Translations under genes and position numbers: made by a program | Shown here: piece by piece, positions 1-64,000 of the stretch | Layout: every line of letters begins with the position of its first letter | Position numbering within the stretch: the stretch's first letter is position 1 | The notes under the pieces: generated by a model | The model's input: only the letters and a program-made list of their open reading frames with translations | Told to the model about the DNA's origin: nothing | Database searches by the model: none | Source: Luteolibacter flavescens | GTDB lineage: Bacteria; Verrucomicrobiota; Verrucomicrobiia; Verrucomicrobiales; Akkermansiaceae | Length of the DNA: 64,000 nucleotides | Direction of reading: 5' to 3' | Assembly (NCBI RefSeq): GCF_025950085.1 | Contig: NZ_JAPDDS010000002.1 | Span: 310,001 to 374,000 of the forward strand

Positions 1-1
1 C

Positions 2-232
2 AAGTCCACCGCGACATCGGGCACCGCCATCAGCGGCACCTCTATCACGAATTGCGTCGCCACCTCGACGAATGGCTCCCCGGCGATCGCGGCTGACAAT
101 GGCACGGTGGCAAATTGCCGCGGCTCCACCTACGCGGGCGGCATCGCGATCAGTGCCCTCGTCGCCACCGGTTGCGTCGTTCCCTCCGGCCAATCCATCA
201 ATGCGACGGTGAAGGAGAACTGCGTGCCCTGA
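2..232 (+). CDS. C-terminal end of a repeat-rich, probably secreted protein (partial)
   Basis: The reading frame is open from the window edge and ends with TGA at 230-232, giving 76 residues. The segment is rich in Gly, Ser, Thr and Ala with Cys spaced in short turns (NGTVANC, ISALVATGC), a pattern seen in parallel beta-helix or pectate-lyase-like secreted proteins. The 5' part is missing, so no domain can be assigned. It converges on cutC with a gap of 15 bases and no clear terminator between them. The frame is supported by codon use and composition; the function is not known. Confidence 0.6.
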   Translation, partial: KSTATSGTAISGTSITNCVATSTNGSPAIAADNGTVANCRGSTYAGGIAISALVATGCVVPSGQSINATVKENCVP

Positions 233-247
233 TTCCCGCAGCGGTAA

Positions 248-985
248 TCAGCCGCCCAAGGCCGCGCGTGCCGCGGTGATCAGTGCGACGTCCGCCACGC
301 GGCGCTCGTACTCGCCCGGGACGGTGAGCGCGCCCATCGGGACCTCCGGGCGGCGGTGGGTCATGGGGCTCTGCTGCAGGCTGCGGGCGGAGAGGTGGAT
401 CTGGTTCGCACCGGTGCGGCGGATCACTTCGGCCACGTGCTCCGGCTTGATGCCGCCGCCGGGCAGGATGTCGAGGCGGTCGCTCGCCTGCTGGACCAGC
501 GCGGCGATGGGATCGAGGGCATCCATCACGGAGGGGGCACCGCCGCTGGTCAGGATGCGCTCGAAGCCAAAATCCGCCAGCGTCTCCAGCGCGGCAGGCA
601 GGTCCACGCAGACATCGAAGGCGCGATGGAAGACGGCGGGAAATCCTTCACAGGCCTCGACCAGCGTCTCGATCGCGGCGAGGTCCAGCGAGCCATCAGG
701 AGAGAGGCAGCCGAAGACGACCGCATCCGCGCCGAGGTCGCGGGCCAGCTCGATATCCGCGCACATGGCGGCGATTTCCTCCGGCCGGTAAACGAAGTCC
801 CCACCGCGCGGGCGGATCATCATGGCGATCTCGCCGGGGAAGCAGTCGCGTGCCTGGACCAGCATGCCGGCGCTGGGCGTGAGGCCGCCTTCGGTGAGCG
901 AGGCGCAGAGTTCGATGCGGTCGGCACCCGCCTCGGCACAGGCGAGGACGGAGTCGAGGGAGTCGACGCAGATTTCGAGAAGCAT
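248..985 (-). CDS. cutC: CutC family protein (copper homeostasis)
   Basis: A TIM-barrel protein of 245 aa, normal length for the CutC family. Visible family motifs in order are ADRIELC (about 21-27), MIRPRGGDFVY (about 56-66), FHRAFD, LTSGG, LPGGGI and IHLSAR. CutC was linked to copper tolerance in E. coli, but its biochemical role is unsettled, so the name reports family membership rather than a proven reaction. The frame stays open upstream to 1042, but homologues begin at the ATG used here (MLLEICVDS). It is transcribed divergently from the acetyltransferase, with about 140 bases between starts. Cytosolic; no signal peptide. Confidence 0.9.
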   Translation of the reverse strand: MLLEICVDSLDSVLACAEAGADRIELCASLTEGGLTPSAGMLVQARDCFPGEIAMMIRPRGGDFVYRPEEIAAMCADIELARDLGADAVVFGCLSPDGSLDLAAIETLVEACEGFPAVFHRAFDVCVDLPAALETLADFGFERILTSGGAPSVMDALDPIAALVQQASDRLDILPGGGIKPEHVAEVIRRTGANQIHLSARSLQQSPMTHRRPEVPMGALTVPGEYERRVADVALITAARAALGG

Positions 986-1124
986 GGGATCGAGATGGAG
1001 CGGGGATCGAGGAGCCGTTGGGAAAAGGCGGGCGGCAGGCATCTACCATCGCGGATCGGCCACCGGCCATCCTGAAAAAACTCGCGGATGGCCAAGGCGG
1101 CGGCGGTGCGCTTGGATGGCGGTG

Positions 1125-1718
1125 ATGACTCCCGAGCGACTGGAGCTTCTCTTGCGCGATGGCACCGCGGTGGTGGCGCGTCCGCTGACGCCGGCGGACC
1201 GCGCCTATGTGGCGGATGGCTACCGGCTGCTGTCCCCGGAGGCGCGCTACCAGCGCTTCTGGGTGAGGCAGGGAGAGATCATCGGAGATGCGATGCTGAA
1301 TCGCCTGCTGACGGACCAGCTTCCGAAGCACGCGATCTGGACCGTCTTCGATCCCACGCGCGAGGGCTTCCCCGGTCTCGGCGCGGCGAGCTTTTGGAGG
1401 TCCGAGAGCGACCCGACCGACGCGGAAATCTCCGTGACCGTGATGGACGCGGACCAGGGCCGCGGCGTGGCGACGCTGCTGCTGTCCATCCTCTGGCTGG
1501 TGGCCTTCCGCTGCGGCATCGAGACCTTCACCGGCTACACCATGCCCGAGAATACGCGGGCGCTGCGATGGATGCGGAATACCGGCGCGGCAGGCGAGTG
1601 GGACGGCTACAATGCGGTCTTCCGCTGGAAGCTCGCGGATCTGGACGCGATCCCGGCCACACCCGCCGGGGCGGATCTCGCCGCGCGGCTGGCGGAGCTT
1701 TCCCCGCGGATGCTGTAG
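1125..1718 (+). CDS. GNAT family N-acetyltransferase
   Basis: About 197 aa with the GNAT fold. RPLTPADRAYVADGY near the N-terminus is the usual first strand-helix, a TDAEISVTVMDADQGRGVAT segment carries the acetyl-CoA-binding Q/RxxGxA-type loop (DQGRGVAT), and TMPENTRALRWMRN is the typical C-terminal N-x-x-A-x-x-x-x-x-x element. It should transfer an acetyl group from acetyl-CoA to an amine; the substrate cannot be read from sequence. The frame remains open far upstream, antisense to cutC, which is spurious; ATG at 1125 (or 1116) starts the domain. Related domains occur in acyl-CoA synthetase-linked acetylases, but here it stands alone. Confidence 0.85.
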   Translation: MTPERLELLLRDGTAVVARPLTPADRAYVADGYRLLSPEARYQRFWVRQGEIIGDAMLNRLLTDQLPKHAIWTVFDPTREGFPGLGAASFWRSESDPTDAEISVTVMDADQGRGVATLLLSILWLVAFRCGIETFTGYTMPENTRALRWMRNTGAAGEWDGYNAVFRWKLADLDAIPATPAGADLAARLAELSPRML

Positions 1719-1730
1719 GGTCTCCCTCCG

Positions 1731-2561
1731 TCAGATCGCAGGCTTGGCTACGGCCTTCTCGCCCATGAGCGGGCTCGGCTTCGGGAGCTTCTGGCGGCGC
1801 AGGCCGAATTGCCTCACCGCGTGCCGCTGGAGGTGCGCGATGGCGTCCGCCACGTCATCGGTGAAGAAGATCAGGTCCGGGTCTCCCGGGCTGATCATTC
1901 CCTCGTCGGCCATGTGATAGACGAGGTCCATGAGCGGCTTCCAGTAGTCCTTGCCCATCAGGATAATGGGGAAGTTCCGGATCTTCCCGGTCTGGATCAG
2001 GGTCATGGTCTCGAACATCTCGTCCAGCGTGCCCGCGCCGCCGGGCAGCACGACAAAGGCGTAGGAATACTTGATGAGGATGGTCTTGCGCGTGAAGAAG
2101 TAGCGCATGGTCACCGAGCGGTGGACATAGGGATTGAGGTGCTGCTCGAAGGGCAGCTCGATATTCACCCCGATGGACCGGCCGCCGGCTTCGAAGGCCC
2201 CCTGGTTCCCCGCCTCCATGATGCCCGGCCCGCCGCCCGTGATGACGGTGAAGCCGAGCTTCGCGATCTCCGCGCCCATCTCGCGCGCCATTTCGTAGTA
2301 AGTCGTCCCCGGCTGGGTCCGCGCCGAGCCGAAGATGGTCACCGCCGGCCCCACGAAGTGCAGCGTGCGGAATGCCCGCATGAAATCCAGGCCGACCCGG
2401 AAAATGGTGCCCAGATCGTGCAGCCGGGACCGCGGCCCGGCGAGGAATCCCCGCTCCGGGATCTCCAGCTCGAAGCGCTCCTCCTCCCGGATCGCCTCCG
2501 GGCTGATGGCATGCTCCGCAGTGGGTTGTGGCAGGTCCGGGCAGTCGGGCGGCGGCGTCAT
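1731..2561 (-). CDS. LOG family protein (TIGR00730), nucleotide phosphoribohydrolase-like
   Basis: A Rossmann-fold protein of 276 aa with both LOG signatures: GGGPGIMEA (about 109-117) and PGGAGTLDE (about 173-181, with the catalytic Glu). Family members hydrolyse N6-modified or plain AMP/GMP to the base and ribose 5-phosphate, and many bacterial ones act as nucleotide 5'-monophosphate nucleosidases. The N-terminal 60 residues are Pro- and Glu-rich and precede the fold. An in-frame GTG lies at 2579, but ATG 2561 (MTPPPDC) is preferred. It converges with the acetyltransferase over a 12-base gap. Cytosolic. Confidence 0.88.
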   Translation of the reverse strand: MTPPPDCPDLPQPTAEHAISPEAIREEERFELEIPERGFLAGPRSRLHDLGTIFRVGLDFMRAFRTLHFVGPAVTIFGSARTQPGTTYYEMAREMGAEIAKLGFTVITGGGPGIMEAGNQGAFEAGGRSIGVNIELPFEQHLNPYVHRSVTMRYFFTRKTILIKYSYAFVVLPGGAGTLDEMFETMTLIQTGKIRNFPIILMGKDYWKPLMDLVYHMADEGMISPGDPDLIFFTDDVADAIAHLQRHAVRQFGLRRQKLPKPSPLMGEKAVAKPAI

Positions 2562-2721
2562 GATGGCACTCTCTAACACGGCAATCCAGCCCGTGCCACG
2601 GGGAATCCCCGGCTTCCGCCATGCAACGAATCCTTGCGTTCACCCCTCGCTTGCAGACGCTGCGCATGTCAACTCGCTCAAGTTATCACTGCTTGCCCCT
2701 CCAATCATCGGACGACTACTC

Positions 2722-4743
2722 ATGAAAATTTTCACCACCTTTGTGATCGCATGGCTGGGCTTGGTCGCGCACCTGTCCGCACAGAATGTGGCCATAGGCC
2801 CGAATCTGGAGATCCGCGAGAATCTTGAATCGGCTGCCCTATTGGCTTTCGCCACCGAGTCCACGAAGACCTATCAGTTCGAGATTTCGGCTGACCTTAC
2901 GAACTGGGACAAAGAAGGTTATGCTTTCAGGGGCACCGGTGGCCGGATGATGGTGAAGCTTTCGAATCGCGGACTGACGTCTGCCTACTTCAGGCTGAAG
3001 GATGATGCCCCGGCAGGAGATGCCGCGCCTTATGGCCCTTACGGTCCTTACGGGCTCTCATCTTGGAATGGGGAGAGCGGTGGCGGTGGCACGGGCTACG
3101 TTCCAGAGCCACGGGAGCTTGTTTCGCCGCCCATGTTGCCCCGCACCCAGGGCCGCATCCTGGCGAACCGCTTGAGTGGAGGGGCGAAGGCGTTCCGTCT
3201 GAGCTGCCTCTTGCTTGGTGACTCCTACGTCGTGGACCTCAGGCATATCCTCGACTCGCAGGTCGCCCCGGTCCGGGAGCTTGGCTTTGGCCCGACGGCA
3301 ATCGTCGAGGCAGGTGCGATCAGGGAGCTCGGTCGCTTCGACCTGATGCCTACCGGTACGGTCTGGAGGCTCAATGACACGGGACAATCGGTGCAATTCT
3401 CGCACGAGATCGAGGCCTATCGCGTGAAAGTCTTCTACTCCACCGTTGCCGACGGTGGGTCCTTCACCCTCGAAACTAGCACGTCCGGCGGTTCTTGGAC
3501 TCCGGTTCCGGGAGCGGAGTCGGTCTCCACGGCATCCGGCGGAGGCGTCGGGGCAGGGGTCTTCAGCTACGACTTCAGCACCACCGAACGCCGTCGCGTG
3601 CGTGCCAAGTGGGCTTCGGGCACGGTCCGCATCCTCGGCTTTGTCCTGTCGGACATCCGGGACAATGCCTCGGTCAACCGTGGCGGATGTGCGGTCCATG
3701 ATCTGGCGCAGGGGAATATCGAGGTCTTTCGTGGAAGTGAAACTCCCCAGGTGGTCTGGAACACGATCCTGCAGAATATCCAGCCTGACTTCTGCACCTA
3801 CAAGGCACTGGATGAGTGGAGGCCGGTCCAAGTTAACGAATACTACGAGAAGGCCCAGCAGGCATGGCCGATGGATTGGGTCATGGTCTCACGACATCCG
3901 ATGAATGCTTCTTCCTACCCCCCGAATGCATCGGGAGTGGCCTTGGTTACCGAAGACATTGCCTTGAGGGACTTCGCCGTGACCAAGGGGCAGCTTTTCA
4001 TCAATGCGCGCACCATGTTTCCCGACATGGCGTCCATGATCAGTCTCGGTCTGGCTGTGGATGGCGACGTGCATCTGACCGCCTTGGGAAACCACTATCA
4101 GAATCAGGTCATCATGGAGGTATTGTCGGCCGCCTTGAAGCCTGCCGCGGAGAGCTTCGGGCTCACGACGCGGCCGGACTTCGAGTACGGTGCCCGCTAT
4201 CGCCGCAATGCCCTGGGAATCGTGGGTGCCGCGGGTCCCCAGATGATGCTGGACCTGTGGACCAGCGTGAACAGCGGGGCCAACTACCGGCCGATGTTCG
4301 GGATTTCAAAGCTGGATGACGTGGAAACGATCGGGCTGCACAGCGGACCGGCCAACCGCTGCTTCGCAATCATCGGGAACGGTGGCCGGATGATTTGGAA
4401 CAATTCGAACTCCGGATGGGGCAACGGGCTCCCGTCCGCTACCCGCGTGGCAAGCGCAGGCGCTGAATTTTATGCCGGAGATCGCACGGGGATGGCTCCC
4501 CTTGCAGTATCTGCGACGAGTTCGCACACCGGGGATGTCTTCGCTGTTTACAAGGATGCCAGTGCCGGTTCCTCCGGAACGCGTGCCGCCGGCATCTCAA
4601 AGGATGGTTCGGCCGAGTTCGCGAGATTGAAGGCCGACCTGCCTGTCTTCCCGGATCATGCGGGAGCTGATTCGGATGGGAACTTGAAGTCGGGACAATT
4701 CTACAAACTCACGGGAGACCGCGCGGTCTATCAGAAGCCATAA
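2722..4743 (+). CDS. Secreted SGNH/GDSL-like hydrolase with N-terminal adhesion-type module
   Basis: A 673 aa protein with signal peptide 1-20 (cleavage near LSA-QN). Residues about 46-93 form a module (KTYQFEISADLTNW ... YFRL) common in verrucomicrobial surface proteins, followed by a YGPYGPYG run and a Gly-rich linker. The remainder looks like an SGNH hydrolase: LLLGDSYV (GDS 166-168, block I), an Asn near 395 (block III) and DGDVHLTALGNHY with His451 (block V). A jelly-roll-like insert (about 215-310) separates blocks I and II, as in some carbohydrate or acyl esterases. Predicted extracellular esterase; substrate unknown. The frame is open upstream to 2335, but ATG 2722 begins the signal peptide. 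Family call is by motif only. Confidence 0.65.
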   Translation: MKIFTTFVIAWLGLVAHLSAQNVAIGPNLEIRENLESAALLAFATESTKTYQFEISADLTNWDKEGYAFRGTGGRMMVKLSNRGLTSAYFRLKDDAPAGDAAPYGPYGPYGLSSWNGESGGGGTGYVPEPRELVSPPMLPRTQGRILANRLSGGAKAFRLSCLLLGDSYVVDLRHILDSQVAPVRELGFGPTAIVEAGAIRELGRFDLMPTGTVWRLNDTGQSVQFSHEIEAYRVKVFYSTVADGGSFTLETSTSGGSWTPVPGAESVSTASGGGVGAGVFSYDFSTTERRRVRAKWASGTVRILGFVLSDIRDNASVNRGGCAVHDLAQGNIEVFRGSETPQVVWNTILQNIQPDFCTYKALDEWRPVQVNEYYEKAQQAWPMDWVMVSRHPMNASSYPPNASGVALVTEDIALRDFAVTKGQLFINARTMFPDMASMISLGLAVDGDVHLTALGNHYQNQVIMEVLSAALKPAAESFGLTTRPDFEYGARYRRNALGIVGAAGPQMMLDLWTSVNSGANYRPMFGISKLDDVETIGLHSGPANRCFAIIGNGGRMIWNNSNSGWGNGLPSATRVASAGAEFYAGDRTGMAPLAVSATSSHTGDVFAVYKDASAGSSGTRAAGISKDGSAEFARLKADLPVFPDHAGADSDGNLKSGQFYKLTGDRAVYQKP

Positions 4744-4818
4744 CTCGCCCCGGATGGTGCCGCCTGCCGTCTAAAGCTTGCGGCTGGCCGGTCCCGCGGA
4801 CAACTTCCCACCAACGGA

Positions 4819-6000
4819 ATGCTGCCTCACAGGAAACGAAAAGCACTCAATCAGGGTGGAGCCAAGCCGCACGGGGAAATCGAAGTCCGTGTGATCGAGG
4901 GTGCCGGAGACGATTCAACGCCCGCCTACAAGCTCGAGGCTGAAGCCGAGGTGGAGCAGTTACCGAGACCGAGGCCCGAGCCGGCCATGGAGCCGGAACA
5001 AGGGATCCGCATCGGCATGGGCCCCAGCGTCCGCCGGACGACTGCCGAGTCCCTTGAATTCGAGCGGCCGCGGGAAGCCCAAATCCATCGTCTGGAGACG
5101 GACGAGGAGTCGCAGGCACCCGTGCAGGCCCGCGCGATGAGCGAGATGGAGCCGGCTGCTCCCTATGTTCCTGAGACCGTGGTGAAGCAGCGGAATCTCG
5201 CCGCCTGGACCGTGGGAATGGGAATCGGCACCGTGGCCCTGGCCGTCCTCGCTGTCCTGGCGATGAAGAAGGACGCCGCCCCGCAGGAGGATGTGCCGAG
5301 CATCTTCGTCACCGAGGATTCCTTCGGCGAGAGCAAGACCTACTTCCTGGAAAACATGCCCGCCCTGACCCGGGAGGCCGAGGCACTGCTGAAGAAATAC
5401 ACCGAGGCGAAGTCGCCCGAGGAGGTGCTGCCGCTGGTGCGGGATGCCGCCCGTGTGACGGACCGCCTCAAGGATCTCTGGAAGCCGATGGCGCTGATCT
5501 CGACCACCCAGCCGGTCGAGGCGCTGCTCTCCGAGAGCGAAGACCGCCCGGCCCTCGTCTTGCGCGGCGTCACCACGGATTTCCTCCCCTTCGAGATGGC
5601 TTTCATCCGCGATGACGGTCGCCTGAAGATCGATTGGGAAGCCAGCAATGGCATCGGTGATGTGCAGCTTTCCGAACTGCGGAAGTCCCAGGCGATCGTG
5701 AAGAGCACGAAAGTCCGCGTGGTGGTGCAGCCGGGGAATTTCTACACCACGGAATTCCCGGAAACCGACTACCGCTCCTACCAGTTGGTCGATGCGGCCA
5801 AGGAGGAATTCGTATGGGCCTTCGTGCGGAGGTCCTCGTCCGCCGCGGCCGTTCTCGAGCGTGAGTTCAATGAAAGCTCGGTGCTGATGGAGAAGTCCGC
5901 GGGGTTTTCCGCCACGCTGCGGATCTCCGGTCCCTTGAGCCAGGGCGTCCATTTCTTCGAAATCACGGAGATGCTTCACAAAGGCTGGGTCAGCCCGTAA
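4819..6000 (+). CDS. Single-pass membrane protein of unknown function (paralogue of next gene)
   Basis: A 393 aa protein with a charged, Pro/Glu-rich cytoplasmic N-terminus, one membrane helix (about 127-149, AAWTVGMGIGTVALAVLAVL) and an extracytoplasmic C-terminal domain of about 240 residues. That domain resembles the C-terminal part of the gene starting at 6010: both carry a K-I-D-W element and finish with an E-I/ITE-x-x-x-x-x-W element near the end. No enzymatic motif is visible. It lies 75 bases downstream of the SGNH protein and 9 bases before the next gene, so the two membrane proteins are probably co-transcribed. Function unknown. Confidence 0.8.
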   Translation: MLPHRKRKALNQGGAKPHGEIEVRVIEGAGDDSTPAYKLEAEAEVEQLPRPRPEPAMEPEQGIRIGMGPSVRRTTAESLEFERPREAQIHRLETDEESQAPVQARAMSEMEPAAPYVPETVVKQRNLAAWTVGMGIGTVALAVLAVLAMKKDAAPQEDVPSIFVTEDSFGESKTYFLENMPALTREAEALLKKYTEAKSPEEVLPLVRDAARVTDRLKDLWKPMALISTTQPVEALLSESEDRPALVLRGVTTDFLPFEMAFIRDDGRLKIDWEASNGIGDVQLSELRKSQAIVKSTKVRVVVQPGNFYTTEFPETDYRSYQLVDAAKEEFVWAFVRRSSSAAAVLEREFNESSVLMEKSAGFSATLRISGPLSQGVHFFEITEMLHKGWVSP

Positions 6001-6009
6001 CCAAGGGCC

Positions 6010-7116
6010 GTGAGCGATACTTCCGGTGCCTGGTTCCACTGCTCCCGCTGCGGCGCGCTTTTCCACGCTGCTGCGGCGGCCGGGCAGCGTGGTGCCTGCC
6101 CGGAGTGCGGGGGAGATCCCGTCACGGGTGCCGCCGCCGGGGCCAATGTCGCGGAGACCGCCGCGCCCGTCCGCGTCCGCCGCAAGGTGCGCAAGCCGAA
6201 GGACCCCTCCGGCCAATCGAAGCGCCGCCGCCGGGGCAGTGGCAAGAAAGCCCGCGCCCTCGCCATCTTCGTGGTCCTCTGGGCCCTCGCCCTCGGTGGC
6301 ACTGCCATCATGGTGAAGAAATTGCGTCCGGATGCCGACGAGAACTATGCCGTGGTGGACACGGTGGAATTCGGCGGCCAGGCGCTGGCCGACTCCCAAC
6401 TTCTCCAGGACAAGATCGAGGGCTGCCGCACCCGTCTCATGGAGTTCCTCGCCGCTACGGACATCAGCGGCCAGACGCCCCATGTCCTGCGCGCGGACAA
6501 GATCCTGCCAGAGATGGCCAGGGCCCAGCAGTACACGCCGATATTCCCCTCGCGGGCCGAGTATTCCACCATCTTCCAGAACGTCATCCACACGCCTGGG
6601 GGCAGCGCGATCGAGGTGGTGGCGCAGGAAATGGATGACGGGAAAAAGGTCGAGGCCGTTTTCTTTGAGGAAGAAGGCGAGTGGAAGATCGACTGGCACG
6701 ACTACACCCGCGCGAACAGCGCCCCGTGGCCGCTTTTCCTGGCGGAAAAGGGGGATGCCGAGGGCACCTTCCGCGTGCTCGCCCGCGAGCGCATCGGTGC
6801 CGGTGGCCGCGATCCCTCCTACATCGGGCTGGTGCTCTACACCCCGCGCCCGGGAAATCCGGGAGAAGCGGTCGCCCCATCGCCGGAGGTCAGGGTCGAG
6901 CGCTCGTCGGAGATCGGCCGGGCCATCGAGCAGGCTTTCGCCGACCGGGCAAAGGGACTCGCTCCCTACGGCAGCGGTGTCACGAAATACGATCCCGACG
7001 AAATGATCCGCCTGCACGTGCGCATGACCCGCGAGGGCGAGGTGGAGCGCGTTTTCCAGATCACCGAGCTGATCGGCACCCACTGGATGGAGTTGCCGCC
7101 CACGTCGGCGAAGTGA
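6010..7116 (+). CDS. Zinc-ribbon single-pass membrane protein of unknown function
   Basis: A 368 aa protein starting at GTG. Residues 8-35 form a zinc ribbon (CSRC at 11-14, CPEC at 30-33). A very basic stretch (about 56-82) leads into a membrane helix (about 83-103), then an extracytoplasmic domain related to that of the gene at 4819 (WKIDWHDY, FQITELIGTHW). Its position 9 bases after that gene and the shared domain suggest an in-operon duplication in which only the cytoplasmic head differs. A sensing or scaffold role is possible but unsupported. It converges with aroE over 7 bases. Confidence 0.8.
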   Translation: MSDTSGAWFHCSRCGALFHAAAAAGQRGACPECGGDPVTGAAAGANVAETAAPVRVRRKVRKPKDPSGQSKRRRRGSGKKARALAIFVVLWALALGGTAIMVKKLRPDADENYAVVDTVEFGGQALADSQLLQDKIEGCRTRLMEFLAATDISGQTPHVLRADKILPEMARAQQYTPIFPSRAEYSTIFQNVIHTPGGSAIEVVAQEMDDGKKVEAVFFEEEGEWKIDWHDYTRANSAPWPLFLAEKGDAEGTFRVLARERIGAGGRDPSYIGLVLYTPRPGNPGEAVAPSPEVRVERSSEIGRAIEQAFADRAKGLAPYGSGVTKYDPDEMIRLHVRMTREGEVERVFQITELIGTHWMELPPTSAK

Positions 7117-7123
7117 CCGCCGC

Positions 7124-8020
7124 TCAACCCGCGGCCAGCCCGTGGCGCATCGCTGCGACGGGATCCGTTCCGGGGAACCAGATCTGGAATGCCTTCACTC
7201 CCTGGTGGAGCAGCATTTCACGGCCGGTCCCGACCTTCGCCCCGGCTGCCGCTGCAGCCTGCTGGAAGGCGGTGCCCGGACGGTAGATCGTATCGTAGGC
7301 CGAGTGCCGCGAGGTGAAGTATGCAGCAGGCACGGGCGAGGGATCGCTCTCCTTCAGGCCGAGCGAGGAGGTATTCACGATCAGGTCGGCGGACTTCGCC
7401 CACGCTTCCAGACGCGGGTCATCCAGCCCGGCGGTGAGGATTTCCACGCCCCCGTGATTTGCCCGGATGCGGTCTGCCAGTTCCTCGATCTTCTCCACGC
7501 TGCGGTTCGCCAGGATCAGGCGGGCCACGCCCTGCCGAGCGCAGTGGACGGCGATCGCGCCACCGGCCCCGCCACCTGCCCCGGCGATCAGGACTGAGGC
7601 GCCTCCCAGCGGGAGGCCCAGCGTTTCGCGCGCCGCCTCCTCGAAGCCGTACCCGTCGGTATTGAATCCCCGTGTCGCATCCGCGTCGAAGCGCACCGTA
7701 TTCACCACGCCCATCTCCGCGGCCCCGGCGTCCACCTCGTCGCACGCCGCCAGTGCCTCGAACTTGTGCGGCACCGTCACATTGCACCCGGCGAAGCCCA
7801 GCTCGCGCATCCGGCGAAAGGTCTCCGCCACCTGCCCGGGCTCCACCTCGACCTTGATGTAGCGGGCATCGATCCCCGCCTCATCCAGCGCGGGCTGGTG
7901 CATGCGCGGGGACAGCGAGTGCGCGACCGGGTGGCCGATCACCGCCAGCCGTGCCGGCTTGTCATGACCGGCATCCAGCCGTTCGCGGGACGTGAGGTCG
8001 TCGGGGGAATACAGGCTCAT
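7124..8020 (-). CDS. aroE: Shikimate dehydrogenase
   Basis: A 298 aa NADPH-dependent enzyme that reduces 3-dehydroshikimate to shikimate in aromatic amino acid synthesis. Motifs: IGHPVAHSLSP (substrate-binding serines), NVTVPHK with the catalytic Lys, FNTDGYGF with the catalytic Asp, and a glycine-rich GAGGGAGGA NADP loop. ATG 8020 is taken as start; a TTG lies two codons upstream. The start abuts the terminator of the porin unit, so aroE must have its own promoter or depend on read-through. Cytosolic, typical length, no oddities. Confidence 0.95.
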   Translation of the reverse strand: MSLYSPDDLTSRERLDAGHDKPARLAVIGHPVAHSLSPRMHQPALDEAGIDARYIKVEVEPGQVAETFRRMRELGFAGCNVTVPHKFEALAACDEVDAGAAEMGVVNTVRFDADATRGFNTDGYGFEEAARETLGLPLGGASVLIAGAGGGAGGAIAVHCARQGVARLILANRSVEKIEELADRIRANHGGVEILTAGLDDPRLEAWAKSADLIVNTSSLGLKESDPSPVPAAYFTSRHSAYDTIYRPGTAFQQAAAAAGAKVGTGREMLLHQGVKAFQIWFPGTDPVAAMRHGLAAG

Positions 8021-8025
8021 GGGCA

Positions 8026-8058
8026 AAGAAAAAGCGCGCCCACCATGGCGGGCGCGCT
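8026..8058 (-). terminator. Rho-independent terminator after the porin gene
   Basis: On the minus strand a GC-rich hairpin (about 9-12 bp arms, AGCGCGCCC ... GGGCGCGCT) is followed directly by a run of T. It begins 27 bases after the porin stop and ends at the aroE start, so it should end the VTC-DUF4956-porin transcript. Confidence 0.8.
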
Positions 8059-8084
8059 GCGGTCGTCAATCCGTGGCCGCGAGG

Positions 8085-9467
8085 TCAGAAGGACGTGCGG
8101 ACGGCGAGCTGCCAGGTGTAGGCCTTGATCTCGCTGCGGCGCGTGGTCAGGTCGTCCAGCGAGAAGCCGCCCATCACCTTCACCCGGTCCCGGCAGAGGT
8201 GCCAGTTCAGGCCCGCGTAGAGGTAGTGGTGCTCGTTGCCGCGGCCATTGTCCACGTCCACCATCGGGTTCTCGTGCTCGGCGCGCACGTAGCGCACCGG
8301 CAGTTGCAGGCCCTGCGACTCCGGCGAGCTGGCATACTGGTACTGCACCACGGCCTGGAGCTTGTCCTCCACGATCCAGTACCACGGCATTACCACGAAG
8401 CCGTGGAAGTCCCCCTGGCGGCGCGTGATCGGTGCGCTGATGCCGCCGCCATTGTCGCCATAGATGGCCTCGGCGATCACGCCCCAGTGCTTTTTCTTGT
8501 AGATCGCGGAGAAGGCGGATGCCCAGCCGTAGCCGAGCGCGTCGTCATTCCCGTCGTGATTGTTCTGCGTGTAGTCCAGCACCAGCTTCAGGTTCTTCGA
8601 TGCGCGCCACTCCAGGCTGCCGTAGAAAAACTGGCCCTCGCCCCAGCCGGCGATGAAATCGGAGTCGTCCTCGGCGCTGAACATCCCGAGCGTCAGGTCC
8701 CAGTCGCCCTTGTCCAGCTCCAGCGTCACGCCTGTCGGGCGGCTGGCATCGCCACCCACCTTGTCCGCGATGGCGGAGCGCTCGATGGTGTAGATCTCGT
8801 TCGAGGACATGTGGACTTCCTCGGTCATCTTCAGCTTCATCCGGCCGTACTTCAGCTTGATGCCGTCCAGCCATCCGTCGCCGAAGGCCTCGCCGATGTC
8901 GAACTCCAGCGACACCTCGTCGAAGCGGTCGTAGCCCCACTCCAGCTCGTTGAAGAAGTCGTCGCGGAAGCGCCGGTCATTCACCAGGTTCACGTTCACC
9001 TCGGCCACGAAGTGCTTCAGGAACTGCGTCTTCGTCTCGAGCCGGAGCCTGCGATACTCGTCGTAGGTGTCGTTGAAGTCCGTGCCATTCACATCCGTCC
9101 CCTCCATCGAGGCGATCTGGTAGTGGAAGCGACCGCCGACCTCGAAGGACTGGATCCACCGGTTCTTCGGGTCGTTGTAGAGCAGGCCGGGGTCATTCTG
9201 CAGCCACTCGCACCAGTTCCCGTTGTTGGTGGCGGGCGGTGGCACGGCGAGGTCCGGCGCGTCCTTGGCACTGGCGGTCGATGTATCGGCTGCCGGTGCG
9301 GTGGCCTCGTTCGACTTGTCCTTGTTCTTCTTCTTTTTCTTCTTCTTGCCGCCGCCGTCGGGCTTCGCGGCGGACTCGGCAGCAGGCTCCGCCGCTTGGG
9401 CGGTGCAGGGCAGGGCCAGCGGCCCGGCGAGACAGGAGAAGAGCAGGAGCTTGGGAAAGGCTTTCAT
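8085..9467 (-). CDS. Phosphate-selective porin O/P-like outer membrane protein
   Basis: A 460 aa protein with signal peptide 1-26 (AQA cleavage). A low-complexity linker (about 27-80) contains seven consecutive lysines (41-47). Then follows a beta-barrel with alternating aromatic and charged strands ending in a C-terminal Phe (AVRTSF), the usual outer-membrane sorting end. The barrel resembles the OprO/OprP phosphate/pyrophosphate porin family. ATG 9467 begins the signal peptide; the upstream open frame to 9530 is not used. It is the last gene of a unit with DUF4956 and VTC genes, which supports a role in phosphate or polyphosphate handling. Substrate specificity is inferred. Confidence 0.78.
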   Translation of the reverse strand: MKAFPKLLLFSCLAGPLALPCTAQAAEPAAESAAKPDGGGKKKKKKKNKDKSNEATAPAADTSTASAKDAPDLAVPPPATNNGNWCEWLQNDPGLLYNDPKNRWIQSFEVGGRFHYQIASMEGTDVNGTDFNDTYDEYRRLRLETKTQFLKHFVAEVNVNLVNDRRFRDDFFNELEWGYDRFDEVSLEFDIGEAFGDGWLDGIKLKYGRMKLKMTEEVHMSSNEIYTIERSAIADKVGGDASRPTGVTLELDKGDWDLTLGMFSAEDDSDFIAGWGEGQFFYGSLEWRASKNLKLVLDYTQNNHDGNDDALGYGWASAFSAIYKKKHWGVIAEAIYGDNGGGISAPITRRQGDFHGFVVMPWYWIVEDKLQAVVQYQYASSPESQGLQLPVRYVRAEHENPMVDVDNGRGNEHHYLYAGLNWHLCRDRVKVMGGFSLDDLTTRRSEIKAYTWQLAVRTSF

Positions 9468-9526
9468 CGGAAATGGAGTCATGGGTTTCGCCACGCGCGG
9501 CTCCGGACCGGCGGGCAGGGCGGTCA

Positions 9527-10219
9527 TCACATGTCGAGCTCGTTGCCCGTCGGCGTCAGGATCACGCGGTTGTTCCCGCAGACCAGGTGCAGCGCCTCCA
9601 GCAGCTTGGGCGTACTGGCGCCGACCTTGAGCTGCATGCCGTAGCGTAGCTCCGTCATCATCCCGGCCTGGGCGGACGACACGCTGACGAGCTGCACGCG
9701 GTCGGTGAATTGGTCGAAGACCGGCTGGAGCAGTTGCTCGAAGTCCATGTCGCTCGTCATCCGCAGTGTCAGCATGTGCGACGCGCGGCGCGGGGCGAAG
9801 GCATCCATCTTCGTCAGGATATACACGGCAGTGCCCACGATGGCGGTGATGATGATCGCCATGGCGAACTGCCCCGCACCCACCACCATGCCGATGGCCA
9901 TGGCGAAGAAAACGAAGGCGAGGTCCCGCGATTGTCCCAGCGTGCGGCGGAAGCGGATGACGGAGAAGGCGGCGAACATGCCGAAGGCGATCGCGCCATT
10001 TCCCGCCACCACCATGATCAGGATGGTGGTCACCACGCCGATCATGATCAGCGTCTGGACGTAATCCTGGGAGTAGCGGGTGCCCTTGTAGGTCTTCCGG
10101 TAGAGGGCGGCGATGGCGAGGTTCAGGGCCAGGCTGATGCCCATGGCGAGGGCGACTTTATCGGGGCTGGGGGTGCCGGCGGTGACTCCGCCGAAGTTCA
10201 ACAGGTCTTCTAATGTCAT
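9527..10219 (-). CDS. DUF4956 family membrane protein
   Basis: A 230 aa protein with several membrane helices in the first two thirds (TLIMIGVVTTILIMVVAGNG, then FAVFFAMAIGM-like and AIIITAIVGTAVYIL segments) and a soluble C-terminal ACT-like part of about 75 residues. The GNGAIAFGMFAAFSVIRFRRTLGQ region, with VIRFR, is characteristic of DUF4956. The family is repeatedly found next to VTC-domain polyphosphate polymerases, as here, and may be a membrane partner of that enzyme. ATG 10219 (MTLEDLLNFGG) is chosen over the open extension into the upstream gene. Spacing: 47 bases from VTC, 59 to the porin. Confidence 0.85.
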   Translation of the reverse strand: MTLEDLLNFGGVTAGTPSPDKVALAMGISLALNLAIAALYRKTYKGTRYSQDYVQTLIMIGVVTTILIMVVAGNGAIAFGMFAAFSVIRFRRTLGQSRDLAFVFFAMAIGMVVGAGQFAMAIIITAIVGTAVYILTKMDAFAPRRASHMLTLRMTSDMDFEQLLQPVFDQFTDRVQLVSVSSAQAGMMTELRYGMQLKVGASTPKLLEALHLVCGNNRVILTPTGNELDM

Positions 10220-10266
10220 CTTGATACTGGGAGAGGGAGCAGCAGTGGGGCCGGGCGGGCCGCGGG

Positions 10267-11235
10267 TCAGCGGGCCTTCTGCAGGTGCAGGCGCGAGAGC
10301 AGGCGCGCACACAGGATGCGGAGGGCACCCGGGGTGGTGGCGGCGGCAGGCTCGGAGAGCTCGCGGCACAGGGTGGTGGTCGCCGCGGGACGGCGGCGGC
10401 CCTTTTCATCCAGCGCCTCCGTTTTCCGGGGGATCGCCTCCGTCTTGCGAGGCGGCTTCCGCGCAGGCGGTGGCTCGGGCGTCACGGTTGCCGCCGGGGA
10501 AACGATCGGCGGGCGGCTCTTGAATTCATAGAGCTCCAGCGCGGCGGTGTATTTCGAGAAGCCACGGGGCACGAGCTTGAACTCGCCGATGAGATTCCGG
10601 AACCAGTAAGGCACCGGGCCGATGGTCTTCACCTCCATGATGGAGGAGCCCGGCTCCAGCAGCGGCAGCTCGAAGTCCGGATCGTCCGGCGTCAGCCTCA
10701 CGCGGCGGAAGCGGCAGCGCGGCTCATTGTCGAAGGTAATGCGGATTGTGCCTTCCGGACCGCTGTCAAAGGCGTAGCGATGATAGCGGATCTGCACCAC
10801 CGGGCGGCTGCCCGTGCCATTCACCAGCCCGGCGATCTCCGCCAGCACGCGCTGGTCGGCAGGCGAGGCAAACTCGTGGCGCACCGGGATGACTCCCTCG
10901 GTGAGCTGCTCCAGCTCGTCCAGATCCACCGGCACGCGGCGCTTCACGGTCACGCCGTCCAGCTTGTGCTTCACCTCGATGAAGGCACTCGCAGGGATGG
11001 CCCCGTCGCGCCGGCCATAGACACGGCTGCGCACGCGGCGGCGGTTCGGCACCTCGAATTGCTTTTGCCAATACGAGGAACGCTCGGTCGTGTCGTAGTA
11101 TTCCGACAGTACCGGGTAGCCGTCTTCCGCACCGCGGTCGGCTTGCATCACCTCCCCGACCCGTTCACGGATCAGTAAGCCCAGATGGGGCGGGAGGACG
11201 AATTTGAATTCTCTACGGTTCTGGTTCGCGTCCAT
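10267..11235 (-). CDS. VTC domain protein, probable polyphosphate polymerase
   Basis: A 322 aa soluble protein of the VTC/triphosphate-tunnel class. Visible tunnel elements are RREFKFVLP at the N-terminus, a row of basic strands (RRRVRSRVYG, EVKHKLDGVTVKRR), RYHRYAFD, RITFDN, and MEVKTIG followed by GEFKLVPRGFSKY. In yeast the VTC4 domain makes polyphosphate from ATP; bacterial single-domain versions are presumed to do the same. Residues beyond about 250 form a Pro/Lys/Arg-rich tail, likely disordered. First gene of a three-gene unit with DUF4956 and a phosphate-type porin. ATG 11235 (MDANQNR) is chosen over the GTG/ATG seven codons upstream. Confidence 0.82.
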   Translation of the reverse strand: MDANQNRREFKFVLPPHLGLLIRERVGEVMQADRGAEDGYPVLSEYYDTTERSSYWQKQFEVPNRRRVRSRVYGRRDGAIPASAFIEVKHKLDGVTVKRRVPVDLDELEQLTEGVIPVRHEFASPADQRVLAEIAGLVNGTGSRPVVQIRYHRYAFDSGPEGTIRITFDNEPRCRFRRVRLTPDDPDFELPLLEPGSSIMEVKTIGPVPYWFRNLIGEFKLVPRGFSKYTAALELYEFKSRPPIVSPAATVTPEPPPARKPPRKTEAIPRKTEALDEKGRRRPAATTTLCRELSEPAAATTPGALRILCARLLSRLHLQKAR

Positions 11236-11673
11236 CGTAGGGGAGGCGGGTGTCAAACAGCGGCGGGTGACACTCCTGTCACAAAATCGATCCGTCGATC
11301 ACATTTTGCGGTCAGAGATGCGGGTCTTGGGCGTTCGACGGAAGGAGTCGCAGAACCTGTTACTTGGTAACTCGGCCGAGCTAACAAAGTTTCGCAAAAA
11401 TCCGTTCCCAATTTCTGCCAATGGCCGGGGCCATGGCACGGGGGAGCCAAGTGCATCGCCGGAGACGGGCACGACGGAGTGGAACCAGCGCGCTGAGCGC
11501 GAGTGAGTACCGGACTACGCCGGGGGAGGGAGGTGGGGGGCATGGCAGGCTGTGGGGGACAGCGATAACCGACCTGCTAGCTCGGGGGGGGAGCGACATG
11601 GAGATAAGGGAAGTCGCGCCCCTCGGCAATGTCAGAGTTGCAGCAACATGTGACAATTTCGGGTGCCGGTTTG
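11236..11673. other. Intergenic stretch without a recognisable gene
   Basis: This 438-base gap lies between the start of the VTC gene and the end of recQ, so it must hold the promoter of the polyphosphate unit. I see short G-runs near 11521-11600 but no convincing coding frame, RNA or repeat. Confidence 0.5.
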
Positions 11674-13599
<1,926 letters not shown>

Positions 13600-13667
13600 G
13601 AGGAGGCGAAGCTATTGGGATAGGGAACCCGCTGACTCAAAGCCAATTGCCTTATATGGCAGCGAGT

Positions 13668-13697
13668 TTGTGAGCCAACCGCGAATGGGAGTAGAAT
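13668..13697 (+). promoter_or_regulatory. Candidate sigma70-type promoter
   Basis: TTGTGA at 13668-13673 and TAGAAT at 13692-13697 are separated by 18 bases, in an AT-richer stretch ahead of the small membrane protein gene. It is a plausible -35/-10 pair found by eye, unproven. Confidence 0.4.
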
Positions 13698-13750
13698 TGC
13701 TGAATCGGCTTGGGAGCCTCAACATTTGAAGCTTGTTTAAGTGGCGGGGC

Positions 13751-14122
13751 ATGATAGACAAAGAGGTGATGAAGCCTCTCCACTCAAGTTGTCCGGCTAG
13801 CGTAGTCTATGTTCAGAAGCCTGCACAAAGAGACTCCGGTGGTTCGATGATCGCTGCCGGTTGGTGGGTTCTGACTTTTGGATTTGTCGTCGCTTGTATT
13901 CCTGTTCTCGGAATGATGGCATGGTTGATCGGTGGATTCCTTTGTCTCGCGGCTTTCATTCTGGCGATCATCGGAATGGCAAGTGGACGGATTGTGGGAG
14001 GCATCTTCTTGCTATGCGGAGCTCTGTTGGGAGCACCGCTGGCTTACGGAATCATTCCGGTCATAATAAATTCATCAGTCCATTTTAGTTCGCCTCCGCA
14101 GGTGAACCCGTTTGCTCGATAG
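13751..14122 (+). CDS. Small two- to three-helix membrane protein of unknown function
   Basis: About 123 aa from ATG 13751. After a short polar N-terminus (SSCPASVVYVQKP) come hydrophobic helices: WWVLTFGFVVACIPVLGMMAWL, GGFLCLAAFILAIIGMA and GGIFLLCGALLGAPLAYGIIPVII. Base composition is lower in GC than the neighbouring housekeeping genes, and codon use is weaker, so recent acquisition is possible. In-frame ATGs at 13769 and 13847 are alternatives; the last leaves only the membrane part. The N-terminal Cys-Pro element may be a remnant of a zinc-ribbon head. I do not recognise the family. Confidence 0.6.
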   Translation: MIDKEVMKPLHSSCPASVVYVQKPAQRDSGGSMIAAGWWVLTFGFVVACIPVLGMMAWLIGGFLCLAAFILAIIGMASGRIVGGIFLLCGALLGAPLAYGIIPVIINSSVHFSSPPQVNPFAR

Positions 14123-14409
14123 AGCCAATTTCATTTCCTGTTTGTGAGGTGGCGTTCGCAACCATCGTTGGATGCCGCAAGGGCGAATCCCAAGTGAGAT
14201 TGAAGCATCTCTTTCACGATTCGGTGTGAGCGTCTTCCGTTTGACCAGAATGATACGGGAGATGCTATTTTTCGGATCGTCTTGAGTGACCTGTTTGCTG
14301 GTATCGGATACCGTAAAAGCGGCGGCCCCGGGGGACCACCGCTTCATCGAACGCGAACCCACCCGGGCTCGCAGATTGTCATGGGCAGGGGAGGAGTTGA
14401 GGAGGCGGC
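14123..14409. other. Non-coding spacer between convergent genes
   Basis: This stretch separates the small membrane protein from recA. It is relatively AT-rich up to about 14300 and includes the recA terminator hairpin. No coding frame stands out. Confidence 0.5.
14313..14344 (-). terminator. Probable recA terminator
   Basis: On the minus strand a 9-bp arm pair (AAGCGGTGG with CCGCCGCTT, one G-U) encloses a C/G-rich loop that can also pair, and is followed by a short T run. It lies about 65 bases after the recA stop codon. Confidence 0.55.
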
Positions 14410-15444
<1,035 letters not shown>

Positions 15445-15503
15445 GGCGTTTGCTTGTTCGACGGAGTTACTGGCAGAGCATTTGAACACCGTCAATCAAA
15501 AGA

Positions 15504-15517
15504 TGTTCGGCTGAACA
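15504..15517 (-). promoter_or_regulatory. LexA-type operator upstream of recA
   Basis: A perfect palindrome TGTTC-GGCT-GAACA, centred about 66 bases upstream of the recA start. The pattern TGTTC-N4-GAACA is, as I recall it, the LexA motif reported for Verrucomicrobia. Its position before recA supports SOS regulation. It could in principle also act on the divergent DUF2339 gene at 15619. Confidence 0.75.
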
Positions 15518-15618
15518 AAAATGAGACCCATTGGGTGGAGTTCGGGAGCTAGTAGATCGTTTTTCGCGATGTTTTGCCCTAGTTTCTCAATGAATGCAGA
15601 TCGACTCATAGCGGGTAA

Positions 15619-18495
15619 ATGAATGCTGTGACGGACGAAGAACGGAATGGCTGCAGGCGGGAGCTCGATTGGCTCCGCCAGCGCGTGGATGCGCTGGAGG
15701 AGAAACGGGATGCGGAAATCGGGGAGCTGCGGTCCTTCATCCGCCTGCTGGAGCAGAGGCTGGATACGCCGGAGCCTTCTCAGTTCGTGGCCCGCGACTG
15801 CGCGCCCGAACCCGAGCCCCTGCCAATGCCCGCTCCGGAACCCCTGCCTGTCGCAGCCCAGGCCACAGAGACGCCGCCACCTTTCCCGCTCGCAGCTCCG
15901 GAGCCTCCGCCATTCGTCGCCGCTCCCCCGGTAGTGGTGGCCGAGCCCTCCCCGGTCGTGGCATCCGCGCCGCCGCCGCTTCCCAAAGGCTCGCTGGAGC
16001 TGCACTTGGGCCGCACGTGGCTGGTGCGGGTCGGCATCGCCCTGCTGGTGACCGGGCTCGTGCTGCTGGGGAACTTCGCTTACAAAAACTGGATCCGCGA
16101 ACTGCCCGCGGGCGCGCGTCTGGCCGTGCTCTATCTGGGCTCCTTTTCGATTTGCGGGACGGCGTGGTACCTCGGGACGCGGGAGACGCTGCGGCGCTTT
16201 GCCGACGTGCTGATGGCGGGCGGGCTGGCCTTCTTCTACTGGTGCACCTACGCCATGCACCACGTGCCGCGGCTGCAGGTGATCGAGTCCCCGGTGGTGG
16301 CGGGCGTGCTGTTGCTAGGGGCCGCCGGCGTGATCGCGGGGGTCTCCCTGCGGCGCGACTCGCGTGCGACGGCCACGATGGGCCTGCTGCTGGCGTCTTA
16401 CTCCACCATCCTCCAGCCGCTGGGGTGGCTCTCCGCCATCTCGAATGTGGTGCTGGCGGGTGCGGGCGTGGCCTTCATGCGGCGGCCGGGCTGGGCGATG
16501 CCCGGGGTAGCCTCGATGGCTGGCACCTACATTTCCTTCCTCTGGTGGCAAATCGCCGGGGGGCATGGTGGCGGGCGGCCGGATGGTCCGGCGGTGCTGT
16601 GGTTCCTGCCGCCGGTGTGGGCGATCTTCGCGCTGCCCGGGGTGATCGGCGTGTCGCGGCACTTCAGCGGGCTCACGGACCGCGGGCGGGGGATGTTTGC
16701 CTCGGCGAACAATGTCGCCTTCTTCGCGCTCTTCTCCGCGCTGTGGCTGCAGCAGCGGGGCTCCTTCGAGGGCTACTGGATGGTGCCCGCCGCATTTGGC
16801 GCGGTGCTGCTGCTGTTGGCAGTCCTGAGACGTCCACGCGATGCCGCGGGCGGGGCGCATCTGGCGCAGGGCCTTGGTGCGCTGACCCTGGCGATGACGC
16901 TGAAGCTGGAGGGCTATCACCTCGCGCTCGCCTTTGCGGGGCAAGCGCTGGCGCTCTCCTTAGCCTTCCGGAAATTCGCCGGAAGGAGCGAGCTGGTCTT
17001 CGCGACGCTGGCCGCGGGGGCCGCGATGCTCATCTCGCTGGACCGGGTGGGCAACCCGCTGGCAATCCCAATCCCGATGTGGAGCCACGTGCTGTTCGCG
17101 ATCCTGCTGGCGGCCGCGGCTTTCCCGCTGAGGGACGGGTGCGATCGCATCGGGAAGGACAGCGACCTGGGCAGGGGTGCCCGTGTGGTGACCTCGCTCG
17201 TCTTCGTCGCGGGCATCGTGCAGACGCTTCTCCTCTGCCTGCATCATTTCACGCTGCCGTGGCGCGCGCCCGCCTGCGGTCTGGTGGCGCTCGGTTGGTC
17301 GGCCTTCACGCTGCTGCGGGATCCTGCCCGGCGCTTGCCGGAGGCGGGTTGGGCGGCACTGTCCTTTGGCTTTTTCGGCTTCTTCATGCTTTTCCCCATC
17401 GTCGATGTGCCGTGGTGGTCGCCGGTGATGGCGGCTCCGCTGGCGCTGGCGACACACTGGCTGTGGCTGGGTCGTGAGCGGGCGCATCCCATCCCCGATG
17501 CCGCGAAGATGCCGGATGCCTTCCTCGCGCTCTCCGCCCTCACAGCATGCGCGGCGGTTTTCCAAGGGATCGGCTCGCTGGAGCTCAATGCGGAGGGGCG
17601 ATTCGTCGTCGTTTCGCTGGCGGCGGTCGCGCTCGTGGCGGTGGGACGTTTCCTCATCGCATCGCCGATCCTCCGGATCGCCTCCACGCTGCTCCTGCTG
17701 CCGGTGCTGCATACGCAGTCGCTGCTGTCGGGGGCGGCGGGCGTGCTGCTTTTCATCCCGACCGTCGCCGCCCTCGGGGCGATGGCATTGGCCGGGCCGA
17801 TGTCGGTGGCGGGCGTGATGTCCCGCGTCGCCGCGGGCTTCTCGTGGCTGATCCTGTGGCACAAGCTGGCTCCGCAGGCATGGAGCGACATCCTCGCGGC
17901 GACCGGCCTGCTGCTGGCCGTGGTCACGGTGGTGCGGCGTGGAAGGGACCTCCTTCCGGAAGCCTGGGCATTCTTCAGCCTCGCGGCGGCGTGGATGTTG
18001 GCGCAGATGGCCATCGTGCTGCCGTGGCATCAGGTGAGCACGGTGCCCGGCGTCTACGGGGCACTGGTCCTGGCCGCGGGCTTCGCCCTGCCGCTGCTAG
18101 CCCCGGCGGGGAATGCCGGCCAGCGGTCCGCCCGTCACGTGCTGCTGCTGCTGGCCTCCGGGATGCTGGCGCTGTGGTCCAGCCAGCTCATGGTGTGGCA
18201 CTTCGGCTGGAAGCCGGTGGCGATCCTGTGGACGGCGCTCGGCTTCGGCCTCGTCAGCACCGGCCTGTGGCGGAAGCTCTCCGCGCTGCGCCATGCGGGA
18301 TTTGCCCTGCTGGCGGTGGCGCTGGTGAAGCTCTTCGCACTCGATGTGTGGGACTTCGGCACCTTCTTCCGCATCGCCGCCTTCCTTGCGCTGGGTGTGG
18401 CGCTCGTGGTGCTCGGCTTCTTCTACAATCGCTTCGCGGACGTGCTGAAGAAGCTGCTGGAGGGGGATGAGGCCGGAGAGGCGGGGGAAGGGTGA
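15619..18495 (+). CDS. DUF2339 family polytopic membrane protein
   Basis: A 958 aa protein. Residues about 8-48 are a predicted coiled coil (LDWLRQRVDALEEK), followed by a Pro/Glu/Ala-rich linker to about 125, then a long series of membrane helices reaching the C-terminus, probably more than twenty. The LGRTWLVRVGIALLVTGLV start of the membrane part and the FADVLMAGGLAFFYW segment match DUF2339, a large family of unknown function. The N-terminal coil should be cytoplasmic. Proximity to recA and the LexA box is probably incidental. No further neighbours suggest a role. Confidence 0.85.
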   Translation: MNAVTDEERNGCRRELDWLRQRVDALEEKRDAEIGELRSFIRLLEQRLDTPEPSQFVARDCAPEPEPLPMPAPEPLPVAAQATETPPPFPLAAPEPPPFVAAPPVVVAEPSPVVASAPPPLPKGSLELHLGRTWLVRVGIALLVTGLVLLGNFAYKNWIRELPAGARLAVLYLGSFSICGTAWYLGTRETLRRFADVLMAGGLAFFYWCTYAMHHVPRLQVIESPVVAGVLLLGAAGVIAGVSLRRDSRATATMGLLLASYSTILQPLGWLSAISNVVLAGAGVAFMRRPGWAMPGVASMAGTYISFLWWQIAGGHGGGRPDGPAVLWFLPPVWAIFALPGVIGVSRHFSGLTDRGRGMFASANNVAFFALFSALWLQQRGSFEGYWMVPAAFGAVLLLLAVLRRPRDAAGGAHLAQGLGALTLAMTLKLEGYHLALAFAGQALALSLAFRKFAGRSELVFATLAAGAAMLISLDRVGNPLAIPIPMWSHVLFAILLAAAAFPLRDGCDRIGKDSDLGRGARVVTSLVFVAGIVQTLLLCLHHFTLPWRAPACGLVALGWSAFTLLRDPARRLPEAGWAALSFGFFGFFMLFPIVDVPWWSPVMAAPLALATHWLWLGRERAHPIPDAAKMPDAFLALSALTACAAVFQGIGSLELNAEGRFVVVSLAAVALVAVGRFLIASPILRIASTLLLLPVLHTQSLLSGAAGVLLFIPTVAALGAMALAGPMSVAGVMSRVAAGFSWLILWHKLAPQAWSDILAATGLLLAVVTVVRRGRDLLPEAWAFFSLAAAWMLAQMAIVLPWHQVSTVPGVYGALVLAAGFALPLLAPAGNAGQRSARHVLLLLASGMLALWSSQLMVWHFGWKPVAILWTALGFGLVSTGLWRKLSALRHAGFALLAVALVKLFALDVWDFGTFFRIAAFLALGVALVVLGFFYNRFADVLKKLLEGDEAGEAGEG

Positions 18496-18809
18496 TCCGG
18501 GGTGGCGGCGGGGGAGGCGATCGCTTCCTCCGCGCCGATGCACCAAATCCGCCAGTGATGCATTGGCTCGGTCTCTATACACAACCTCGTCGAGGTAGGA
18601 TGAGCCGACGTGCAAACCCCGGGTAGCTCGTGCCTCGCAACCCGGGGCTTTGGTGCGAAGTCCCCTTGGGACAGTGGAAGAGCCGCGCAGCACTTTCGCC
18701 GCCGTGCGGCTCCTTGACAGCGACGCGGTCGGGAAATTGCATGTCGACGGAACGTCGACACTCCATATGGCCGCTACGCGGCTTCCTGTGGGGACGGCTG
18801 TGCCGCCCC
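18496..18809. other. Structured intergenic region with hairpins
   Basis: No gene is seen in these 314 bases between the converging DUF2339 and lysC genes. Two hairpins are visible: CCCCGGGT ... ACCCGGGG at 18617-18647, and an AGCCGCGC ... GTGCGGCT pair near 18680-18710. Neither has a long T run. They may be transcript ends or part of a dispersed repeat. Confidence 0.5.
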
Positions 18810-20039
18810 TTACTTCACCGGCTCCTTGTCGAGCTGGAAGGCGTCGTGGACGGCGCGGGCGGCGTCTTCGATGCGGGTCTCGTCCACGGTGACGGCGATC
18901 TTGATCTCGGAGGTGGAGATCATGCCGATGTTGATGCCGGCTTCGCCGAGCGCCTTGAACATGGTGGCGGCGACGCCGGAGTGGGAGCGCATGCCGATGC
19001 CGACGGCGGAGAGCTTCGCAATGCCTGCCTCGGTCTCGATCTTCGCGTCGGTGCTGATCTCCGCGAGCACGGTCTTCAGCGAGGCCTGCGCCTTGCCGAG
19101 GTCGTTCGAGTGCATGGTGAAGGAGTGCCGCGCGAAGCCGTCGCTCGCGATGTTCGACACGATCATGTCGAGATTGATCTCCGCATCGCCGAGCGCGCCG
19201 AGGATCTTGCCGGACATGCCGGGGACATCGGGGATGTTCGTGATGGTGACGCGGGCTTGGGAGCGCTCGATGGAGACTCCACGGATGACGACGTTTTCCA
19301 TGGCAGGATGTTCTTCGAGCACCAGCGTGCCCGGGTTGTCATTGAGAGAGGAACGGACTTCGAAGACGACGCCGTATTTCTTGGCGAATTCGACGGAGCG
19401 GGACTGCATCACCTTCGAGCCGGACGAGGCCATTTCCAGCATCTCGTCGTAGGAGATTTCCGGCAGCTTGCGGGCATTCGGGACGATGCGGGGGTCGCAG
19501 GTGTAGACGCCGTCCACATCGGTGAGGATCTGGCAGACATCGGCCTTCAGTGCGGCGGAGATGGCGATGGCGGTGAGGTCGGAGCCGCCGCGGCCGAGGG
19601 TGTGGATCTTGCCCTCCGGGGTGATGCCCTGGAAGCCGGCGACGACGAGGGTATTCCCCGCCTCCAGCTCGCGCTGCATGTAGGAGGGGTCGATGTCCTC
19701 GATGCGGCCGCGGGTGTGGGAGCCCTTCGTGTAGATGCCTGCCTGGCGGCCGGTGATGGAGACGGCCTCCACCCCCGCCTCATGGAGGGCCATGGAGACG
19801 AGGGCGATGGATTGCTGCTCGCCGGTGGCCAGCAGCACGTCCAGCTCCCGCTCGGACGGGCTCTCGGAGAATTCCTTGGCCATCTTGATGAGGCCGTCCG
19901 TGATGCCGGACATGGCGGACACCACTGCCACGACCTGGTTGCCCGCGTCGCGGGTGCGTTTCACCCGCGACGCGACGTTGCGCATGCGGTCGATGGAGCC
20001 GACGGAGGTGCCGCCGTATTTTTGCACGATGAGGGCCAT
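18810..20039 (-). CDS. lysC: Aspartate kinase
   Basis: A 409 aa enzyme that phosphorylates aspartate, the first step toward lysine, threonine, methionine and diaminopimelate. The kinase domain (about 1-240) begins with VQKYGGTSV and contains ATGEQQS, GFQG and GRGGSDLTA; the C-terminal part holds two ACT domains (about 265-400) for feedback control. Length and layout match the lysine/threonine-sensitive single-function class. ATG 20039 starts the conserved MALIVQKYGG; the longer frame to 20168 is spurious. A strong hairpin lies in the leader. Confidence 0.96.
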   Translation of the reverse strand: MALIVQKYGGTSVGSIDRMRNVASRVKRTRDAGNQVVAVVSAMSGITDGLIKMAKEFSESPSERELDVLLATGEQQSIALVSMALHEAGVEAVSITGRQAGIYTKGSHTRGRIEDIDPSYMQRELEAGNTLVVAGFQGITPEGKIHTLGRGGSDLTAIAISAALKADVCQILTDVDGVYTCDPRIVPNARKLPEISYDEMLEMASSGSKVMQSRSVEFAKKYGVVFEVRSSLNDNPGTLVLEEHPAMENVVIRGVSIERSQARVTITNIPDVPGMSGKILGALGDAEINLDMIVSNIASDGFARHSFTMHSNDLGKAQASLKTVLAEISTDAKIETEAGIAKLSAVGIGMRSHSGVAATMFKALGEAGINIGMISTSEIKIAVTVDETRIEDAARAVHDAFQLDKEPVK

Positions 20040-20131
20040 GGCCAGTCCGGGAAACGGGGCCGGGAGTGAAGGAAAGCCGCGCACCCTTGGCAAGCGTGCG
20101 GTGGGGCAGCCTTCCGCGGGGTGCGAGGGCA

Positions 20132-20165
20132 CCGGAGCAGACTGGCACCCACCTGTCCGCTCCGG
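20132..20165 (-). promoter_or_regulatory. Stable hairpin in the lysC leader
   Basis: An 11-bp inverted repeat (CCGGAGCGGAC with GTCTGCTCCGG on the minus strand, one G-U) with a 12-base loop, about 93-126 bases upstream of lysC. It lacks a following T run, and I could not match it to the lysine riboswitch. It may be an attenuator element or only a structured leader. Confidence 0.4.
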
Positions 20166-20361
20166 CACCGTGCGCGAGCGCCCCCTTTTTCGATGGAAAC
20201 GAGGTGGGAGGGCACCGGATCACGGCGGTCATGAGCACGCATCCGATAACATATGGCACCCATAACCGGCGGACGACCTCAACGCTTTAGCGACCAACGA
20301 CATTATTTGCCGATGAACGGCCCAAATGCCGTATGTGAAGTTCGTATTTTCCCATCGGTCT

Positions 20362-20390
20362 TTGACATCCCATCCCCGTGCCCCCATAGC
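20362..20390 (+). promoter_or_regulatory. Candidate promoter of the GAF-LytTR gene
   Basis: TTGACA at 20362-20367 is a perfect -35; the best -10 at 17 bases spacing is the weak CATAGC at 20385-20390. If used, transcription would begin only a few bases before ATG 20401, giving an almost leaderless mRNA. Confidence 0.35.
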
Positions 20391-20400
20391 CGTTAGAGCA

Positions 20401-21291
20401 ATGCGGTCGGAGGGATCGGCACAGGTGGAAAGACTGGACGGCGAGGATTGGAAGTCGGTGGCGGGATGGCTGTTGGCGGAGGATCTGGATGCCGGCGTGA
20501 ATCGTGTGCTGGGGCTGCTTGGCAGGCGGCACGCCGCCGACCGTGTGTGGGTCATCCGCTATGACGAGAGCTTCACTTTCCTGTGGAACACCCATGAATG
20601 GGTGGCTCCGGGCATCACCCCGCAGATGGGGGAATTGCAGGGCCTGCCGGTGGAAGCCGGGCAGTGGATGCACGAGGGCCTGCACCAGGACGGGCGACTG
20701 CTGATCGAAGATATCGGGAAGATGCCGCGAAGGGCGCGGGGACTTCAGGCGGAGTTGCAACGGCAGGGCATCCGCTCGCTGCTCTCGCTGCCCGTTTTCC
20801 GCGAGGGCAGGCTGGCCTTCCAGATCGGGTATGACGCGGTGCATGCGCGTCGGGATTGGCCGGAGGTGGTTTTCACGGAGCTGGGGGATGCCGTCTCCTT
20901 GATCGCGAATGCCCTGTGGCACCGCGGGCCGCAGGGAGTCGCTGCATTTCCCGCCGGGGATCGCGAGAGCAGGCTGATCCATCTGAAAGACGGGGGGAGT
21001 CTCGTCCCCGTCTCCGAGATCCTGTGGATCGAGGCCTCGGGGGACTACACGATCATCCACTCGAGGGGGAAGCTGCGCCAGACCGAGCGCCGCAGCGTGA
21101 AGGAGTGGGAGAGCATCCTGCCGCGGAAGGACTTCCTCCGCATCCACCGCGGGGCCATCGTGCAGGTCTCGGCGATCCAGCGGCTGGACCGCAGCGGGGG
21201 GAAGTGGCGGCTGATGCTCCTGCCGGATGGCCCGCAGCTCCCGGTTGGCCGCGCCTACCATGCGGCGGTCCGCCGTCGGCTGGGATTCTGA
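20401..21291 (+). CDS. GAF-LytTR transcriptional regulator
   Basis: A 296 aa protein. Residues about 15-180 look like a GAF sensor domain (DRVWVIRYDES, SLLSLPVFREGRLAF, FTELGDAVSLIANAL). Residues about 191-296 form a LytTR DNA-binding domain (IHLKDGGSLVPVSEILWIEASGDYT, RIHRGAIVQVSAI). It should sense a small molecule or redox signal through GAF and bind DNA directly; no receiver domain or histidine kinase is nearby. In-frame ATG 20326 would add 25 residues without domain support; 20401 is chosen. It is divergent from lysC and 54 bases before rsgA, so possibly in one transcript with it. Confidence 0.82.
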   Translation: MRSEGSAQVERLDGEDWKSVAGWLLAEDLDAGVNRVLGLLGRRHAADRVWVIRYDESFTFLWNTHEWVAPGITPQMGELQGLPVEAGQWMHEGLHQDGRLLIEDIGKMPRRARGLQAELQRQGIRSLLSLPVFREGRLAFQIGYDAVHARRDWPEVVFTELGDAVSLIANALWHRGPQGVAAFPAGDRESRLIHLKDGGSLVPVSEILWIEASGDYTIIHSRGKLRQTERRSVKEWESILPRKDFLRIHRGAIVQVSAIQRLDRSGGKWRLMLLPDGPQLPVGRAYHAAVRRRLGF

Positions 21292-21345
21292 CCCGGCGAC
21301 CGCGGGCATCGACAGCACGCTCCGGGGCGGCTACCGTCCGCCCGG

Positions 21346-22467
21346 ATGACGCTCGACGAGCTCGGATGGGATGAGAATTTCGCCGCCGCCTTTGCCCCCT
21401 ACCGGGCAAAAGGCTGGTTCCCCGCGCGCCTGATCCGCGAGACCACCATCAACTACTCCGCCTTCGTCGGTGAGGACCCGGACGATGTGGAGGAGATCGA
21501 TTGCGTGCTCTCCGGAAAGGTCTGGCATGACGCCGTCTGCGATGCCGATCTGCCTGCCGTGGGAGACTGGGTTGCCGTCGAGCTGGGCGGGGAGAATGAG
21601 GATCACGTGATCCGCGCGCATCTCCCGCGGCGCTCGTGCTTTTCGCGGAAGATGCCCGGGAAGACCGTCGAGGAGCAGGTCATCGGGGCAAATGTCGACA
21701 TTGTCGCCGTGGTCACCGATTCCGGTGCCGACCACAACCCGCGCCGGATGGAGCGTTACTTTGCCTTGATCGGTCGCAGCGGTGCGAAGGCGGTGGTGCT
21801 GGTGAACAAGTCCGACCTCTTCCCCGCGGATCACAACGAGGCCTGCGCTGCCGAGCTGCGCGCACTTTCCGAGGAGGCTGACATTCACATCACCAGCGCG
21901 CTGAATGGCGACGGGCTGGAAGTGCTGAAGTCCTACCTGAAGGATGGAACTACGATGTGCGTCGTAGGTTCCTCCGGCGTGGGGAAGTCCACGCTGGTGA
22001 ACCAGCTCTACGGCGAGGAATGGCAGTGGACCAGCGAGGTGAACGAGGTGACCGGCAAGGGCCGCCACACCACCACCTCACGCGAGCTCGTCCCGCTGCC
22101 CGAGGGCGGCATGCTCATCGACAATCCCGGCATGCGGGAGATCCAGATGTGGACGGACGAGAAGACCCTCCGCGACAGCTTCGCCGACGTGGAGGCGATG
22201 GGGCACGACTGCCGCTTCGCCGACTGCAAGCACGGCAATGACAAGGGCTGCGCCATCCGCGCCGCCATCGAGGCCGGCACGCTGGACCTGCATCGCCTGG
22301 AAAGCTTCCTCCGTCTCGACGATGAGATCGAAAAGATCCGCCGCCAGGTCAAGAAGCGCCAGATGACCGTCGAGCGCTGGGCGAAGCGAACCCACCGCGT
22401 GAAGGCCCGCAACCTGGAAGACCGCATCCAGCTCGAGAAGGACGAGCGCGGCGAGTGGCGCGGGTGA
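21346..22467 (+). CDS. rsgA: Ribosome small subunit biogenesis GTPase RsgA
   Basis: A 373 aa circularly permuted GTPase that checks 30S maturation. An OB-fold covers about 20-110; the GTPase domain has G4 VNKSD, then G1 GSSGVGKST (about 207-215), G2 near GRHTTTSREL and G3 DNPGM, in the permuted order. The C-terminal zinc site DCRFADCKHGNDKGC is intact. The last 60 residues are basic and helical, suited to rRNA binding. ATG 21346 follows an unremarkable leader with no Shine-Dalgarno. Cytosolic, ribosome-associated. Confidence 0.96.
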   Translation: MTLDELGWDENFAAAFAPYRAKGWFPARLIRETTINYSAFVGEDPDDVEEIDCVLSGKVWHDAVCDADLPAVGDWVAVELGGENEDHVIRAHLPRRSCFSRKMPGKTVEEQVIGANVDIVAVVTDSGADHNPRRMERYFALIGRSGAKAVVLVNKSDLFPADHNEACAAELRALSEEADIHITSALNGDGLEVLKSYLKDGTTMCVVGSSGVGKSTLVNQLYGEEWQWTSEVNEVTGKGRHTTTSRELVPLPEGGMLIDNPGMREIQMWTDEKTLRDSFADVEAMGHDCRFADCKHGNDKGCAIRAAIEAGTLDLHRLESFLRLDDEIEKIRRQVKKRQMTVERWAKRTHRVKARNLEDRIQLEKDERGEWRG

Positions 22468-22486
22468 ATGCTAGACCTTCCTGCCG

Positions 22487-22846
22487 ATGAGCAAGCAACC
22501 GGCCCCTGAATCGATCGACGCGTATCTTGCCCCGCTGCCTGCCGGGACTCGCGAGATCCTTGAAACGGTCCGGGGCATCGTGAGGGAAGAAGTGTCCGGC
22601 GCGACCGAGACCATTGCCTATCAAATGCCTGCCTTCCGGGTGGAACGGGTCTTTTTCTACTTCGCTGCTTTCAAGAAGCACCTCGGCATCTATCCGCCGG
22701 TCGAGGGCGATGAGGACCTGCTGAAGCAGCTCGCGCCGTACCTCGGTCCGAAGGGCAACCTGAAGTTCCCCTTCGAGGAGCCCATCCCCTATGAACTCAT
22801 CCGCCGCGTCGTCCGGGCGCTGGCGAAACAGTACGCGAGGCGTTGA
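22487..22846 (+). CDS. DUF1801 (YdhG-like) family protein
   Basis: A 119 aa protein of the DUF1801 fold: SIDAYLAPLPAGTREIL at the start, then ATETIAYQMPAFR with the conserved Y-x-x-P, a FYFAAFKKHLGIYP core strand and GNLKFPFEEPIPYELIRR at the end. The family includes YdhG-like proteins sometimes described as iron chaperones with a frataxin-like fold; no activity can be read here. It follows rsgA by 19 bases, so co-transcription is likely. Cytosolic. Confidence 0.85.
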   Translation: MSKQPAPESIDAYLAPLPAGTREILETVRGIVREEVSGATETIAYQMPAFRVERVFFYFAAFKKHLGIYPPVEGDEDLLKQLAPYLGPKGNLKFPFEEPIPYELIRRVVRALAKQYARR

Positions 22847-22873
22847 TGCGCTTGCCAAGTCGCGGATCTTTCC

Positions 22874-25621
22874 CTGACTCTAAGCGCTCACCTGAACACC
22901 TCTTCCGAAATCCACCCGTTCTTCGACGACGCCCTCTGGGAGGAGCGCTTCGATGAGGATTGCCTGCAGGCCGGGCAAAAGCTGCGGCCAAAGGTCCGTG
23001 AGCTTTCCGGCAGTTGGCCGGGCGATGACAATTTCCTGCTGGAGGCTGACGTGGCCGGCGAGAGGTGCGAGGTGACGCTGTGGACGAATGACGGGGCGTG
23101 GGACTTTGAAAGCACCTGCTCCTGCGAGATCCGCAGCTTTTGCCCGCACGCCGCCGCCCTGCTGGGCGAGGCGGGGAAGCCGCGGAATATCGGCCGCGTG
23201 CTCGATGGCAGGCCGGTGCGCAGCAGCCATGTCGCCCTGCCCGGTGCCATCGGCGAGCCGGTCGATCCGGCGGATCTTCCGCATCTGGAGCTCACCCCCA
23301 CCTTCCTGCTCTCCGTGGTGCGCGAGCCGACGGAGACGAAGGTGGTCCGCCTGCTGCTCCAGGCGCTGAAGATCCCGGACATGGGCGACTGGGTCGTGGC
23401 CCGCCCCATCGCCATCTACGGCGGGCATCGTATTTCGCTCGGCGGCATCCCCGGCCCGCGCGAGCACCGCGTGGAGACGCCGCAGGGTCCGCTGGTCATT
23501 CGCCGCGACATCGCCGCGGAGATGAATGCCATCCTCTCGCTCCAGCAGGCCGGCCTGGCCAGCCTCGCGGGGCACTCGCAATTCCGCTTCCTCCTCGGCC
23601 TCGCGGGGAAGGGGAAGTCGGCCACGGCGAACGAGGCAGGCCTGTGGTTTCCGAATCCGAGCCACGGCGCGCTTGCGGAGTTTTGGCCATGGCTGCGCGC
23701 CACCGGCGGACCCATCCTGGAGGGCAGCGGTTGGACGGTGACCTTCGACCACGAGGTGGGCCACGAGATCATCGACCTGGATCCGGACAATTTCGTCTAC
23801 CTGCTGGAAGACGATGGCACCGGGTGGTTCCACCTTTCCGTCGGCTTCGATGTCGCGGGCAAGCAGCTCGACCTGCTGCCGATCCTCGCGCAGTTGCTGG
23901 AGCGCGGTGCGATGGAGACCACGCTGGAATTCCCCGCCGATGGCCACTTCCTGCATCATCTGGAGGACGGTCGCGCGCTGCGCCTGCCAGCCGCACGCAT
24001 CCGGCGCATCCTCAAGCAATTCGCGGCGCTCATCGACCCGCGGCGCTTCAAGGGCTCGAAGCTGAAGCTTCACCCGCTGGATGCCGCGGCCATCGCCACC
24101 TCGGACGAGCTCGGCATCCAGGCGCCGGAGCGTCTTGCCGAGCTGGCGAGCAAGCTGACGAATTTCTCCGGCATCGAGCAGACGCCGCAGCCCGCGGGCA
24201 TCAAGGCGGAACTGCGCGAGTACCAGATGGCGGGCTTCCGCTGGATGCAATTCCTCGCGCGCCATGAGCTGCACGGTATCCTGGCCGATGACATGGGCCT
24301 CGGCAAAACGCTGCAGACCATCACCCACATCCTCGCGGAAAAGGATAGCGGACGCTCGCAAGGGAAGCCGACGCTCGTCATCGCACCCACCAGCGTGGTG
24401 CCGAACTGGCGGGCGGAGGCGACGAAATTCGCGCCCTCGCTGCGCATCCTCATGCTCGATGGCCCGCAGCGGAAGAAGTACTTCCGCTCCATCCCCTACG
24501 CGGACCTTGTCCTCACCTCCTTCGCGCTGGTCCAGCGGGACATCGAGGCGCTGAAGGGCCACTCCTTCCACCTCGCCGTGCTGGACGAGGCGCAGTACAT
24601 CAAGAACCCGACGTCGAAGGTGGCGCAGGCCGTCTGCCAGCTCGATGCCCGGCACCGCCTCTGCCTCTCCGGCACGCCCGTGGAAAATCACCTCGGCGAG
24701 CTGTGGAGCCTGATGAAATTCCTCATGCCCGGCTTCCTCGGCGGACAAGAGGACTTCAACCGCCGCTTCCGCAATCCCATCGAGAAGGACGGCGACGAGG
24801 ATCGCCGGCTCTTGCTGAAAACCCGCGTGGCCCCGCTCATCCTGCGGCGGAACAAGACCGAGGTGGCGAAGGAACTGCCGCCGAAGACCATCCTCATCCA
24901 CCCCGTGGAGCTGAATACCGCGCAGAAGGATCTTTACGAGACGGTGCGCGCGACAATGGACAAGCGGGTGCGCCAGTCGATCGCCATCAAGGGCCTGGAG
25001 GGTTCACGCATGGTCTTCCTGGAGGCGCTGCTGAAGCTGCGCCAGATCTGCTGCGAGCCGAAGCTGCTGAAGTTCGAGGGCGAGTCGAAGCTGGAGGCGG
25101 ACTCCGCCGGATCCGCCAAGCTGGACTATCTCGCGGAGCTGCTGGAGACGCTGATCGAGGAAGGTCGCCGCATCCTCATCTTCTCGCAATTCACCTCGAT
25201 GCTCGAGCTGATCGAGAAGCACCTTCAAGTACGGAAGACGCCGTACTTGAAGCTCACCGGCGAGTCGAAGAATCGCGGCGAGCTGGTGGAGAAATTCCAG
25301 ACCGGTAGCTACCCCGTCTTCCTCATCTCGCTGAAGGCGGGCGGCACCGGCCTGAATCTCACCGCCGCCGATACCGTGATCCACTACGATCCGTGGTGGA
25401 ATCCCGCCGCGGAGGCCCAGGCCACGGACCGCGCCTACCGCATCGGCCAGACGCAGCCCGTCTTCGTCCACAAGCTCATCTGCCAGGGCACCGTCGAGGA
25501 GCGCATCCACCAGCTCCAGGCGAAGAAGAGCCAGCTCGCCGACAGCCTGCTCTCCGATGCCGCCCGCGCCGCCGCCCCGGACGAGATGACCTTGTCCGCC
25601 CTGCTGGCACCGCTGGGATGA
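22874..25621 (+). CDS. SWIM zinc finger SNF2/Rad54-type helicase, possibly CTG-initiated
   Basis: About 915 aa. The SWIM finger is C82-x-C84 ... C90-x-H92; the SNF2 core has DDMGLGKTLQT (about residue 471), DEAQ box LDEAQYIKN (about 571), SGTPVENHLGELWSLM and TDRAYRIGQTQPV (about 850). Such proteins are dsDNA translocases that remodel protein-DNA complexes. The start is uncertain: GTG 23051 would cut off about 59 residues including a well-formed HPFFDDALWEERF segment, yet upstream to the in-frame stop at 22844 only CTG codons (22874, 22892) are available, with no ATG, GTG or TTG. CTG 22874 is used here provisionally. It follows the DUF1801 gene by 27 bases. Confidence 0.88.
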   Translation: MTLSAHLNTSSEIHPFFDDALWEERFDEDCLQAGQKLRPKVRELSGSWPGDDNFLLEADVAGERCEVTLWTNDGAWDFESTCSCEIRSFCPHAAALLGEAGKPRNIGRVLDGRPVRSSHVALPGAIGEPVDPADLPHLELTPTFLLSVVREPTETKVVRLLLQALKIPDMGDWVVARPIAIYGGHRISLGGIPGPREHRVETPQGPLVIRRDIAAEMNAILSLQQAGLASLAGHSQFRFLLGLAGKGKSATANEAGLWFPNPSHGALAEFWPWLRATGGPILEGSGWTVTFDHEVGHEIIDLDPDNFVYLLEDDGTGWFHLSVGFDVAGKQLDLLPILAQLLERGAMETTLEFPADGHFLHHLEDGRALRLPAARIRRILKQFAALIDPRRFKGSKLKLHPLDAAAIATSDELGIQAPERLAELASKLTNFSGIEQTPQPAGIKAELREYQMAGFRWMQFLARHELHGILADDMGLGKTLQTITHILAEKDSGRSQGKPTLVIAPTSVVPNWRAEATKFAPSLRILMLDGPQRKKYFRSIPYADLVLTSFALVQRDIEALKGHSFHLAVLDEAQYIKNPTSKVAQAVCQLDARHRLCLSGTPVENHLGELWSLMKFLMPGFLGGQEDFNRRFRNPIEKDGDEDRRLLLKTRVAPLILRRNKTEVAKELPPKTILIHPVELNTAQKDLYETVRATMDKRVRQSIAIKGLEGSRMVFLEALLKLRQICCEPKLLKFEGESKLEADSAGSAKLDYLAELLETLIEEGRRILIFSQFTSMLELIEKHLQVRKTPYLKLTGESKNRGELVEKFQTGSYPVFLISLKAGGTGLNLTAADTVIHYDPWWNPAAEAQATDRAYRIGQTQPVFVHKLICQGTVEERIHQLQAKKSQLADSLLSDAARAAAPDEMTLSALLAPLG

Positions 25622-25798
25622 GGTGGCCTTGGAAAGTGCAGAATGCGCATGCTCCGCGGCTGATCTGCACGCTGCGCGGCCTGCCGGGGCGGGGAAATCG
25701 TTGGGAAATCGTGGTCCGTGCCACGGGTATCCCATCTGCGAGGGATGCATCCGCCGGTCAGGGAGCCTCCCATGCCGGGCAACAAAACCACGATTACC

Positions 25799-26194
25799 AT
25801 GAGAACGAAACTGATGTCCGCGGCCGCTCTCGGCCTCCTCGCCCTCGCCACGAGCTGCACCTACTACGAAACCCCGACTTCGGCACCAACCACGGAAACC
25901 ACGACTACCACTTACTCCGGCGGTGAGATCGTGACCACGCTGCCCAGCGGCTACCGGACGGTGAATGTCGGCGGCACGCGCTACTATAGTTATGGTAACA
26001 CGTTTTACCGCGCCCAGGGCAGCGGCTACGTGATCGTCGACTCGCCCTATGCCACAAGCGACGTGCAGGTCATCCGCGAGCTACCTGGCGGCTACGAGGT
26101 GGTGAATCGCGGCCACGACCGCTATTATCGCGCGGGTAACACCTACTATCAGCAGCGCTCCGGCGGCTACGTCGTGGTCCCCGGTCCATTCTGA
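25799..26194 (+). CDS. Small Tyr-rich lipoprotein (DUF6515-like)
   Basis: A 131 aa protein with a lipoprotein signal (LALATSC, Cys20). After a Thr-rich spacer come repeated units of the form G-Y-x-x-V-x-x-x-G-x-x-Y-Y-x-x-G-x-x-F/Y-Y, three times, ending in GYVVVPGPF. The pattern resembles the DUF6515 family of envelope proteins. Probably an outer-membrane-anchored periplasmic or surface protein; role unknown. The start ATG 25799 precedes the signal; an upstream open frame from 25718 lacks one. It has a terminator of its own. Confidence 0.75.
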   Translation: MRTKLMSAAALGLLALATSCTYYETPTSAPTTETTTTTYSGGEIVTTLPSGYRTVNVGGTRYYSYGNTFYRAQGSGYVIVDSPYATSDVQVIRELPGGYEVVNRGHDRYYRAGNTYYQQRSGGYVVVPGPF

Positions 26195-26220
26195 GCCGGG
26201 AGTTTCCACGAGAAAATCAG

Positions 26221-26253
26221 GCCGCCCCGCACTCGTTGCCCGGGCGGCTTTTT
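26221..26253 (+). terminator. Rho-independent terminator after the lipoprotein
   Basis: Seven-bp GC stem (GCCGCCC at 26221-26227 with GGGCGGC at 26242-26248), a 14-base loop, then five T. It ends 59 bases after the stop codon. Confidence 0.85.
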
Positions 26254-26441
26254 CGTTGTGGGCTGCTGCCAGTCGCATGATGCATGGGCTGGTGAGGCAT
26301 CGCCTGCATATCGCAAGAATGCCTTGAATGACGCCGGACGAGAGCAGTCGGGATTTCCTTCCAGCTACAGGCATTGCCGCGCATGGCCCGCTCCGGCACG
26401 TGCCATGCGGGAGACTGAACCCGCCGATAAGGCATGTTACC

Positions 26442-27134
26442 ATGAAACCGAATCCAACCCTCTTGCTGCTCTCCGTCGTCTCTCTTCACGCACAGGAACC
26501 GGCCCCTCCAGTGGTGATCGAACGCGTTCCGCCGCCCGTGGTGATCGAGGAAAAGGTCGTGCCCGCCCCGCCCCCGGTCGTGGTGGAGCGGACGGTGACG
26601 GAGGTGGTGCCGCCTTTTGATCCCGCACTAGTCAGGCAGCGGCTCGCCATCGTCCCGAAGGCCGTGCCGGTGGTACCGCCGGGAGCCACTGTCGAAACCA
26701 CCGAGACCGTGGTGCGGGATCCCACGAACCGAATCTACCACGTTGAGCGGAATGTGGTGATCGTGGATGGCCAGGAGCTTCCATACGTCACCCTGCCGGT
26801 CCTTTTCGAAATCGAGACCGCCAAGTTGCGCGACTCCACGTCCCGCGCCGCGCTCGAGCACACGGCGCAAGCCATCCTGGAAGTGCTCGCCACGAATCCG
26901 GAAGCAGGCTTCAAGATCGAGGGGCACACGAGTGTCGATGGGGAGGAAGATTTCAATCTCAAGCTCTCCGGCGATCGTGCCCGTCGTGTGTATGACGAGC
27001 TGACGGCGAGATATGGCGTGCCTGCCAAGGCTCTGGGTGCGGAAGGCTTCGGAGAGAAATATCCGTCCCACCCGAATGGCACTGCCGCCGAGCTGGAACT
27101 GGACCGCCGGGTTCTTGTCGTTCGTGTGAAGTAA
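26442..27134 (+). CDS. OmpA-domain envelope protein
   Basis: A 230 aa protein with signal peptide (about 1-17, LLLLSVVSLHAQ), a Pro/Val-rich region (about 19-60, repeated P-P-V-V-I/V-E), and a C-terminal OmpA/MotB-like peptidoglycan-binding domain (about 120-230). Conserved parts are LFEIETAKL, IEGHTSVDGEEDFNLKLSGDRARRV with the NxxLSxxRA-type motif, and GFGEKYPSHPN. It should tether the envelope to peptidoglycan. There is no beta-barrel, so it is a periplasmic or lipid-free OmpA-like protein. ATG 26442 is chosen from the signal peptide. Confidence 0.85.
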   Translation: MKPNPTLLLLSVVSLHAQEPAPPVVIERVPPPVVIEEKVVPAPPPVVVERTVTEVVPPFDPALVRQRLAIVPKAVPVVPPGATVETTETVVRDPTNRIYHVERNVVIVDGQELPYVTLPVLFEIETAKLRDSTSRAALEHTAQAILEVLATNPEAGFKIEGHTSVDGEEDFNLKLSGDRARRVYDELTARYGVPAKALGAEGFGEKYPSHPNGTAAELELDRRVLVVRVK

Positions 27135-27216
27135 GCTTCCTCACGCGAGCAGGACGGGCTGGCGATGGCTCAGGGGGAGCTTGCGGGCATGGCGGTGGAT
27201 TTCTAACATCCCGCCG

Positions 27217-28080
27217 ATGAATGCATTGCCCGCCTGCATCCGCCTGACCCATCCAGCCGAGGATTATCCCGTGCTGGAAATCGATCACCCCACCTGCCGG
27301 GCGCGTGTGGCATTGCATGGCGCGCACGTGATGGAGTGGCAGCCAGCGGGGCATGCCCCGGTGCTGTATTGTAGCCCGCAGGCGGTCCTGCGCGAGGGGA
27401 AGGCGATCCGCGGCGGCATCCCGATCTGCTGGCCGTGGTTCGGCGCTCATCCGACCGACCCTACGAAGCCCGCGCATGGCATCGTCCGCACTCGCTTCTG
27501 GCGGCTGACCGATAGCCAGGATGGCGGCGAGTCCGTCGAATTGCGCTTCGAGCTGGAGTCCGATGATGCGACCCGCGCGATCTGGGGACATGACTTCCAC
27601 GTCATCGTGGAGATCCGGCTCGGTGCGGAACTGCACCTCTCGCTGATCTCGCACAATACGGGCGAGACCGCCCTCGAGGAAACGGGAGCGCTGCACACCT
27701 ACCTCGCGGTCGATGACATCGCGAATGTCGAGGTGACCGGCCTGGAAGGTGTGGCCTATCTCGACACTGCGGCGGGGCAGCGGAGCAGCGGCGTGGAGGA
27801 AGGAGCGATCCGCATTGATGGCGAGTATGAGCGGACCTATGGCTCCACCGCCACCGTCACGTTGCGCGACGCCACCCGCACCCTCCACACGCACAAGCAC
27901 GGCAGTGCCTCCACCATCGTCTGGAGTCCCGGCGTGGAAAAGGCTGCACGGCTCGGCGACATGCCGTTGGAAGATTTCCGGCGCTTCCTCTGCATCGAGA
28001 CCGCGAATGCGCCGGGTGCGGAGGTGACGGTGAAGCCCGGAGGACACCACGTGCTACGGACGCGGATCACGGTATCTTGA
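27217..28080 (+). CDS. D-hexose-6-phosphate mutarotase (YeaD type)
   Basis: A 287 aa aldose 1-epimerase-fold protein. Family markers: ARVALHGAHVMEWQP, GKAIRGGIPICWPWFG, HGIVRTRFW (His), GALHTYLAVDDI, and an acidic residue near the end in FLCIETAN. It interconverts alpha and beta forms of hexose 6-phosphates, feeding glycolysis. ATG 27217 is preferred over TTG 27181. It converges on a membrane protein gene 41 bases away with no clear terminator. Cytosolic. Confidence 0.9.
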   Translation: MNALPACIRLTHPAEDYPVLEIDHPTCRARVALHGAHVMEWQPAGHAPVLYCSPQAVLREGKAIRGGIPICWPWFGAHPTDPTKPAHGIVRTRFWRLTDSQDGGESVELRFELESDDATRAIWGHDFHVIVEIRLGAELHLSLISHNTGETALEETGALHTYLAVDDIANVEVTGLEGVAYLDTAAGQRSSGVEEGAIRIDGEYERTYGSTATVTLRDATRTLHTHKHGSASTIVWSPGVEKAARLGDMPLEDFRRFLCIETANAPGAEVTVKPGGHHVLRTRITVS

Positions 28081-28121
28081 ACCTTTTCTGCCACTGGCCA
28101 GCGGGTTGGCTGCCGACCCTT

Positions 28122-28763
28122 TCAGGTATTGTGATTGATCAGATAGACGCGGCCCTCATCGAGATCGACCGCGAAGAAGTCGATATTCCCAGGAGAGTCC
28201 CCGTGATCATGGTGAAAGTAGGAATACCATGTGCGCTTTTTCCCGAGGGCTGCCCGGAGGTTTGAAAAGTGCGGCTCCAAGCGCGGTTCGTTGCCCGCGT
28301 CGAGACTGCTCAAGGCAAACTCGAGATACTGGTCCAACGCAGGGTCAAAAGGTGCTTCCGTCCACAGGTGGGTCTTCCAGCGATCGCGGTCGGCGGGGCG
28401 CTCGGGATACCTTCCAGTCAAACGAAGATCAGCCGAGACAAAGCGCTGTCGGATCGACTCCGAAAGCGGATACACGGCGAAGGAGTAGCCGTCGCCTTGG
28501 AAGCCTCGCTCGGAGTCATACTCGAAAATTGGGCGGGAGAACGTCATCTTGCCATCGAAGACTGCCTCCAGGCTTTTGCGATAGACGAGGTGGTCCGAAA
28601 GGTGTCCAGCGGCCAAAAGAACCGCCACACCGATCACCGGGTAGGCGATCATCCGGCGCAGCTTTCGCCAATCCTTCGCCCGGCACGTTCTCATGATCAG
28701 CAGCAGGTAGGGAATTCCCCCCACGACCGCGGCAAGAATGAGGAGCAAGATCACCCAAAACAT
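28122..28763 (-). CDS. Membrane-anchored protein of unknown function
   Basis: A 213 aa protein. Helix 1 (about 3-24, WVILLLILAAVVGGIPYLLLI) and helix 2 (about 38-57) are joined by a basic loop; the remaining 150 residues are polar and probably extracytoplasmic, with Tyr/Trp-rich segments near the C-terminus (TWYSYFHHD). I do not recognise a family. The frame has good codon bias, and the gene is less GC-rich than its neighbours. The nearest gene upstream, the beta-lactamase, is on the same strand 46 bases away. Confidence 0.7.
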   Translation of the reverse strand: MFWVILLLILAAVVGGIPYLLLIMRTCRAKDWRKLRRMIAYPVIGVAVLLAAGHLSDHLVYRKSLEAVFDGKMTFSRPIFEYDSERGFQGDGYSFAVYPLSESIRQRFVSADLRLTGRYPERPADRDRWKTHLWTEAPFDPALDQYLEFALSSLDAGNEPRLEPHFSNLRAALGKKRTWYSYFHHDHGDSPGNIDFFAVDLDEGRVYLINHNT

Positions 28764-28809
28764 TGTGCTAAGAAATGCCGTCGCAGCACCGAATCTTCTC
28801 TAGCTTCGT

Positions 28810-29679
28810 TCACTCCTCCACCACCAGGGTCTCGCGCACCAGCTTCGCGGCGTCCGCGATGACGGTCTCGCGCTGGTCGGCGGTCGCATCGGCTCCGTCG
28901 TAGTAGATCGCGATGAGGACGGGCTTCCGGTCGGCGGGCCACACGATGGCAATGTCATTTGCGGCACCATTCTGGCCGGTGCCGGTCTTGTCGCCGGTTT
29001 TCCATGTGGGATCCATCGCCGCGCGGATGCGCCTGTCACCGGTGCGATTCCCCACCAGCCATGCGGTCAGCTTCTCCTTCGAGGCGTCCTTCAGTGCGGT
29101 GCCGAGCAGCAGCTTCTCCATCGTCGCCACCATCGCATCCGGCGTGGTGGTATCGCGCTCGTCGCCACGGAGGTTGGCATTCAGCCCGGGTTCATTACGG
29201 TCGAGCCGCGAGGTCTTGTCGTCGATCGAGCGGAGATAGCGCGTCAGGCCCTCCGGGCCGCCGACAGTGTCGAGCAGCAGGTTGGCTGCGGTATTGTCGC
29301 TCCAGATCATGGTGGCCTCGCAGAGCTCCGCGACGCTCATCGCCCCGGCCTTCAGATTCTCCTCCTTTCCCGTCACCGGGGTCCACGGGATGAGGTCCTC
29401 TTTTCCATAGGGGATCTTCCGCTCCCACTGCTCATCGCCCGCATCGACACGGGCCGCCACCGCTGCTGCGAGGAGGAACTTGAAGGTGCTGCACATCGCG
29501 AAGCGTTCGCCGCCCCGATGGGCGACGGCCTTTCGCTCGCCAAGTTCCAGCGCGCTCACCCCGAGCCTCCCGCCGTGGCGCGACTCAAGCTTTGCAATGC
29601 CCTCCTTGAACGACGTCTCGGAAGCCGGGGCCACCAGCGACAAGGAGAGGGCGAGAAGAGTCCGGATCACCAGATGCAT
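28810..29679 (-). CDS. Class A beta-lactamase
   Basis: A 289 aa serine beta-lactamase with signal peptide (about 1-20). All catalytic motifs are intact: S64-T-F-K67 (preceded by Cys63), S127-D-N129, E163-P-G-L-N167 in the omega loop and K231-T-G233. It should hydrolyse beta-lactam amides in the periplasm through a Ser-acyl intermediate; spectrum cannot be read from sequence. The minus-strand frame is open to 30678, but that extension is the shadow of the opposite ATPase gene; ATG 29679 begins the signal. No ampR-like regulator or mobile element adjoins, which suggests a resident chromosomal gene. Confidence 0.95.
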   Translation of the reverse strand: MHLVIRTLLALSLSLVAPASETSFKEGIAKLESRHGGRLGVSALELGERKAVAHRGGERFAMCSTFKFLLAAAVAARVDAGDEQWERKIPYGKEDLIPWTPVTGKEENLKAGAMSVAELCEATMIWSDNTAANLLLDTVGGPEGLTRYLRSIDDKTSRLDRNEPGLNANLRGDERDTTTPDAMVATMEKLLLGTALKDASKEKLTAWLVGNRTGDRRIRAAMDPTWKTGDKTGTGQNGAANDIAIVWPADRKPVLIAIYYDGADATADQRETVIADAAKLVRETLVVEE

Positions 29680-29769
29680 CCGCTTCCCGTAAGCTCGCCG
29701 CCGCGTCGCAACAAGCGGAAGAAATCGAGCCTGCTTGCCACCGCTGCCCGGATCGGGCAGGCATGTCCG

Positions 29770-30882
29770 GTGCTCCGCTCCCTGCACGTCTGTGGCTATC
29801 GTTCGCTCCGGGACTTCCGCGTGAAGTTCGGGCGGATCACGGTGGTGACGGGGGAGAATGGCGTGGGGAAATCGAATCTCTACCGCGCGCTCATCCTGCT
29901 CCAGCGGATGGCCGAGGGACGCTTCGCCGAGGCGGTGGAGTCGGAGAGCGGCATGCCGGGGCTGATGTGGGCGGGCCTGCGGCGGAAGGACGGTCCGCGT
30001 CGCGTGAGCTGGGAGATCGAGGATGACCATTTCTCCTTCTCCCACGAATGCGGGCTCATCCCGACAACACCGGGCGACCCGACGAAATTCCGCACCGATC
30101 CGGATGTCAAAACGGAGGTGATCCGTGCCGGGGGCATCAAGGGCCGCCCGATGGCGAAGCGCGCCGGGACCTCCATCAGCGTGCGCGGGGATGACGGGAA
30201 GATGGAGACCATCTCGCTGCCCTTTCACCTCCCGGAGTCGATGCTCAGCGAGGTGCGCGACGGCTTGCGCTACCCGGCGCTGACGGCAGTGCGCGAGACC
30301 TTCCTGGCGTGGCGCTTCTATCATCACTTCCGGGTCGATCCCGACTCGCCCCTGCGGCGGCCGCGGGTCGGCTTCTGGTCGCCGGTGCTGGCGGGCGATG
30401 GTACGAATCTCGCGGCGACCCTGCAGAGCATTGCGGAGTCGGGTCGGGAGGCGGTGTTGGATCAGGTGGTGGAGAAGGCCTTCCCCGGCAGCAGGTGGCG
30501 GGCCGTGGATGACCAGGGGCGCTTCCAGCTCCAGCTCTCCCGCGACGAGCTGGGGCGCTGGCTGGATGCGAGCGAGCTTTCCGATGGCACGCTGCGCTTC
30601 TTTTGCCTGTGTGCCGCGCTGCTCACGCCGAAGCCGCCGCCGCTGCTCGTCTTCAATGAACCGGAGAGCAGCCTTCACACGTCGCTGTTAGAGCCGTTGG
30701 CGGACCTGATGGCGGCGGTGCCGGAGGAGACGCAGCTCATCGTGGTCACGCATGCCCGGGAGCTGGCCGAGCGCATCCGGGAGCGCTGCGAAGCGAAGTG
30801 GGTGAAGCTCGTTTCATTCGAAGGCGAGACCCGGCTGGAGGGCGATGCCGGAAGCGGGCGGACGTGGACCTTCGACGACTAA
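29770..30882 (+). CDS. RecF/SMC-like AAA ATPase (AAA_21 type)
   Basis: About 370 aa. It begins with the RecF-like strand SLHVCGYRSLRDFRVKFG, followed by Walker A GENGVGKSN; the C-terminal half has an ABC-type signature SDGTLRFF and Walker B LLVFNEPESSLH, then a conserved THARELAERI. Stand-alone ATPases of this type occur in DNA repair and phage-defence modules, but no nuclease partner lies next to it, so no role is assigned. The start is uncertain: GTG 29770 fits the domain, while in-frame ATG 29674 would add 32 basic residues and overlap the beta-lactamase start on the other strand. Confidence 0.82.
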   Translation: MLRSLHVCGYRSLRDFRVKFGRITVVTGENGVGKSNLYRALILLQRMAEGRFAEAVESESGMPGLMWAGLRRKDGPRRVSWEIEDDHFSFSHECGLIPTTPGDPTKFRTDPDVKTEVIRAGGIKGRPMAKRAGTSISVRGDDGKMETISLPFHLPESMLSEVRDGLRYPALTAVRETFLAWRFYHHFRVDPDSPLRRPRVGFWSPVLAGDGTNLAATLQSIAESGREAVLDQVVEKAFPGSRWRAVDDQGRFQLQLSRDELGRWLDASELSDGTLRFFCLCAALLTPKPPPLLVFNEPESSLHTSLLEPLADLMAAVPEETQLIVVTHARELAERIRERCEAKWVKLVSFEGETRLEGDAGSGRTWTFDD

Positions 30883-30954
30883 GTAGATACCGCCGTCAGT
30901 GCTTCATCGTGAAGCTGGTGTCGGGCCATCAGCTCTGGTAGATTGTCCATAGCT

Positions 30955-32577
30955 GTGAAACACCCATTCACCCTTCCCGCGGCGGCGCTGGCCCTGGCGC
31001 TGCTGACGCCCGCCCACGGACTCACCCTCCGGACCTACAATGCGAGCAGGCATGCCCGCTTCTCCTCAGGCTTCCCGGGGAATCCGGTGATGAATCCGAG
31101 CTTCCTCCACGACGCGACGAAATTCACGGGCGTGGGGTGGTGGTACATCCAGGGGAACCCATCGGCGAGCGACACGCAGCTTACCCTCGTCTCGCCGCGG
31201 CACGTCATCTCCGTGCGGCATCTGGAAAACAACTTCAACGGGGGAAACCAGCTCGTGCGCTTCGTGGGGTCGGACGGGCAGGTGCACACGCGCACCATCG
31301 CGGCCTTCACGAATATCCTTGATGGCTCAGACAAGATCGACCTCGCGATCACCCAGCTCTCCGCGCCGCTGCCCGCGACGGTGAAGCCGCTGCGCTACTG
31401 CAACAATCTCTCTGAGGTCCAGCTCACGGGCGATGCGCTCATGGTGCTGGGGAAGAACCACGTGAGCGGGAATTCGGTCTCCGGCGGCTCTTCCACCATC
31501 GGGCCGTTCGCGAATCTGCCGTATGATCCCTACTCGGATAACACCCGGGTCTTCAGCTTCGATTACTTGGTTGCGGCGGGTTCGGCGGACCAGTGTTACT
31601 ATGGTCCTAGTTACGGCGACTCCAGCAGCCCGGCATTCGTTGACCACAATGGCGAGCCCGCGCTGGTCGGATTGGCTGCGGTCTTCGTAGGCAACAATCC
31701 ACTGGTCTATCAGAACTTCTGCACCTTCGTGCCCGCTTACATCACGCAGCTCGATGCGGTGCTGAATCCCGCGGGCTACCGCATGCGTCCGGTGCAGTAT
31801 ACGCCCACCACGCTCTCGGTTTCCTCCGTCTCCTCACCCGCGAGCCTGCGGCAGGCGTATGGCGGGAGCATTGCATTCACCTTCTCCAACAGCGGTGCGC
31901 AAGCGACGGGCAGCGCCGGGCTCACGCTGGCCTTCGATCCCGCGCAGGCACCGGCATCGGTGACGGCGCCGGGCTGGATCGTCGAGGCGATGGGTGGCGG
32001 CGTGTGGTCCATCCGCAAGGCGCTGATGCCCGCCTCGGACAGCATCGTGGCGACTGCCACGTGGACTTCCATGCCCGCCGTGGCCACGCTGGGCGTGACC
32101 GCGACCGCCGAGTCGGACACCGCCACCACGGTGACATCGCAGCCATCTTTCACGCTGAAGCCGACCTACGCGGCGTGGTCCACGGGCCTCAGCGAGCCGG
32201 CGGAAGGCGACGATCCGGACGACGATGGCCTGGCAAACCTGTTGGAATACGCACTCGGCGGAAATCCCGGAAGCGGCTCGATGGTCCTGTCCGGAACGCA
32301 ATACCTGCGGCCGGAGATTTCCGCATCGGGCGGCACGATCACGCTGTCCTATCCGGAGCGGAGCGATGCTGTAGTACGAGGCCTCTCGTACATCGTCGAG
32401 ACATCCACCGCGCTGGATTCGCTTGCCGGTGCCACCACCTTGCCTGCCGGGGCGGTGTCCGGCACCGCGGCCTTTTCGCCCGACATACCGGGCTTCGTGA
32501 AGCGGACGATCACGTGGCCGTCCGATGGCCCGCAGCGCTTTGCCCGGGTAAAGGTGACGCTCGCCGAGACTCCTTGA
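30955..32577 (+). CDS. Secreted trypsin-like serine protease with C-terminal surface module
   Basis: A 540 aa protein. Signal peptide about 1-22. The protease domain has a triad by motif: His89 in VISVRH, Asp129 in KIDLAI and Ser223 in GDSSSP, where the last two Gly of the usual GDSGGP are Ser. A CARDB-like beta domain follows (about 275-400), then DDPDDDGLANLLEYALGG and a final beta module (about 420-540) resembling, in divergent form, the C-termini of the giant proteins at 45-63 kb. Predicted extracellular. GTG 30955 begins the signal peptide; TTG 30943 is an alternative. Confidence 0.8.
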   Translation: MKHPFTLPAAALALALLTPAHGLTLRTYNASRHARFSSGFPGNPVMNPSFLHDATKFTGVGWWYIQGNPSASDTQLTLVSPRHVISVRHLENNFNGGNQLVRFVGSDGQVHTRTIAAFTNILDGSDKIDLAITQLSAPLPATVKPLRYCNNLSEVQLTGDALMVLGKNHVSGNSVSGGSSTIGPFANLPYDPYSDNTRVFSFDYLVAAGSADQCYYGPSYGDSSSPAFVDHNGEPALVGLAAVFVGNNPLVYQNFCTFVPAYITQLDAVLNPAGYRMRPVQYTPTTLSVSSVSSPASLRQAYGGSIAFTFSNSGAQATGSAGLTLAFDPAQAPASVTAPGWIVEAMGGGVWSIRKALMPASDSIVATATWTSMPAVATLGVTATAESDTATTVTSQPSFTLKPTYAAWSTGLSEPAEGDDPDDDGLANLLEYALGGNPGSGSMVLSGTQYLRPEISASGGTITLSYPERSDAVVRGLSYIVETSTALDSLAGATTLPAGAVSGTAAFSPDIPGFVKRTITWPSDGPQRFARVKVTLAETP

Positions 32578-32590
32578 GGAGGCAAAATTC

Positions 32591-34468
32591 CTACGGCTGG
32601 ATCTCCACGCGGTCGCCGAGTTCGGTGAGCGCGAAGAGCTTCTGCGCATTTCCCGCGGGCACGCGGATGCAGCCGTGCGATGCCGGGTAGCCGGGCACCA
32701 CGCCCTGGTGGAAACCGAAGTCACTGCAACTGAAACGCTGGAAGCACGGCATGCTCGCGTCGTACAGCGTGGAGGTCCAGGTGCGGTACTTGTTCGTGAT
32801 GGCGAAGGTGCCGGTGGGCGTGGCGTGGCCCTTCTTCCCGGTGGAGACGGCGGTCTTGTAAAGCTCCAGCCCGGACGAGTCATAGACGATCGCGGTCTGG
32901 TCGGAGAGATCCACGACGATGCGGCGTTGCTCCACGATGGGGTCCTTGCCCAGCAGCACGCGCATCATCCGCACGTCGCTTTTCCGCGCGGCGATGTTGA
33001 TGGGCCACATGCGGTTGCGCTTCGTCCACACGCTGGTGCGCGCCCCGGCGGCGAGCAGAGCGCGGGCGGTATCCGTGCAGCCGCTGTCCGCGGCGAGCAT
33101 GATGGGGGTGACGTTCGTGTCGTTCTTCAGCAGCCAGCGCAGGGTGCCGCCCTTCACCGCCTGGATGAAGGACTCGGGGACCTGCGCGGGCAACGTGGCA
33201 TTCGGGTCGATGCCGCGCTTCAGCAGCTCCTTCACGATGCCCGCCCGTCCCATGATGATGGCGAGGTGCAGCGGCGACTGGCCCTCGGCCACCGGCTGGT
33301 CCGGTCGTGCACCGCGATCCAGCAGGCGCACCGCGGTGCGTGCATCGCCCTCGCGGATCGCCTGGCCGAGCGGGGTATCGAGGAAGGGCGCGGGCAGCGT
33401 GCGCGGCTGGCCACCGTGCGCGGCGATGATCCCGGCGTGATAGCTGCGCTTGGTACGACAGGCCTCGTAGTAAAGAGGCCGGCCATCCGCACCGTAGCAG
33501 AGGAAGAGATGGAGGAAGTCCACGCGATCGTCCGCCAGTGCCGCTTCCAGCGGGCGACGGCCTTGCGAATCCGGTGTCTCCGGGCAGGCACCCAGCGAGA
33601 GGAGCAGGCGGCAGGCATCGATCTCGCGGCGGTCGTATGCTCTCCACAGCGCCTCTCCCCACGAGCCCGCCAGCGGCCGGGCACCCACGGCGGCGAGAGT
33701 CCTTGCGAGATCCAGATCGCGTGAATCGATGGCCGACTCCAGCGGCATGCGGCCGGTGTGGTCCGGTAGATTCGGATCGGAGCCCGCCTTCACCAGAGGA
33801 GCGGCGAGGTCGCGCCAGTCCTTGCGGAGGGCGGCGACGAGCGAGGATTCATTCGCGGCATTCACCGCGGCGGCATCGGCTCCCAGGTCGAGCAGCTCTT
33901 TCATCAGGTCCCGCCGACCGGCCTCGATGGCCACGTGGAGGAGGGGATTCCCGGCTGCGTCCTTCTGGTGCGGGTCGGCCCCGCCTTCCATGAGGCGGCG
34001 GACGAAGGCGAGACGGCCATTGCGGATCGCCCAGGGTAGCACCTTGTCCCCATCCGGGGTCAGGCCAACGGGGGGCGCACCGGCGTCCAGCAGGCGGTCG
34101 GTCATGGCGGTCTCGCCCTTCGCGACGGACAGCGAGACGGGAGTCACGCCCGCGGGAGTCGGGGTGGCAAGGTCGGCCCCCTTTTCGATGAGGTCCCACG
34201 CGATGGCTGCGTGGCCGTGGCCGATGGCGAGGTGCAGCGGCGAATTCCCGTCGGCATCGCGTTGGCCGGAGTAAACTTCGGCCTCCAGCAGCAGCCGGGC
34301 GAGGGCGGCATCTCCCTCCTGCACGGCGGCGAGCAACGAGGCACCGGAAGCTTCCACGCCGCGCTTCCCCAGCTCCCGCAGCGCCTCGCGCTTCTCATTC
34401 CGGCACGCGGAGGCGGACACCGCGATCAACGCGGCGGCGACGGTCCGGATGGCGGATCGGGTGAACAT
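32591..34468 (-). CDS. Ankyrin-repeat protein fused to an L,D-transpeptidase domain
   Basis: A 625 aa protein. An export signal with possible lipobox (AVSASAC, Cys22) is followed by about a dozen ankyrin-type repeats (about 40-500; e.g. GNSPLHLAIGHGHAAIAWDL, GQSPLHLAIIMGRAGIV). Residues about 516-625 form a YkuD L,D-transpeptidase domain with GFHQG (His587) and SHGCIRVP (His598, Cys600), so the catalytic Cys is intact. YkuD enzymes make 3-3 peptidoglycan crosslinks or attach proteins to peptidoglycan. The combination puts protein-binding repeats in the periplasm beside the enzyme. It lies downstream of the permease pair on the same strand with a 123-base gap. Confidence 0.9.
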   Translation of the reverse strand: MFTRSAIRTVAAALIAVSASACRNEKREALRELGKRGVEASGASLLAAVQEGDAALARLLLEAEVYSGQRDADGNSPLHLAIGHGHAAIAWDLIEKGADLATPTPAGVTPVSLSVAKGETAMTDRLLDAGAPPVGLTPDGDKVLPWAIRNGRLAFVRRLMEGGADPHQKDAAGNPLLHVAIEAGRRDLMKELLDLGADAAAVNAANESSLVAALRKDWRDLAAPLVKAGSDPNLPDHTGRMPLESAIDSRDLDLARTLAAVGARPLAGSWGEALWRAYDRREIDACRLLLSLGACPETPDSQGRRPLEAALADDRVDFLHLFLCYGADGRPLYYEACRTKRSYHAGIIAAHGGQPRTLPAPFLDTPLGQAIREGDARTAVRLLDRGARPDQPVAEGQSPLHLAIIMGRAGIVKELLKRGIDPNATLPAQVPESFIQAVKGGTLRWLLKNDTNVTPIMLAADSGCTDTARALLAAGARTSVWTKRNRMWPINIAARKSDVRMMRVLLGKDPIVEQRRIVVDLSDQTAIVYDSSGLELYKTAVSTGKKGHATPTGTFAITNKYRTWTSTLYDASMPCFQRFSCSDFGFHQGVVPGYPASHGCIRVPAGNAQKLFALTELGDRVEIQP

Positions 34469-34591
34469 GGCAAGGGCGACGGGCGTCCCTTATCACGTGT
34501 CGGTTACATCGACAAGATCCTACGCAAAGGAATCCATGGGAGATATTCCGACGGGTAAGGAGCCATTCGTGACCATGAAAGTCTCGCGGCG

Positions 34592-35407
34592 TCAGAAATT
34601 CGACCGCATGAAGGACTCCTCGGCCGGTGGCGGGGCCTCGGCGGCGGTGTCCACTTCCAGCACCGGGACATTGCCCTCGCCCTCGTCCGGGTAGCGCATG
34701 GTGCCGGCCAGCTTCATCCACGTATTGTCCTCGACCTGCGGGACCTCGCCCTTGAAGCGGACGATGATGGGGATGGCGCGGCTGTCGGCGGCGCAGCAGG
34801 TGATGAAGAGACGGTAGAGGCGGCGCTGGTTTGGCACCACGGCGTCCGGGTCCTGGATCACGCGGCCTTCCGTTTCCACCTGCATGCCGCCCACCAGTTC
34901 GCGCATCTCGGGGTCGCCGGCGCTGAAGAAAAGCTCCATCAGGCCGAAGGTGTGGTAGCCGTCCGCGTTCTTCGGGTGCTGCTTTTCGATCAGCTCCTTC
35001 GTCAGCGGCGGCAGTGCGCCCATGATGAGGGAACTCGCGTCCGCCGGGGTGTCCATGAGGCCCTTCCGCGTCAGCGAGCCGAGCGAGAAGGCGTCCTTCG
35101 TCCACGAGACGCCGAGGCCCAGCGGCAGCAGCAGGATGAGGAAGGCGGCCAGCGGATGGACGTCCATGCTCTCATGGTCGTGCGCGTCATCCGGCCCGTG
35201 GTCGTGCCCGCAGGAGGCCTCCTGGGTCGCGGTCAGCAGGTTGAAAAGTCCCACCACGCCGAGGCCGAGGCCGCCCGCCATGACCAGCGGCCGGAAGTCC
35301 GGTGCGAGGTACTTCACGATGCGGCCGCTGGCGTAGAAGTAGATCAGCACCGCTGCCCAGACGAGCAGGGCGATGGAGAAGAGCACGCGCTGGATTTTCG
35401 GATTCAC
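34592..35407 (-). CDS. TIGR03943 family membrane protein (YcgQ-like)
   Basis: A 271 aa protein starting at GTG 35407, overlapping the permease stop by four bases (GTGA), so translation is probably coupled. Two to three membrane helices lie in the first 110 residues with a His/Asp-rich loop between them (CGHDHGPDDAHDHE), then a soluble domain (about 125-271) with TCCAADSR and FKGEV motifs typical of the family. TIGR03943 proteins are regularly paired with UPF0718 permeases, as here; the pair has been associated with metal homeostasis. Upstream open frame to 35707 is the shadow of the permease. Confidence 0.85.
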   Translation of the reverse strand: MNPKIQRVLFSIALLVWAAVLIYFYASGRIVKYLAPDFRPLVMAGGLGLGVVGLFNLLTATQEASCGHDHGPDDAHDHESMDVHPLAAFLILLLPLGLGVSWTKDAFSLGSLTRKGLMDTPADASSLIMGALPPLTKELIEKQHPKNADGYHTFGLMELFFSAGDPEMRELVGGMQVETEGRVIQDPDAVVPNQRRLYRLFITCCAADSRAIPIIVRFKGEVPQVEDNTWMKLAGTMRYPDEGEGNVPVLEVDTAAEAPPPAEESFMRSNF

Positions 35408-36495
35408 GGTTTCGCGAGCGAGAAGATGGCGGCCTGCCAGGCGATGGATGCCGCCCCGATGGCGACGAAGAGACCGAGCGCCAACCACAGGATGAAGCGC
35501 TTCCGGAGCACCGTCTGATACAGGAAGAGCAGCTTCACGTCCAGCATGGGGCCGAAGACGAGGAAGGCCAACTTCGCCCCGTAGGTGAACTTGTCCAGGG
35601 TGGCGGCGATGAAGGCGTCCGACGTGCTGCAGAGGCTGAGCACGAAGGCCAGCGCCATGAGCGCGGCTGGGGCGGCGATGTCGTTCTTCGCCAGGCTGTC
35701 GAGCCAATCGGCCCCCGGGGCAATGCCCGTATTGAAGAGCGCGGTGATGGCCACGCCGATGACGAAGTAAACGCCCACATCCACGAAATCCCGCATCGCC
35801 GAGCGGAAGGCGGCGATCAGGCGGTTCCCGCCGTCATCGTGCGAGTGGTGGTGATGGTGGCCGTGATCGTGTCCGCAGGCCTTGTGGCTGTGATCGTGAC
35901 CATGATCGTGGTCATGGCCGCAGCAGCCCTTTTCATCGTGATCGTGGGCATGCCCGTGGGAGTGGGCGAGGGCGGGGACAGGCGCGTCGTCCTTTTGAAG
36001 GCTGTCCACTAGGCGCTGGCGGAGGATCTTCACCAGCGGGATGCGCGCGACGACGAGGCCGACCAGCACGGCCACCAGGAAGCCGAGGCCGAGGCGCGAG
36101 ACGGTCATCACCAGGCTGGCCGAGTAGGTGAGCTCCTCGCCGAAGGGGATCTCCGGGCCCTTGAAGGCCTTCCACGTGCTGAGCGCCGTGATCGGATTCA
36201 CGATCGGCGCGGCGAGCATGTAGGTCAGCGCGCAGGAGACGGGCAGGCCCTTTTTCACCAGCCGCCGGATCACCGGCACCACCGCGCACTCGCAGACCGG
36301 CAGGATGATCCCCAGCAGGCCCGCGACGAGGATGGCGGGGAATTTCCGCTTCGGCAGCAGCCGGTCCATCGTGCCCGCGGGCAGGTAGATATCGATGAAG
36401 CCGCTGATCAGCGTGCCGAGCAGGATAAAAGGCGCGCCTTCGAACAAAATGCTCAGGAAGGCGAAGGCGAAGTCCTGTTGGGAGTCCGGCGACAC
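35404..36495 (-). CDS. UPF0718/YraQ family permease with His-rich loop
   Basis: A 363 aa polytopic membrane protein. The family motif [10 protein letters not shown] (about 66-75) and [10 protein letters not shown] (about 93-102) are present, with a symmetric second half ([12 protein letters not shown]). Between halves, residues 178-219 hold 19 His and three Cys, a metal-binding cytoplasmic loop. The family includes the arsenical exporter ArsP; the loop and its TIGR03943 partner point rather to a divalent metal, but the substrate is inferred. GTG 36495 is the start. Co-transcribed with the next gene. Divergent from the ABC exporter. Confidence 0.87.
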
Positions 36496-36602
36496 GTCCG
36501 GAGGAAAGGGACTGCCGCCGGGGCTGTCAAACCCGGGAACGCTGGCCCCTCGCAGTCAAACGATTGCCACGCCGGGCATCCCGGCTATGGTCCGGCCCGT
36601 CG

Positions 36603-37325
36603 ATGAGCGTCCCGATTTCCACCGGTGTCGTGTTTCAGGCGCAAAAGCTGCGCAAGGTCTATCATACCGGCGAGCTGGATGTGGTGGCGCTGCACGGCGT
36701 TGACTTGGAAATGAGCGCGGGCGAGCTGGTTTGCCTGCTCGGCGCGTCCGGCAGCGGGAAATCCACGCTGCTGAATATCCTCGGCGGGCTCGACGTGCCC
36801 AGCTCGGGGGAGCTGCGCTACAAGGGGTGGCCGCTCGATGGCGCGGACGAGAACACGCTGACCTCGTTCCGCCGGAACTGCGTCGGCTTCGTCTTCCAAT
36901 TCTACAATCTCATCCCGAGCCTCACTGCCCGGGAGAATGTGGCGCTCATCACCGACATCTCCGCCGATCCCATGACGCCGGAGGACGCGCTGGAAATGGT
37001 CGGCCTCGGCAAGCGCATGGACCACTTCCCCTCGCAGCTTTCCGGTGGCGAGCAGCAGCGCGTCGCGATCGCCCGGGCCATCGCCAAGCGTCCGGAGGTG
37101 CTGCTCTGCGACGAGCCGACCGGCGCGCTGGACGTCACCACCGGCATCACCGTGCTGGAGGCCGTCGAGCGTATCAATCGCGAGCTTGGCACGCTGACGG
37201 TGGTCATCACCCACAATGCCGCCATGGCGGAAATGGCCGACCGGGTGATGCACCTTTCCGACGGGAAGATCATCAACGAGCAACGCAACGCGACACGCCT
37301 CCCCGCGCGGGAGCTGAAGTGGTAA
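36603..37325 (+). CDS. ABC transporter ATP-binding protein (LolD/MacB type)
   Basis: A 240 aa ATPase. Walker [10 protein letters not shown] (about 47-55), Q-loop [18 protein letters not shown], signature LSGGEQQR, Walker [12 protein letters not shown] and the switch His in VITHN are all present. The length and the N-L-I-P-x-L-T-A-x-E-N-V sequence match the MacB/LolD group that works with FtsX-type permeases. It is the first gene of a three-gene exporter with permease and HlyD adaptor; an inverted repeat of 33-bp arms lies between it and the permease. ATG 36603 is chosen over 36564. Confidence 0.93.
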
Positions 37326-37328
37326 CCC

Positions 37329-37430
37329 GGAAGTTGAGAGTCGATGGTTGAGAGTTGAGAGCGAGATCCAAACAGCCGTCATCCTCCTGCCTTTAACTCT
37401 CAACCCTCAACCACCGACTCTCAACCTTCC
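37329..37430. repeat. Intercistronic inverted repeat built from a GTTGAGA heptamer
   Basis: The left arm at 37329-37361 and right arm at 37395-37430 are inverted copies with only a few mismatches, and both consist mostly of TTGAGAG-like heptamers. The loop is 33 bases. In RNA it would form a long hairpin ending two bases before the permease ATG, inside an otherwise close operon. Confidence 0.8.
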
Positions 37431-37432
37431 GC

Positions 37433-39802
37433 ATGATCCACCCGCTCGACCGCAAGCTGCTGCGTGACCTTGGCCGCATGAAGGGCCAGGTGATCGCGGT
37501 CAGCCTGGTGATGGCGTGCGGGCTGGCGATGATGATCATGACCCGCAGTCTGATCCTCACGCTGGAGTCGACGCGGAATGCCTACTACCAGCAGTATGCG
37601 CTGGCGGATGTCTTCGCGACGCTGAAGCGGGCGCCGCTTTCCATGGCGGACCGGGTGGCGGAGTTGCCCGGCGTTTCCACCGTGGAGGCGCGCGTGGCGG
37701 TGAATGTGACACTGGATCTGCCGGGCCTCGCGGAGCCGGCGAGCGGGCACATCATCTCGCTGCCCGAGGACGGCAGCGAGCCGAAGCTGAACCGTATCTT
37801 CCTGCGAAAGGGCCGCATGCCGGAGCCGGACTCGCGGCGCGAGGTGGTGGTCGGAGAGTCCTTCGCGCTGGAGAATGGCCTCGGCCCGGGGGACTCGCTG
37901 GTGGCGGTGATCAATGGCCATCGGGAGACGCTGCAGATCTGCGGCATCGGCCTGTCGCCGGAGTTCGTCTTCGAGGCGCGGCCGGGTGAGACGCTGCCGG
38001 ACCACAAGCGCTTCAGCGTCATCTGGATGCCGTACCGCGCGCTGGCCGTGGCATACAATCTCGACGGTGCCTTCAATGACATCGCGCTCGATCTCGCGCC
38101 GAATGCGGCGGCCCAGCCGGTGATCGCGCAGATGGACCGGCTGCTCGCGCCCTATGGTGCGGGCGGTGCGTACATGCGGAAGGACCAGGCATCTGCCCAG
38201 CGGCTGGATGACGAGCTGCGGGTTCTCCATGCGCTGGCAGTGGCCTACCCGCTGGTCTTCCTCAGCGTGGCCGCCTTCATGGTGAATGCGGTGCTCGCCC
38301 GCATCGTGAGGCTCCAGCGCGAGCAGATCGCGCAGATGAAGGCGCTCGGCTATTCCTCCCGGCAGGTCGGCGTGCATTACCTGAAGTTCGTCTTCGTCAT
38401 CGGCGCGCTCGGCACCTTGATCGGTGGCGTGGCGGGCCGCTTCATGGGCGGTGGACTGGTGAATCTCTACACCATCTTTTTCCGCTTCCCTTCGCTGGAG
38501 TTCCGCATGGACTACGGCGCGCTCGGCCTGGCGCTCGTCGTCAGCGCGGGTGCCTCCATGATCGGCGTGCTCTCGGTGGTGTGGCAGGCGGTGAAGCTGC
38601 CACCGGCGGAGGCGATGCGGCCGGAGCCGCCCGCTGATTTCAAGCCGTCCTTCGTCGAGCGCATCGGGCTCACCCGTTTCTTCAGCCCGGCCTTTCGCAT
38701 GGCGCTGAGGAATATCGAGCGGAAGCCATGGCAGGCCGTCTTCACCACCGCTGGCCTCGCCCTCGCCACCGGCCTGATGGTGCTGCCAGGCGCCATGGCG
38801 AACAGCATCGACTACCTGCTCACCTTCCAGTGGAACCGCGCGCAACGCCAGGACGCCGCGGTCTTCCTCGTGGAGCCTTCTTCGGAGAAAGGCTTCCACG
38901 ATCTGGAGCACCTGCCCGGCGTGATCCGCGCGGAGCCCATCCGCAGCGTGCAGACGCGCCTGCGCTTCGCCCACCACCACCGGAAGCTCGCCATCACCGG
39001 CGTGCAGGCGGGGTCGAATCTCAGCCGCCTGCTCGACGAGAATGGCGAGCCGATCATCCTCCCCGAGGAAGGCCTCATCATGTCGAAGAAGCTCGCCGAG
39101 GTCATCGGCGCGCGCGTGGGGGATCACGTGCAGGTGGAGGTGATGGAGGGCCGCCGCCCGGTGCTCAGCATTCCCATCCGCGGCCTGGTCACGGACTTCG
39201 CTGGCGTGGCGGCCTACATGGACATCCGGGCGTTGCGGCGTCTCATGAAGGAGGGCGACACCATCAATGGCGCGTATCTCAAGATCGACCACGCACGCTG
39301 GGACGACTTCATGCGAGAGGTGAAGGACACGCCGCGCGCCGCGGTGGTGATGGTGAAGCGAGATCAGCTCGAGTCCTTTCGGAAGACCACCGCGCAGAGC
39401 ATCGGCCTCATCCGCAAACTCTACTTCGTCCTCGCGGTGATCGTGGCCTTCGGCGTGGTTTACAATAGCGCGCGCATTGCTCTGTCCGAGCGCAGCCGCG
39501 AGCTGGCCACGCTGCGGGTTGTCGGCTTCCGCCTCAGCGAGGTGCGCGGTGTGTTGCTCGGCGAGCTAGGGCTACTGGTGCTGCTCGCGTTGCCCTTCGG
39601 CCTGCTTTTCGGGAAGGGTCTCGCGCTTTTCATCATGGCATCCTTCAGCACGGAGACGGTGCGCATGCCCATCGTCATCGATCCTTCCACGTATTCCATC
39701 GCCGTTGGCGTGGTGCTCACCGCCGCCGCGCTGTCCTTCGCGATGGTCAGCCGCATGCTCTCGAAACTCGACCTCGTCGGCGTCTTGAAGGCGCGCGACT
39801 GA
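37433..39802 (+). CDS. FtsX-family ABC transporter permease
   Basis: A 789 aa protein with a first helix at about 19-41, an extracytoplasmic domain (about 45-260), a block of helices (about 260-390), a second helix-plus-soluble repeat (about 430-650) and a last group of three helices, the double FtsX-domain layout. The SERSRELATLRVVGF sequence near 690 is the coupling motif of FtsX permeases. With the MacB-like ATPase and the adaptor it should export a lipid, peptide or small molecule by a mechanotransmission mechanism; the substrate is unknown. Twenty-six bases separate it from the adaptor gene. Confidence 0.9.
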   Translation: MIHPLDRKLLRDLGRMKGQVIAVSLVMACGLAMMIMTRSLILTLESTRNAYYQQYALADVFATLKRAPLSMADRVAELPGVSTVEARVAVNVTLDLPGLAEPASGHIISLPEDGSEPKLNRIFLRKGRMPEPDSRREVVVGESFALENGLGPGDSLVAVINGHRETLQICGIGLSPEFVFEARPGETLPDHKRFSVIWMPYRALAVAYNLDGAFNDIALDLAPNAAAQPVIAQMDRLLAPYGAGGAYMRKDQASAQRLDDELRVLHALAVAYPLVFLSVAAFMVNAVLARIVRLQREQIAQMKALGYSSRQVGVHYLKFVFVIGALGTLIGGVAGRFMGGGLVNLYTIFFRFPSLEFRMDYGALGLALVVSAGASMIGVLSVVWQAVKLPPAEAMRPEPPADFKPSFVERIGLTRFFSPAFRMALRNIERKPWQAVFTTAGLALATGLMVLPGAMANSIDYLLTFQWNRAQRQDAAVFLVEPSSEKGFHDLEHLPGVIRAEPIRSVQTRLRFAHHHRKLAITGVQAGSNLSRLLDENGEPIILPEEGLIMSKKLAEVIGARVGDHVQVEVMEGRRPVLSIPIRGLVTDFAGVAAYMDIRALRRLMKEGDTINGAYLKIDHARWDDFMREVKDTPRAAVVMVKRDQLESFRKTTAQSIGLIRKLYFVLAVIVAFGVVYNSARIALSERSRELATLRVVGFRLSEVRGVLLGELGLLVLLALPFGLLFGKGLALFIMASFSTETVRMPIVIDPSTYSIAVGVVLTAAALSFAMVSRMLSKLDLVGVLKARD

Positions 39803-39828
39803 TCCCTCACCCTCACCCGCAAGCACCC

Positions 39829-41073
39829 ATGTCCGAAGGCAAAAGCGATACCCCACCGTGGGAAGGAAAGCGCAGCAAGTCCGCGAAGGGCCTGCTGCGA
39901 CGGCTCATCCCGTGGGCCATCGGCGGAGCACTCATCGCACTCGTCGCCATGGGGCTGAAGCCGCAGCCCACCGAGGTGGAGACCGGCGTGGTGGCGCGCG
40001 CGCCGCTCACCGTGCGCGTCTCCGAGGAAGGGAAGACTCGCATCCGGAACCGCTACGTGGTGGCCGCGCCGCTTTCCGGCCGCATGCGCCGCGTGCCGCT
40101 GAAGCCGGGTGACGAGGTGAAGGCCGGCGAGACCATCCTCACGGCCATCGAGCCCGTGGCCGCGCCGTTGCTCGACCCTCGGGCGAAGTCGCTCGCCGAG
40201 GCCGTGGTGGCAACGCGCGAGGCCGCCCGCAGCCGCGCGAGTGAGACGCTGAAAGCCGCCGAAAGCGCGAAGGAACTGGCCGACATCAATCTGAAGCGCA
40301 TCCAGTCCCTGACCGGCGGCGCGATTTCCCAGGCCGACCGGGATCGTGTGGAAATGGAGGGCTCGATGCGCGCCGCCGACGTTCGTGCCGCGGAGTTCGC
40401 GCTGAAGGCTGCGGAGCACGAGGTGGAGCAGGCGCGTGCGTCTTTGGAACGCCCGGCCATCACCCTTGAGGGGAATGCGCTGGAAGTGAAGTCGCCCGTC
40501 TCCGGCCGCCTGCTGAATGTGATGCAGGAGAGCGAGACGGTGGTCACCGCGGGCATGGCCATCGCGGAGATCGGCGATCCGGTGGACATCGAGATCGAGG
40601 CGGAGATTCTTTCCCGCGACGCGGTGACGATGAAGCCGGGCGACTCCGTGAGCGTGGAGCAATGGGGCGGCACGGAGGCACTGGAAGCCCGGGTGCGCCG
40701 CATCGAGCCCGCCGCTTTCACAAAGATCTCCGCGCTCGGCGTGGAGGAGCAGCGCGTGTATGTGTTGTGCGATCTGGTGAATCCGCCCGAGCAGGCGAAG
40801 TCGCTCGGCGACCGCTATCGCGTGGAGGTCCGCGTGGCCGTGTGGCACAGCGATGATGTGCTCGTGGTGCCCGCCGGGGCGCTCTTCCGCGAGGGGAATG
40901 CATGGAAGACCTTCGTCTTCCGCGATGGCAAGGCCCAGGCCGTGACGCTGGAGGCAGGCCGGACCGATGGTCACTTCACCGAGGTGATCTCCGGCCTCGC
41001 TGCGGGCGATGAGGTGCTGCTCCACCCGCCGGACACGGTGAAGGACGGCACGCCAGTGAAGAAGCGCGAGTAG
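39829..41073 (+). CDS. HlyD/RND-type periplasmic adaptor subunit
   Basis: A 414 aa protein anchored by a single helix (about 25-43). A biotinyl-lipoyl domain (first half about 55-105, VVAAPLSGRMRRVPLKPGDEV), a helical hairpin (about 110-210), the second half of the lipoyl domain (VKSPVSGRLLNVM) and a beta-barrel domain (about 240-310) follow in normal order. It should bridge the FtsX permease to an outer membrane channel, which is not encoded here. Third gene of the exporter operon. Confidence 0.92.
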   Translation: MSEGKSDTPPWEGKRSKSAKGLLRRLIPWAIGGALIALVAMGLKPQPTEVETGVVARAPLTVRVSEEGKTRIRNRYVVAAPLSGRMRRVPLKPGDEVKAGETILTAIEPVAAPLLDPRAKSLAEAVVATREAARSRASETLKAAESAKELADINLKRIQSLTGGAISQADRDRVEMEGSMRAADVRAAEFALKAAEHEVEQARASLERPAITLEGNALEVKSPVSGRLLNVMQESETVVTAGMAIAEIGDPVDIEIEAEILSRDAVTMKPGDSVSVEQWGGTEALEARVRRIEPAAFTKISALGVEEQRVYVLCDLVNPPEQAKSLGDRYRVEVRVAVWHSDDVLVVPAGALFREGNAWKTFVFRDGKAQAVTLEAGRTDGHFTEVISGLAAGDEVLLHPPDTVKDGTPVKKRE

Positions 41074-41132
41074 CGAACGTAGCGGGACGACTTCGTCGTT
41101 CCGTTAGGGGCGGCTTGAAGCTTTGTGAAACG

Positions 41133-41159
41133 GGCCGCCTCACGTTTGCGGAGGCGGCC
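41133..41159. other. Perfect hairpin downstream of the exporter operon
   Basis: GGCCGCCTC and GAGGCGGCC pair perfectly around a 9-base loop, about 60 bases after the adaptor stop. No T run follows on either strand, so it may be a weak terminator or RNA-stabilising structure rather than a standard terminator. Confidence 0.4.
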
Positions 41160-41305
41160 ATGGAGATGTGAGGCGGAGGGCGTTCTGATGCCCGCCCCGC
41201 CCAGCGGGAAGGACGCAGTCCTTCCCCTGCTACTGATCTGAAGCAGACTTGCCGAAACATTGGCTCGCTGGCATCGGTATCGGGCCCCTTCATTCGCCAT
41301 CTTCC

Positions 41306-42205
41306 ATGAAAAGAACCCTGCTCGCCCTCTGCTGCCTCGTGACAACCCTCTCCGCCGCTGAAGACTGGAAGCCGCTGTGGCCCGGTGAGGCTCCCGGCGC
41401 GAAACGTCCTCCTACCGGAACCGAGACCGTCGCCGAGGGATGGCGCTACAGCGACATCGAGGTGCCGCAGTATGTCATCTATCCCGCACCTGCGGAAAAG
41501 CGCACCGGGCAGGCCGTGGTCATCTTCCCCGGTGGCGGCTATGGCATGCTCGCGATGAACCACGAGGGCCACGATTACGCGAAGTGGCTGAATGAGCGAG
41601 GAATCACCGGCATGGTCGTGAAGTACCGCGTGACCGGCAAGGCGGACCTCGGATACCAGTTTCCCGTTCCCTTCCTCGATGCGCGCCGCGCGATCCGCAC
41701 TGTCCGCGCGAATGCAAAGGAGTGGGGAGTGGACCCCGCGAAGGTGGGCGTCATGGGTTCCTCCGCGGGAGGTCATCTGGCCAGCCTGTGCACCACGCGC
41801 TTCGGCGATACTTTCCCGGAAGAGGGCAAGGACGAGATCGACAAGCTCAGCGCGCGGCCGGATTTCTCCATCCTCATCTACCCGGTCATCAGTATGGGGC
41901 AGCTCGCCCATGGCGGGTCCCGGCAGAATCTGTTAGGGAAGGAGCCGTCGCCGGAGGCGATCGAGAAGTACTCGACCGAGAAGCAGGTGACGAAGGAGAC
42001 CCCGCCGGTTTTCCTGCTGACCACCACGGACGATTTCGTCGATTGCCGGAACAGCTTTGAATTCGCCGCGGCCTGCAAGGCGAATGGAGTGCCGGTCAGC
42101 CTGCATTGCTTCGAGACCGGCGGCCACGGCTACGGGATGAATGTGGCCGGCAAGGGCGACCTCGCGGTCTGGCCGAGCCTGCTGGAGGCGTGGTTGAAGA
42201 AATGA
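41306..42205 (+). CDS. Secreted alpha/beta hydrolase (acetyl-esterase-like)
   Basis: A 299 aa protein with signal peptide (about 1-18). The oxyanion element VIFPGGGYG is followed by nucleophile elbow GSSAGG (Ser153), the acid in TTTDDFVD and the catalytic His in ETGGHGYGM. This matches the BD-FAE/acetylxylan-esterase-like group often linked to carbohydrate degradation. The enzyme should deacylate sugar esters outside the cytoplasm; substrate unproven. The frame extends to 41249 but ATG 41306 begins the signal. Confidence 0.88.
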   Translation: MKRTLLALCCLVTTLSAAEDWKPLWPGEAPGAKRPPTGTETVAEGWRYSDIEVPQYVIYPAPAEKRTGQAVVIFPGGGYGMLAMNHEGHDYAKWLNERGITGMVVKYRVTGKADLGYQFPVPFLDARRAIRTVRANAKEWGVDPAKVGVMGSSAGGHLASLCTTRFGDTFPEEGKDEIDKLSARPDFSILIYPVISMGQLAHGGSRQNLLGKEPSPEAIEKYSTEKQVTKETPPVFLLTTTDDFVDCRNSFEFAAACKANGVPVSLHCFETGGHGYGMNVAGKGDLAVWPSLLEAWLKK

Positions 42206-42793
42206 GGCGGGAGGGTTGAGCGTAGGCGCACTGGTGACAGTGCGGAATTGGCGAGTGAAGCGGGCTTGCTTGGATGAAGCTCGGCTTCCTTCGGGGAGCT
42301 CCGCAAAGACACCGGCTTTCTTCAGGGCCAAAGGCCCGGCTATCCCTCAGCCCGGGCCAACGGCCCGGGTCTCCCCGTCCCGATGCATTTGGCGGCCTGA
42401 AGGGACGCGATACCGGGCTGGGATGCACATGATTTACGGGCTCATCCCGACCGTCAGAATCCAATCGACAGATTCCGCTAGGCGATGGTCCGTTCTTTGA
42501 CCGGTGAGGCGGGCCGTCATCCCTATCGCGGCCCTTCAGGCCGCCGACTATGCTGCTATCCCTTTCCCGGGCCGATGGCCCGGGCTGAGGGATGGCCGGG
42601 CCTTTGGCCCTGAAGAACCGGCTGTGGGCCCTGGGTGCATTCGTCAGGTTATAGGAACCACACCATTGCTGGCTGCCGCCGCCCTGATGACAGTGTCAGT
42701 GGGTAGAGGTGGTAGGTGAGGAGGGCTTCTCCCGTGGTATCGCCACCACGACCACGAAGGGATACTTGGAGCGTGCTCCGCGGGCGCGGAAAC
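42206..42793. other. Intergenic region holding a REP-like element
   Basis: No gene is evident in these 588 bases. The centre is a 300-base inverted element (42318-42617). The right flank (42640-42790) contains only short G-rich sequence. Confidence 0.6.
42318..42617. repeat. REP/BIME-like inverted element, copy A
   Basis: The ends are inverted repeats of about 50 bp (TTCTTCAGGGCCAAAGG at left, CCTTTGGCCCTGAAGAA at right). Each arm contains short palindromes: GGGCCAAAGGCCC, a CCCGGGCC/GGCCCGGG pair, and GGCGGCCTGAAGG near its inner end. The central 100-odd bases are unique. No transposase is encoded. A second copy lies at 55814-56137. Confidence 0.85.
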
Positions 42794-43810
42794 TCACAGC
42801 TCCAGCATGTGCGCGACGTGGGCGGCGGTGAGTTCGCCCATGGTGCGGCAGTCGCGGAAGATGTCCGTGTGGTGATACTTGGCGAGGTCCGCCGCGAGCG
42901 AGGCGACGTGTTCGCGCGGGGCGAGTTCCTCGCGCCGCATCACGCCGAGCAGCGCTTTCATCCGCGTGCTCTCGACCTTGGCGCGGCGGGTCATCTGCGC
43001 GTGCTCCTCGGCCACGTACTGGTCGATGGTCTTGCGGTTCAGCACGTCGAAGGCGAGCTTGGTCACCGTCTTGTTAGAGTCGAAGCGGTACGCCAGGTAA
43101 ATCTTCCCGCGGCGCTCGTAGCTCTGCTGGTCGAAGTCGATCGGGCGCACGCGGTACTGCACTTCCTCGAAGTCCGGCGTGATGTCCACGACGTAGTTCA
43201 CGCTCCGCATGTCGCCGAGCAGGCGGATGAAGCAGCGCTCGTTGAACTTGGTGAACTCCTTCGCGATGCGGACTTTGTTCAGCTCCGGGCGCGGCAGGTG
43301 ATCGCGCAGGAAGACATCCCCCGGCACGCCTGCGATGTGTTCCTCGATCAAGGTGTTCCCGTTGACGAGGTAGTTGATGCGGTTCGGCGAGAGGATGTGC
43401 TCCAGCTCCAGGCCGTAGATGCGCGAGGCGTCCGCCTGCTTCACGTAGAAGTAGTCGGAGTTATCGTTGTACAGGTTCGTGATGCGGATGCGGAAGGGCC
43501 GCGAATTTCCGAACTCGCCGAAGTCGATGCGGTCCACGGTGAGGTGCTCGTGGAGGTCGCTTTCGCCGCCGATCTTCAGCTCGGCGTAGATCTTCGTCAG
43601 CTTCGGCCGCAACTCCAGCATCAGCTCCTGGGGGTAGAAGACGGTGAGCCACAGCGTCTCCTTCCCGCGCGGATCTTCATACGGCATCGAGCCGGCGAAG
43701 CGCGTGAGGTCGTCATAGACCAGCGGGATATCGCGCAGGCGGTCGAAGTGATAGAGGTATTGCCTCAGGGTGGGAGAGACGGAGTACTTGATCTTGCGGC
43801 GTGAGATCAC
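42794..43810 (-). CDS. Protein of unknown function
   Basis: A 338 aa soluble protein with an even mix of charged and hydrophobic residues and no signal peptide, membrane helix or catalytic motif that I recognise. It contains YHFDRLRDIPLVYDDLTRF near the N-terminus, a central PYEDP-GKETLWLTVFYP segment and a FERCFIRLLGDMRSVNYVVD-like core (NERCFIRLLGD). Codon use is clearly coding. GTG 43810 is taken as start because it begins the conserved-looking part (VISRRKIKYSV); the minus frame extends upstream to 44326 as the shadow of coaC. It is divergent from coaC with 132 bases between. Confidence 0.7.
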   Translation of the reverse strand: MISRRKIKYSVSPTLRQYLYHFDRLRDIPLVYDDLTRFAGSMPYEDPRGKETLWLTVFYPQELMLELRPKLTKIYAELKIGGESDLHEHLTVDRIDFGEFGNSRPFRIRITNLYNDNSDYFYVKQADASRIYGLELEHILSPNRINYLVNGNTLIEEHIAGVPGDVFLRDHLPRPELNKVRIAKEFTKFNERCFIRLLGDMRSVNYVVDITPDFEEVQYRVRPIDFDQQSYERRGKIYLAYRFDSNKTVTKLAFDVLNRKTIDQYVAEEHAQMTRRAKVESTRMKALLGVMRREELAPREHVASLAADLAKYHHTDIFRDCRTMGELTAAHVAHMLEL

Positions 43811-43942
43811 CCGGCGAGGATGGGCTTCCGGCGGGAAAAGGCGAAGGCTGAACTTTGTCGGTAGGACGACCACGGCGGACCGTGCGGGCTGTCCTGCATA
43901 TTCGGTGTTGGCAGTTCTCCGTCCGGTGCTCCTATTTCCCGC

Positions 43943-44479
43943 ATGACCATCGTCCTCGGCATCACCGGCTCGATCGCTGCCTACAAGGCGGCGGACCTGG
44001 CGTCCCAGCTTGTGAAAGCGGGGCACGAGGTGCATGCGGTCATGACCCGCGCTGCCACGGAATTCATCACGCCGCTCACGCTGCAGGTACTCACGCGCCA
44101 GCCCGTGCTGGTGACGCTGGAGGATGAAAAGCAGAGCTGGAAGCCGGGGCACATCGAGCTGGCGGACTCGGCGGACCTCTTCCTTGTCGCACCCGCGAGC
44201 GCGGACGTGATCGGGAATTTCGCCAATGGCCTCGCGCCTGACCCTCTCTCCTCGATCTACCTCGCCCTGCCGCGCACCACGCCGGTGATCATCGCCCCGG
44301 CCATGAATGGCAAGATGTGGCTGCATCCCGCCGTGCAGCGGAATGTCGCGCGACTCGGCGAGGACGGCTGCCGCTTCATCGGCCCGGCGGAGGGAGACCT
44401 TGCGTGTGGATACCAGGGCATCGGTCGCATGTCCCCGGTCGAGGAAGTTTTGGCTGCCGCTTTGGCCATCGGAAAATAA
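43943..44479 (+). CDS. coaC: Phosphopantothenoylcysteine decarboxylase (CoaC only)
   Basis: A 178 aa flavoprotein. Motifs: ITGSIAAYKAADL at the N-terminus, VAPASADVIGNFANG, PAMNGKMWLHPAVQRN (the conserved Asn-Met), and ACGYQGIGRM, the substrate-binding flap. It decarboxylates 4'-phosphopantothenoyl-cysteine to phosphopantetheine in CoA synthesis. Most bacteria fuse CoaC to CoaB; here the frame ends right after the decarboxylase and no CoaB follows, so the synthetase must be elsewhere. ATG 43943. Confidence 0.92.
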   Translation: MTIVLGITGSIAAYKAADLASQLVKAGHEVHAVMTRAATEFITPLTLQVLTRQPVLVTLEDEKQSWKPGHIELADSADLFLVAPASADVIGNFANGLAPDPLSSIYLALPRTTPVIIAPAMNGKMWLHPAVQRNVARLGEDGCRFIGPAEGDLACGYQGIGRMSPVEEVLAAALAIGK

Positions 44480-45024
44480 CGGCCTGTTGGAGCCGCGCCC
44501 GGTGTTATATTGCCGGGTGATATGGATGCTAACTTTGGGTATGTATGCGACGCTTTGATCGGCGGAATCATCCCCATCGGAAAAGTTGCGAAAAAATCAC
44601 ACGCTTGGTTTTGGTCCGAGGGTTGATCTTCGCTTTAGCGCAATCCATTGATGGAAAGTGAATTGAGGGATCGATTGTGCGCTTCGAAAAAGCCGCGTGT
44701 CGTAATCCTACGCAAAGCAAACCGATCAATACAAGAAACCTGATCGGGACGATTTAGACTGTGGGAAGGTTCGATCCCCGTTTTTCCCGGCACCCATGTC
44801 CAAACCCAAAGAGGACAGCCGGAGGCGGGGTCGATGCCGACAAACCCGAATCCATCGAAACCCAATAAACCCGCACATGCACGGCGGGGCATTTGTTCGC
44901 CTCGTCGCGCCTTCCCGGAAGGCGATCCATACAGCCGCTCCATAGCCGGTATCATATGCCGGAGACTGGTGAGCCGGACAGACCCATGTCTTTCCTGAAG
45001 GCGGGATTACGTACTCAGAACCCC
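44480..45024. other. Leader region upstream of the first giant protein, no gene seen
   Basis: Roughly 545 bases, AT-richer than surrounding DNA between about 44500 and 44760. It should hold the promoter and a long 5' leader for the gene at 45025. A T-loop-like GGTTCGATCC near 44768 is not part of a tRNA. No Shine-Dalgarno precedes the ATG (AACCCCATG). Confidence 0.5.
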
Positions 45025-48000
45025 ATGAAAATCCCTCGGCCACACTCCCGTGGCAACCTGATCGAGACCGCATTCGGTCTGGGTTGCCTCTTCGCCACGG
45101 CCATCCCCGCCGCCCATGCCGCATCCGATACCTGGACGGGCAGCGGTGGAAACAACCTCTGGCAAACTCCGGGCAACTGGACCTCCGCGACGCAATTCCC
45201 CGGCGCGGCAGCCAATGATTTCACCAGCGCGGATGACGCCAGCTTCGGCGCGGCTGGCTCCGGTGCCGTGGACCTGGGCTCCACGCTGAATGTCCGCACG
45301 ATCCTCTTCGGCATCTCCGGCGGGAATGCCTCCGTCTTCACCATCGGCGATGCGAATGACACGCTGAACCTCTCCACCGCGGGCGGCGTGACGGTGAATG
45401 CCGGTGTCACCACCGCGCAGCAGGTCAGCTCGGCCGGTGGCTCGATTCATCTTTCCACCGCCGCGAATTCCACGGTGACGCTGACGAACAATGGCAGCGG
45501 CCTGCTCACCGTGGCAGGCAGCGTGGTGGCCGTGCCGCCCGCCGCTTCGAATAGCCTGCTGGCCGTCGGCGGCTCGGGAAATGTCGCGATCACCGGGGCC
45601 ATCACCGAGACCGGGGACGGCGGCTCGGCACTGCTGAAGACGGGCACCGGCACGCTCACGCTTTCGAATGGCGGTACCTTCACCGGTGCCGGGGCCATCG
45701 GCTACATGCCCGCCACCCCGGCCGGCTATCCGCTCGTCGTCCGCGAGGGCACGCTGCGCCTGAATGGCGGCGCGCATGCCGTGGATACCGAGCTGGTCAT
45801 CGGCGGCGTGGTCACGAATGGCGGCGCGGGCCAGAATGCAAAGGTGCAGGTGGACGCGGGCACGCTCAGCGTCGGCTCGTGGCTTTCCATCGGCCGCGGC
45901 AATGGCACCGGCACCGTCTCCTCAGACCTCGTCATCAGCAATGCGGGCGCGGTGACGACCGCCAGCCTCAGCGGCGGCTTCAATGGCGGCAACGCGGCGA
46001 ACCTCGTGAAGGGCTCCGTCACCATCAATGACACCGGCACCCTCACCGTCACCGGCAACAACGCGAACTACAACTGGGGCGAGAGTCCCGGGTCGGTTTT
46101 CACGATGACGCTGAACGGTTCCTCGAAGCTCATCCACAATGGCAATGCCTCCGGCACCCGCATCGGTGAAGGCGGCACGGGCATCCTCGACATCGCCAGC
46201 GCGAATGCCACGGCGGACGTGCGGAACCTCATCATCGGGCGCGGCACGAATGCCATCGGCGCGGTTTACAACAAGGGCACGCTCAAGTCCGTGGGGCAGG
46301 ACGGCCTCTTCCTCGGCGATGGCGGCGGCAGCGTCAGCTACTTCCGGAACGACAATGGCGCGGCGACCGTGCCGAATGACAATGCCGCGAACATCGTGGC
46401 GGGCATCGGCGCGAATTCGAACTCGGTCGTCGATGTGATCAGCGGCACCATCACCGCCACGCGTGTGGCGGCCTGCTGTTTCAACAACAACGCGAACAAC
46501 GGGCAGTTCAACGTCACGGGCGGCACGCTCGGTGCGGGCGCGACCGGCTTCGTCCTCGCCGACACGAATGCCCGCACCGGGGCGAAGTGGGCGAACGTGA
46601 ATGTCACCGGCACCGGCGTCTTCCAGAGCACCGGCCCGGTGAACCTCTCGAATCCGAACCTGGCGGGGAATGTCACCGTCTTCGCCATCGCGAACGGTGG
46701 TACGCTCTCCGTGGACACCATCTCCAGCACGGGTCCGAACAGCGAGGGGTACCTTCATTTCAACAACGGCACGCTGCGCGCGAACAGCGCCACCACCGCC
46801 CAGATCGCCACGCCGAATGTCGATCGCATCACCGTCCACTCCGGCGGCATGACGATCGATACGAATGGCTTCAACAAGACGATGGCGGCGCAGGTCGCGA
46901 GCCCGGTCGCGGACGGCACCGCCACCTTCGGCGTCACCGGCATCTCGGTCAGCGGCACGGGCACCGGCTACAAGGGCCGCCCGGTCGTGAAGATCACCGG
47001 TGGCGGCGGCACGGGTGCCGCGGCCATGGCTACCTACGATGTCGTCACCGGCCAGGTCACCGGCGTCACCGTGACCAGCCCCGGCACCGGCTACACCAGC
47101 GCGCCCACCGTCTCCATTCTGGGTGGTGGGGGCACGGCCATCACGGCCACCGCCACCATCGGCGCGGCGGCTGGAGGATCGCTGACGAAGGCGGGCGCGG
47201 GCACGCTTACGTGGAATGGCGCTCACGCATTCACCGGTCCCATCATCGTCACGGGCGGCGAGCTTGCCACCGGCGGCAGCCACACCGGCAGCCCGCTCAC
47301 CATCCAGAGCGGCGGCCGCGTGAATGTGGTGGATACCGCCGGAGCGGTCGGCTCGCTCACCGTCGGCACGCTCACGCTGAGCAGCGGCTCGCTCCTCACG
47401 CTCGAGACCGGCGCGGGGAATACCGCGGACAAGATCGTCTGCACCGGCGGCTCGCACGGCACCGTGGCCATCTCGCTCTATGACAGCGGCACCACGAATC
47501 CCGCGCTACCCGGCACCTACACGCTCATCCAGTACAGCGGCAGCTTCACCGGAGGCGTCACCGGCCTGTCCATCGCGAACCAGCGCCCAGGTTTCAACTA
47601 CACCTTCCACGATACCGGCACCGCCATCACCGTGGACGTGATTTCGGTGGATGCGGACGGCGACGGCATGTCCGACTCGTATGAGATCGCGAACGGCCTG
47701 AACCCGAATGACGCCACCGGCGTCAATGGCGCGAATGGCAATCTCGACGGCGACTTCGCCACGAACTACGAGGAATTCCTCGCGGGCACGCAGGCGAACA
47801 ACCCCGCCTCCGATCCGATGAACGTGGACAACGACGGCCTGCGCGACAGTTGGGAGATCACCCACTTCGGCAGCATCGCCACGCAGAATGGCACCGATGA
47901 TTCCGACGGCGACTTCGACTCGAACCTGATGGAATTCACCGCGGGCACGCTGCCGGCGAATGCGGGCAGCTTCAGCGACACCGATGCGGACGGCCTCGGC

Positions 48001-50628
48001 GATGGCTGGGAGATCCTGTATTTCGGAAACATCGCGGCGAAGAACGGCACGGTGGATTCGGACGGCGACCTCTTCACCGACCTGCAGGAATACAAGTATG
48101 GCTCGGTTCCGACCGACTCCTCGCATTCGCCCGCCTTCGCGAAGGCGGCGCACCGCTGGAGCTTCACGAACAGCCTGAACGACTCCGTCGGGACCAGCCA
48201 CGCCACCATCGAGAACGGCGCGACCAGCAACACCAATCCCGTGACGCTGAATGCCACGAACGTGAAATTCACCGGCGGCGCGAAGGCCGATTCGCAGTGG
48301 GTGAAGCTGGGTGCGAACCTGCTGCCCGCGCACAATACCCCGGTCACCATCGAGCTGTGGGCGACGATGGATGCCTTGCAGAACTGGGCTCGCATCTTCG
48401 ACTTCCACAGCGGTGCCACCGAGAATCTCTTCATGAGCTGGAGCCAAGGCGTCACCGCGGCGACGGACCGTGTCGAGTGGCGGGACAATGCCGTATTCAC
48501 GACGAACAACACCAACAACTGGATCGTCGGCACCAAGTATCACATCGTCATGACCATCGAGCCCGCGCCCGTGGCCGGCAGCTCCGTGGTGAAGTGGTAC
48601 TCCGCACCGATGTATGACGGGGAGTCCTACCTGGACCTCGGCCCGCCGCGCGGCACCGCCACCGTGGCAAACGCCATCGGCATGATGAATGACACCATCA
48701 ATGCCCTCGGCCACTCGCCCTACAATGACAATGCTCCCAGCGCGACCTACGACGAGGTCCGCATCTGGAACGGCGTCATGCGCGAGTGGGCGCTGGAGTC
48801 CCTCTACGAGCAGGGCCCGGACAATGCCGCTCAGGCCGACTCCGATAATGACAAGCTGCCCGACTCCTACGAGCGCTACTACTTCAACGGCCTCGCCCAG
48901 ACGCCGAACGGCGACTACGACGGCGACCTGAGCAGCAACATCGAGGAGCTCTACGCCGGCAGCAATCCCGCCGACGCCACCTCCAGCCCGAATGACTCGG
49001 ACGCAGACGGACTGCCGGACGCGTGGGAGATGGGTTACTTCAACGACCTCGATGAAAACGGCGGCGGCGATCCCGATGGCGACCGTGCGACGAATGCCGA
49101 GGAACTCGCGGCCGGGACGGCTCCGATGCTCTACACGTCCTTCCCGGACAGCGACAACGACGGCATGTCCGACGGCTGGGAGCTGTATTACGTGGGCAAC
49201 CTGAGCAATTCCGGCACCGGCGATACCGACGGGGACGGCTTCAACCTGCTCCAGGAATTCGTCCAGCGGGGCGCTCCGGATGATCCGCTCTCACCCGGCG
49301 TGGCCGATGGCGACGCCGACAATGACGGGCTGCCCGACCGCTGGGAGGTCGCGTGGTTCGGCCCCACCACCATCGCCTCGCAGAATGGTACCGACGACAC
49401 GGACGGCGACGGCTTCAACAACCTCGCGGAATACCAGGCCACGTCCGATCCGACGCTGTCCGTCTTCACGCCGACCGATATCAATGGCGACGGCGCGGTG
49501 GACCAGCACGTCTTCCACGGCATGACGGCCGCGGGCACCGGCCTGCGTGACAAGGACGGCCAGGCGACCGCATTCACCACCCGTCTCGGTGGGACAGGAG
49601 CGTCCATCCCGACGAATGATCCGAACCTCGATCTGGACACCGCCGCCGGGACGCTGGCGATGACCACCGCATCCGCGGATGTGAATGGCCAGGTGAACAT
49701 GGCGCAGTTCGAGGCGATCGGCATCCCGCTTTCCTCGCTCGGCTTCACGGCTGCGCAGGACTTCCGGATCCGTGCGCACTATGTGAATCTGCCGGCGCTC
49801 GCGGGCTACGACCAGATCGGCGCCTGGGTGGGCACCAGCAGCACGGCCATGACGCGTGCCTCCGCCATCGGTGCGGGCTACGCCGCGCTCGGGGTGAATA
49901 CGAATGCCGCCACGGATGCGAATGCGTTCTTCGGTGCGGGCGGGACTGCCGGTGCCGCTGGCCGCGACCTCACCGTCATCATTGAGCGCATCGGTGGGAA
50001 TTGGTCGATGAGCTGCAATGGGAATCCATGCAGCCCCACCGCCCAGCCCGCCTTCCTGAATGGCCTCGGCAATCTCCAGGCCGGTGTCTTCGTCCTCGAC
50101 CAGGACACGCACAAGACCGTGGCGCTGGAGAGCTTCACCGCCGTCAGCTTCGGCACCGCCTCCACCGGCGGTGATGCGGACAATGACGGGATGGATGATG
50201 CCTGGGAGACCGCGAATCTCGGCGGCACCACCCGGGACGGCACCGGCGACCTGGATAATGACGGCGTGATCGACCTGCTTGAGTTCGCCTTCAATGGCGG
50301 GGCGAACAACGGATCGTCACGCGGCCAGATCACCAGCGCGCTCGCCGATACAAATGCGAATGGCCAGAAGGAGCTCACGCTCACCATCGCCACCCGCATC
50401 GGGGCGGTCTTCACCGCGCAGCCCGACGGTAGCCAGCAGGCCACAGTCGGCGGCCTCACCTACCGGGTCCGCGGATCGCTGAATCTGACGAGCTTCACCA
50501 GCGCGGTGGCGCACGTCTCCACGGCTGCGGCCACGGATCCCGCCTACGAGCTCCACACCTTCCGCCTCACGGCATCGGAGGGTCTGGGGGGCAAGGGCTT
50601 CCTCCGTGCCGAGGCCACGCATCCGTAG
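45025..50628 (+). CDS. Giant secreted beta-helix/TSP3/LamG surface protein
   Basis: An 1867 aa protein. Signal peptide about 1-32 (AHA). Residues about 37-870 are autotransporter-associated beta-strand repeats (repeated TGxGTLTLS, LxxxGxGTLTW turns). Asp-rich TSP3-like calcium-binding segments follow (DADGDGMSDSYEIANGLNP and others, about 873-1037), then a LamG-like domain (about 1040-1270, AHRWSFTNSLNDS...), more TSP3 segments (to about 1485), another jelly-roll domain, and a C-terminal module (about 1716-1867). No autotransporter beta-barrel. Predicted calcium-dependent adhesin or matrix protein. It ends with a strong terminator. Function inferred from architecture only. Confidence 0.85.
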   Translation: MKIPRPHSRGNLIETAFGLGCLFATAIPAAHAASDTWTGSGGNNLWQTPGNWTSATQFPGAAANDFTSADDASFGAAGSGAVDLGSTLNVRTILFGISGGNASVFTIGDANDTLNLSTAGGVTVNAGVTTAQQVSSAGGSIHLSTAANSTVTLTNNGSGLLTVAGSVVAVPPAASNSLLAVGGSGNVAITGAITETGDGGSALLKTGTGTLTLSNGGTFTGAGAIGYMPATPAGYPLVVREGTLRLNGGAHAVDTELVIGGVVTNGGAGQNAKVQVDAGTLSVGSWLSIGRGNGTGTVSSDLVISNAGAVTTASLSGGFNGGNAANLVKGSVTINDTGTLTVTGNNANYNWGESPGSVFTMTLNGSSKLIHNGNASGTRIGEGGTGILDIASANATADVRNLIIGRGTNAIGAVYNKGTLKSVGQDGLFLGDGGGSVSYFRNDNGAATVPNDNAANIVAGIGANSNSVVDVISGTITATRVAACCFNNNANNGQFNVTGGTLGAGATGFVLADTNARTGAKWANVNVTGTGVFQSTGPVNLSNPNLAGNVTVFAIANGGTLSVDTISSTGPNSEGYLHFNNGTLRANSATTAQIATPNVDRITVHSGGMTIDTNGFNKTMAAQVASPVADGTATFGVTGISVSGTGTGYKGRPVVKITGGGGTGAAAMATYDVVTGQVTGVTVTSPGTGYTSAPTVSILGGGGTAITATATIGAAAGGSLTKAGAGTLTWNGAHAFTGPIIVTGGELATGGSHTGSPLTIQSGGRVNVVDTAGAVGSLTVGTLTLSSGSLLTLETGAGNTADKIVCTGGSHGTVAISLYDSGTTNPALPGTYTLIQYSGSFTGGVTGLSIANQRPGFNYTFHDTGTAITVDVISVDADGDGMSDSYEIANGLNPNDATGVNGANGNLDGDFATNYEEFLAGTQANNPASDPMNVDNDGLRDSWEITHFGSIATQNGTDDSDGDFDSNLMEFTAGTLPANAGSFSDTDADGLGDGWEILYFGNIAAKNGTVDSDGDLFTDLQEYKYGSVPTDSSHSPAFAKAAHRWSFTNSLNDSVGTSHATIENGATSNTNPVTLNATNVKFTGGAKADSQWVKLGANLLPAHNTPVTIELWATMDALQNWARIFDFHSGATENLFMSWSQGVTAATDRVEWRDNAVFTTNNTNNWIVGTKYHIVMTIEPAPVAGSSVVKWYSAPMYDGESYLDLGPPRGTATVANAIGMMNDTINALGHSPYNDNAPSATYDEVRIWNGVMREWALESLYEQGPDNAAQADSDNDKLPDSYERYYFNGLAQTPNGDYDGDLSSNIEELYAGSNPADATSSPNDSDADGLPDAWEMGYFNDLDENGGGDPDGDRATNAEELAAGTAPMLYTSFPDSDNDGMSDGWELYYVGNLSNSGTGDTDGDGFNLLQEFVQRGAPDDPLSPGVADGDADNDGLPDRWEVAWFGPTTIASQNGTDDTDGDGFNNLAEYQATSDPTLSVFTPTDINGDGAVDQHVFHGMTAAGTGLRDKDGQATAFTTRLGGTGASIPTNDPNLDLDTAAGTLAMTTASADVNGQVNMAQFEAIGIPLSSLGFTAAQDFRIRAHYVNLPALAGYDQIGAWVGTSSTAMTRASAIGAGYAALGVNTNAATDANAFFGAGGTAGAAGRDLTVIIERIGGNWSMSCNGNPCSPTAQPAFLNGLGNLQAGVFVLDQDTHKTVALESFTAVSFGTASTGGDADNDGMDDAWETANLGGTTRDGTGDLDNDGVIDLLEFAFNGGANNGSSRGQITSALADTNANGQKELTLTIATRIGAVFTAQPDGSQQATVGGLTYRVRGSLNLTSFTSAVAHVSTAAATDPAYELHTFRLTASEGLGGKGFLRAEATHP

Positions 50629-50970
50629 TTTTCTAGGGTTCAGGGTCCACAAGTCAGCCGCGTCCGCCGTTCCGGTGGGCGCGGCTTTTTCGTGCGGAGT
50701 CATGGGGGAGTTGTGGCGACCGGGCACCGGTTAGCCGCCATGGCAAAGAATTTTGTTCCAAAACAAAACGGATTTGTTATTCCAAATTTTACCGGGTCGG
50801 GCGGAGTCGCGCGCGTCCCGGCCGAACCCGACCCAAAACCCACAAGCGACCCCGCCCCGGCACTTTCCACCGGGGACAAAAACCCGAGCCGATCCGCGGC
50901 TGCCTCACCCAAGTGGCAGTCCCATCGTCCGGACAGGTGTGTACTTGTATGCAACTCGCTCGAAAAACCC
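50629..50970. other. Spacer with terminator and leader
   Basis: These 342 bases contain the terminator of the preceding gene and then an A-rich stretch (50740-50800) followed by a C-rich leader into ATG 50971. No gene is seen. Confidence 0.6.
50656..50690 (+). terminator. Strong rho-independent terminator after the first giant gene
   Basis: Thirteen-bp stem with two G-U pairs (AGCCGCGTCCGCC with GGTGGGCGCGGCT), a 5-base loop and a run of T. It ends about 60 bases after the stop. Confidence 0.9.
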
Positions 50971-53900
50971 ATGAAAACCCCGACCCGAATCCTTCCCACC
51001 TCCCGTGAGTCGCTCCTCACCACGGCCTCCTGCCATGCCCGCTGGTACGCCAGCGTGATCGCGGGCACGGCCATGCTCGGCTCCTCCGCCTTCGCGGCGG
51101 ATTGGCTGGGCGTCACCGACAACTGGAACGACGCGGCCAATTGGAATCCCACGGGCATCCCGGCGGCTCCCGTGGATGCGAATGTGAATCTCGCCACCGC
51201 CGGTCATTTCCCCGTGCTCCTCACGAATGCGACGAATGACCCGCGCAACGTGAACGTGGGCATCGGCGCGGGCATCTCCGGCCGCATCGACCTGCGGACG
51301 GGCCGGATCATTGCCACGAACCGCATCATCATCGGCGATGACGGCGGCACCGGGACGCTCAATATCGCGGACACCTCGGTGCCCGTCACCGACCCGGCGA
51401 AATTCACGCCATGGGGCCAGAGCGGCGAGGGGCCGAAGCTCCAGGTGGGCGAGCGCCTCTACATCGGTGGCCAGGGTGCGCCCGCGGGCGCGGCCAATGG
51501 CGTGGCGAACGTGAACACCCTCGGCTCGGTCCAGGTGACCGGCCACATCGTCGTGGGCGAAGGCAATGCCGGCGGCGGCGTCCTGAACGTGGACTCCGGC
51601 ACCATCACCACCACCGGCGGTGAGCTGTGGGTCGGCCAGGCTAGCGGCGGCGTCGGCAAGCTGAACATGTCCGGCGGCGCCATCAACGTGAACAACAACT
51701 GGGTGGCCATTGGTCGCAACGGCGGCAATGGCGCGGTGCTCATGACCGGCGGCGCGATCACCAAGGCGGGCAACGGCGACTTCCTCATCGGCACCGACCC
51801 GGGCGGCACGGGCGTCATCGAGATGCGCGCCGGCACCATCAATGTGAACGGCGGGAACACCGCCGTCGGCGATCGGAACAACACCGGCGCGGCCCCGGGT
51901 ACGCCGAGCACCGCCTTTGGCACGCTCAAGTTCCCCACCGGCAGCACCGCCACCTTCACGGTGAATGCGGGCAACCTGGTCGTCGGACGGCTGCGCGACA
52001 GCGTCGGCGGCGCGGGGGTGCTGGAGATGTCGTCTTCCACCGCGACCCTCACATGCCTCACCACGCGGAACATCCACGTCGGAAACGGCAATACGTCCCG
52101 TGGAACGGTGAACCTCAGCGACGGCACCATCAACGTGAACGACTGGTTCGTCTTCGGTCGCGAGAGTGGCCAGGGCACCCTGAATATGACCGGCGGCAAG
52201 ATCGTGAAGACCGGCGGCGGCAACCTCGCGCTCGGCGCGCTGGGCACGAATGCGAAGGGCACCGTGAACCTTTCCGGCGGCCTCATCGACATCCAGTCGG
52301 GAGCCGTCCTCATCGCCGAGGCGGGCACGACCCCGGAGGGCACCTTCAATATCTCCCTCAATGGCGAGCTGCGGGTGGGCACCTTCGGCGTGGGTGTGAA
52401 TGGCTCCGGCACCGGCTACGCGAATCTGGATGGGGGTACGCTCCGCACCCAGGTCATCGATGGTGGCGCGGGCACCGCGCACGTGGACTTCAATGGCACG
52501 CAGATCATCGCCACGGCGAACCGCGCGGACTTCATCAATGACCTCGACAGCGCCGACGTGGAACCCGGCGGCCTGAAGGTGAACAGCAACGGCTTCACCC
52601 TCTCCACCTCGCAGAACCTGCTGAATGCAGGCGGCGGCGTGGTGAAGAGCGGCGCGGGCGTGCTGAACCTGAATGGCACGAATGCCTACGCCGGTCCCTC
52701 GACCGTGGAAGGCGGCACGCTGAACGTGAATACCACCGCCACCGGCGGCGGTGCCTACACGGTGAATGGCGGTGCCGTCCTCGGGGTGACCCAGGCCACC
52801 GACACCGGCGTGCTGAATGTCTCCAATCTCACGATGAACGATGGCAGCACGCTGAACATCTCGATGGCAGCCGCAGCCGCCAATCCGGCGTCCGCTCCCG
52901 TGAATGTGACCGGCACGCTCACCACCACCGGCACGGTGACCATCAATCTGACCGACGCCGATCCCGCCGTGGGCACCTTGCGGCTGGTCTCCTACGCGGG
53001 CGGCTCCGGCGCGAATTTCGTGCTCGGAACCATCCCGGAAGGCGTCACGGCGACGCTGGTGAATTCCGGTGGCCTGGTCTCGCTGGATGTGACGCGCGTG
53101 AATTCGCCGCACTGGATCGGCGACCTCAGCGGCGTGTGGGACACCACCACGCTGAACTGGCGGAATTCCTTCACGGGAAATGCCACCAACTTCGCGAATG
53201 GGGATCCTGCACTCTTCGAGGACCTCACCGTCTTCCCGTCGTCATTCAATGTTACTCTCGACGTCACGGTCTCTCCGGGCAGTACGGGTGTCACCTTTGA
53301 CAATATCACGAACTTCTCGCTGACCTCGCCGTCCAATCTCGGAAAGATCAGCGGCACGAAGGGCCTCACGAAGCGTGGCGCGGCCGACCTGACCATCGGC
53401 AACCTGCAGAACGACTTCACCGGTCCCGTCCGTCTGGAAGGCGGCATCACCTCCGTCGGCCAGCTTGCAAATGCCGGCAGCCCCAGCCCGCTCGGCGCGG
53501 GGAATCTGGTGCTGGCAGGTGGAACGCTCCTCTACACCGGCTCCTCGGTGACAATCGACCGCGGCCTGCAAGTGGCAGCCTCGGCGAACAACATCACCTC
53601 GCAGCTTTCCGTGGAGAAGGCCGCGACGAACCTGACCGTCAGCGGCGCGATCAATGCGACGCTCGGCGGCTTCGTGAAGTCCGGCCTGGGCACGCTGACG
53701 CTGACGAATCCCGGCGCGAACGTGCTTGGAAACGGCACCACCCCCGCGGCGGGCGTCAGCGAGGGCGCGCTGGTCCTGACCGGCGGCGGCACGCAGACGA
53801 ACCAGGTGCAGGGCGGCGAGTTCTGGCTCGGCACCTCCGGCGCCGCGGGTGCATCGCTGACCATGACGGGCAGCTCGATGACTGGCACCTCGTGGTTCGT

Positions 53901-55641
53901 GATGAGCCGCGGCAATAGCACCACGAATCTCTTGTCCACCCTTGAGGCGACGAATTCCACACTGACCTTCGCCAATGCGACCTTCGGCTACGCGAGCACG
54001 CTGACAGGCTACACGTCCACGTCGGAGGTGAAGCTGACGGATTCCACCTTCAGCACCGGGACGGGCACGCTCTACTTCGGCGAAAGCGGCGGGGCCACCA
54101 CGAACGTCACGATCATGGGGAACTCGACCATCATTGCAGGTCCCTTCCAGCTCGGACGTAATGCCGGATCGGTCGGCAAGATCGACCAGAACGGCGGCAC
54201 CGTCACCGCGGGTGACAACAACGACGGCGTCCGCATCGGCGGCACCGGCACCGGCACCTGGAACCTGAATGCAGGCACGGTGAATGCGAACGGCTGGAAC
54301 GTCCTCGGACGCTTCGCGGGCAGTGTCGGCGTGCTGAATGTCGCGGGCGGCACCTTCAACCAATCGCAGGCGGACCGCGCGATGATCGTGGCCGAGCTCG
54401 GTACCGGCACCGTGAACATCACCGGCTCCGGCACGGTGAATCTCACGGCCAATGGCGGTCTCTTCATCACGAATGGCACCGGCAGCGTGGGCACCGTGAA
54501 CCTGGATGGCGGCACCCTCACCACGAAGCGCATCCGCGAGGGAGCGGGCAATGTGGGAGCGGGCACCTTCAACTTCAACGGCGGCATGCTCATCGCCGCG
54601 GCAGCGTCGGATGGACCGCTCTTCATGGAGGGCCTCGACTTCGCGTATGTGAAGGCAGGCGGCGCGAACATCGACACGAATGCCCAGACCATCTCCATCA
54701 ACCAGCCGCTGCTCGCAGGCACCCCGGCATCCGGCGGACTGACGAAGGCGGGCACCGGCACGCTGCGGCTGAATGGTGTGAATACCTACACGGGCACGAC
54801 GACGGTCGCGACCGGCAGCCTGGGTGGCACCGGCACCATCGCCGGGCCCATCGCGGTGCAGTCCGGCGCGAGCCTCGCGCCTGGTGCTGCCACGGGCACG
54901 TTGACCGCCAGCGGCGGCGTGACCTTCAGCTCCGGAGCGATCTTCTCCGTGACCATCGATGACAGCCAGGTGGCGGACAATGGCCGCCTGGACGCGACCG
55001 GCACGCTCGATGTGACCGGCGTGGCGTTGCAGGTGAATCTGGTCGGCACCGCCGGTCAGCCCACCTACACCATCGCCACGGCCGGCACCGTCACCGGCAC
55101 CTTCGCCTCGGTCCCGGCCGGTGTGAATGTGACCTACGGGGCAAACAGCATCACCATCACCCCGCCATCCGGCACGCCGTTCCAGTCATGGATCAGCGGC
55201 TTCAGCGTGGGCGCGCTGAATCAGCCCGGCGATGATGCGGATGGCGACGGCCTGACGAACCGGGAGGAATTCGCACTTGATGGCGATCCTTCCAAGGGTG
55301 CCGCATCCGGCAAGGTCCGCTCGCGGATCGAGACTGTGGGCGGCGAGCAAGCGCTGGTCATCACCCTGCCGGTGCGTGCCGGTGCCACCTTTGACAACAA
55401 CCCGGGCCCCGGCCTGGACGCGACGCTTGTGGCGGATGACCTCGTGTATCTCATCCGCGGGTCGAACAACCTGCAGGCCTTCGACCAGGGCGTGACCGAG
55501 GTGACACCTGCCAGCGCTGCCGGCATGCCGCCTCTCAGCGACGCAACGAAGTGGACGTATCGCACCTTCCGCCTGAATGGAGCGATCCCGACTCGCGGCG
55601 CGAAGGGCTTCCTGGACATCGAGATCCAGGACGCACCGTGA
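50971..55641 (+). CDS. Giant secreted beta-helix protein with TSP3-type C-terminal module
   Basis: A 1556 aa protein. A long signal peptide (about 1-42, ends SAFA) is followed by DNWNDAANWNPTGIP, the usual start of such proteins, and by beta-helix repeats (LxIGxxGGTGTLN, NMTGGxI, GTVNLSGG). A second W-D-T-T-T-L-N-W block near 725 restarts the pattern, then strand repeats (GSGTLTLTN-like) to about 1410. The end (about 1419-1556) is DDADGDGLTNREEFALDGDP plus a beta module. Collinear with the gene at 58218 throughout, and nearly identical over the last 140 residues. No translocator barrel. Surface or exported matrix role inferred. Confidence 0.85.
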   Translation: MKTPTRILPTSRESLLTTASCHARWYASVIAGTAMLGSSAFAADWLGVTDNWNDAANWNPTGIPAAPVDANVNLATAGHFPVLLTNATNDPRNVNVGIGAGISGRIDLRTGRIIATNRIIIGDDGGTGTLNIADTSVPVTDPAKFTPWGQSGEGPKLQVGERLYIGGQGAPAGAANGVANVNTLGSVQVTGHIVVGEGNAGGGVLNVDSGTITTTGGELWVGQASGGVGKLNMSGGAINVNNNWVAIGRNGGNGAVLMTGGAITKAGNGDFLIGTDPGGTGVIEMRAGTINVNGGNTAVGDRNNTGAAPGTPSTAFGTLKFPTGSTATFTVNAGNLVVGRLRDSVGGAGVLEMSSSTATLTCLTTRNIHVGNGNTSRGTVNLSDGTINVNDWFVFGRESGQGTLNMTGGKIVKTGGGNLALGALGTNAKGTVNLSGGLIDIQSGAVLIAEAGTTPEGTFNISLNGELRVGTFGVGVNGSGTGYANLDGGTLRTQVIDGGAGTAHVDFNGTQIIATANRADFINDLDSADVEPGGLKVNSNGFTLSTSQNLLNAGGGVVKSGAGVLNLNGTNAYAGPSTVEGGTLNVNTTATGGGAYTVNGGAVLGVTQATDTGVLNVSNLTMNDGSTLNISMAAAAANPASAPVNVTGTLTTTGTVTINLTDADPAVGTLRLVSYAGGSGANFVLGTIPEGVTATLVNSGGLVSLDVTRVNSPHWIGDLSGVWDTTTLNWRNSFTGNATNFANGDPALFEDLTVFPSSFNVTLDVTVSPGSTGVTFDNITNFSLTSPSNLGKISGTKGLTKRGAADLTIGNLQNDFTGPVRLEGGITSVGQLANAGSPSPLGAGNLVLAGGTLLYTGSSVTIDRGLQVAASANNITSQLSVEKAATNLTVSGAINATLGGFVKSGLGTLTLTNPGANVLGNGTTPAAGVSEGALVLTGGGTQTNQVQGGEFWLGTSGAAGASLTMTGSSMTGTSWFVMSRGNSTTNLLSTLEATNSTLTFANATFGYASTLTGYTSTSEVKLTDSTFSTGTGTLYFGESGGATTNVTIMGNSTIIAGPFQLGRNAGSVGKIDQNGGTVTAGDNNDGVRIGGTGTGTWNLNAGTVNANGWNVLGRFAGSVGVLNVAGGTFNQSQADRAMIVAELGTGTVNITGSGTVNLTANGGLFITNGTGSVGTVNLDGGTLTTKRIREGAGNVGAGTFNFNGGMLIAAAASDGPLFMEGLDFAYVKAGGANIDTNAQTISINQPLLAGTPASGGLTKAGTGTLRLNGVNTYTGTTTVATGSLGGTGTIAGPIAVQSGASLAPGAATGTLTASGGVTFSSGAIFSVTIDDSQVADNGRLDATGTLDVTGVALQVNLVGTAGQPTYTIATAGTVTGTFASVPAGVNVTYGANSITITPPSGTPFQSWISGFSVGALNQPGDDADGDGLTNREEFALDGDPSKGAASGKVRSRIETVGGEQALVITLPVRAGATFDNNPGPGLDATLVADDLVYLIRGSNNLQAFDQGVTEVTPASAAGMPPLSDATKWTYRTFRLNGAIPTRGAKGFLDIEIQDAP

Positions 55642-55664
55642 GCCACGGTCTCATCTGAAAATCG

Positions 55665-55702
55665 GAAACCCCGGTCGCCATCCTGCGGCCGGGGTTTCTT
55701 TC
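55665..55702 (+). terminator. Rho-independent terminator after the second giant gene
   Basis: Perfect 10-bp stem GAAACCCCGG / CCGGGGTTTC with a 14-base loop and a short T run, beginning 24 bases after the stop. Confidence 0.85.
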
Positions 55703-55813
55703 GGGATGGCCTTTGGGTCGGGTGGATTTTGCCGATGGCAAATGGTTGCGACCGCTGAAGGGATACGCGCTGCAAAGAACACGACCGACGTGTGGCCCGT
55801 GCGCTTGCCCTTG

Positions 55814-56137
55814 TCTTCAGGGCCAACGGCCCGCCCATCCCTCAGCCCGGGCCATCGGCCCGGGCCATCGGCCCGGGTGAGTGATTCGGCGAGAGCAGGC
55901 GGCCTGTAGGGCCGCGATACGGGAGCGGCATGCGCGGGATTTATTGATCCATCTTGTCCGGAGAGCCCGACCAACAGATCTGACCAGGCGACCGCTCTTC
56001 AGGTTGTGATCTTCTCACCGCTTTCGCGAGGCGGATCGTCATCCCTATCGCGGCCCTTCAGGCCGCCGATCTGGCAGTGCTGGTTACCCGGGCCGATGGC
56101 CCGGGCTGAGGGATGGCCGGGCCTTTGGCCCTGAAGA
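55814..56137. repeat. REP/BIME-like inverted element, copy B
   Basis: Same family as the element at 42318-42617. The left arm starts TCTTCAGGGCC, the right arm ends GGCCCTGAAGA; GGCGGCCTGTAGGGCC and CGCGGCCCTTCAGGCC are the inner inverted partners. The left arm contains a tandem duplication of the CCCGGGCCATCGG unit. The centre differs from copy A, so only the arms are conserved. No open frame for a transposase. Confidence 0.85.
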
Positions 56138-56143
56138 ATCCCA

Positions 56144-56268
56144 CCGCCTTCCGCCTTCCGCCTTCCGCCTTCCGCCTTCCGCCTTCCGCCTTCCGCCTTC
56201 CGCCTTCCGATTTCCGATTTCCGATTTCCGATTTCCGATTTCCGATTTCCGATTTCCGATTTCCGATC
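56144..56268. repeat. Heptanucleotide tandem repeat: 9 x CCGCCTT then 8 x CCGATTT
   Basis: Nine perfect CCGCCTT units (56144-56206) are followed by eight perfect CCGATTT units (56207-56262) and a degenerate partial unit. The tract starts 6 bases after REP-like element B and ends about 65 bases before the halogenase start. Seventeen units of 7 bases shift the frame unless changed in multiples of three. Confidence 0.95.
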
Positions 56269-56331
56269 TCTTCCCTCCGCTCCTTGCCGTCCCGCCACGG
56301 CTCGTCTAGCATCCTTCCGCAAAACCCTTCC

Positions 56332-57831
56332 ATGATCCAAAACGTCCTCGTCCTCGGCGCTGGCAGCGCCGGCCTCATCGCCGCGCTTTCCATCAAGAAG
56401 AAGATCCCCCAGCTCAATGTTCGCGTGGTCCGCAGCCCGGACATCGGCGTCATCGGGGTGGGGGAGGGCACCACTCCGAATTTCCCGCGCCACATCTTCG
56501 ACTACCTCGGCATCTCGCGGAAGCACTTCTACGAGCTCGCCGAGCCGACGTGGAAGCTCGGCATCCGCTTCCTGTGGGGCGAGCGCGGGCGCTTCGACTA
56601 CACCTTCGCGCCTCAGCTTGACGCCCATTGGACGGACCTGCCGCGGCCGAATGGCTTCTACTGCGACGACGAGTTTTCCGACGTCGATATCACCTCTGCG
56701 CTCATGCGGCAGGGGAAGGCCTTCCCACGGCAGCCGAATGGCGCGCCGGACATCCAGCCGTGGCACGCCTTCCACATCGAGAATGCAAAGTTCGTCGAGA
56801 TCCTCGAGGTCGTCGCACGCGAGGTGGGCGTGGAGTTCACGGATGGCCGCGTGACCGGCGCGGACCGCGGGCCTCAGGGCATCACTGCCGTGCATCTGGA
56901 GGACGGGAGAAAGCTGGAAGCCGACTTCTTCATCGATGCCAGCGGCTTCCGCAGCGAGCTCATCGGAAAGGCCCTTGAGGAGCCCTTCGAGAGCTTTGAC
57001 AAGACGCTCTTCTGCGACCGCGCCGTGGTCGGCGGCTGGGAGCGCAGCGAGAGCGAGCCCATCCTGCCCTACACCACCGCGGAGCAGATGGACGCCGGGT
57101 GGGCCTGGCAGATCGAGCACGAGTTCCACGTGAACCGCGGCTATGTTTACTCCTCGCAGGCCATCTCCGACGACGAGGCCGCGGCGGAGTTCAAGCGGAA
57201 GAACCCGAAGGTGCCCGAGTCACCGCGCATCGTGAAATTCCGCAGCGGCTGCTACAAGCGGCTGTGGGTGGACAATGTGATCGCCGTGGGAAACTCGGGC
57301 GGCTTCGTGGAGCCGCTGGAGGCCACCGCGCTCATGATCGTCTGCACGCACTGCCAGACCTTCGTCGATTTCCTGCTCCACTCGGAGCTCGATCCCACGC
57401 CGTCCATGCGGGATCTCTACAATGAGATCGTCGCCCAAAGCTGGTACGACATCCGCGATTTCCTCGGCCTGCACTACAAGCTGAATACCGCGCTCGATAC
57501 CCCCTTCTGGAAGCACTGCCGCGCGGACACCGACCTCAGCGGCATCGGTGCGCTGCTCGATTTCTATGAGGAAAACGGCCCCACCGGCTTCTGCCGCTAC
57601 CGCATGGGATCCAGCCAGAATGACTTCGGCATCGAAGGCTACTTCGTCATGCTCGTGGGGAATCGCGCTCCATACAGGAAGCGCCACACTTCCACCGCGC
57701 AGGAAAAGGCCATCTGGGAAGCACACCGGCAGGCAAATGCGGCAAGGGCGCGGCAGGGCATCGACGTGAAGGAAGCGCTTCACTACGTCCGCCATCCGGG
57801 GTGGCAGTGGAATGCCGACAAGCCAGCCTGA
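56332..57831 (+). CDS. Flavin-dependent tryptophan-halogenase-family protein
   Basis: A 499 aa protein of the FAD-dependent halogenase family. FAD motif LGAGSAGLIAALS (8-20), GVGEGTTPN (42-50), Lys75 in TWKLGIRF at the site of the catalytic lysine, W257-x-W259-x-I261, GYVYSSQ and GFVEPLEAT (325-332) are present. In the usual WxWxIP motif the Pro is replaced by Glu262. It would use FADH2, O2 and halide to halogenate an aromatic or indole substrate; flavin reductase partner not seen. ATG 56332 begins the fold; the frame is open further upstream through the heptamer tract. Confidence 0.88.
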   Translation: MIQNVLVLGAGSAGLIAALSIKKKIPQLNVRVVRSPDIGVIGVGEGTTPNFPRHIFDYLGISRKHFYELAEPTWKLGIRFLWGERGRFDYTFAPQLDAHWTDLPRPNGFYCDDEFSDVDITSALMRQGKAFPRQPNGAPDIQPWHAFHIENAKFVEILEVVAREVGVEFTDGRVTGADRGPQGITAVHLEDGRKLEADFFIDASGFRSELIGKALEEPFESFDKTLFCDRAVVGGWERSESEPILPYTTAEQMDAGWAWQIEHEFHVNRGYVYSSQAISDDEAAAEFKRKNPKVPESPRIVKFRSGCYKRLWVDNVIAVGNSGGFVEPLEATALMIVCTHCQTFVDFLLHSELDPTPSMRDLYNEIVAQSWYDIRDFLGLHYKLNTALDTPFWKHCRADTDLSGIGALLDFYEENGPTGFCRYRMGSSQNDFGIEGYFVMLVGNRAPYRKRHTSTAQEKAIWEAHRQANAARARQGIDVKEALHYVRHPGWQWNADKPA

Positions 57832-58217
57832 ACGGGGTAACACTTTTTGGATACCAAGATGTGTCATTTCGGCGATCCGCGAATCATGATTTCCGGGCTG
57901 AGGATTGGTTTTTTAACGAATTGATCGTGAGGTAGTTGGGAATCGGCAAAAAGTCACCGGAAGGAAGCTGTCACACAACTTCTTGAGAAGGTGACGAGAG
58001 AGGCACGGTGAGGACGAAAACTCTCCTTGCAAATCCATGCAATAGGTCGAGCGTCGCCCGCCAATGGTTGAAATACCGAACACATTTCAACCGTTGGAAC
58101 CCTGAAATCCATTACCCAAGAGCGATCCGCCCTGACCCCGCGGATCGTAACCCAAGAACCCCTGGAGAACCGTCGCCATTTTTGCGGGCGAGGTGTCTTC
58201 GCGAATTCCGAGAACCC
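57832..58217. other. Leader region of the third giant gene, no gene seen
   Basis: About 386 bases, distinctly AT-richer at 57840-57990 than the coding DNA. It should contain the promoter and leader of the gene at 58218. There is no terminator-like stem after the halogenase that I could identify. Confidence 0.5.
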
Positions 58218-61200
58218 ATGAATACCCGAACCCTCACCACGCGGGCGTGCCTGTCCGCAACCGCCTCCCACAATGCCCGCTGGTTTGCCGGGCTCGTCGC
58301 CGGTGCCGCGGCCCTCGTCGCGCCCGTGGCAACTGCTGAAAACTGGAATGGTGGCGTCAGCTCCGACTGGAACGACGCGGCGAACTGGACGCCGAACACC
58401 GTCCCGAATACTGTGAACGCCGTGATCAACACGGTCACGCCGCGTTACCCCATTCTCACGAACAATCCCCTTCACAACGTCAATGACCTGCTGATGGGTA
58501 TCGGTACCGGGTCGGTGGGTCGCCTCGATCAGTCCGCCGGTCTGCTGCATTCGAATGCTTGGATCTACCTCGGCTCGGAAGGCGGCTCGGCCACGCTGAA
58601 CCTGACGGGGTCCAGCACCCTTGAAGCGGGCGGCCGCCTCTGGGTGGGTGGCAGCCAGCTCGCCGGCGGCGGCATCGGCGTGGCCACGGTCAATACGACC
58701 GGCGGGATCACCACCGTGTCGGACGTCGGCGTCGGCTCCAGCGGTGGCACCGGCACGCTGAATCTCCAGGCGGGCACCATCAATTCCGGCGGCTGGACCT
58801 TCATCGGCAAGCGCGAGGCGGCGGACAATGCCAGCGGCACCGTCAATATCAGCGGTGGCACGTGGAATCACGTTGGCACCCGCACCTTCGTCGGCCTCGG
58901 CCAGTCCGTCGGCAAGCTGAACATCAGCGGCGGTACCTACAACAACACCGCCGGCGGCAATGACGTCTTCATGGCCGTCGGCGTGAACAACAACGGTGCC
59001 TCCGCACCATCGGAAGTGAACCTCACCGGTGGCAACCTGAACGTGAACCGCGTGCTCTCCGTGGGCGGTGGCTCGGGTGAAGGCGGAAATACGAATGCCG
59101 GCTTCCAAGGCGGCGGTAAGGGCAAGCTGACCGTGAACTCGCCGAGCTCGGTGCTCGGCGTGGCCGGTGAGCTTTGGGTCGGCCAAGACAATGGCGCCAA
59201 TGGCGAGATGACCGTTGATGCCGGCACCGTCAATGCGGGGAGCTGGGTGGCAGTCGCCCGCCGCACCGGCAGCACCGGCAAGCTCACCATGAACGGTGGC
59301 ACCCTTGCCAAGACCGGCGACGGCCAGTTCATCGTCGGCGACGGTGGCACCGGTCGTTTGGAGCTTCCCGCCGGGAAGACCGGCGCGGTGACGATCAACA
59401 ACGACATGTGGGTCGGCCAGAGTGGCACGGGCAATGGCACCGTGGAGCTTCACTCCGGATCAATCTCAGTGGGTGGCTGGGTGCCCATCGGCCGCGAGGG
59501 CGGCGTCGGCGTGGCAAACATGTCCGGCGGCACCTGGAACCAGAACGGCACGGGCCAGGCCTTCATCGTCGGCTCCACCGGCAAGGGCACCATGAACATG
59601 ACGGGCGGCACGGTGAATGTCGGACGCCTCACCTGGATCGCGGAAGGCAACGGCGCGAATGAATCGCTGCTCACCCTCAGTGGCACTGCCGTCTTCAATA
59701 CCCCGATCATGTCGGTGGGTCCGGAGGCGAATGGCACGCTCCAACTGAACACGGGCGGCACCCTCCGTACGGGCCGCATCACCGGCCTGCGCGCATCCGA
59801 TACGGGCAACGGCTTCAATGCCGGCGGCGGCCTCGGCACCATCAATTTCAACGGCGGCCAGATCGTGGCCACCCAGAACCAGGATTTCTTCATCGCGGAT
59901 GTCGATGTCATCAACGTCGCGGCGGATGGCCTGCACATCGACAGCAATGGCTTCAATCTCACCGTCCCGGCATCGCTGCCGGGGCCGGGTGGTGTCTTCA
60001 AGAGCGGAGCAGGCACCCTGACCCTCGCCGGGACGAATACCTTCACCGGCATCGTCAGTGTCACGGGGGGCACGCTGGTCCTCAGCACGGCTACCACCAG
60101 CCCCAGCGCCTACACGATCGGTGCAGCAGGAGCACTCCGAGCGGACCAGGCATCTCCGACCGGCAGGCTCGCCATGCCGAATCTCAATCTCGCGAGCGGC
60201 TCGCAGCTCATCGCCGGCGCGGCTCCCGCCACGGGAAATCCCGCGTCCTCCGTCTTCCAGGTGGCGGGGAATGTCGCGCTGACCGGCCCGACTGCCCTCG
60301 GTCTGGTGGACACCCAGCCGGTCGCCGGGCTCTTCCCGGTGCTTTCCTATGGAACGAAGTCCGGCACCGGCAGCTTCGTCGCGGGCACCGTGCCCAGCGG
60401 CGTGATCCTCGATACCACCACCCCGATCGTCGAGACCGGTAATGTGGTCTCGCTGAATATCGTCCGTGCCGTCGCCCCCCGCTGGGTCGGAGGCGGGAAT
60501 GGCGGTATCTGGGATACCACCACGTCGAATTGGACCAACAGCTTCAACGGCGCGACGGTCCCGTTCGCGAATGGCGACCCCGCCACCTTTGACGACATCG
60601 ATTCGGATCCAGCCACCTACAATGTGGTGTTGAATACGATCGTCACTCCCGGCGGTGCAGGCGTCATCTTCGATAATGACCTGGCTCCCTTCACGCTCAA
60701 CACGAGCAACGGGAACGGCAAGATCACCGGCTCCGCGGGCCTCACGAAGCGTGGCTTCGAGGGCCTGGTCATCGGCAATCTCGCCAATGAGTTCACCGGT
60801 CCCGTGCGGATCGAGGAAGGCTCCATCACCGTCGGCCAGCTCGCGAATGCCGCGGATGCCAGCCCGCTCGGCAAGGGTCAACTGGTCCTCGCCGGTGGTG
60901 CGCTGAACTACACCGGTGCCGCCGTCACCATCGACCGCGGCTTCCAGATCAATGCCGCGACGAACACCGCCACCAGCGAGCTGAACATCGCGAGCAACGT
61001 GACGATGAGCGGCGCGGTCACCGCCACGAATGGCAAGTTCCGCCTTTCGGGCGCGGGCGTCCTCACGCTGAGCCACGCGGGTCCCATCTCGCTGGCGAAT
61101 GGTCCGCAGGATAGCGAACCGGCGTCCTTCGTCATCAATGGCGGCGGCCTCACCCTGAACGGTGCCGGCCAGGTGGCCACGGTGAACGGCAATACCCAGA

Positions 61201-63224
61201 TCGCCCTGACGGACGGTGTGACCACCAATGTCAGCCTGACGGGGAACGCCATCCTCAATGTGAACCGCTTCCAGGCGGGCTTCGGCACCGGCTCCACCAC
61301 GAACATCGTGGTCCAGGACTCCGCCCGCATCAACAAGAGCGGCATGGGTTGGTTCTCCATCGCGAACAGCAACAACGCCGCAGCCACCATGACCATCCGC
61401 AACAGCGGCAGTCTGGTCACCGCGGGCGGCGACTTCAACGTGGGCGACACCGCCTCATCGAATGGCACCCTGAATCTGCAGGACAATGCGACGGTCACCG
61501 CCGCCAGCCCCATCTACGTCGGCAAGAACAGCGCCACGGGCAGGGTGAATCTCAGCGGAGCCTCCACGATGACCGTGGGGAACGCCGACATCGCAGGTGG
61601 AGACAATTCGGTGGGTGAGCTGAACCTCGCCGGAACCTCGACCTTCACCTCCACCGGCCGCATGCTGGTGGGGCCCGGCGGCACCTCGAATGGCTCCGTG
61701 ACCGTGGATGGCTCGGCGACCGTGCAGGTGAATTCCTACGTCTCCGTCGGCTTCACCGGCGGTGGCACGGCCACCGTGAAGGGCGATGGCACCTTCAATA
61801 CCAACGATGACTTCTCGGTGAACGAGGCCTCGCCGATCCCGGCGCTGGTCACCGTGCAGGATACCGGCGCGCTTTCCGTGGGAGGCACTCTCTTCATCGG
61901 CCGGAATGCGGATCGGATCGGCGTCCTGGATGTGAAGGGTACCGCGACGCTCGACCAGACCGGCTCCGCCGCGCAGAACTTCTTCGTGGGTCTCGCGGGC
62001 AATGGCACGCTGGATATCAGCGGGAATGCGGTGGTCACCGCCGCCAGCGCGAATGGCGTGGTCATCGGCCAGGACGAGGTCGGCGTCGGCACCGTGAACC
62101 TGAACGGTGGCACGCTCGTCACCAAGCGGGTCTTCGGCAACAACGGTACCAGCACCTTCAACTTCAACGGCGGCCTGCTGCGTGCGGGTGCCGGTGCGAA
62201 TGCCGACTTCATCGCCGGCATCGACACCGCGGTGGTGGCGACGGGCGGTGCGAAGATCGACAGCAACGGCCAGACCGTGGCCGTGAGTGTCCCGCTCGTG
62301 GCGGGCACGCCGAGCGGCGGCCTGACGAAGAGCGGCACCGGCACGCTGCGCCTGAACGGTGTGAATACCTACACGGGCGCGACGACCGTTTCCGCGGGTA
62401 ATCTCGGAGGCACCGGCACCATCGCCGGACCCATCACCGTGCAGAGCGGTGCGGGCATCGCTCCGGGTGCGGCCACCGGCACGCTGACCGCCAGCGGCGG
62501 CGTCACCCTCAGCGCGGGCTCGAACTTCGTCGTCACGCTGAATGACAGCCAGGCCGAGAACAGCAGCCGCCTCAGCGTCCCGGGTGCCTTGAATGTGGCA
62601 GGCGTGAACCTCCAGGTGAACCTCGGTGGTGCGGCGGCCCAGGCCTCCTACACCATCGCCACCGCAGGCTCCGTCACCGGCACCTTCGCCTCGGTCCCGG
62701 CCGGTGTGACCGTGACCTACAATGCGACGAGCATCACCATCACCCCGCCATCGGCGACGCCCTTCCAGTCTTGGATCGGTGCCTTCAATGTCGGCACCCT
62801 TACGCAACCGGGCGATGATGCGGACGGCGACGGCATGACCAACCTCGAGGAATTCGCCCTTGATGGCGATCCTTCCAAGGGAGCGGCGTCGGGCAAGGTC
62901 CGCTCGCGGATCGAGACGGTGGGCGGCCAGCAGGCGCTGGTCATCACCCTGCCGGTGCGTGCCGGAGCCACCTTTGACAACACGCCGGGCCCCGGCATGG
63001 ATGCCACGGTGGCGGCGGACGGTGTGACCTACATCATCCGCGGGTCGAACAACCTCACCGCCTTTGATCAAGGCGTCAGCGAGGTGACACCCGCCAGCGC
63101 TGCCAACATGCCGCCTCTCAGCGACGGGACGAAGTGGACCTACCGGACCTTCCGTCTGAATGGCGCGATCCCGGCACGGGGCACGAAGGGCTTCCTGGAC
63201 ATCCAGATCCAGCCCGCCCCCTGA
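58218..63224 (+). CDS. Giant secreted beta-helix protein, paralogue of the preceding giant
   Basis: A 1668 aa protein. Signal peptide about 1-40 (VATA); SDWNDAANWTPNTVP opens the mature part. Beta-helix repeats (GTLNLQAGTI, GTVNISGGTW, LTMNGGTLAKTG, VTINNDMWVG) cover most of the length; a second W-D-T-T-T-S-N-W block occurs near 760. The C-terminal 140 residues (DDADGDGMTNLEEFALDGDP and the following beta module) are nearly identical to those of the gene at 50971. No beta-barrel. ATG 58218 follows GAACCC, again without Shine-Dalgarno. Likely surface-exposed or matrix component. Confidence 0.85.
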   Translation: MNTRTLTTRACLSATASHNARWFAGLVAGAAALVAPVATAENWNGGVSSDWNDAANWTPNTVPNTVNAVINTVTPRYPILTNNPLHNVNDLLMGIGTGSVGRLDQSAGLLHSNAWIYLGSEGGSATLNLTGSSTLEAGGRLWVGGSQLAGGGIGVATVNTTGGITTVSDVGVGSSGGTGTLNLQAGTINSGGWTFIGKREAADNASGTVNISGGTWNHVGTRTFVGLGQSVGKLNISGGTYNNTAGGNDVFMAVGVNNNGASAPSEVNLTGGNLNVNRVLSVGGGSGEGGNTNAGFQGGGKGKLTVNSPSSVLGVAGELWVGQDNGANGEMTVDAGTVNAGSWVAVARRTGSTGKLTMNGGTLAKTGDGQFIVGDGGTGRLELPAGKTGAVTINNDMWVGQSGTGNGTVELHSGSISVGGWVPIGREGGVGVANMSGGTWNQNGTGQAFIVGSTGKGTMNMTGGTVNVGRLTWIAEGNGANESLLTLSGTAVFNTPIMSVGPEANGTLQLNTGGTLRTGRITGLRASDTGNGFNAGGGLGTINFNGGQIVATQNQDFFIADVDVINVAADGLHIDSNGFNLTVPASLPGPGGVFKSGAGTLTLAGTNTFTGIVSVTGGTLVLSTATTSPSAYTIGAAGALRADQASPTGRLAMPNLNLASGSQLIAGAAPATGNPASSVFQVAGNVALTGPTALGLVDTQPVAGLFPVLSYGTKSGTGSFVAGTVPSGVILDTTTPIVETGNVVSLNIVRAVAPRWVGGGNGGIWDTTTSNWTNSFNGATVPFANGDPATFDDIDSDPATYNVVLNTIVTPGGAGVIFDNDLAPFTLNTSNGNGKITGSAGLTKRGFEGLVIGNLANEFTGPVRIEEGSITVGQLANAADASPLGKGQLVLAGGALNYTGAAVTIDRGFQINAATNTATSELNIASNVTMSGAVTATNGKFRLSGAGVLTLSHAGPISLANGPQDSEPASFVINGGGLTLNGAGQVATVNGNTQIALTDGVTTNVSLTGNAILNVNRFQAGFGTGSTTNIVVQDSARINKSGMGWFSIANSNNAAATMTIRNSGSLVTAGGDFNVGDTASSNGTLNLQDNATVTAASPIYVGKNSATGRVNLSGASTMTVGNADIAGGDNSVGELNLAGTSTFTSTGRMLVGPGGTSNGSVTVDGSATVQVNSYVSVGFTGGGTATVKGDGTFNTNDDFSVNEASPIPALVTVQDTGALSVGGTLFIGRNADRIGVLDVKGTATLDQTGSAAQNFFVGLAGNGTLDISGNAVVTAASANGVVIGQDEVGVGTVNLNGGTLVTKRVFGNNGTSTFNFNGGLLRAGAGANADFIAGIDTAVVATGGAKIDSNGQTVAVSVPLVAGTPSGGLTKSGTGTLRLNGVNTYTGATTVSAGNLGGTGTIAGPITVQSGAGIAPGAATGTLTASGGVTLSAGSNFVVTLNDSQAENSSRLSVPGALNVAGVNLQVNLGGAAAQASYTIATAGSVTGTFASVPAGVTVTYNATSITITPPSATPFQSWIGAFNVGTLTQPGDDADGDGMTNLEEFALDGDPSKGAASGKVRSRIETVGGQQALVITLPVRAGATFDNTPGPGMDATVAADGVTYIIRGSNNLTAFDQGVSEVTPASAANMPPLSDGTKWTYRTFRLNGAIPARGTKGFLDIQIQPAP

Positions 63225-63261
63225 TCGGGCGGAGTAGCAGATTCCCAGGGTTCTTGGGTCT

Positions 63262-63297
63262 GGGCTCCGGTCGCCTCGTGCGGTCGGGGCCCTTTTT
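63262..63297 (+). terminator. Rho-independent terminator after the third giant gene
   Basis: Thirteen-bp stem with G-U pairs (GGGCTCCGGTCGC / GCGGTCGGGGCCC), 5-base loop and five T, 37 bases after the stop. Confidence 0.9.
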
Positions 63298-63382
63298 CCG
63301 TCCGCTGCGGGTCCATTCCGTCCTCTGGCGGTCCATATTCCGCCTTGGCACCCCCGGATTCCCGGCCTAGAACCCGCCCGCC

Positions 63383-63496
63383 ATGTATACGACCAAGCAG
63401 ATCGACGTCACCGTTAAGATCTTCATCGTCCTCCTCATCATCGCGTTCTGCTACGCGACTTGGGGCGTGCTGGGATTGATCGGCATTGTCGGTTGA
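63383..63496 (+). CDS. 37-residue single-helix membrane peptide
   Basis: The frame starts at ATG 63383 and ends with TGA at 63494-63496. The peptide has a short polar head (MYTTKQIDVTVK) and one strongly hydrophobic helix (about 12-37). It is too short for most gene callers. The head-plus-helix pattern is typical of small membrane peptides; it lies alone behind the giant gene terminator and converges on the exonuclease. No family recognised; coding status is inferred from the hydrophobic pattern and clean start-stop. Confidence 0.5.
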   Translation: MYTTKQIDVTVKIFIVLLIIAFCYATWGVLGLIGIVG

Positions 63497-63540
63497 TCGA
63501 CGGGCCGCGGGCAGGTTTTTGCCCCTGTTTTTCCCGTCGT

Positions 63541-64000
63541 TCACTTCCAGCCCACGGCCACCTCCTGCAGGTGGCCGCCGCGGTCGTGGTATTTGATGTG
63601 GCCGTTCGCGAGCGCGTATTCGTGCACGCATTTGGTCACCTTCACGTCGAAGGCGCAGTATTCCGCGATCTTCATGAGCGGCTCGGTGCTGCCGGTTTTC
63701 TTGTATTCCTGCCACCACTTCAGCGCGTCCAGCCCGTCGGCGGACTTGCCGGTGCCGAGCGAGGCGGAGGCTGCGGCATCCAGCTTCATGCGGAAGCCGA
63801 GGATCTCCTGCAGGTCCAGCATCATGTCCAGATTCACCGTCTGCGACGGCAGGTCGTAGATCGTGTAGCCCTGGAGCACGGGGTAGTCGAATTCCACGTG
63901 ATTCCACCCGACGACCAGGTCGGCGCGGACCAGCTCGTCCACCAGCTCGTTGATGTCGTGCTCGCCGTAGATCCGGTAGCCGCCGCGGGCGGTGCTGTAG
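63541..64000 (-). CDS. RNase H-like 3'-5' exonuclease domain protein (partial, N-terminus missing)
   Basis: The last 152 residues or so of a protein whose start lies beyond 64000. VVGWNHVEFDYPVL is the second exonuclease motif (Asn-x-x-x-x-Asp), and AEYCAFDVKVTKCVHEY is the third (Tyr-x-x-x-Asp). This pattern matches YprB-type ribonuclease H-like domains found alone or with helicases. The polypeptide remains open to the window edge. Reading: TGA at 63541-63543 on the minus strand; the upstream part begins YSTARGGYRIYGEHDI. It presumably degrades DNA or RNA ends; substrate unknown. Confidence 0.72.
   Translation of the reverse strand, partial: YSTARGGYRIYGEHDINELVDELVRADLVVGWNHVEFDYPVLQGYTIYDLPSQTVNLDMMLDLQEILGFRMKLDAAASASLGTGKSADGLDALKWWQEYKKTGSTEPLMKIAEYCAFDVKVTKCVHEYALANGHIKYHDRGGHLQEVAVGWK

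Follow-up and report, generated by a model that had tools for sequence, protein, structure and literature searches.

Gene-less pairs of a composite triple-hairpin unit in Luteolibacter flavescens, probable cognate repeats of a Y1 HUH transposase of subclass 1.2 type

IS200/IS605 elements (subclass 1.1, with IS608 and ISDra2) have an HUH Y1 catalytic core, carry hairpins with an adjacent short guide-like stretch in the same orientation, end without terminal inverted repeats, and occur as high-copy, nearly identical gene-carrying copies. REP and REPIN sequences are palindromic repeats of intergenic regions, frequently arranged as inverted pairs, with one hairpin in 20–40 nt; their cognate Y1 HUH gene (class-2 TnpAREP, or RAYT) has a low copy number and is surrounded by the same repeats, according to the parts of the literature drawn on here (PMC3733652, PMC6006769). 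TIRtrons, or TIRYTs, combine a tyrosine transposase gene with long inverted repeats on both sides; as far as the sections used here describe them, some of these inverted repeats are self-complementary or double palindromic, and some form repeat families in dimers or clusters (Di Nocera et al. 2013, PMC3733652). In the corresponding sections of Quentin et al. (2018, PMC6006769), TIRYTs are assigned to TnpAY1 class 2: of the 26 published ones, 20 fall into subclass 2.1, the other six into 2.2 and 2.5, and none into 1.2. Subclass 1.2 is characterised there by a length of ~148 aa, the motifs DH[IV]H, WQ and Y---Q--HH, a conserved C-terminal tail and low copy number; it is found mostly in Cyanobacteria and Bacteroidetes, and is listed without REP and generally without typical terminal secondary structures.

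Here we analysed a 64,000-nt stretch of the Luteolibacter flavescens genome (the window), which harbours two elements that are probably gene-less pairs of a composite hairpin unit, the cognate repeat of a subclass-1.2-type Y1 HUH transposase encoded elsewhere in the genome. Overall, the system works like RAYT/REPIN but with another transposase subclass and a composite unit, its movement being something we infer from sequence. In each element, two copies of one ~95-nt unit, which has three hairpins (H1, H2 and H3), face each other head to head; their layout in the window is as follows:

42318..42617, unstranded: element 1, head-to-head pair of triple-hairpin units, type A/A, diverged centre
42325..42337, +: element 1, left unit H1, GGGCC-AAA-GGCCC
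42351..42369, +: element 1, left unit H2, CCCGGGCC-AAC-GGCCCGGG
42392..42408, +: element 1, left unit H3, GCGGCCTGAAGGGACGC, one position unpaired, then the tail GATA
42528..42544, -: element 1, right unit H3
42566..42584, -: element 1, right unit H2
42598..42610, -: element 1, right unit H1
55814..56137, unstranded: element 2, head-to-head pair of triple-hairpin units, type A/A
55820..55832, +: element 2, left unit H1
55846..55878, +: element 2, left unit H2, with an internal 13-nt duplication
55899..55915, +: element 2, left unit H3
56050..56066, -: element 2, right unit H3
56087..56105, -: element 2, right unit H2
56119..56131, -: element 2, right unit H1
56144..56267, unstranded: heptamer array, an associated feature adjoining the outer edge of element 2

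A preliminary description of this DNA had reported two ~300-base elements with inverted ends and inner palindromes, and these are real, with arms 92–96% complementary. In element 1, the outer arms (42318-42369/42566-42617) are 52 nt long and 96% complementary, and the inner arms (42391-42412/42524-42545) 22 nt and 95%; in element 2, the outer arms (55814-55864/56087-56137) are 51 nt long and 96% complementary, and the inner arms (55898-55922/56043-56067) 25 nt and 92%. The centres, which had been called unrelated, are instead diverged: the two elements align over almost their full length at 72%, and element 1 aligns with the element at C8:116956 at 77%. Flanking ORFs bore out the placement of both elements in spacers: an alpha/beta-hydrolase ORF and an ORF with no Pfam match border element 1, whereas element 2 is bordered by a PATR-repeat ORF on one side and a tryptophan-halogenase-like ORF on the other. 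The reported neighbourhood of one element and the heptamer array was also correct, as the array starts at 56144 and element 2 ends at 56137.

Searching its own genome with element 1 yielded 137 HSPs (40 of 69 candidates scored), indicating that the inverted elements are not due to chance. In the loci fetched from this genome we counted at least 84 units, arranged as 37 head-to-head pairs and 10 singles, after 3 of 87 nhmmer matches had been dropped (two on contig C2, overlapping or partial, and a partial one on C4). A covariance model built from 40 of the 84 units gave at least 86 matches in the whole genome (111 of 7953 candidates scored), all copy counts being lower bounds. Base pairing in the units was accompanied by compensatory changes: 9 of 20 base pairs had changed on both sides, and compensatory-change cells numbered 33 versus 7.8 in shuffled alignments, with 0 of 500 shuffles reaching as high in either measure. 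The covariation score was 0.149, compared with 0.010–0.016 for slid structures.

Pairwise similarity of the elements reached a maximum of 0.93 with a median of 0.67 (36 of 37 pairs, leaving out one 765-nt gene-carrying element), and recent activity is therefore not evident. Several pairs of elements were 0.85–0.88 alike while the similarity of their flanks did not exceed the 95th percentile of the null; since some similar elements thus have unrelated flanks, segmental duplication was ruled out as the source of the whole family. Flanks were common to a few elements (C22:24639, C26:8030, C28:2539 and C4:52167), which may be parts of larger duplications. The preliminary description had expected further copies genome-wide, and had named their absence, or their confinement to a single segmental duplication, as evidence against its reading; neither was found, because one pair encloses a Y1 HUH transposase gene and further copies exist, the 37 pairs being spread over 13 contigs and including similar elements with unlike flanks. 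By eye, the flanks of the elements in this genome showed no target-site duplication. A preference for TCCG just outside the units was weak (≤0.46 bits per position), and we claim no target motif. Four elements adjoin GTAG-tagged hairpins, and one adjoins a terminator-like hairpin resembling its H2.

The check proposed in the preliminary description, a search for a RAYT-type tnpA flanked by the same arms, did lead to a Y1 transposase gene in this position. Inverted units of the same family at C22:42192 and 42956 enclose the ORF of a 150-aa IS200-like Y1 HUH transposase (G000:C22:42398-42847; ORF L031:3399-3851), in the one gene-carrying copy found in this genome (765 nt versus ~300 nt for the gene-less elements). 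Integron attC sites had been considered as well and were set aside on the discovery of this gene between the same ends. The protein carries the motifs DHVH, HWQ and YIAGQAEHH; residues D54, H55, H57, W95, Q96, Y115 and Q119 were invariant in 22 of 22 aligned proteins and HH nearly so (L068, L073, L086, L090, L091 and L093-L096 left out of the alignment; L066/L067 duplicate L069/L097). It also has a conserved C-terminal tail, as judged among its relatives and not against the published subclass profile, and its solved relatives by sequence include 2xm3 and 2vhg. Motifs and length would place this cognate transposase in the TnpAY1 subclass 1.2 type.

Within the genus, the covariance model gave most matches (59) in genome G007, among the 17 genus relatives searched, and there an 80% identical transposase lies between same-family units (C5:404297-404390 and 404922-405014). 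Genome G009 gave 37 matches, its best transposase being 55% identical and lying between units of a different type, and G004, G011, G014, G023 and G029 gave 2, 3, 7, 5 and 3 matches, respectively, with no transposase match; these genomes weigh against a cognate relation of unit and transposase. Matches in relatives were obtained in 11 of 38 by BLAST and in 28 of 38 by the covariance model at E ≤ 0.001, the latter possibly including other unit families. At the site of one element (C4:195629), both flanking genes were kept, with no unit between them, in the four relatives for which the spacer sequence was inspected, and the flanking genes were adjacent in 5 of 7 relatives. The spacer there was too diverged for an exact empty site to be readable; none was obtained for element 1 either, its flanking genes lying far apart or on different contigs where both could be placed, and for a third locus (L048) no syntenic flanks were seen. 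No target-site duplication was readable at the element 1 and C4 sites.

We then considered transposase loci across phyla, taking the best 80 of 573 relatives and dropping 6 with short flanks. This sample leans towards our query and consists mostly of MAGs, so that labels may be wrong; it included records of Verrucomicrobia, Planctomycetes, Acidobacteria and Bacteroidetes, and none labelled Cyanobacteria. Inverted flanks exceeded the 99th percentile of within-locus controls in 57 of the 74 usable loci and failed this test in 17, while only 43 of 74 passed when compared with the flanks of other loci. DHxH, WQ and Y---Q--HH occurred together in 55 of the 57 flank-passing proteins (71 of 74 in the wider set), and many flank-passing loci showed the same unit layout as L. 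flavescens. A triple-hairpin parse was obtained for 70 of 148 flanks versus 0 of 296 shuffled ones, although at a stricter score both sides could be parsed at only 16 of 74 loci. The tails of H1 and H3 resembled each other (similarity 4.06 versus 3.07, sd 0.13; 0 of 5000 permutations as high) after 8 of 59 parsed units had been dropped for a spacer not ending in AG or a short tail; the parser rewards spacers ending in AG, so the count of such spacers (54 of 59) is biased upward. Co-divergence of the tail with the transposase was weak (Mantel rho 0.06 and 0.10, with 191 and 81 of 2000 permutations at or above the observed value), which counts against the cognate-repeat reading.

These data bear on whether the units could be host-functional structures, such as terminators or RNA-stability hairpins, kept under selection and flanking a transposase gene incidentally. 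The strength of the G+C hairpins and their compensatory changes, the intergenic position of both window copies and the terminator-like hairpin beside one element would all fit. We nevertheless regard this as quite unlikely, given the recurrence of inverted flanks around related genes (57 of 74 loci) and the absence of the element at an orthologous site in relatives; an Rfam scan of the window also returned 0 matches at gathering scores, which counts only against described RNAs.

Classical REP/BIME (REPIN) sequences mobilised by a class-2 TnpAREP (RAYT), as the preliminary description had it, are to our mind very unlikely. Paired inverted palindromic intergenic repeats are indeed present, multi-copy and flanking a cognate Y1 tnpA as in REP/RAYT systems, and GTAG-tagged hairpins do exist beside four elements. 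However, our units fold into three hairpins in ~95 nt and not into one, and the GTAG/GTGG foot of REPs was seen in none of 40 aligned units, where each of the three hairpins was inspected on both sides, and in 0 of 54 parsed units across phyla (0–2 nt after H1 and H3), which argues against REP identity. Neither could the label ‘RAYT-type’ be upheld for the gene: all three Y1 genes found in this genome have Y---Q--HH and none the Y---NP of RAYTs, and the cognate transposase scored 24.5 bits with the REP_Tyr_transpos model (cut-off 80). With NCBIfam transpos_IS200 (cut-off 55) it scored 64.1 bits, and the other two Y1 proteins 59.5 and 56.3 bits.

The likeness to TIRYTs, a tyrosine transposase gene between long inverted repeats, also applies here, but the Y---Q--HH motif sets our transposase apart from class 2. 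The motif GGGGWSAS, reported for the majority of published TIRYT repeats, occurred in only 1 of 40 units on either strand, and in 8 of 148 flanks (260 nt each) of the wider loci. A triple-hairpin unit with common H1/H3 tails is not among the TIRYT descriptions in the relevant text of PMC3733652, a distinction drawn on that text. With subclass 1.2, as outlined in the sections cited above, our transposase shares its length, DHVH, WQ, Y---Q--HH, the C-terminal tail and low copy number, yet here composite hairpin ends and amplified units go with it, and they do so in records from phyla beyond those two as well. Our units thus contradict the 2018 description of the subclass, as given in those sections, but not its motif definition. 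The catalytic core and the same-oriented hairpins with adjacent guide-like stretches are also seen in IS200/IS605; unlike those elements, the gene here is enclosed by inverted composite units and was found in one copy, with gene-less units far more numerous.

In a Bacteroidota isolate, Flavipsychrobacter, 41 unit matches were found in its own genome and 0 in two other Bacteroidota genomes. These copies stand alone, except for those beside the gene and one pair of neighbours in the same orientation. Head-to-head pairing is therefore not a general feature, and the unit and not the pair is the repeating module there. An ordinary MITE would make the 300-nt pair a single element bounded by long terminal inverted repeats, with a DDE or other transposase moving it in double-stranded form. 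This reading matches the long inverted ends, the lack of a gene and the 765-nt gene-carrying copy beside ~300-nt gene-less ones, but is very improbable in view of the HUH Y1 enzyme encoded by that copy, the single units of the same build in another phylum, the compensatory changes in hairpins inside each unit and the lack of visible target-site duplications in element flanks.

Under the preferred reading, that of a cognate repeat of the Y1 HUH transposase, the enzyme would bind the folded unit in single-stranded form. Each unit may offer, on one strand, two guide-plus-hairpin modules, H3 and H1, in the same orientation and with a similar tail, which could correspond to the two subterminal hairpins of IS200/IS605 ends, H2 being the hairpin between. 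Cuts next to the two modules would allow single units or head-to-head pairs to be transferred into new intergenic positions, probably while the DNA is being replicated, and the pair state in L. flavescens might be the counterpart of REPINs/BIMEs; the trans action, the cleavage sites and the strand are all putative. TnpAY1 subclass 1.2, described in the sections cited without a cognate repeat or typical ends, would gain a proposed substrate, for each enzyme a folded unit of ~95 nt in which two stretches are candidate guides. If this is right, the REP-like life of IS200-type enzymes arose with another enzyme class and a different, composite repeat, and is found in records of the four phyla named above.

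More tentatively, subclass-1.2 HUH transposases may form a separate, widespread REP-like system in several phyla with the composite triple-hairpin unit as substrate, a proposal about which we remain in some doubt. The ~90-nt unit would then be a minimal IS200-like element whose ends are the same-oriented H1/H3 guide-hairpins, occurring as singles in hosts such as Flavipsychrobacter and as head-to-head pairs in hosts such as L. flavescens, and the proliferation of single units and pairs would have paralleled REPIN evolution independently.

The other two Y1 genes of L. flavescens, 57% and 45% identical to the cognate transposase, each have their own units with copies elsewhere, amounting to six +/- pairs and five singles. 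One unit of this kind lies in the window:

18583..18673, -: solo unit of a second family (BLAST match 18616-18673, remainder by eye)

It resembles the unit beside one of these genes (G000:C3:349615-350067).

The two inverted elements of the window, 42318-42617 and 55814-56137, were confirmed, with inverted ends of 51-52 nt that are 96% complementary, and the inner palindromes named in the preliminary description were recovered as inverted arms of 22-25 nt. To call their centres unrelated was too strong: the two elements align at 72% over nearly their full length, each consisting of one ~95-nt unit paired head-to-head. Across 40 aligned units of the Luteolibacter flavescens genome, the consensus comprises hairpin H1 (GGGCC-AAA-GGCCC), a 13-nt stretch (GGCCATCCCTCAG), hairpin H2 (CCCGGGCC-ATC-GGCCCGGG), ~22 variable bases, and hairpin H3 (GCGGCCT-GAA-GGGCCGC) followed by GATA. 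These hairpins are supported by compensatory change, since 9 of the 20 base pairs are altered on both sides while 98.0% of cells pair, and none of 500 shuffles reached either value; sliding the structure destroyed both. Paired H2 changes (CCCGGG versus CCCCGG) set apart two main end types, A and B, distributed over 37 pairs as A/A (12), A/B in either order (18) and B/B (3), with four left unclassified by the script.

A covariance model of the unit gave at least 86 matches across the whole L. flavescens genome. The window and 26 fetched loci together hold 84 units (3 of 87 matches were left out as partial or overlapping), arranged as 37 head-to-head pairs, including one gene-carrying element, and 10 singles. 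Among the 36 short elements, pairwise identity had a median of 0.67 and a maximum of 0.93. Some element pairs at 0.85-0.88, such as C4:301629 versus C26:9269 (contig:position), had flanks that scored under the 95th percentile of the null (66), and other similar pairs in the same comparison shared their flanks; recent movement of units in this genome was not evident. The element at C4:195629 shows presence/absence at an orthologous site: its flanking genes are adjacent in five of the seven relatives searched (G003, G006, G007, G009 and G010), the gap between them is 91-296 nt in relatives versus 525-548 nt in L. flavescens, and no unit was present in the four spacers read (G006, G007, G009 and G010). 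Insertion in the L. flavescens lineage is likelier than loss elsewhere. To the right of this element (C4:195629-195893), a terminator-like hairpin is, by eye, nearly identical to the unusual H2 in the left unit of the element, as though sequence had been exchanged between them.

Three Y1_Tnp genes were found in the genome, one of them associated with the family of the window elements.

Transposase-associated features in the L. flavescens genome
C22:42398-42847, cognate Y1 transposase gene, between units of the window elements' family, inside a 765-nt element
window ~18583-18673, single unit belonging to a second family of this genome that is likewise cognate to a transposase

On contig C22 the 765-nt gene-carrying element is followed by a 318-nt gene-less pair. 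The proposed RAYT-type tnpA with the same arms was partly right: a Y1 gene is enclosed by the same units, but its product carries Y---Q--HH and scores far below the REP transposase model cut-off, while exceeding that for IS200. The same motif occurs in the other two Y1 proteins, so no class-2 RAYT was seen among the three genes found. Relatives of the cognate transposase with solved structures, by sequence, include the IS608 transposase (2vhg) and the ISDra2 transposase (2xm3). In G007, a congeneric relative with 59 covariance-model matches to the unit, units of this family also stand on both sides of the gene for an 80% identical protein. The other two L. flavescens genes have flanking units of other kinds with a similar layout, whose copies elsewhere (the genes' own excluded) form six +/- pairs (198-238 nt) and five singles; one of these singles is the unit at ~18583-18673 in the window. 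Around the gene-carrying copy (C22:41982-43392), a divergent unit doublet stands on both sides as a direct repeat of ~880 nt period, an arrangement that would fit a tandem duplication of the transposase element followed by loss of the gene from one of the two copies.

The cognate transposase has the motifs DHVH, WQ and Y---Q--HH, and its C-terminal tail is conserved. Quentin et al. 2018 (PMC6006769) list these features for TnpAY1 subclass 1.2, which makes the protein a candidate member of that subclass by motifs and tail. The nearest known kinds of system are REP/RAYT, TIRtron/TIRYT and IS200/IS605. Flanked tyrosine transposase genes of this general sort are already known, because Di Nocera et al. 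2013 (PMC3733652) describe long and double-palindromic inverted repeats around such genes; Quentin et al. put none of those authors' 26 examples in subclass 1.2. GGGGWSAS, a motif common among those examples, occurs in only 1 of the 40 aligned L. flavescens units. Among the titles and abstract openings of the matches listed from an open-access library, none dealt with composite hairpin units of subclass 1.2.

Related transposases were collected by scanning contigs with a protein alignment and keeping the best 80 of 573 relatives, mostly from metagenome-assembled genomes labelled Verrucomicrobia, Planctomycetes, Acidobacteria, Bacteroidetes and others. DHxH, WQ and Y---Q--HH occurred together in 71 of the 74 usable loci. 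When 260 nt upstream was compared with the reverse complement of 260 nt downstream, 57 of the 74 exceeded the 99th percentile of 260 within-locus controls, and 55 of these 57 proteins had all three motifs; 43 passed against flanks of other loci, control flanks that themselves share hairpin sequence. Many passing loci have the order H1, a 9-13-nt spacer usually ending in AG, H2, a linker and H3. A parser recovered this triple-hairpin layout in 70 of 148 flanks versus 0 of 296 shuffled flanks at a score of at least 18, and at a score of 20 in 59 flanks (both sides in 16 loci, at least one side in 43). In 51 units from 38 loci, the short stretches following H1 and H3 of one unit are more alike than expected (4.06 versus 3.07, a value reached in 0 of 5000 permutations), so that H1 and H3 may be read as a pair of guide-hairpin modules in the same orientation. 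The analogy is with the ends of IS200/IS605 elements, in which the guide sits 5' of the hairpin (PMC8266576). Counted against the unit-transposase model were the 17 loci below the flank-test threshold, the only weak correlation between tail and transposase divergence, and five relatives (G004, G011, G014, G023 and G029) with covariance-model matches to the unit and no transposase match.

In Flavipsychrobacter stenotrophus, the unit flanking the Y1 gene has 41 matches in the genome and none in two other Bacteroidota genomes searched. By eye, 33 fetched loci align with a sharp edge at H1 and conservation ~14 nt beyond H3, and their flanks are unrelated outside the unit. The repeating module there is the unit, not the pair, because the only head-to-head neighbours within 1 kb among the 41 matches are the two around the gene; one further neighbouring pair has the same orientation.

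Further features were found near the units.

Features in the window, at unit edges and in fetched loci
window 56144-56267, and unit edges on contigs C4, C5, C22 and C26: tandem arrays of period 7 with varied, GGARRNS-like sequence
window 50692-55641: large ORF carrying autotransporter-passenger-like PATR repeats, along with numerous degenerate repeats inside it
window 42222-42255; L045:3028 (-); L049:2942 (+); L055:3855 (-): hairpins bearing a GTAG tag and a GTGA loop

A period-7 array lay within 10 nt of the outer edge of 8 of the 84 units and within 70 nt of 14, as against means of 1.03 and 2.18 (maxima 6 and 9) when positions within these loci were drawn at random 2000 times; the link between unit edge and heptamer array is real in these data. 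Such arrays also extend to several contig ends. The GTAG-tagged hairpins came from a scan of only 254 kb, chosen for holding units, in which three shuffles gave none; they resemble canonical REPs and lie ~120 nt or less from an element edge in all four places found.
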